From: a virus | Length of the DNA: 22,521 bases | Direction: 5' to 3' (one strand) | Virus record (IMG/VR): IMGVR_UViG_3300031140_000047 | Span: 1 to 22,521 of that record | In this document: positions 1 through 22,521 of the stretch, in pieces | How the letters are laid out: each line of letters starts with the position of its first letter | Numbering within the stretch: position 1 is the stretch's first letter | Notes under the pieces: model-generated | What the model saw: only the letters and a program-made list of their open reading frames with translations | What the model was told of the DNA's origin: nothing | Database searches by the model: none | Translations under genes and position numbers: made by a program

Positions 1-87
1 ATGCGTTTGCCATTCAGGCCACATTTTCCAAAGACCAACTAAAGTATCCCAATCAGATTCTTTTAATTTACGTACACTTAATTCCAT
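1..87 (-). CDS. GNAT-family N-acetyltransferase, N-terminal 29 residues only (cut by window edge)
   Basis: An ATG at 87-85 opens a frame that runs off the window at position 1. The peptide begins MELSVRKLKESDWDTL and continues with GLWKMWPEW. A short first strand with an RKL..SDWDTL pattern followed by a Trp-rich helix is typical of the start of small GNAT acetyltransferases carried by phages, which use acetyl-CoA to acetylate an amine. The catalytic fold lies outside the window, so activity and substrate cannot be judged. It starts 10 nt after the stop of the 503-residue tail gene and would be the next gene in the same transcript. Its leader contains three AATTA-type pentamers and no Shine-Dalgarno sequence. 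Confidence 0.6.
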   Translation of the reverse strand, partial: MELSVRKLKESDWDTLVGLWKMWPEWQTH

Positions 88-97
88 TTAATTTAAT

Positions 98-1609
98 TTA
101 ATATGATGATTCTACATATTGTGAAGAGACTGCAAATAATTCTTTCATTCCACCTGGATCAGTAACAGAATCAGTTGCCATTGTAACTGTTGCAAAATAA
201 CCTTTTATCCCGGTCATAGCGTTGCCCCAAATAACTTCACCTGCCGCAGCTGGACTATTATTTATAAGGTTTGCCATATACTTATTTTCTTTTCTATCAA
301 AACCAGCATGATAAATAGGTGGTATCAACTGAGTGGTGCCAGTTCCATACTCATTACCAAGACTATCGTAAGAACCTTGATTATAACTGTAGACTTTTAT
401 AGGTAGAGCATTTCCATTACTATCAACAGATCCAACTGTGTCTTGAGTATTAGCCACGCTGTTTAATTTATTTGGTGTATTTACACCTGTAAGATCCGAC
501 ACAAATGAATCAACTTGCCATCCATTGCCGCCTTCATAGTTTACTGTTTTAAATACTTTAGATACGCTAACCTTTGGGTTAAATATAAAAGTTATGCTAG
601 ATTTTTGAGATTGTCCATAAAAAACACCTCTAATAGGAGAAGTTCCGCCTCTAACTGGCGCTGTATAATGCTTATATAAAGATCCGTTTATTGTTGAAAA
701 GTAATTGTTTTTTATGCTAACAACTTGGTCTGGATTGTAACTAAAAAAACTAGGAAAACCATTAACACTATCGTCAAAAGATAAAGTTTTGTAACTTATT
801 CCCTCTACTGAAGACCGTAAAGATAATACATATTGTTTATTATGTATATCCCAGCCACCAATAGCTTTTCCAGGATCTGAACTATTTGCATCTAAAGACC
901 CTAATTCATCTCTAAAGAAGTCAGCCATACCATAACCAGATATTTCTGTAATACCATCTTTAGACAGTCTTAAAACAACTCCTCTATCTTTGTCTGTAAA
1001 GTATTTTCTATATCCATAAGCAGCAAAGCTTTCGGGGTTTCTACTTATACCGTAATTACCGCCATAAGGCTGCAATGTACCTATGACCAAATTAGAAGAA
1101 GTAACAGTTCCTCCACCTTCAGCTGAGTATATAGCGTCTTTATCAATCAAAGCTCTACTTACTTTAGATTCTTGAAATATAGTTAAATTAGAATCTTCAG
1201 CATAAATTCTCTGTATTGATCCATTAGATGGATCGGCACTTTTAACAATGTCTTCACCTATAGAAAAAACATTAGTATCATTTACGCCTGTTCTAGAATT
1301 AAATATTCCAGAATATATCATAGAACTTGATCTAATAGAGGCATTAGGATTGTCTTCAACTAAATAAGCTTTAACTCCTAATTGCACTGTAGTGTTATTG
1401 TATCCTCCTCTTATTCTAGCTTCTTCTATTCCCCAGTTTAAATCATTTGTTAATGGAAGACCTTGACCGTTAACAACTTGAGGCCAAGCGCCGGCAGTAC
1501 CAGCTGCAACGCCTCTAGAACCTCCCCAAGAAGGAAGACCTACAGCGTCGTCATTTAAAACTTTTCTAAGTTTAAAGCTATTGAAATATTTAACTTCTAT
1601 TACTCCCAT
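98..1609 (-). CDS. Tail-tip structural protein, 503 aa, companion of the gp10-like/muzzle protein
   Basis: This is a 503-residue beta-rich protein, rich in Gly, Ser, Asn and Tyr, with no signal peptide or membrane segment. Two blocks stand out: IRGGYNNTTVQLGVKAYLVE near residues 66-85, and a Y-RKYFTDKDRG---RLSKDGITEI stretch near 200-226. Similar sequence occurs in tail stabilisation or muzzle proteins of crAss-like and other Bacteroidota phages, which close the tail channel at the distal end. This match is from memory and unsearched. It lies 38 nt downstream of the 1456-residue tail gene and may correspond to the second half of a muzzle protein that is a single chain in other phages. The gene starts at ATG 1609-1607 and ends in TAA. 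Receptor binding cannot be excluded. Confidence 0.6.
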   Translation of the reverse strand: MGVIEVKYFNSFKLRKVLNDDAVGLPSWGGSRGVAAGTAGAWPQVVNGQGLPLTNDLNWGIEEARIRGGYNNTTVQLGVKAYLVEDNPNASIRSSSMIYSGIFNSRTGVNDTNVFSIGEDIVKSADPSNGSIQRIYAEDSNLTIFQESKVSRALIDKDAIYSAEGGGTVTSSNLVIGTLQPYGGNYGISRNPESFAAYGYRKYFTDKDRGVVLRLSKDGITEISGYGMADFFRDELGSLDANSSDPGKAIGGWDIHNKQYVLSLRSSVEGISYKTLSFDDSVNGFPSFFSYNPDQVVSIKNNYFSTINGSLYKHYTAPVRGGTSPIRGVFYGQSQKSSITFIFNPKVSVSKVFKTVNYEGGNGWQVDSFVSDLTGVNTPNKLNSVANTQDTVGSVDSNGNALPIKVYSYNQGSYDSLGNEYGTGTTQLIPPIYHAGFDRKENKYMANLINNSPAAAGEVIWGNAMTGIKGYFATVTMATDSVTDPGGMKELFAVSSQYVESSY

Positions 1610-1647
1610 ATTATATTATCACATGTTATTTTTAAATATACCTATAA

Positions 1648-4600
1648 TTATCCACCTATTGTTTCTTTATTCACGGTAGAAGGTTCTGCTGTTTTTGGTA
1701 CTTTTAACCCTGTTGAACTAAACTGAGCAACCCATCTTCTATTTGTGCTATTTCCATACAATATATTATTAGGCGTTACCATGTCTGTTCCTATTGATCT
1801 TGTTCCAGGATTATTAGTTCCAAATTTAGCATGAAAATTTTCGGAGTCATTATTTACATCACCTACCGGTTCATAGCTATGCCATTTATTGTTTTCTAAA
1901 AAACCGTAAACCTCTCTAAGTTCAGATGTTGTATATAGTTGAGTTATATACTTTGCAGACCATTCTTTCGCCCAAACTGGATTATTGCCTGGAATTTGAC
2001 CTGAAGCGGTTTGAGCGTCATCACTATTTACATTACTTACTTTATATTGATAAGCGGTTTCGTTTGTCTGATTAGTTTTTGGGTAATAAAAATCTCCATA
2101 AGAAACTTTAATTTCTGGCGTAAAGAGCGTTTGTTGTGATCCGTTCTTTTTTGCAAACGTGGCCATGTTATTAGAATTTTCTACCGTTGGCAAAACACTC
2201 CTGCCGCTTGGAGAATTGTTAGCTGATTGAGGGTATTTTATTAAAATTCTGTATTCTCCGAATTTATCATTTAAAACATCGCTATAGCTTTGGTCTTTTC
2301 CAAAAACAAAAGTTTTTGAAAGAACAGCCCAAGGCTGTCTAAATCTTTCAAAAGAAGTTCTAGCACTTAGCGAATAAGCAGCAGCTATAGCCACGTCTTT
2401 GGTGTCTATATTTAACGAACTAATAGGTAAACCTAAAGAATCTGAAGTTTGTCCAGCCTCTTTGTTTCTTATGAAACCTGTGTTTAAAAAATTTCTATAA
2501 ACTTCATTTCCATTATTGTTAGGATATATTTGATTTCCCTGTACACCACCAATTCTACATTCAGCTCCCTCTACATCTGTAGCTGTGATCCATTCTTCAG
2601 CAGGACTAGCTCTATATTGAAAATAACCAAACCAAGCTACGCCATATTGTATCTCTAAAGTTGGAAAATCAACAGGAATTTGACTACCTGTTTCGGGCTG
2701 CACATAAGCGAAATTAGCATATCTAAAATTAACAGTAAGGTAAGCAGTTCCTTTGGTTAAAGTAGAATCATTTACGTTTTTAGATTTGTAATTATTATTA
2801 CCAAAAGTATATGGACGACTTTCGGAATCCAAACTATTTGGACTATTTTCAGATTTAGAAATACTACCGGAAGTTGGATTTAATACAAAATAATTAGACG
2901 GTATTTCAGTTCCATCAATAGGAGCCTTACTGTTTGGTTGCTGCGCATTTTCTTCGCTATTTAAACCAGGAATTGTTGATTCTATTAAACTTGCATTTGC
3001 AAAATCACCCCAATAAACTCCAGTTGATTGAATTCCATTTGCTATTCGTTTTTCTAGAGATGATCCAAAGTCAACGTCAATTTGATCTGCTCCAAATATA
3101 GCTTTTAAAGCATAAGATTTAGATTTAGATCCAGGAATTCCAGAACCTTCGTTACCACCCGCATCTTTTATGGTTAATGTAAAATCGTAACCTCCAGAAA
3201 CATTTCCAGTTTTCTCATATAACTTACCATCTTGATCTATAGTTAAAGAAGATAAAGTAGAACTAATTGACCACACTAAACCTATTTGGTTATCGTTGTC
3301 AACTATAGCTCCATTTTTACCTGTAAAACTAGCTATAGGAATTTCAAAATCTGTTCTATCTTGTACAGAAACATTGTTTGGGTTGTTAACTAAAGGTTCT
3401 GAATTTAATAAATATAAAGATTGTGTAGTGGTTGTTTCCCCTGAAATTTCACCCGCTTGAGTTTCTCCTGATACTCTAAATGTAAAGTTGTATTTATTGT
3501 CATTTAAAGTAGGAACAAAAACTTGAGGGTTTTTTATTGTAATATTATATTGATCAAAACCACCCGCATTTGTTTTTACAAGCAACGGCGAATTAAAAAG
3601 ATTATCTTTAATGTCTGTATTACTATTTCCTCTAGTTACAGAAAGCAATTCCATGGTGCTAGTAGATAACGCTTGAGGACCAAGTGCATTTTGAAAAGTA
3701 GGTATAAACGGAATTGCAGTTAAATTAGAGCCAGCGCCACTACTTTCAAACCAATTAGAAGTAAAGTTTTGAAAGCCATTAACTGTAGTGTCTTCACCTG
3801 CTATGGCATTTAAATCGCTTATTAAACCAGAGCTCGATGTTTCCCAGAAAATATCTAAAAGAGACTCTACAGGTGACGTTTCGAATACACCTAATAATAT
3901 TTTATATGTAGATGCAAGAACGGCGGCTTGTAACGAACCTATTGGCAGCGGAAGAGTTGATGTAGCTGGAGGAATTGGAAACTTTACGTTACCTTGAGAT
4001 ATTCTAGCTATGTATGGATTTGTTTCTGTTTGATATACTGTAGCCGAATTTGACGAAGTAGCTGGAGCTATAGCTTCAAATAGATTATTTTGTTCAGATA
4101 TAGTGACAACAGTTTGAGAATTGATTTGAGGATAATAAGGTGTTGTAACCGTTGGGGTTGCTGATCTGTTAGGCGTAACTCTACCAAATAATTCAACCTC
4201 ACTTCCATATTGTTTTTGCTCTGGTCCTACTTCTGTTAAGTTTCTAGGAACTTTATTTATATTATCACCTATAAGGGTTATATGTGCTATAGTTCCCTGC
4301 GGATCAGGTGGAGTGCCAACAACAGGTGGATCAGCCTGAACTATATTAGGATAACCATCTAATATACCGGGCAAATAAACATTATAGTATTCTTGTTCAG
4401 TTTGTTTTACAACAATTTTATAAGAATACCAACCTAAAGGATTGTATGTTGAACTATTGACATCACTGTTGTAAAGACCAGGCCATCCAAAAACGTCAGA
4501 AGTTGCGCTTATTGGATTATTTATTAATACTTTTAAAGAATCTCCAGGCTTTGAGTTAACTGTATTTTGTCCAGTTCCAGGGTCTGGATTATACTCATGA

Positions 4601-6018
4601 TAATATGTTGAACCTCCATATATATTACCTTCACTATCGGGTCTAGATGTAATGCTTACGGGAGATAATATTGTTGTTGATTGTCTTCCGTATCTATCAG
4701 ACAAAACAAACCCTACTTGATAGTTTCTATTTTGTTTCACCGTGTGCTCAGGATACTCTACTATACTTGTTGTCCAACTAGATTTAGAAGCTGTTGGATC
4801 TGTACTAAAAGCAAACTTAGGCGTAACAGCAACGTCATAATCTATAAAAGAAGGTGGAGTGTGTTTGTCTTGAAAATTACTATATACAATTCTATTACTA
4901 ATAACTTCTTGACCTAAAGCCTTTACAGGAACTTTATCGTAAACTCTTATTATTTCGCTTTCTGGTAAAGTTTTGTATGGTTTTCTTGATTGATAGTCAT
5001 ATAAATAAGAAAAATCAGTAGATTTAGAAAAATCACTAGATCTTATTGATTCTAAAACTTTTACGTTTAAAGAATCAGACTCTTTGTACAGAATATCAAT
5101 TTCTAATACCGCTAATTTAGCCGTTAGTTCAGAACCTATATAAGGTAAAGGTATCACTAACCCAACGCTATTAACTTTGTTCTCCATAAAACGAACAATA
5201 GTACTTCTGTATGTGTTATCTTCATCACCAGATAAAAAATAACCATCTTGTTTTGGTATAAAAGCCTCTTGTGTAAACGGCGCCATTATAGAGTATTCTC
5301 CATCTAAGAATTTAAATCTATAACTAAAAGATACAAATTTATCTTCTAAAAAATCAGGATCTCCAGGCCATGCTGAATTGTAATATGGATTAGCGGTTCC
5401 GTCTGGAAGATTTTGAGAAACAACATCTTTAAGTGTCGTGTTTGCAGTTCCTGAGTTTTCAGCTATATAAAGATCTATAGCTTGATAAGGATTATATTTA
5501 GCTACAGATATTAAATCTTCTTTATCGTAGTAAGAAGAACTACCTAAAGCATCTGTTATGTTTATTACTCTTGGCTGGTTTCTATTGTCTGTCCAAAAAA
5601 GTAAATCTTCTAATACGTTTATACCGTAAATTGGACTTTGTTGGCTAAAATTTAAAAAAGAACCCTGTACTAATAACGTAGGAGTATTATCGTCACTATT
5701 ATATGAATATATAAAATTACGTGCAGTTGAAGAATAAGAACTCACTGCATTAGTTGTTAAAAATATGTATATATTAGAAGAGTTTGTGTCAGATAGTAAG
5801 CCTATAGACTTTAAAACACCTCCACTTCCTGGAGCTATAATGTTAAAATCAACAGCTAATAAATTTCCAACGGCATTTTCTAAAGCACCTACGTCTTCGC
5901 CTTCTGATTTACTAACTTGTATATTTTGTCCGTCTCTATATTCACCAGATGGCAGTAATCTACTATCCAGGTCTTTATTCATTTTAGACTTTATAAAAGC
6001 ATTTTTAACTTCAGCCAT
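1648..6018 (-). CDS. Large tail protein, P22 gp10-like/crAss muzzle-like, with Ig/cadherin-like insertion
   Basis: At 1456 residues this is the largest protein in the window. Its first 50 residues, with FIKSKMNKDLDSRLLPSGEY, then RDGQNI and a GALENAVGN segment, look like the opening of the P22 gp10-type DNA-stabilisation or tail-hub family, which folds as a beta-propeller and plugs the tail after packaging. Residues up to about 600 carry repeated beta-strand patterns (FSYRFKFLDGEYS, RNYQVGFVLSDRYGRQSTT). Residues about 850-960 look like an Ig- or cadherin-type domain (TFRVSGETQ, GLVWSIS, FTLTIKDAGGNEG), often used for adhesion. The C-terminal 500 residues are not recognised. The ATG lies 5 nt after the stop of the 408-residue gene, so the two are probably translated from one message. 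The tail role is fairly secure; the exact family is inferred. Confidence 0.7.
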   Translation of the reverse strand: MAEVKNAFIKSKMNKDLDSRLLPSGEYRDGQNIQVSKSEGEDVGALENAVGNLLAVDFNIIAPGSGGVLKSIGLLSDTNSSNIYIFLTTNAVSSYSSTARNFIYSYNSDDNTPTLLVQGSFLNFSQQSPIYGINVLEDLLFWTDNRNQPRVINITDALGSSSYYDKEDLISVAKYNPYQAIDLYIAENSGTANTTLKDVVSQNLPDGTANPYYNSAWPGDPDFLEDKFVSFSYRFKFLDGEYSIMAPFTQEAFIPKQDGYFLSGDEDNTYRSTIVRFMENKVNSVGLVIPLPYIGSELTAKLAVLEIDILYKESDSLNVKVLESIRSSDFSKSTDFSYLYDYQSRKPYKTLPESEIIRVYDKVPVKALGQEVISNRIVYSNFQDKHTPPSFIDYDVAVTPKFAFSTDPTASKSSWTTSIVEYPEHTVKQNRNYQVGFVLSDRYGRQSTTILSPVSITSRPDSEGNIYGGSTYYHEYNPDPGTGQNTVNSKPGDSLKVLINNPISATSDVFGWPGLYNSDVNSSTYNPLGWYSYKIVVKQTEQEYYNVYLPGILDGYPNIVQADPPVVGTPPDPQGTIAHITLIGDNINKVPRNLTEVGPEQKQYGSEVELFGRVTPNRSATPTVTTPYYPQINSQTVVTISEQNNLFEAIAPATSSNSATVYQTETNPYIARISQGNVKFPIPPATSTLPLPIGSLQAAVLASTYKILLGVFETSPVESLLDIFWETSSSGLISDLNAIAGEDTTVNGFQNFTSNWFESSGAGSNLTAIPFIPTFQNALGPQALSTSTMELLSVTRGNSNTDIKDNLFNSPLLVKTNAGGFDQYNITIKNPQVFVPTLNDNKYNFTFRVSGETQAGEISGETTTTQSLYLLNSEPLVNNPNNVSVQDRTDFEIPIASFTGKNGAIVDNDNQIGLVWSISSTLSSLTIDQDGKLYEKTGNVSGGYDFTLTIKDAGGNEGSGIPGSKSKSYALKAIFGADQIDVDFGSSLEKRIANGIQSTGVYWGDFANASLIESTIPGLNSEENAQQPNSKAPIDGTEIPSNYFVLNPTSGSISKSENSPNSLDSESRPYTFGNNNYKSKNVNDSTLTKGTAYLTVNFRYANFAYVQPETGSQIPVDFPTLEIQYGVAWFGYFQYRASPAEEWITATDVEGAECRIGGVQGNQIYPNNNGNEVYRNFLNTGFIRNKEAGQTSDSLGLPISSLNIDTKDVAIAAAYSLSARTSFERFRQPWAVLSKTFVFGKDQSYSDVLNDKFGEYRILIKYPQSANNSPSGRSVLPTVENSNNMATFAKKNGSQQTLFTPEIKVSYGDFYYPKTNQTNETAYQYKVSNVNSDDAQTASGQIPGNNPVWAKEWSAKYITQLYTTSELREVYGFLENNKWHSYEPVGDVNNDSENFHAKFGTNNPGTRSIGTDMVTPNNILYGNSTNRRWVAQFSSTGLKVPKTAEPSTVNKETIGG

Positions 6019-6023
6019 TCAAT

Positions 6024-7250
6024 TTAGTATTTAATCCATTTAGATTTACCTCGAGCAATCTGAACAAACTCATTTAATTTTATATTTGATAATCTAATCT
6101 TAGCGTTTCTAAGTTTAGCACTTTTTTCACGTCTTAATCTCTGTATAACATACTCAGGCTGATTAACTCTAGTGGCTAAAATAGCATGACTAATATGAGC
6201 ATATAAAGCTTCTTCGGCTAGTTTAGGTATTTTCATATCAGCATCATAGCCTAAACCATCTGATATATATTCTAAAATTATAAGCTTATTAGCAAGATCG
6301 CTAGAAAAAGACATTTTACCATTTCTATCGTTTATAGTAAACCACCCGTTAACTTGAGCCGTTTCAGGCTGTAAACCATATCTTTGACCAAAGTAATTAT
6401 CTCCGTACATACCACCGTAACCTAAGCCATCTGATAATAACATGCCTGTTAAATTGCTCTGAGCTGCATTGATCTGTTCTAGGTTATTAGTAGCCCATCT
6501 TTCTTCAGTTATAGACGTAGTATCTATGTTATTGCCTACATTATCTTGTATTGGAATACCTTGATTGTCTTGACCGGGTATTTCATATGGATTTGAAGTT
6601 AAAGTTGTAGGATATATAATATGTTTTATTCCTTGACCATCAATCCAAGACACATTTACGTAATTAACGTAGTCTTGAGGAAGAGGTACGCTAAGATTAG
6701 CAGGAATATTTAATTCTTGAGAGCGTATACTTTTTAATGTATCATAACTGAATTCTTGTAATCCTCTTTTAGCAAAGAATATTACGTCAGTAGTCTTAAC
6801 GCTAGGTATTAATTTTCCCGCGCCAACATAACCAACCATAAAGTTTGTTATAACATCTTCTAGAGTAGTGTAAGAATAACCTCCATAATTATTTTCAACA
6901 ACATCACCAAAAGCATCTCTGTCTCCGTATTCACCACCGTATTGGCTAAGAAGTTGAACAACAAACCAATCATTTCCTGTTACAGCGCCTGTTATTGTTA
7001 TTTCATTATTTAAAACTGTGTACGCAGATGTATATTCTGAAAAAGATCCAGGAGCTCCATCATCACTTTTGTATAATCTAAAGTTATTTAAATTATAACC
7101 AGCAGTAGTTGGATCGAAATTGCCAAAAACTAAATCAGTATCAAACGTAGTCGCTAGCTTAGAATTAGCTATAGGAGCTTGAAACGTTTGAGAACCAGCA
7201 TAATACTGTGCATTAGTTTCGGTTATTAAACCGTTATTAGGTGTAGCCAT
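6024..7250 (-). CDS. Head-tail connector/ring or tail tubular protein candidate, 408 aa
   Basis: The protein has two visible parts. Residues 1 to about 110 are beta-rich and hydroxyl-rich, ending in a NNEITITGAV-x-GNDWFVVQLL stretch that resembles small beta-sandwich modules of phage tail proteins. Residues about 150-215 carry KTTDVIFFAKRGLQEFSYDT, then a block ending SVPLPQDYVNYV and SWIDG. The C-terminal about 65 residues form a basic helical segment (AEEALYAHISHAILATR, IQRLRREKSAKLRNAK). Proteins with this central block sit between the capsid and tail genes of Bacteroidota podovirus-like phages and are thought to be connector rings. It overlaps neither neighbour: its ATG is 3 nt after the 241-residue stop. 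The placement supports a connector role, but the assignment is inference. Confidence 0.6.
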   Translation of the reverse strand: MATPNNGLITETNAQYYAGSQTFQAPIANSKLATTFDTDLVFGNFDPTTAGYNLNNFRLYKSDDGAPGSFSEYTSAYTVLNNEITITGAVTGNDWFVVQLLSQYGGEYGDRDAFGDVVENNYGGYSYTTLEDVITNFMVGYVGAGKLIPSVKTTDVIFFAKRGLQEFSYDTLKSIRSQELNIPANLSVPLPQDYVNYVNVSWIDGQGIKHIIYPTTLTSNPYEIPGQDNQGIPIQDNVGNNIDTTSITEERWATNNLEQINAAQSNLTGMLLSDGLGYGGMYGDNYFGQRYGLQPETAQVNGWFTINDRNGKMSFSSDLANKLIILEYISDGLGYDADMKIPKLAEEALYAHISHAILATRVNQPEYVIQRLRREKSAKLRNAKIRLSNIKLNEFVQIARGKSKWIKY

Positions 7251-7253
7251 TTG

Positions 7254-7979
7254 TTAACTTTTTTTATTTACTTCATCAGCTTGAACCTGTGCTGCAGCTG
7301 CTTGAACTATTTGAGGATCTCTTATTACTATTCCAGCGTATAACAAAACTTTTAATATAACTTCACTTTGCTCTGATTCGTGTAATTCAAAATCTACAGA
7401 ATTTGCAGCAACATTCTGGTATTGACCTAGTCCACCAACATCAAATGCCCAGACTATGTTATTGGGTTTTCTTATGTAGTCAACTTTTATTCTATCAACT
7501 ATGCTTGTAGGTTTTACAAATAATTTTTGATTTTCATAAAGATAAGCTGGATTTATAGTGCTAGGTTTTGTAAGTTTAGATTGATTAGCATAATAGAACT
7601 CATGCCTGTCAAGTCTTTGAACAATTTTTTCATCATTATAAAGTACGTTTCCTAATCTATAAAAATCAACAAAACTTCCATAAGCATCAAGCCCTGGTAG
7701 TACAAAATATGATAGGCCACCAACAGTAGTATATGTTGCGTCGCCGAATGTTTTAAAAATAGCTAATTTTTCATCAATATTTTCTTGCCTATCTGCATAG
7801 TCTGTATCTGCTTGAGGTACACGTAACTGCTGATTAAGATCATCAAAGTATTTTTCAAATACTTCTAACTGTACTTGTGTTGCTACCGAATTAAATTCAG
7901 TCGGGGTCATATAACCACGCTGCTCTTTGTTTAGTATCAATAAAACAGTTTGATATACTGTGTTTACGTTTATAGCCAT
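7254..7979 (-). CDS. Connector/ring protein candidate, 241 aa
   Basis: This is a 241-residue soluble protein. The N-terminal helix VYQTVLLILNKEQRGYMTPT leads into FNSVATQVQLEVFEKYFDDL, and a later block (FYRLGNVLYND, RLDRHEFYYANQSKLTKPST, LFVKPTSIVDRIKVDYIRKP) is beta-rich with many aromatics. The pattern and the gene order (capsid, unknown, this gene, 408 aa, tail hub) match head-completion or ring proteins of crAss-like and related phages, which dock on the portal. It is the first gene after the hairpin at 7997-8022, so its expression may be set by read-through. The leader is A/T-rich without a Shine-Dalgarno sequence. The structural role is likely; the precise ring position cannot be told. 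Confidence 0.55.
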   Translation of the reverse strand: MAINVNTVYQTVLLILNKEQRGYMTPTEFNSVATQVQLEVFEKYFDDLNQQLRVPQADTDYADRQENIDEKLAIFKTFGDATYTTVGGLSYFVLPGLDAYGSFVDFYRLGNVLYNDEKIVQRLDRHEFYYANQSKLTKPSTINPAYLYENQKLFVKPTSIVDRIKVDYIRKPNNIVWAFDVGGLGQYQNVAANSVDFELHESEQSEVILKVLLYAGIVIRDPQIVQAAAAQVQADEVNKKS

Positions 7980-7996
7980 TTGTTATTATTATTAAA

Positions 7997-8022
7997 ATAA
8001 AGGAGGCTCGCGCCTCCCTTAT
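7997..8022 (-). terminator. Intrinsic terminator-like hairpin after the 254-aa gene
   Basis: On the minus strand an 11-bp stem (one G-U pair) with a GCGA tetraloop of the stable GNRA type is followed by TTTAATAATAATAACA. The core GGAGGC/GCCTCC is perfect. It starts 12 nt after the stop of the 254-residue gene and ends before the 241-residue start. The trailing T tract is interrupted, so termination may be partial, letting some polymerase continue into the tail genes. Confidence 0.75.
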
Positions 8023-8033
8023 AATATTACATG

Positions 8034-8798
8034 TTAAGAGAACTTTTTCTCTATAGACTGGAATACTTGTATACCTTCGTCTGTTTTGAAGAAAGATGCC
8101 ATAGCTGAGTATGGATTTTCATCAAAAGGTATTGTCATTAATTTACGTCCATTAGATGCCCAAGTAAATGTTCTTTGATCGTCAGCAAGTTTTATAATAT
8201 TTGCTTCAGTTGCTCTAATGGCAAAATTTCTAAGTTGAACATTATCATCGTTAGCTAGATCTAAGAACAGTTTAGGATTATACTTAGCAAATAAGAATAA
8301 GTCTCTTTTAAGTTCCTTAGAACTCATGTCTGACACTTTAGATCCTAACTCTACACGCAGTATTGCTTCACATTGATCAATGTCAATGTTTTTAGCAACG
8401 TTTAAAGCCTCTAACTCCATCTCTAATTCAAATAAATCATCTTTAGCATCTTCTTGAATATCTTGCTCTGTATACAGTATACTTAAAAGCGGGTGATATA
8501 AAGATAATATTTTTTGAAGTGCTTGATTTTCTTTAGTAACTAATAAACTTCCTTCTTTAAATCTAATATGGCCAAGCGTAGCTTCGCCAGCTTGTTCATC
8601 TTTAAATGGAGAGTTTTGATTAGTTGCATATCTAACTTCTCTTTGTTCGTTTTTTTCAGCGTCATACCACAATAGTGGATGCCTTGCTGTATGTTTTGAA
8701 GGTATTTTTAATGTTAAAGGATTATGAGGTCCTTTTAAAAAATACGTTCTGTCTTTTATTTCCCAAGACGAATCTTGAATTGTTTGTTTTTTAGCCAT
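8034..8798 (-). CDS. Unrecognised 254-aa protein between capsid and connector genes
   Basis: I do not recognise the family with confidence. The protein is highly charged and soluble, with no signal peptide or membrane segment. Residues 1-95 are beta-type with conserved-looking aromatics (WEIKDRTYFLKGPHNPLTLK, LLWYDAEKNEQREVRYATNQ). Residues about 95-215 are mainly helical and acidic (EDAKDDLFELEMELEALNVA, ELKRDLFLFAKYNPKLFLDL). The C-terminus has a WASNGRKLMTIPFDENPYSAM segment. It sits directly after the capsid gene and is bounded by hairpins on both sides, so its mRNA may be a separate, discrete unit. A minor head protein, decoration protein or assembly factor would fit the position, but the sequence does not decide. 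Its leader is identical over 13 nt to that of the scaffold-like gene. Confidence 0.85.
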   Translation of the reverse strand: MAKKQTIQDSSWEIKDRTYFLKGPHNPLTLKIPSKHTARHPLLWYDAEKNEQREVRYATNQNSPFKDEQAGEATLGHIRFKEGSLLVTKENQALQKILSLYHPLLSILYTEQDIQEDAKDDLFELEMELEALNVAKNIDIDQCEAILRVELGSKVSDMSSKELKRDLFLFAKYNPKLFLDLANDDNVQLRNFAIRATEANIIKLADDQRTFTWASNGRKLMTIPFDENPYSAMASFFKTDEGIQVFQSIEKKFS

Positions 8799-8811
8799 AA
8801 TATAATATAAT
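8799..8811 (-). promoter_or_regulatory. A/T-only leader directly before the 254-aa start, shared with the scaffold-like gene
   Basis: The 13 nt ATTATATTATATT abut the ATG on the minus strand. The same 13 nt abut the ATG of the scaffold-like gene at 11557. There is no Shine-Dalgarno sequence. This may be an unstructured ribosome-loading leader of the Bacteroidota kind or part of a promoter; I saw no clear TAnnTTTG element. Confidence 0.4.
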
Positions 8812-8826
8812 TTGATATTTAATAAG

Positions 8827-8868
8827 AGTAGAAGTTACCCTCGTCAGTTCAACGAGGGTAAATCTACT
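8827..8868 (-). terminator. Terminator-like hairpin after the major capsid gene
   Basis: This is a two-tier hairpin. The inner stem TTACCCTCG pairs with CGAGGGTAA (9 bp, 9-nt loop), and the outer stem AGTAGA pairs with TCTACT (6 bp), separated by a small internal loop. It begins 7 nt after the capsid stop codon. The following bases on the minus strand are CTTATTAAATATC, A/T-rich but not a pure T run. It probably ends or stabilises the abundant capsid message. Confidence 0.75.
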
Positions 8869-8875
8869 AGAGTAA

Positions 8876-10345
8876 TTACACTCCTTTGAATAATACAAAG
8901 TTGTTAGCAGCTTGCACTACTAAACATCTTTCAGATAAGAAGTTAACTTCCATTGCATCAAGAGTACTTGTGAAAGCACCACCTGCTGATCCAGTTAACC
9001 AAGACTTCATACGACGATCTTCTGTTTGAGAAGCTCTGTATCGCACGTGTAAGAATGGTCTACGGATGTTAGTTCCTAAAATTTGATCGTATACTGTAGA
9101 AGTTCCAGCTGGCACTAAGATACCTTCGATAGAAGATGGTCCCGTTTGCGCGCCACGAGTAGAAGCATCATTTAAGTATTTCCAGTCAGTTTTATAGAAG
9201 TCATAAGATCCTCTGCGGAAACCACTAAATCCAAGATTTAATGCCATTTCTTCAGAATTTTCAAATAATCCATAAGCAGTACCACCTTGAGATCCTTGAG
9301 ATACAGCACTTAGCATGTTATCAAATTCTAGTGAAGTTGAACGCTGTAAAAACAACATGTTTTCTTCAATAGCTCCTTGAGTATCTAAGTTTTTCAAAAT
9401 CTCATCAAAGTCATCAATTCCGCTTGCGCCACTAAATCCAACTTCAACATTACCTCTAGACTGTACAGCAGCAAATAAACCTTGAGTACCTTTAAACGTA
9501 GCTGCTAAAGCTGCTGATCCTGCCGCTGCAAGCTCACCTTCAATAACACTCATTTCTAAGTAATCTTCAAAACGTAAACGAGTTTCAGATTCAGCTTTTA
9601 AATACCATAAGTATCCAGAAGTACCATCTTCAGTAGCAACTTCTACCCAACCGATCTGAGCCATGTCAGAACCATTGATAGTATAAGTATTACGAATGAT
9701 GATAGGTGAATTAGAAAACTGAGTAAATGAAGGATCAATACTGATGTTAGTAGTTCCAACAGCTGGATTAACACCACCTGCTACAGAATTAGTTGTTTGA
9801 GATCCTTTATTAAATTCAGAACCGTATACAAAAATCTTAACGATAGCACCTAAACCAGCTGTGTTTGCAGCAGTATAAGGAGCAACTGTTAATTGACCAG
9901 CAGTAGCGGCTCCAGGAGCAGCTAAGCTACTAGCTGTAACGATACATTTTAATTCTTGACCAGCTCCATCCATAGCAACTATAGTTTGCCCTGGAGATAC
10001 TACGTTAGTAATAGCCGGAAGACCAGCTGCAGCTACACGAACAGGAATAACAAGTACGTTAGCGCCTGCATTACCTACATTATCATAAGAGATATGTAGT
10101 CTGTTTTGTTCTGACCAAATAACTTGATCTGATGTCATTGGCATTTCAGCTCCAACCATACGTAAGAATCCAGAAAGAGTTCTATTTCCGTAACGTTCTA
10201 CTTCTTGTTCGTAGATCTCAGGTAGATACTGTTGTGCGAAATCATTGGCGTTAGCGCCGCCTGTGTTAAATGCTAAATAGTTTGTCGCTAACAGTTGTTG
10301 TTGTTGCGATGGTACTATCGAACCGAATTGTGGACTTAAAGCCAT
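8876..10345 (-). CDS. Major capsid protein, HK97 fold, 489 aa
   Basis: This subunit forms the icosahedral shell. Its length and position after terminase, portal and scaffold fit. Recognisable blocks are the N-terminal helix region (DFAQQYLPEIYEQEVERYGN), WVEVATEDGTSGYLWYLKAE near 233-252, and a late segment (MALNLGFSGFRRGSYDFYKT, LGTNIRRPFLHVRYRASQT). These resemble capsid proteins of uncultured marine and freshwater Bacteroidota phages. Residues about 92-175, Ala/Gly/Val-rich and beta-patterned, look like an inserted domain that may protrude from the capsid. No N-terminal prodomain is evident, consistent with a separate scaffold upstream. Codon choice is more GC-ending than in neighbouring genes, as expected for a highly expressed protein. 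The ATG is 12 nt after the scaffold stop, and a strong hairpin follows the gene. Confidence 0.85.
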   Translation of the reverse strand: MALSPQFGSIVPSQQQQLLATNYLAFNTGGANANDFAQQYLPEIYEQEVERYGNRTLSGFLRMVGAEMPMTSDQVIWSEQNRLHISYDNVGNAGANVLVIPVRVAAAGLPAITNVVSPGQTIVAMDGAGQELKCIVTASSLAAPGAATAGQLTVAPYTAANTAGLGAIVKIFVYGSEFNKGSQTTNSVAGGVNPAVGTTNISIDPSFTQFSNSPIIIRNTYTINGSDMAQIGWVEVATEDGTSGYLWYLKAESETRLRFEDYLEMSVIEGELAAAGSAALAATFKGTQGLFAAVQSRGNVEVGFSGASGIDDFDEILKNLDTQGAIEENMLFLQRSTSLEFDNMLSAVSQGSQGGTAYGLFENSEEMALNLGFSGFRRGSYDFYKTDWKYLNDASTRGAQTGPSSIEGILVPAGTSTVYDQILGTNIRRPFLHVRYRASQTEDRRMKSWLTGSAGGAFTSTLDAMEVNFLSERCLVVQAANNFVLFKGV

Positions 10346-10357
10346 AATAGTTTAATT

Positions 10358-11557
10358 TTAATTGTTAAATTTTCTTGTTTTAATCTTAAGCTTTGAAGAA
10401 TCAAGACCGCTAATTGCTTTCACTTTCAATCCATTAACAAATACATTACCATCTTGCGTTTTGCGAGGCTCTGTACTTATGTTTTTAGATTTAGCTAGTT
10501 GACTTTTAATCGCGTCAGTTTTACCTTGTTCATAAAAGTGCTGCGCTATAGTGTCAGCGTTTCGCGCTGCGTATAAAGCTTTGTGATAACCTTTCGTATC
10601 AACAACTTCTCCCTTGTCATTTAAGAACGTCTTAATGAATGTAGAAATGTCTTTTTGACTATCTCCAACCTTAACTGGATCCTTGATACCATATCTAAAC
10701 TTTTTCTCTCCAACTTTAAAATCAAAACCTTTGAAATTGCTGTTAAGAAGTTCGTCTGTTTGGCCGTGGAACTTGTTTTGGTTAACTTTACTGAGCTCTT
10801 GCTCTTCGTTGTATCGGTTGAAAAAATCTGTAGCTTTTTGCTGCTCTTGATTTACTCCAGGTCTCAACTTGATCTCTGCATAGTATTCATCTTTAAGCGA
10901 ACTCAAATAGCTTTTAGCTTTTGCAACTTCTTCTTTATATGCGAGTTTCTTTTTACGGATATCTCGCGCTTCATCTAAATCCTCATCAAAATTAAAATTA
11001 TCTTCAATTACAAAGTCAATTTCTTCTGAATCTAAATGTGGTTTAGCTTGTTTATAGTATTCTTTTAATAATGCCTCTCCATCTACATTACTGTAGTCTG
11101 CGTTTAATCTTGCATAGTCATCTATAGTACCACCTGTCTCTTTCATGAAAGAAACTAATTTTTCTAGATTTTCTGGAACATCTTGTGTTTCAGCTTGCGG
11201 TAATACTTCTTTTTGTTCCTGTGAGGTAGTGGCGTTTTCAGTGCCTCCAACCATTGTGATCTCTTCAGAACTATTGTCTTCATCTTCTATTAATTCTAAA
11301 GGTGATTCTACTTCTTCATTTTTGATTTCAATCTTAGTAATCTCGCCGGACTGCTGTACTTGTTCTCCCACTTTAGGTATATCTCCGGTTTGTTTATCAT
11401 CAACCACTGCTTCTGTTTCTCCGATCGGAATGGCATCTTCTGTTGGTTTTTTAGTTAAATCTACTTTGGTGATTTCTGGAATAGTATCCATGTCTTTGTA
11501 CTTAGGCATGTGATGCTTAACTTTAAATTCACCTTCTTGTTTTACTTGTTCTGACAT
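10358..11557 (-). CDS. Probable scaffolding/capsid assembly protein, 399 aa
   Basis: The protein lies between portal and major capsid genes, the classic scaffold position. Residues 1 to about 130 are disordered and acidic, rich in Glu, Asp, Thr and Gln (IELIED-type runs, SSEEITM, TTSQEQKEVLPQAETQ). Residues about 130-330 are helical and charged, with likely coiled-coil stretches (RDIRKKKLAYKEEVAKAKSY). The C-terminus is basic (SSKLKIKTRKFNN), as expected for a tail that binds coat protein. No protease motif is visible, so a fused protease is not supported. The primary sequence of scaffolds is rarely conserved, so this call rests on position, composition and charge layout. The start is the ATG directly after a 13-nt A/T leader; the portal stop is 28 nt upstream. 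Confidence 0.65.
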   Translation of the reverse strand: MSEQVKQEGEFKVKHHMPKYKDMDTIPEITKVDLTKKPTEDAIPIGETEAVVDDKQTGDIPKVGEQVQQSGEITKIEIKNEEVESPLELIEDEDNSSEEITMVGGTENATTSQEQKEVLPQAETQDVPENLEKLVSFMKETGGTIDDYARLNADYSNVDGEALLKEYYKQAKPHLDSEEIDFVIEDNFNFDEDLDEARDIRKKKLAYKEEVAKAKSYLSSLKDEYYAEIKLRPGVNQEQQKATDFFNRYNEEQELSKVNQNKFHGQTDELLNSNFKGFDFKVGEKKFRYGIKDPVKVGDSQKDISTFIKTFLNDKGEVVDTKGYHKALYAARNADTIAQHFYEQGKTDAIKSQLAKSKNISTEPRKTQDGNVFVNGLKVKAISGLDSSKLKIKTRKFNN

Positions 11558-11570
11558 AATATAATATAAT
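11558..11570 (-). promoter_or_regulatory. A/T-only leader directly before the scaffold-like start
   Basis: The 13 nt ATTATATTATATT abut the ATG, exactly as in front of the 254-residue gene. No Shine-Dalgarno sequence is visible in the 28-nt gap after the portal stop. Confidence 0.4.
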
Positions 11571-11585
11571 AAAATTAATAATTCA

Positions 11586-13997
11586 CTATCTTGGCGTAAA
11601 CTGCTCTAGTCCAAATCCATCTAGATTATCATTACCTGCTGATTCAAAATTCTTAGGTAATAAATCGTTTTGTCTTTGATCTATCAGTTCGCTTTGTTGT
11701 GTACCTTGCATTTGTAGTCTTTGATCTTTTCGATCTTCTATTTGTGCTTCTTTTTGTGTATCCGCTTTGGCTCTCATTTCAGCTAACTTAATTTGATACG
11801 AAAACTCTTCAGCCATTAAACCTCTTTTTATTTGAGCTTCTTGCTCCATTCGTTCGATTTCAAATTGGGATTTTGCTTGTTCTATTTGAACTGTTGTTTG
11901 AGCTAAAGCTTGTTGCTTCTGTACCTCTGCAGCTGCTGCTTTTTCTGCAGACTCACTATTAGCTTGAGCTTGCGCTTGAATGTTTTCCATTTGAGCAGCT
12001 CTTTCAGCAGCTTCATTTTCAGCTTGTCTAAACTTAAGCAATGTATTAGCTAGCTTTATATTCTGTATATTTCTTATATCTATAGCGTCAGCTAGTTTTA
12101 TACTTCCAGCTTGTAGTGCTATTTGTATACTTTTTTCTAATTGAGCTTTATCTTCTTCATCTGGCTCTAAATCTAAAAATATTCCAAAGTCATGTAAAGA
12201 CAATGAGTCTATTTCTTGAAGAGTAGCGACATTGAAAGCATTTATACTGTTTAATAAAGAAGCTTTAGTTAAAGGAAACTGAAGCATATCACTAACTCTT
12301 AAACTAACGTTTTCACAAGAGCGTATAGTTAGATACATTAAAGACTGTAATATATGTCTTGTAGCTGTATTAGAATTAGCTGCTGCTAGTTTTTGCAAAC
12401 CAACTAGTGCGTTTTTATCTGGAGAGCTACCGTCTCTAGCTTCATTAAGCCCGGTTACATCGCGTATCATTTGTAAGTAATATTGATACGTTTGTATCAT
12501 GGCTTGTATCTTAGATATACCTGAAGAACTTTGAAGTTCTTGAATAGGTATTTTACCTCTATTCATTTCGCCATCTTGAGTGAGCGATCTACCTACTATT
12601 GTACCTGTTTGGAAGTACATGTTTAATGCTTCTGCTGCGTTATAGTTTGTTCCGTTACCTAAATCAACTTCAGCTAAACCATCAACGTCTACATATACTC
12701 CATCTGGAACTAGTCTAGCTAGCACTTGCTGTAGTTTAAGATGCGTTAATTGAATCATATCAGCAAAACCAGTTGTTCTACTTACTATAGACTCTATACG
12801 TCCTTGATACATTCTAGGAGCAGATATAACATAATTCATGTTAACCTTTGTAGTATCGCCGTAAGGTCGTGTCATGTTTTCAGACAATTCCCATTTAAGT
12901 ATACTATCACCCATACCTAGTATTTTTGCTCCTGTGTATAAAACCTCTATAGATCTTGAAGCTCTTTCAAAGTTATCACTAGGTGGTGGATTAAAAGTAT
13001 CTTGCTTTTCTAAGATTTTTTCTAGTCCTTGCTCTGTTTGTTTTATTTTAAATACTTGATCTTGATATGTCTTGTATTCAAAGAATAATACTTGATGTTG
13101 ATTAACATCACTATTAACCTGCCAATCGCTTTGAGCATAGTTTTGGCGGCCTGGATATTTCTGTATTCTTTCTAGCTCTTCATCTGTTAAGTCTGGAAAC
13201 AATTTTTTTATTTCTGGAAGAGTTATACTCTTTATTTCTCCAACATAGTATATGTCTTCAAAATTAGGATCATCTGTAGCTGAATAAACTAGATTAGCTG
13301 GATTCACATAGTCTATAGTAATTCCTTCAGCTAAATTAAAACTAGTCTTAACAGCTGATATACCTAAAACTGTTAAATCATAAGCTAATCTTTTTTTAGT
13401 TTCGTCAAATTTATTTGAATCAAGAACATTGTTTATAACTTCTTCTTCAGCTATCTCAATGCTCTGCTTATAATTTAGTTGCATGTATAGATCTAACTCA
13501 TCTTGGTCTTTAGGAAGATTATCGGGATCTGTTGAGGCAAAGAAATTTTGACCTGTTGCTTGAGATAGTTTTTCTATCGCTGCTTTGTTTTTAATGTCAC
13601 GCATGGCATTAGAAGCAAAATCAGTACGTTGTTTTAACGCAAATGGATCAGAGGCAAATGAATTTAATTCATATCCCTTTTCAGTCATACCATTAACTAC
13701 GATATCTACAAACTTAGATAGCACAGGTATTGGTTTCCAGTCTAAATTTAAATAAGACAAATCACCATTATTTGACAATTCGTCCTTATATTTCTGCACA
13801 GGTTGTTCACCTCTAGCGTATAATCTTAGTCTATTAAAGTTCTGGAAATTATAGGAAAACCTATTCTGTCCACTGTTATTTCTAAACCACTCTTGTTCAA
13901 TAGCGTTTCCAACAGCTAAACCATATTCAAATGATTTCTTTTCTTCTTCAGGTACCACCTGATCTGGAAAGATGCTATTATTATTAGTATAGACCAT
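11586..13997 (-). CDS. Portal protein, 803 aa
   Basis: The portal is the dodecameric ring at one capsid vertex through which DNA is pumped; it sits directly after the large terminase. The N-terminal region has NRLRLYARGEQPVQKYKDEL and WKPIPVLSKFVDIVVNGMTE, a pattern seen in crAss-like and related Bacteroidota phage portals. The middle carries PRMYQGRIESIVSRTTGFAD and MIRDVTGLNEARDGSSPDKN, typical of the portal stem and wing. From about residue 655 to 770 the chain is a long Ala/Gln/Glu-rich coiled coil (AERAAQMENIQAQAQANSES), a probable barrel extension or DNA-facing crown. The length is usual for this group, about 800 residues. It starts 3 nt after the terminase stop and ends in TAG, an ordinary stop here. 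Confidence 0.85.
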   Translation of the reverse strand: MVYTNNNSIFPDQVVPEEEKKSFEYGLAVGNAIEQEWFRNNSGQNRFSYNFQNFNRLRLYARGEQPVQKYKDELSNNGDLSYLNLDWKPIPVLSKFVDIVVNGMTEKGYELNSFASDPFALKQRTDFASNAMRDIKNKAAIEKLSQATGQNFFASTDPDNLPKDQDELDLYMQLNYKQSIEIAEEEVINNVLDSNKFDETKKRLAYDLTVLGISAVKTSFNLAEGITIDYVNPANLVYSATDDPNFEDIYYVGEIKSITLPEIKKLFPDLTDEELERIQKYPGRQNYAQSDWQVNSDVNQHQVLFFEYKTYQDQVFKIKQTEQGLEKILEKQDTFNPPPSDNFERASRSIEVLYTGAKILGMGDSILKWELSENMTRPYGDTTKVNMNYVISAPRMYQGRIESIVSRTTGFADMIQLTHLKLQQVLARLVPDGVYVDVDGLAEVDLGNGTNYNAAEALNMYFQTGTIVGRSLTQDGEMNRGKIPIQELQSSSGISKIQAMIQTYQYYLQMIRDVTGLNEARDGSSPDKNALVGLQKLAAANSNTATRHILQSLMYLTIRSCENVSLRVSDMLQFPLTKASLLNSINAFNVATLQEIDSLSLHDFGIFLDLEPDEEDKAQLEKSIQIALQAGSIKLADAIDIRNIQNIKLANTLLKFRQAENEAAERAAQMENIQAQAQANSESAEKAAAAEVQKQQALAQTTVQIEQAKSQFEIERMEQEAQIKRGLMAEEFSYQIKLAEMRAKADTQKEAQIEDRKDQRLQMQGTQQSELIDQRQNDLLPKNFESAGNDNLDGFGLEQFTPR

Positions 13998-14000
13998 TTA

Positions 14001-16220
14001 TTATATTATTTTTGAATTTTCACCTGTATTATTATATTTTCTAAAACCTAAAGACACTTTTGATATAACTCTTTGTGCTACAGGCGTATATCTATTTTTA
14101 TTGCAAGCCATTATAGCTAAACCTGAGCTTATAGAAGCATCATGTTTTGTTCTGTTGTTTATATTGAACTTTTCCCAGTCTTCTAATGTTCTTTGAAAAT
14201 ACATGTTACCATAACCTTGATCTTGTACGCCTATATGGTGTTCTATATAATCTTCTATTGCAGCAGCGTGAGCTTGTTTTATATCCTCACTTGAGTTAGG
14301 TATTCCACCTATTTCTCTTTCGGTAACAGATAATTTATGCATGACCTTGTCTGGTCTATTCATAGAGTAACCTCTGTAACCTCTTCTTTTTATATAATAC
14401 AAAAGTCTAGGTTTATTATTCTCTGCTAATATTGGCATACCATAAAAAACCAAAGCCATTAAAACGTCTTCAAAAAACATTTCAGCAGTTTGTGGTCTAG
14501 CTATGTATTCTAAAAAGAATAAATTAGGAGGAACGTCTTCCATTGAAAACTTAGTTAAACCATGTAAAGCACCGTTGGATCCTCTACCATCTACCGTTCC
14601 TGATATGTCATAACTATCACAGCCAAATGCGCCACAATGATCATTACCTGGATATTTTGTATTGTTTTTTAATATATACTTATTCTGCAAATTACTTGGA
14701 GGAACCCAACTAACGAAAAATCTACCATTTTTACTTGGTAAAAACATCACCCTAGTATCTTTAATCCCACCTTCCCATTGAAAATTACCCTGCGTAACAA
14801 CATTAGTGTTACGAAGATCTTCATTATAGTCTATTTGCTCGTATATTTTAGTTAAATTAAACAAAGCTTGCTTAGCTTCATCTCTAAAAGCATGCTTAGT
14901 TGTTCTTGGAAATTGTCTATAGTATTCATTTAAACCGTCTTGATCTGTTTTCAAACCATCAACTTCATTCTCCCAATGCGATATAACACCTATATCTATG
15001 TCTTCTCCATCAATACCTTTAATTGGTTTTTTCGGAGTGTCGAATACAGGAAATCCATGAGTATCAATGTATCCTTCGTAGTTCCATTCCATAGGTATGA
15101 ACAAACTATATAGTCCTGAACTAGTCTGTCCATTGCGGTTTCTTTCGGTGACGTCCGAAGCTTCGTATAGTTTCTTAAAATTTGCTCCACCTTTATCTAA
15201 TGCGTTTGAGGTAGAACCCATCATACATTTTCCTACTATTTTTCTACCTAATCTTAAAGTTGTTTTCGTGACCCTCCAGTTGTTGAGGATGTTGTCCGGT
15301 CTCTCCCATTTACCCGATTCATCGTGGACGAGGAGCTTGAGTTTCTCTCCGTCGTACGAGTTGTCACCGGTATTCTTCCAGTCGATCGTGGTGTCGAGAC
15401 CGTCTTGTATCTCCTCGCTGGCCTCTTTAATCGAGTTTCTCGTGAGCCGCTTAGACGGTACTTTGTAGGATAACTCCGTCTTTGGTCTTTCCATACCGTC
15501 TTGTACGGGCTTGAAAAAGAACGGGTAGTTAAGTGATATGGGTACAACCTTGTCTGTAAACATCTTCTTAGCATCAGCTCCCGATTTAGAGAGTATCCCA
15601 AACCTAGCATCTCTTGATATTGTAGCGAGGTTAACAGTGTCTGCGGATGCCATGAATGAGAATCCAGAACGCCTGTTCTTAAGATAGCACATTCCGTAAC
15701 TACGGTTGTCTGCCTTGCAAGCCTCCCAGAATATATAGAATAATCTGTTTGACTCCCTAAAGTCTGCTGACCCCACATCAATTTTAGTCCACTGCAAGTA
15801 CATGTACTGAGTACCAGTAATATAAGTAGGAATACCTTTGTTGTAGTACCAATAACCTTCTTCACGTTTGATAAATTCTTGGTTAATATAGTCATACCAT
15901 TTATCTTTAAACCCTTGCGGGTATTGATTCCAGTCAAAGACTGTTTGTATTTTTTTTAATTCTTCAGGTAGCTTTTTAACTTCCCAGAATTGCTCGTTAG
16001 TTTTTTTAGATCTTTTATATACTTTTTCAGCTAAAGGTAATGCTATTTTTAGATTTTGAATCTCGTATATTTCACCTATCTTACCTGTCTTGCTTATAAC
16101 AACAACATCATGCTCTTTGTTATATCCGTAATCCCATTGGTTGTAACGGTTTTTTCTTTTTACAATATGAGGTTTTATGTGGTTATCAACTACACTATAT
16201 AGATTTTGAATATAAATCAT
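14001..16220 (-). CDS. terL: Terminase large subunit (packaging ATPase and nuclease), 739 aa
   Basis: TerL docks on the portal, drives DNA into the procapsid by ATP hydrolysis and cuts concatemers. The ATPase half shows a variant Walker A (YLKNRRSGFS, residues 179-188), Walker B with catalytic acid (LKLLVHDESG, 295-303; D300, E301) and a motif III-like GKCMMGSTSNA (330-340). The RNase H-like nuclease half shows D535 in FGCDSYD, E600 in ILAENNK and D694 in TKHDAS as likely metal ligands. The first 100 residues are a family-specific extension. The length fits crAss-like and other Bacteroidota phage terminases. ATG 16220 overlaps the preceding TGA as ATGA, so coupling to the 90-residue gene is likely. 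The ATPase-coding part is markedly GC-richer than the rest (see 15265-15780). Confidence 0.92.
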   Translation of the reverse strand: MIYIQNLYSVVDNHIKPHIVKRKNRYNQWDYGYNKEHDVVVISKTGKIGEIYEIQNLKIALPLAEKVYKRSKKTNEQFWEVKKLPEELKKIQTVFDWNQYPQGFKDKWYDYINQEFIKREEGYWYYNKGIPTYITGTQYMYLQWTKIDVGSADFRESNRLFYIFWEACKADNRSYGMCYLKNRRSGFSFMASADTVNLATISRDARFGILSKSGADAKKMFTDKVVPISLNYPFFFKPVQDGMERPKTELSYKVPSKRLTRNSIKEASEEIQDGLDTTIDWKNTGDNSYDGEKLKLLVHDESGKWERPDNILNNWRVTKTTLRLGRKIVGKCMMGSTSNALDKGGANFKKLYEASDVTERNRNGQTSSGLYSLFIPMEWNYEGYIDTHGFPVFDTPKKPIKGIDGEDIDIGVISHWENEVDGLKTDQDGLNEYYRQFPRTTKHAFRDEAKQALFNLTKIYEQIDYNEDLRNTNVVTQGNFQWEGGIKDTRVMFLPSKNGRFFVSWVPPSNLQNKYILKNNTKYPGNDHCGAFGCDSYDISGTVDGRGSNGALHGLTKFSMEDVPPNLFFLEYIARPQTAEMFFEDVLMALVFYGMPILAENNKPRLLYYIKRRGYRGYSMNRPDKVMHKLSVTEREIGGIPNSSEDIKQAHAAAIEDYIEHHIGVQDQGYGNMYFQRTLEDWEKFNINNRTKHDASISSGLAIMACNKNRYTPVAQRVISKVSLGFRKYNNTGENSKII
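15265..15780 (-). other. GC-richer segment inside terL covering the ATPase core
   Basis: Two consecutive 60-base blocks (15301-15420) each contain 32 G+C, and blocks from 15421 to 15780 contain 25-29, whereas 14401-14460 contains 18. Codons in the segment shift to CTC, GTC, ATC, GAC and TCG where the rest of the gene uses TTA, ATA, GAT and AAT. It codes for about residues 147-319, including Walker A and B. The left boundary is abrupt, near residue 319. Long overlapping open frames here are by-products of this composition. Confidence 0.7.
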
Positions 16221-16489
16221 TTTGATCTACCTTCTGCAAATCCTTTAAAAGCTTCTACTTTTGCTTCTAATGGTTTGTCATTTAAAATATTTTCTTCAGC
16301 TTCTATCCTAGCTAATATTTCAAAAGCATCAAATATAGCTAACTTTTTAGTAGCGGCAGCATTTTTAAGTCTATCAGCCGAGATATCATCTTCTGAGTCT
16401 ACGATCTTTTCTTTTGCTACCTTTATAAGTTCTTCAACTGCTATTTGCCCAGCTTGGATTATATTCAGTTTCGTTTCCTTTATTTTCAT
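16217..16489 (-). CDS. Small helical protein upstream of terL, candidate terminase small subunit, 90 aa
   Basis: This is a 90-residue charged, almost entirely helical protein (ISADRLKNAAATKKLAIFDA, then FEILARIEAEENIL). It ends in TGA overlapping the terL ATG (ATGA), and this position suggests a terminase small subunit or a terminase-linked factor that recognises phage DNA. No helix-turn-helix can be drawn with confidence, and 90 residues is short for a TerS, so the role is inference. The only ATG places the start 56 nt inside the end of the GroES-like gene in another frame. Both frames have sensible sequence across the overlap, so this is a true overlap and not a frameshift. Confidence 0.6.
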   Translation of the reverse strand: MKIKETKLNIIQAGQIAVEELIKVAKEKIVDSEDDISADRLKNAAATKKLAIFDAFEILARIEAEENILNDKPLEAKVEAFKGFAEGRSK

Positions 16490-17039
16490 ACTTAATTAGA
16501 ATATCATTTGATTGCATACAATAAAGTACCTCACCGTCAATTAAAAACTCAAACTCTCTGTTCTTTTTAAATCCGACTAAATCTCCATTGCTGATTTTAA
16601 GAGCTTCTAAGGTGCTATTACTATATTTAACTATACCAATGCACTTTTTAAGCTTACTTAAGTTAGAAGTGTCCTTATCAACCACAGGCTTAATAAAGCA
16701 GTAGTTGTCTAGGGTTTCCCAAGAGCTTTTGCTCTTTTTCATATAAACCTGATCGATAGAAGCAAAGCACATATCATCTTTAAAGAATTTAGTGCTATTA
16801 ACTGACTTACCTTTCACGTTGTAGTATCTTCTAAATAGATTGTGATGAACAATAACTCTATCACCTTTACTTAACTTAGTTTTATAAGCTAAAGGCGTAG
16901 CTATTATTTCTGCTTCTCTATTTACAAACTTATGGTCAGAGATACTAGAATTAACTATTAGTTTTTTATCACCAATAGTTAACTCGTTATTATATCTTTC
17001 ACCTATAGGTTTTACTATGAATTGGTGAATACTATTCAT
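16434..17039 (-). CDS. GroES-like (chaperonin-10 fold) protein with two tandem domains, 201 aa
   Basis: Two GroES-like halves can be aligned by eye. Half one (about 5-98) has FIVKPIGERY, REAEIIATPL, LSKGDRVIVHHN and CFASIDQVY. Half two (about 113-184) has YCFIKPVV, KKCIGIVKYSN, ISNGDLVGFKKN and MQSNDILIKYE. Each carries the strand, the GD-V-V turn and the final D/SIDQV or SNDILI strand of chaperonin-10. GroES is about 95 residues, so this is a duplicated version. By analogy with T4 gp31, a phage co-chaperonin could adapt host GroEL for folding the capsid protein; a structural use of the fold is equally possible. No mobile loop is obvious. ATG 17039 overlaps the previous stop as TAATG, and the C-terminus overlaps the 90-residue gene by 56 nt. 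Confidence 0.6.
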   Translation of the reverse strand: MNSIHQFIVKPIGERYNNELTIGDKKLIVNSSISDHKFVNREAEIIATPLAYKTKLSKGDRVIVHHNLFRRYYNVKGKSVNSTKFFKDDMCFASIDQVYMKKSKSSWETLDNYCFIKPVVDKDTSNLSKLKKCIGIVKYSNSTLEALKISNGDLVGFKKNREFEFLIDGEVLYCMQSNDILIKYENKGNETEYNPSWANSS

Positions 17040-17266
17040 TAATATTCTAAATCGTATTCAATTGATACTGCCATGTTTTTATTAAACTTCTTCCAAGGCA
17101 AAATCTCATCACTCTTTTTTATATGTATATTATACGATTGCTCGTCTTCTTCAAAAAGAATATGAGATATCGTATGGCCTCCATATACAGACTGACCAAC
17201 CGCGTAGTGCATAGCATCATTTTTATAATCAGAACCAATGCTGATTTTTCTTATGATATTGTCCAC
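17039..17266 (-). CDS. Small protein of unknown function, 75 aa, GTG start
   Basis: This is a 75-residue acidic protein with no known domain. Visible features are DAMHYAVGQSVYGGHTISHI, a beta-type block with conserved-looking Gly and His, and a C-terminal PWKKFNKNMAVSIEYDLEY stretch. Comparable short proteins occur between coiled-coil and GroES-like genes in environmental phages, as far as I remember. The start codon is GTG at 17266-17264, fused to the upstream TAG as TAGTG, and the stop is fused to the next ATG as TAATG. It is therefore almost surely translated by coupling on both sides. The function is unknown. Confidence 0.75.
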   Translation of the reverse strand: MDNIIRKISIGSDYKNDAMHYAVGQSVYGGHTISHILFEEDEQSYNIHIKKSDEILPWKKFNKNMAVSIEYDLEY

Positions 17267-17523
17267 TATTCCTCTTTTTCAATTTCAGTATATGTTCCGT
17301 CTTCTATATTTATATTGATGGCTCCGTAAATATCTTCTAATTCTTTTTTATACTTTTCAATGTCATCTACAATTCCAGCATACTCATGCAGTAAGCTATG
17401 CTTTTGAGTTTCTAAAAAGCCAATATTAGTTAAAGATTTGTTTAAATCTTTTTGATGCTTTGTGATTACTTCTAATTGCTCACTTGTAATTTTTGATACT
17501 TCTTTACTTTCTACTTTTTTCAT
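17266..17523 (-). CDS. Small coiled-coil protein, 85 aa
   Basis: The protein is 85 residues long, with a likely coiled coil from about residue 12 to 68 (ITSEQLEVITKHQKDLNKSL, then LETQKHSLLHEYAGIVDDIE and KKELEDIYG). A short acidic beta tail ends in INIEDGTYTEIEKEE. Proteins of this build, with a QKHxLLH block followed by a YG-ININ-DG turn, recur in many tailed phages near packaging genes; none has a known function to my knowledge. It could oligomerise or act as a scaffold cofactor. It follows a TTA-repeat-containing gap after the 199-residue gene, with no Shine-Dalgarno sequence, and couples to the next gene by TAGTG. Confidence 0.8.
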   Translation of the reverse strand: MKKVESKEVSKITSEQLEVITKHQKDLNKSLTNIGFLETQKHSLLHEYAGIVDDIEKYKKELEDIYGAININIEDGTYTEIEKEE

Positions 17524-17540
17524 TTGATTTAATTTAATTG

Positions 17541-17563
17541 ATTATTATTATTATTATTATTAT
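17541..17563. repeat. Trinucleotide microsatellite (ATT)7
   Basis: Seven ATT units with a final AT form a 23-base simple repeat. It spans the stop codon of the 199-residue gene (17560-17562) and the gap before the coiled-coil gene. Together with AATTA units at 17525-17538 it makes the leader of that gene purely A/T-rich. Confidence 0.85.
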
Positions 17564-18159
17564 CTAAGAGCTAGTAATCCTGATGTTGCACTTCCAGCTG
17601 CCGCAAGATTAACGTTAGAACATAGTACGCTTAAAAAAGTTCCAGCTGCTACACCTACAAATTTTACTTCAGTAGAATCACTTGCTAATGTTAGAGTTAC
17701 GTCACATGCGGTTCCAGCGTATAGAGATACCGGATGTTGAGTAAAATCCGTGCTTGGTAATTCTAAATTAGCCGCCGCTGGAGTGTATGTTATTGCTCCT
17801 GTTATAGCTGGATTTTGAACTCCAAAACCCTGTATTAAAGCGGTTGAACTAAATGTAATAGTTTTACCTGATGCAGAATTAGGTCCTTTAGTAATTACTG
17901 TTATACTGGCTACTGTGCCATCAGCAGCTGAGGTTACTTGATATAAAGCACCTGCAGTTGTTCCTAGCGTGCTTTTAGTTGCTGAACCGGTAAATGTTCC
18001 ACCGTCGGCATAAACAACAGCTGTTGAACTTGCGGGTAAATTAGCTACAGTGCTAACTAAAGCAGCGTTTGCTAACACTACGGTTTCAGCTTTTAGCGTA
18101 GAAACTAAAAGAAGATCAATAGCACTTGTAGTGAAATCACTTTGATTTTTTTGATACAT
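17560..18159 (-). CDS. Low-charge probable virion protein, 199 aa
   Basis: This is a 199-residue protein dominated by Ala, Thr, Ser, Val and Leu, with few charged residues, patterned as short beta strands (TFTGSATKSTLGTTAGALYQ, TVASITVITKGPNSASGKT, AGTACDVTLTLASDS, TEVKFVGVAAGTFLSVLCSN). The last part reads like a beta-sandwich of the kind seen in phage head fibres or decoration proteins. No signal peptide or membrane segment is convincing. It sits between the holin and the coiled-coil gene, outside the main head block. A capsid-surface or tail decoration role is a guess from composition; no family is recognised. ATG 18159 is 6 nt after the holin stop. Confidence 0.75.
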   Translation of the reverse strand: MYQKNQSDFTTSAIDLLLVSTLKAETVVLANAALVSTVANLPASSTAVVYADGGTFTGSATKSTLGTTAGALYQVTSAADGTVASITVITKGPNSASGKTITFSSTALIQGFGVQNPAITGAITYTPAAANLELPSTDFTQHPVSLYAGTACDVTLTLASDSTEVKFVGVAAGTFLSVLCSNVNLAAAGSATSGLLALR

Positions 18160-18165
18160 AATTTT

Positions 18166-18546
18166 TTATTTTACTTTGTCTTTTATTTTTTCGTATGTTC
18201 TAAGACCTCCTAATCCTAGCATACCTAGAAGTACGGTCATTAAATGTTCCATTTGTAATGGTGGTGGAGCGTCAGTTGTATTAGTTATCCATATAAAGAG
18301 ATCTCTAATAACGAAGTTGTAAGCTAATGCAAACCCACATATCCAACCTATAAACGGTCGCCATCCGGCAACGAATAAGGTTCTATGTGAAGCTTCAGCT
18401 AGATTTATTTTGGTTTGAAGTTCTATTAATTTTTCGGGATCTAATTCTTTCCCTTTAATTGCTTCTCTTATTTCCCAAGCTAAACCTCCAGCTACAGACT
18501 TCCTACCTTCACCTCCTTTTAAAAGACCGAGTAGTACTTTCCACAT
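18166..18546 (-). CDS. Holin of the GTA-type three-TM family, 126 aa
   Basis: Holins make holes in the inner membrane at the timed end of infection. The N-terminal half is amphipathic and charged (GGLAWEIREAIKGKEL, KLIELQTKINLAEASH). It is followed by R-TLFVAGWRPFIGWICGFALA, a hydrophobic stretch around residues 56-88, and another at about 100-115 ending LLGMLGLGGLRTYEKIK. The GWRP-x-IGW block and the final GLGGLRTYEK are hallmarks of the phage holin family first described in gene transfer agents (PF11351-like). The length of 126 is usual. The ATG overlaps the stop of the HExxH gene as TAATG, suggesting coupled expression of the two. Confidence 0.85.
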   Translation of the reverse strand: MWKVLLGLLKGGEGRKSVAGGLAWEIREAIKGKELDPEKLIELQTKINLAEASHRTLFVAGWRPFIGWICGFALAYNFVIRDLFIWITNTTDAPPPLQMEHLMTVLLGMLGLGGLRTYEKIKDKVK

Positions 18547-18863
18547 TATTTTTTAGTTTTATTATACGCTTCTTTTTCCCAAGGAAGATTTTTAGCACCT
18601 TCTTTCATTGAAGCTCTTGAGTATTTTTTACCTTTCCATATAACGTTGTCATCATCATAGTCTAAATCGCCTCGTTTCATTTGGTCGATATGAACCATTT
18701 CGTGATCTATAACTTCGTCTATCTGTTCAGGATCTTTTATTTTGTTATTTAAAGTAATGCTTCCATTATTGTTAGCTTTACCTAATACACCATCTTCCAT
18801 ATCTACATTGTAAATAGGAGTGTTATCAGTACTGTAAGGCGCACCTTTCATTATAAAGCTCAT
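18546..18863 (-). CDS. Small HExxH metallopeptidase-like protein, 105 aa
   Basis: The motif DHEMVHIDQMKRGDLDYDDD at about 53-72 contains HEMVH (H54, E55, H58), the zinc site of many metallopeptidases. E98 in PWEKEAY near the C-terminus is a plausible third ligand. The N-terminus MSFIMKGAPY and DNTPIYN resembles the S/A/T-P motifs found in neighbouring small proteins. At 105 residues it is a minimal catalytic domain without signal peptide or membrane segment. It overlaps the holin start (TAATG), so a role in lysis is possible, such as cutting peptidoglycan cross-links. Maturation of virion proteins is the main alternative. Activity is inferred from the motif only. Confidence 0.65.
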   Translation of the reverse strand: MSFIMKGAPYSTDNTPIYNVDMEDGVLGKANNNGSITLNNKIKDPEQIDEVIDHEMVHIDQMKRGDLDYDDDNVIWKGKKYSRASMKEGAKNLPWEKEAYNKTKK

Positions 18864-18866
18864 AAA

Positions 18867-19025
18867 TTATTGTTTATAAGGAAAAACTTTATTTAAAGTT
18901 TCTTTTCTTTGTTGACAACCACAGGGAATATTTAATCCCTGTGATACTTTGTCAACGAAGGTTTTGATTCCAGTTGCTTCTGTAAATTTCTCTACGCTAT
19001 CACCGAAACCTTTTGATTTGCTCAT
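18867..19025 (-). CDS. Small CGC-motif protein, 52 aa
   Basis: This short gene reads MSKSKGFGDSVEKFTEATGI, then KTFVDKVSQ and GLNIPCGCQQRKETLNKVF, ending PYKQ. The PCGC--RKE-LN--FPY pattern is one I associate with small phage proteins near holin and structural genes; no function is known to me. The two cysteines could form part of a metal site or a dimer disulfide. The start is strongly supported: its ATG overlaps the stop of the 132-residue gene as TAATG. It ends 3 nt before the ATG of the HExxH gene. A large inverted repeat (18911-18956) lies inside the coding sequence. Confidence 0.75.
   Translation of the reverse strand: MSKSKGFGDSVEKFTEATGIKTFVDKVSQGLNIPCGCQQRKETLNKVFPYKQ
18911..18956. 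repeat. Two-tier inverted repeat inside the 52-aa gene
   Basis: The inner stem CACAGGGA pairs with TCCCTGTG (8 bp, 8-nt loop), and the outer arms GTTGACA and TGTCAAC pair (7 bp), with short unpaired spacers. It lies fully in coding sequence. No T tract follows, so an intrinsic terminator is unlikely. Confidence 0.7.
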
Positions 19026-19423
19026 TATGCAAAAGTAGCTGTTCCCCAGAACATTTGAGCTCCATTTGGAAGTGCTACTGTAGCAGCTGCTTGGTCATTA
19101 CCTAAAGAACAAGTAGTTACTACGCCACCTGGATTTGCTGTCATAGCTGAATATACTGCGTCTTCTAAAGGATTTCTTTGTCCGTCTACAAATGCTGGAG
19201 CTACTAAAGCAGATTGACTAGTTGAAGGTTGAAGAGTTAAAGATGTGTAACCAGCGATAGTGTTTCTACCAGTAAGTCCAATAATTACACTAGATTGAGC
19301 TCCTGCTGCTCCTGCTCCAGCAACTGTTGTGATGTCTTCTACGTTTATCAAGAGCGGTGAAATCGGGGCAGCTGGTTGAGTAGCGCCTGTAAGCGTAATG
19401 TTAAATTTGATGAATTTTGCCAT
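19025..19423 (-). CDS. Probable abundant virion protein (decoration-like), 132 aa
   Basis: A 132-residue protein, rich in Ala, Thr, Gly, Val and Pro, with few charges. It opens with MAKFIKFNITLTGATQPAAP and a LLINVEDITTVAG strand. Later blocks are SVIIGLTGRNTIAGYTSLTL and NPLEDAVYSAMTANPGGVVT. Short proteins with this FIKF-T-----LINVEDI plan occur in environmental phages, including marine ones, as presumed small virion components. No membrane segment is present. Codons are relatively GC-ending, hinting at strong expression. Its leader is unusual: six exact heptamers end 3 nt before the ATG. The stop overlaps the next ATG as TAATG. The virion role is inferred, not shown. Confidence 0.75.
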   Translation of the reverse strand: MAKFIKFNITLTGATQPAAPISPLLINVEDITTVAGAGAAGAQSSVIIGLTGRNTIAGYTSLTLQPSTSQSALVAPAFVDGQRNPLEDAVYSAMTANPGGVVTTCSLGNDQAAATVALPNGAQMFWGTATFA

Positions 19424-19426
19424 TGT

Positions 19427-19468
19427 GTTTGTTGTTTGTTGTTTGTTGTTTGTTGTTTGTTGTTTGTT
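19427..19468. repeat. Six exact tandem copies of a 7-bp unit in the 132-aa gene leader
   Basis: GTTTGTT on the plus strand (AACAAAC on the minus strand) is repeated six times without a mismatch, 42 bases in all. The array ends 3 nt upstream of the ATG at 19423-19421. No CRISPR-like spacers are present. Confidence 0.9.
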
Positions 19469-19498
19469 GGCTAGGTTTTAGACAGTCCTAATCTGTTT

Positions 19499-19741
19499 TT
19501 ATTCGTAATCTTTTTTAGACTTACTGTCATCACCTTTTTTACCACCATACATAGCAGCGGGTGATTCTTTTTTCCCATACATAGATAATGGAGATGAATT
19601 AGAATGCTTAGACATAAATGAACCTCCGCTAGCGTGTGAAGCTATAGGATTGTCACTCATTAAGTTTTTCTTTTCTTGAGATGAAGATTCTTGTCCGTAA
19701 CCTTTGTTTAGGTTTTTTACTGGAGTTTTGTCTTTATACAT
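19499..19741 (-). CDS. Small disordered protein with SP-MYG motifs, 80 aa
   Basis: This 80-residue protein is low-complexity and mostly Ser, Lys, Gly and Asp, with no predicted fold. The second half carries SSPLSMYGKKESPAAMYGGK, two copies of an S-P-x-x-MYG-x-K unit. The N-terminus is basic (MYKDKTPVKNLNKGYGQ). No function is recognised. Its neighbours are likewise small, basic or disordered and share S/A-P motifs. It may be a minor virion protein or a binding adaptor. The ATG lies 20 nt after the 239-residue stop, and after its own stop there are 75 nt with the heptamer array. Confidence 0.75.
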   Translation of the reverse strand: MYKDKTPVKNLNKGYGQESSSQEKKNLMSDNPIASHASGGSFMSKHSNSSPLSMYGKKESPAAMYGGKKGDDSKSKKDYE

Positions 19742-19761
19742 AATTTTATTTTTTAGTTGGT

Positions 19762-20481
19762 TTATTTATATTGATTTGTAGCTCCTTTGTCTCCTTTTAC
19801 GTATGCTCTGTTTTTTATTCTACTTGCTTTTTTCTCAAGTCTATTAGTAGCAACCAATTTACCTTGAGATTTTTTAAGATCAGCTTTTCTTTCTGCTTTA
19901 CCTAGTCTTTTTTCTCTTCTATTTTGTCCTAAAGTAGTATAAGATGAAGTTGAATTAGATTCAGTTGACGCTGATGCTGTTCTAGCACTTGTCATTGGAT
20001 TTGATCTACCGCTACCGCCAGTAAGTCCAAGTCCACCAGTAGAAGCTTCAGAAACGCCATAAGATCCCTTAAGAGAAGCTGGTTTATCTCCAATCGTAAT
20101 CATTCCAAAAGCTTGTGGTTTCTTGGTTTCCGCATTAGCATTCACTTTGTTACCACTACCCATTCCTGTACTTATTTTAGGTACTGAAGTTAGGGTTTCT
20201 GGTTCTAAATTAACACGGCTTGTAGAGCGACCTGGGGGCGTCGTGTGGATTCCTCCATGGAGTTCTGCAGGAGAATCAGATATAGCTTTTTGTAGATGTT
20301 GAGGTAATTGATCTTGATCACCTACTAAAGCTTTTTCAAAAGGTGAATCTTTTTTATAATCTTTATCAGCATCATGCAATTGTTTTTTAGCATCATAGAT
20401 TAGTTCACGATCGTGAATCATTTCTTCTTTTCTTGAGTGTCTTGCATTTCCGGTATATTGACCGAAGTGTCCTTTTTCCAT
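19762..20481 (-). CDS. Disordered basic protein, 239 aa, unknown function
   Basis: Three parts can be seen. Residues 1-50 are charged and helical (KEEMIHDRELIYDAKKQLHD). Residues about 45-190 are disordered, rich in Gly, Ser, Thr and Pro, with KKDSPFEKALVG and ISDSPAELHGGIH motifs. Residues 190-239 are strongly basic (NRREKRLGKAERKADLKKSQ). There is no signal peptide or membrane segment. The basic tail could bind DNA or RNA, and the design is reminiscent of internal head proteins, but no family is recognised. The gene lies between two small basic-protein genes, with about 20-nt A/T-rich gaps on both sides and no Shine-Dalgarno sequence. Confidence 0.7.
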   Translation of the reverse strand: MEKGHFGQYTGNARHSRKEEMIHDRELIYDAKKQLHDADKDYKKDSPFEKALVGDQDQLPQHLQKAISDSPAELHGGIHTTPPGRSTSRVNLEPETLTSVPKISTGMGSGNKVNANAETKKPQAFGMITIGDKPASLKGSYGVSEASTGGLGLTGGSGRSNPMTSARTASASTESNSTSSYTTLGQNRREKRLGKAERKADLKKSQGKLVATNRLEKKASRIKNRAYVKGDKGATNQYK

Positions 20482-20502
20482 TGTTTTAGTATTTATGTTT
20501 GT

Positions 20503-20781
20503 TTAGCATTTCCATCTTCTTCTAGCGGCTTTACCTCTTTCTCCGGTCCAACCTTTTGATCTAGCACAGAAAGATTTACGACGTTTAGCGTCTTTGCTCC
20601 CTGGTTTTACATCTCCAGTAACAGCAGTTTTTAACTTACTACCTGGATTTTGTGCTTTATATTTTTTAACTCCTTTGCTAGTCATGCCAGCGCCCTCTTC
20701 AGTTGTTCTGAAGTTTCTACCTTTCCCTTTAGTAGTTTTTCTTACTTTAGCTAAAGGCGAGTTATATTGTATATAAGCCAT
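20503..20781 (-). CDS. Highly basic small protein with Cys-Ala-Arg motif, 92 aa
   Basis: A 92-residue protein very rich in Lys and Arg. The C-terminus KRRKSFCARSKGWTGERGKA followed by ARRRWKC is a recognisable signature (a C-A-R-S block with a final R-W-x-C) that I have seen in small proteins of many marine phages and large DNA viruses. It looks like a nucleic-acid-binding segment with two Cys positioned for metal or disulfide chemistry. The N-terminus MAYIQYNSPLAKVRK carries the S-P-L motif shared with its neighbours. The charge would suit a DNA-condensing internal head protein, but that is inference. The gene follows a single-TM gene by 10 nt. Confidence 0.75.
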   Translation of the reverse strand: MAYIQYNSPLAKVRKTTKGKGRNFRTTEEGAGMTSKGVKKYKAQNPGSKLKTAVTGDVKPGSKDAKRRKSFCARSKGWTGERGKAARRRWKC

Positions 20782-20791
20782 ATTATGATTA

Positions 20792-20944
20792 TTACTTCTT
20801 TTCTTTAAGTTTTACCCATTTAGCTATTGTATACCCTATACTTATAAGTAATAAAATAACCTTTAGACCTACTTCTATGTGTGTCATACTCAATCCCAAC
20901 GCTATAGCATTAGTTCCTAATACTTTAAAATCCAAATGATTCAT
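20792..20944 (-). CDS. Small single-membrane-segment protein, 50 aa
   Basis: This short gene encodes MNHLDFKVLGTNAIALGL, then SMTHIEVGLKVILLLISIG and YTIAKWVKLKEKK. Residues about 24-44 form one hydrophobic helix followed by a basic tail, giving an N-out/C-in single-TM protein; the first 20 residues are also fairly hydrophobic. The ATG is 4 nt after the stop of the 73-residue gene, and TAA is 10 nt before the next start, so it fills the gap neatly. Small proteins like this occur in Bacteroidota phages and are sometimes listed as holin-like. With a GTA-type holin nearby, this may be a second holin, an antiholin or a membrane adaptor. Confidence 0.75.
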   Translation of the reverse strand: MNHLDFKVLGTNAIALGLSMTHIEVGLKVILLLISIGYTIAKWVKLKEKK

Positions 20945-20948
20945 TTTT

Positions 20949-21170
20949 TTAGTTCATTCCTAATCCAGCATCACCTTTAGCGATCTGAGTTATTGGTCCA
21001 GCTTTGTACATTGTAGGGGCTTTTAAAACCTGCATACCTGTAATACCAGAGCTAGATCCAGATCCATGTAAACGACCTGTTTGGTCTAACGGTCCGTCCC
21101 ATATTGCTGATTCACCTACTACTCCACTAGAACCTTTGTCTGCTTTTTGATGTGCTTTGTCGTTGTGCAT
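20949..21170 (-). CDS. Small Gly/Ser-rich protein, 73 aa
   Basis: The protein is 73 residues, disordered, with Gly, Ser and Ala runs (KGSSGVVGESAIWDGPLDQT, GSGSSSGITGMQVLKAP). The segment KAPTMYKAGPI matches the A/S-P-x-MY-x-x-G/K unit of the 80-residue neighbour. No fold, signal peptide or membrane segment is evident, and no family is recognised. It is packed 4 nt after the 38-residue gene and 4 nt before the single-TM gene, so it belongs to the same transcript. A role in the virion or its assembly is only a guess. Confidence 0.7.
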   Translation of the reverse strand: MHNDKAHQKADKGSSGVVGESAIWDGPLDQTGRLHGSGSSSGITGMQVLKAPTMYKAGPITQIAKGDAGLGMN

Positions 21171-21174
21171 AATT

Positions 21175-21291
21175 TTATTTTTTTGTTTTTATTGATTTTA
21201 ACATTTTATCAATCTTAACTGCTTGTCCTTTATGTAGTGCAGAAGCTTTTTTTAATTCAGCTGATATTTGTTTTAGTTTTTTAGCATCCAT
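21175..21291 (-). CDS. Very small basic helical protein, 38 aa
   Basis: The chosen ATG at 21291-21289 gives MDAKKLKQISAELKKASALH followed by KGQAVKIDKMLKSIKTKK. A longer frame in phase reaches back to 21372, but that would sit inside the 66-residue gene and its extra residues are hydrophobic and atypical. This start lies 4 nt after the upstream stop and gives a coherent amphipathic helix with a basic end. I recall similar MDAKK--K--G-L-KAS--H-GQA peptides in environmental phages. No function is known; such a helix could bind another virion protein. Confidence 0.65.
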   Translation of the reverse strand: MDAKKLKQISAELKKASALHKGQAVKIDKMLKSIKTKK

Positions 21292-21295
21292 AGTT

Positions 21296-21496
21296 TTATT
21301 TTTTACAACCAAAGTTGTTAGCATAATTAGCCATTTTTCTAACGCTAGGACTATATTTATCTTCACCAGCACTCATAACTGCAGAAGCAGCACTGCAGGC
21401 ATCATCAAAGCCATTTGATTTAGCCCACTTAGTAAATTTACCTTGGTTTTTCTTTTTTATTTCAGGAAAACCTTTTTTGTAAAATGGTGATTTCAT
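21296..21496 (-). CDS. Small basic protein with Cys motif, 66 aa
   Basis: The protein starts MKSPFYKKGFPEIKKK and continues GKFTKWAKSNGFDDACSAAS, AVMSAGEDKYSPSVRKMANY and ANNFGCKK. The KFTKWAK-NGF--AC--A block and the final FGCKK form a compact-looking helical unit with two Cys; I have seen this build in small phage proteins of unknown role. The N-terminal K-S-P-F-Y is a clear copy of the SP motif found in its neighbours. It is strongly basic, so a DNA-associated internal protein is plausible but unproved. The gap to the 331-residue gene is 9 nt. Confidence 0.75.
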   Translation of the reverse strand: MKSPFYKKGFPEIKKKNQGKFTKWAKSNGFDDACSAASAVMSAGEDKYSPSVRKMANYANNFGCKK

Positions 21497-21505
21497 ATTT
21501 TTATT

Positions 21506-22501
21506 TTAATTATCTAATTCGTCCATTTCTTGATCTTCAATATGTAAGGGTGTTCCCTTCATAGCTAGCATAGATGCTCTTTGACCGCTTCCAAATAATT
21601 GTGAGGCTACGTCAGTGTCTCTTCCTATTGATTGATTGCCAACAGGATTTGAATCCATTTCTAGCATTCTTTCTCCGGTGCCTGCGTAAGATCCAGATTC
21701 AGCAACTTGATTTGGTGGAGGTAATGATTCTTGAGTTGCTTCTTTTCCTCTTAATCCATACTTATCCATTAATCCACCAGCTGCTTGAGCTGCGGCTCCA
21801 AATACACCACCACCGCCTTGTGCAGAATCAGTTGGTTTTTGTCCTATAGCTTTTATTTCCGCCATTGATTTTCCTCCTAGCATGCTTCCAGCTATTGACA
21901 TAGCAGATTGACTTTGAGGTTGTGCCCCAGCAATTGAACCTACAGCACTTTCATTGTGATAAAAAGGTGAGTTTCCTTGTGAATCCTCAAATTGAAAATT
22001 AGGTTTAACTGAACCTTTTTTTCTGTCTTGAATCCCGCTGGCTTCTGCTTGTTGAGCTTTAAATAAATGGTAAAAATTATCACCTAATTTCGGATTATTC
22101 CCACTATTACTATTATTTGTACCACCTCCTTCTTTTTTCTGGGTTGAATAATCAGTATCCATGAATTCATCAACTTTAGTATCTTTATAGCTTTTTAAGT
22201 TATATTTTGCCATATTTTCTGCATGCGTTGCAGGTTTTTTAGCTGGACCAGTATTACCTTTACCCCATTTAATCTCCATAGCTCGTTGATGCTTTAAATC
22301 ACCAGCAGCAGCTTCAGCTGCTCTCTGATCTTTATTCATAGATGTGGTAATAGCTTTAGTGCCTAATTCGCTAGCGGTTTTAGCTATCTGCTTGCCTACT
22401 ATAGCACCCACTATTGGCTGTATAACTGTAGATGGATTTCTATAAGAAGATGCTCTTCCGTCAAATATATCTACTTTTTTAAATGGTGACTTTGATTGCA
22501 T
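21506..22501 (-). CDS. Low-complexity protein with SPF motifs, 331 aa, unknown function
   Basis: This is the first gene of the window in transcription order. The N-terminus MQSKSPFKKVDIFDGRASSY is followed by a hydrophobic-to-amphipathic stretch VIQPIVGAIVGKQIAKTASE (about 25-46) that may be a membrane-active helix. Residues 100-310 are disordered and rich in Gly, Ser, Gln and Ala. Further motifs are GNSPFYHNES near 180 and MKGTPLHIEDQ near 315. The design of a VGAIVG-type hydrophobic helix and a Gly/Ala-rich body recalls ejection or internal virion proteins of podovirus-like phages, but no domain is recognised. Its 20-nt upstream sequence to the window end is A/T-rich with no clear promoter. 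Confidence 0.7.
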   Translation of the reverse strand: MQSKSPFKKVDIFDGRASSYRNPSTVIQPIVGAIVGKQIAKTASELGTKAITTSMNKDQRAAEAAAGDLKHQRAMEIKWGKGNTGPAKKPATHAENMAKYNLKSYKDTKVDEFMDTDYSTQKKEGGGTNNSNSGNNPKLGDNFYHLFKAQQAEASGIQDRKKGSVKPNFQFEDSQGNSPFYHNESAVGSIAGAQPQSQSAMSIAGSMLGGKSMAEIKAIGQKPTDSAQGGGGVFGAAAQAAGGLMDKYGLRGKEATQESLPPPNQVAESGSYAGTGERMLEMDSNPVGNQSIGRDTDVASQLFGSGQRASMLAMKGTPLHIEDQEMDELDN

Positions 22502-22521
22502 ATTATCTATTTTTGTCGTTG

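Follow-up and report, generated by a model that had tools for sequence, protein, structure and literature searches.

A short peptide, SP-[F/L/M/A]-[K/N/Y/H/Q] with the long form SPxKMYGKK, recurs across the small proteins of one phage clade, and by analogy with phage T4 we tentatively interpret it as a docking or address tag that would mark these proteins as virion cargo. The window (the whole stretch of DNA that was analysed, 22,521 nucleotides of IMG/VR record IMGVR_UViG_3300031140_000047) belongs to this clade, a large group of uncultured podovirus-like phages, mostly marine and akin to flavophages; from that kinship, marine Bacteroidota are their likely hosts. The genes of its run that are considered here are the following:

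21506..22501, minus strand: 331-aa protein from the open reading frame that begins the run, with SPF at residues 5-7 (22481-22489) and 178-180 (21962-21970)
21296..21496, minus strand: 66-aa protein (p66), with an N-terminal SPF at residues 3-5 (21482-21490)
20949..21170, minus strand: 73-aa conserved WDGPL protein, with 52 distinct orthologues
20503..20781, minus strand: 92-aa DUF6321 protein (Pfam PF19846), with SPL at residues 8-10 (20752-20760)
19762..20481, minus strand: 239-aa protein, with SPF (20338-20346) and SPA (20266-20274)
19499..19741, minus strand: 80-aa protein, with the long-form tags SSPLSMYGKK (SPL 19586-19594) and ESPAAMYGGKKGDDSKSKKDYE (SPA 19556-19564)
18867..19025, minus strand: 52-aa run protein, present in 57/83 tagged-clade versus 16/31 sister loci
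18546..18863, minus strand: 105-aa HExxH protein, a putative small zinc metallopeptidase (alignment, AlphaFold, Foldseek)

Enrichment was measured on 187 non-redundant small proteins of relatives, none of which had been used to frame the motif. In this independent set SP[FLMA][KNYHQ] occurs at 95 sites against 5.4 ± 2.3 in shuffled sequences, and in 56 proteins against 5.3 expected. The shorter SP[FLMA] was observed 134 times against 21 in shuffles, and the reversed [FLMA]PS, used as a control, was depleted (11 vs 21). Within the window, the run proteins carry nine SP[FLA] with 1.04 expected, a count reached in 0 of 5000 per-protein shuffles. The recurrence of a short SP-type unit, described in the earlier note for seven proteins of the run, is therefore confirmed and stronger than first seen: all twelve motif strings quoted there are present in the window proteins, and the claim withstood both the shuffling test and the comparison of orthologues.

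The definition of the motif nevertheless had to be narrowed. Exactly as first framed, [SAT]P[FLA] gave 162 sites versus 55 ± 7 in shuffles of the independent sequences, but this excess came wholly from SP[FLMA]; at position 1, neither TP (23 vs 18), AP (25 vs 25) nor NP (21 vs 16) was enriched, and in the same set SP followed by residues other than F, L, M or A was not enriched either. Serine at position 1 thus stands, while alanine and threonine do not, and by this test KGTPLH of the 331-aa protein (a TP string), KGAPYS of the HExxH protein (an AP string), KAPTMYKAG and NTPIYN are not tags. The KAPTMYKAG string is the C-terminus particular to its family, where the position preceding P is free to change (A, Y, F, V). 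The window's HExxH protein is not clearly tagged, KGAPY lying in a disordered tail and NTPIYN being a conserved predicted beta-strand of the fold (alignment, AlphaFold). Five of the seven proteins (331, 66, 92, 239 and 80 aa) are consequently retained as carriers, and the 73-aa and 105-aa proteins are not. The MY-G/K unit that had been taken for a second layer does recur, but as part of the long form of the same tag, which reaches up to ~10 copies per protein in relatives.

No tags were counted in the structural genes, where the window holds only stray or family-conserved single SP[FLI] matches: isolated ones in the scaffold-like and capsid proteins, and SPFK in a 254-aa protein, rejected as the conserved NQxSP[FL]xxEQ site of one structural family. 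Terminase and holin are free of the motif, as had been noted, but the GroES-like protein, named alongside them, has one ATPL. In the sister clade, SPFYFI of a GroES-like protein and RKSPLNQEEPN of an oxygenase-like protein were likewise rejected as family-conserved sites, and single matches in L084, L303, L328 and L344 were not treated as tags. Two PHROG 'virion structural protein' matches in the tagged set were also set aside, one falling upstream of the likely true start of its open reading frame and the other belonging to a beta-repeat protein whose single SPAQ is a chance match. The 331-aa protein has no Pfam or PHROG match.

Tags occupy disordered tails and linkers and may lie at the N-terminus, inside the chain or close to the C-terminus. 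In the p66 family, SP[FL] lies near the N-terminus in 18/20 distinct members, where S and P hardly change whereas the flanking residues and the length of the N-terminus do. The AlphaFold model of p66 has low confidence for residues 1-10, and the tag precedes a predicted three-helix microdomain (helices 20-27, 33-42 and 50-64) that ends NYANNFGC. The 92-aa protein, which matches PF19846 with E=2.3e-11 and 44.6 bits (gathering score 28.5), has an N-terminal tag extension reading MAYIQYNSPLAKV...; among distinct DUF6321 members of the clade, 17/28 carry the tag within the first 20 aa, and pelagiphage homologues of the 92-aa protein start MAIRRTTKGK or MAIRKTTKGK, without a tag. The SPF of the 239-aa protein at 20338-20346 sits in a module SPxxKALVGxQxxLP; the relative L105 reads ...KKDSPAQRALVGDQDKLPGHLKKAISD...SPMSMYGKKESPAMMYGGKK, and the modules of the 80-aa protein are repeated in about 44 IMG/VR proteins. 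WDGPL orthologues in L053, L075 and L374 have gained a genuine N-terminal SPL tag. As the earlier note supposed, the carriers are unrelated outside the motif: at least six microdomains of no mutual relation (DUF6321, DUF5872, CYxKV, KSEGG, NYANNFG and GSGPTA) bear the tag, and untagged versions of several of these are present within the clade or in pelagiphages. DUF6321 occurs in cyanophages and pelagiphages, and DUF5872 has been reported in an algal virus. Some orthologues (L032, L098, L174) lack the tag, so not every protein requires it.

Both families of serine codon are used in the tag (98 TCN, 36 AGY), 65 different 9-mers encode SP[FLMA], and 14/37 multi-tag proteins contain both families. 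The tags therefore do not stem from a single DNA cassette copied in recent times, and the peptide rather than the DNA is what is kept. These observations, together with the near-invariant SP amid the varying flanks of p66 and the single tags at microdomain N-termini, make it very unlikely that duplication and recombination spread the tag through disordered linkers as a selfish or neutral repeat, although modules such as SPAKMYGGKKGDESKSKRDYE do occur several times in one protein, and a mild codon bias among tag serines (Fisher p=0.0097) suggests that duplication may account for some of the spread. The composition of the carriers bears on a different possibility. SPKK binds DNA, for example in the tails of histone H1, and proteins that are lysine-rich and basic (median pI 9.8, K 15%), with many sites reading SPAK or SPFK, might be protamine-like DNA condensers using an SPKK-like SPxK. 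We consider this highly improbable: SPKK calls for S/T-P followed by two basic residues, but the enriched form has L, A, F or M rather than K/R at position 3 and often N, H or Y at position 4, and the long form has M-Y-G.

No in-frame repeat of the tag was found outside the clade in IMG/VR or in 84,980 prokaryote genomes. SPAKMYG gave 65 DNA matches in bacterial genomes, but these were discarded since no frame held more than one motif; a scan with the L053 tag protein matched L053 itself and nothing else, and neither KMYGKK nor DUF6321 is mentioned in the literature searched. The tag, the HExxH protein and the WDGPL protein are all missing together from a freshwater sister clade. The HExxH protein is encoded in 82/83 complete tagged-clade runs and 0/31 sister loci, and the WDGPL protein in 62/83 and 0/31, a co-absence that amounts to 1-3 independent contrasts, almost one evolutionary split, in a sample where many of the 83 runs were fetched together with the HExxH gene. 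Because these contrasts are so few, the association between tag and HExxH was abandoned as statistical proof. The 52-aa protein, which has no tagged member, is also encoded by the untagged sister clade.

The HExxH protein has its zinc motif in a chain of ~100 residues, as expected of the minigluzincin type, with H54, E55 and H58 invariant in an alignment of 10 diverse members and a conserved WE at 95-96 that is a possible third ligand. Its AlphaFold model has a pLDDT of 78. In size it resembles the minigluzincins (abylysin, jannalysin, selecase), which are its nearest solved folds, but the Foldseek match, to abylysin/selecase, is weak (prob 0.96 but E 0.22 and TM 0.37). Since this gene lies inside the run, co-occurs with the tags and in some relatives (L087, L100) encodes a protein that is itself tagged, the tag might be where the clade's own putative metallopeptidase recognises or cuts its substrates, trimming tagged proteins in assembly or after ejection. 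This explanation appears unlikely: one relative (L076) has HExxH without tags, proteins with ~10 tags would end in many pieces, and the sites are scattered along the chain.

The structural gene module has tagged genes on either side, and tags in four large contigs are concentrated ahead of the terminase and behind the giant end-of-module protein. The genes for GroEL and cpn10 lie immediately upstream of the run; genes for holin or endolysin are found among or beside the tagged ones. Such neighbours would suit a tag that docks proteins outside the virion interior, on a host factor, the phage chaperonin, or a DNA-replication or lysis complex; we regard this as rather unlikely, as chaperonins are also encoded by the untagged sister clade and by isolates that lack the tag.

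A docking or packaging tag for one common partner, suggested in the earlier note, best fits a motif that recurs, is confined to one clade, is kept as a peptide, lies in disordered tails and is attached to unrelated domains; the receptor (capsid, portal or scaffold) and the virion location we infer. As an address label, the most likely of the readings considered, it would bring these proteins to a common destination such as the virus particle. The tag would bind one phage structure present during assembly, for which the scaffold core, the portal and the inner capsid are natural candidates. In the window the portal is encoded at 11586-13997, the scaffold-like protein at 10358-11557 and the capsid protein at 8876-10345. 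A fast-changing set of small proteins, often with the HExxH peptidase, would be carried in the particle and delivered along with the DNA, the loading being as in T4, where diverse internal proteins share a capsid-targeting sequence. It is possible, if less than probable, that this is a previously undescribed modular address tag by which the clade recruits rapidly exchanged, unrelated cargo (including, in some lineages, an HExxH peptidase) to one docking platform within the particle. If so, it would work as a plug-in system: to be delivered by the virion, a small domain of any kind would need only to pick up SP-[FLMA]. Much of the content of marine phage genomes consists of short orphan proteins, which homology cannot assign; through a shared tag, dozens of them would be placed in one complex at once, new cargo could be predicted from the motif by itself, and phage particles would have a targeting peptide that can be transplanted. 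The tag also offers a testable starting point for finding what microdomains such as DUF6321 and DUF5872 do.

Among known systems, the flavophages of Elemovirus, Pervagoviridae and Pachyviridae have a homologous terminase (37-43% identity) and similar late gene order, but differ in lacking the tagged run and the HExxH gene. As the run is absent from the nearest isolates (Elemovirus, phi38:1 and phi13:2), their structural data are not transferable to the tagged clade. The T4 internal proteins are highly diverse, share just a conserved capsid-targeting sequence (CTS) and are encapsidated into the scaffolding core (PMC3012670). As with the SP tag, small phage proteins that are otherwise unrelated there have a short conserved peptide in common. 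In T4 the CTS forms one N-terminal segment, which is cleaved, and it appears unlike the SP-centred consensus; the tag of this clade may recur many times anywhere in the chain, and no known prohead protease was recognised in the window. Cyanophage proteins encoded between gp16 and gp17, adjoining the terminase (Syn33 T4-GC 119; S-CRM01 g34), contain the same microdomains CYxKV, CWxGY and DUF6321, but there they are combined in one chain, whereas in the tagged clade they are separate small proteins that share the tag.

The main genes of the window (22.5 kb), called as open reading frames by simple rules, all lie on the minus strand:

about 22.5-17.3 kb, minus strand: run of small-protein genes
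after the run, minus strand: late genes, namely GroES-like protein, large terminase (phrog_6681), portal (phrog_6547), scaffold-like protein, capsid-like protein (phrog_13704), tail or neck proteins

Immediately upstream of the terminase, a same-strand gene pair (16217-16489 and 16434-17039) overlaps by 56 bases in different frames. The terminase shares 74-86% identity with 80 IMG/VR contigs, 62% with an uncultured Manatee Spring phage, 37-43% with most Elemovirus, phi38:1- and phi13:2-type flavophages, and 32% with a Tenacibaculum phage.

An earlier note had proposed a motif, S/A/T-P-(F/L/A), in these small proteins, and every string it quoted is found in them. SP[FLA] occurs nine times in the window run versus 1.04 expected (0/5000 shuffles that high). 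Because the motif was framed on window sequences, further sequences served to test it. Across 155 non-redundant proteins from the runs of relatives there are 51 SP[FLA] sites versus 13.8 ± 3.5, and relatives' genes from the GroES-like protein onward contain 8 versus 4.4 ± 1.9. A second locus set (187 non-redundant proteins) contains 134 SP[FLMA] versus 20.8 ± 4.5, while SP[FLMA][KNYHQ], hereafter the tag, is far above shuffled sequence (95 versus 5.4 ± 2.3, in 56 proteins versus 5.3) and numbers 0 in a small control set. The non-redundancy cut-off was 35-50% identity, so some distant homologues are left in these sets. In the 187 proteins the T and A proposed for the first position are not part of the motif, TP and AP being at or below chance; NP, KP, GP, SP followed by other residues and reversed PS forms likewise show no excess. 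The tag favours N-termini, with 41 sites within the first 15 residues versus 12.6 expected.

The tag is maintained as a peptide. Across 15 aligned members of the 66-aa family (MKSPFYKKGF, MMTTNNSPFYKKAF, MYTQYSSPFLQEKF, MYISPLFKEF, MAYIQSPLLKKF), S and P are near-invariant and the flanks variable; the AlphaFold model places the tagged tail outside a three-helix microdomain. The tag is also spread over otherwise distinct proteins: the window's DUF6321 protein begins MAYIQYNSPLAKVRKTTKGK and its pelagiphage homologues MAIRRTTKGK or MAIRKTTKGK; DUF5872 occurs as MYKSPLSKVNKTEKGASLRRWFKEEW and MAFKMNSPLKVKKTKKGASLRRWFKEEW, and as MAVRKTAKGASLKRWFKEEW without an N-terminal tag; and CYxKV, KSEGG and GSGPTA microdomains are joined to tags as well. 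Tag serines use 98 TCN and 36 AGY codons (other serines, 579/365), and the tag's three residues have 65 encodings, so that one recently copied DNA cassette cannot account for the pattern. The mild TCN excess (p=0.0097) suggests some copying, in line with a rival reading in which the tag spread neutrally.

The tag is confined to the window's clade of mostly marine, podovirus-like phages. A DNA search for SPAKMYG, from the long form SPxKMYGKK, in 2.9 million viral contigs gave in-frame matches in about 44 proteins, often built of repeats (SPAKMYGGKKGDESKSKRDYE, SPMEKELVGKQxNLPxxLKxKIEAAPE, GGSWMSKHS). The window's 80-aa and 239-aa proteins have the same modules; the MY-G-K layer in the earlier note therefore does recur, as the tag's long form rather than as a separate layer. 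Contigs encoding true tag proteins have tagged-clade genes, and those of unclear neighbourhood all carry the clade terminase (66-95% identity) except one partial contig with other clade genes. Among prokaryotes (84,980 genomes of bacteria and archaea) the pattern matched 65 times, none of the matches showing a repeat protein, and tblastn with a tag protein as query gave no match in 50,697 phage records.

None of the 31 usable loci of the freshwater sister clade has HExxH, WDGPL or any tagged family; an endolysin gene and a 52-aa protein are present in both clades. The latter (18867-19025; GLGDxIEKFTKATGIKxxVDxVSxGLNIPCGCxxRKxxLNKxFPYK) is conserved in both and never tagged. Some sister loci (e.g. 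L301, L307, L309) encode, upstream of the terminase, a ~157-aa oxygenase-like protein with a conserved R[KR]SPLNQxEPNFIHTDEMMGD; its SPLNQ site resembles the motif but is family-conserved, and we rejected it as a tag.

The tag could alternatively be a cleavage site of the HExxH protein, which is encoded in 82/83 complete tagged-clade runs, many of them fetched with HExxH. Since the terminase tree holds only three HExxH changes and one well-supported independent contrast, this co-distribution is beyond statistical testing. One locus (L076) has HExxH and no tags; two (L026, L032) have neither near the terminase. The HExxH protein is modelled by AlphaFold with a confidence of 78, its closest solved folds being minigluzincins (weak match), and NTPIY, previously counted as a motif copy, is a predicted strand of this fold rather than a tag. 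The contig of locus L155 (G010, 129.5 kb) carries two same-strand HExxH genes about 64 kb apart, and is possibly one ~64 kb genome assembled twice over. The WDGPL protein (20949-21170; VGESxIWDGPLxxxGxxxGxGSSSGIxGM) is highly conserved, in 62/83 tagged-clade runs and 0/31 sister loci, and is a candidate partner of the tag, although its orthologues in L053, L075 and L374 have acquired a tag themselves.

In four large contigs, tagged genes lie mainly at two sites, before the terminase and after a giant gene (1800-2711 aa) that closes the structural module, there near lysis genes; one of the four (G009) has a small genome-wide excess (4 sites versus 2.4). Our preferred reading is that the tag serves for docking or targeting and would gather many small proteins at one structure: a single receptor, probably within the assembling particle, would recruit the tagged proteins, which might thereby be delivered. 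With genes also near lysis functions, docking at another site is a rival; so is DNA binding, the tagged proteins being basic and disorder-prone (median pI 9.8, 15% K).

Cys-rich microdomains (CYxKV, CWxGY, DUF6321) are common to cyanophages, pelagiphages and the tagged clade, and form strings in cyanophage proteins between gp16 and gp17 (L379:4134-5498, L377:2666-4216). Cyanophage Syn33 has all three in one 454-aa protein, encoded directly after gp16, and S-CRM01 joins CWxGY to DUF6321 between gp16 and gp17, whereas in the tagged clade the three are separate, tag-carrying proteins. Domains fused in one genome and split in another frequently act jointly, which is consistent with the tag standing in for a covalent link; it may perform the job that fusion does in cyanophages. 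For the proposed docking, the T4 internal proteins offer an analogue as a set united by a targeting sequence, which is their sole common feature (PMC3012670).
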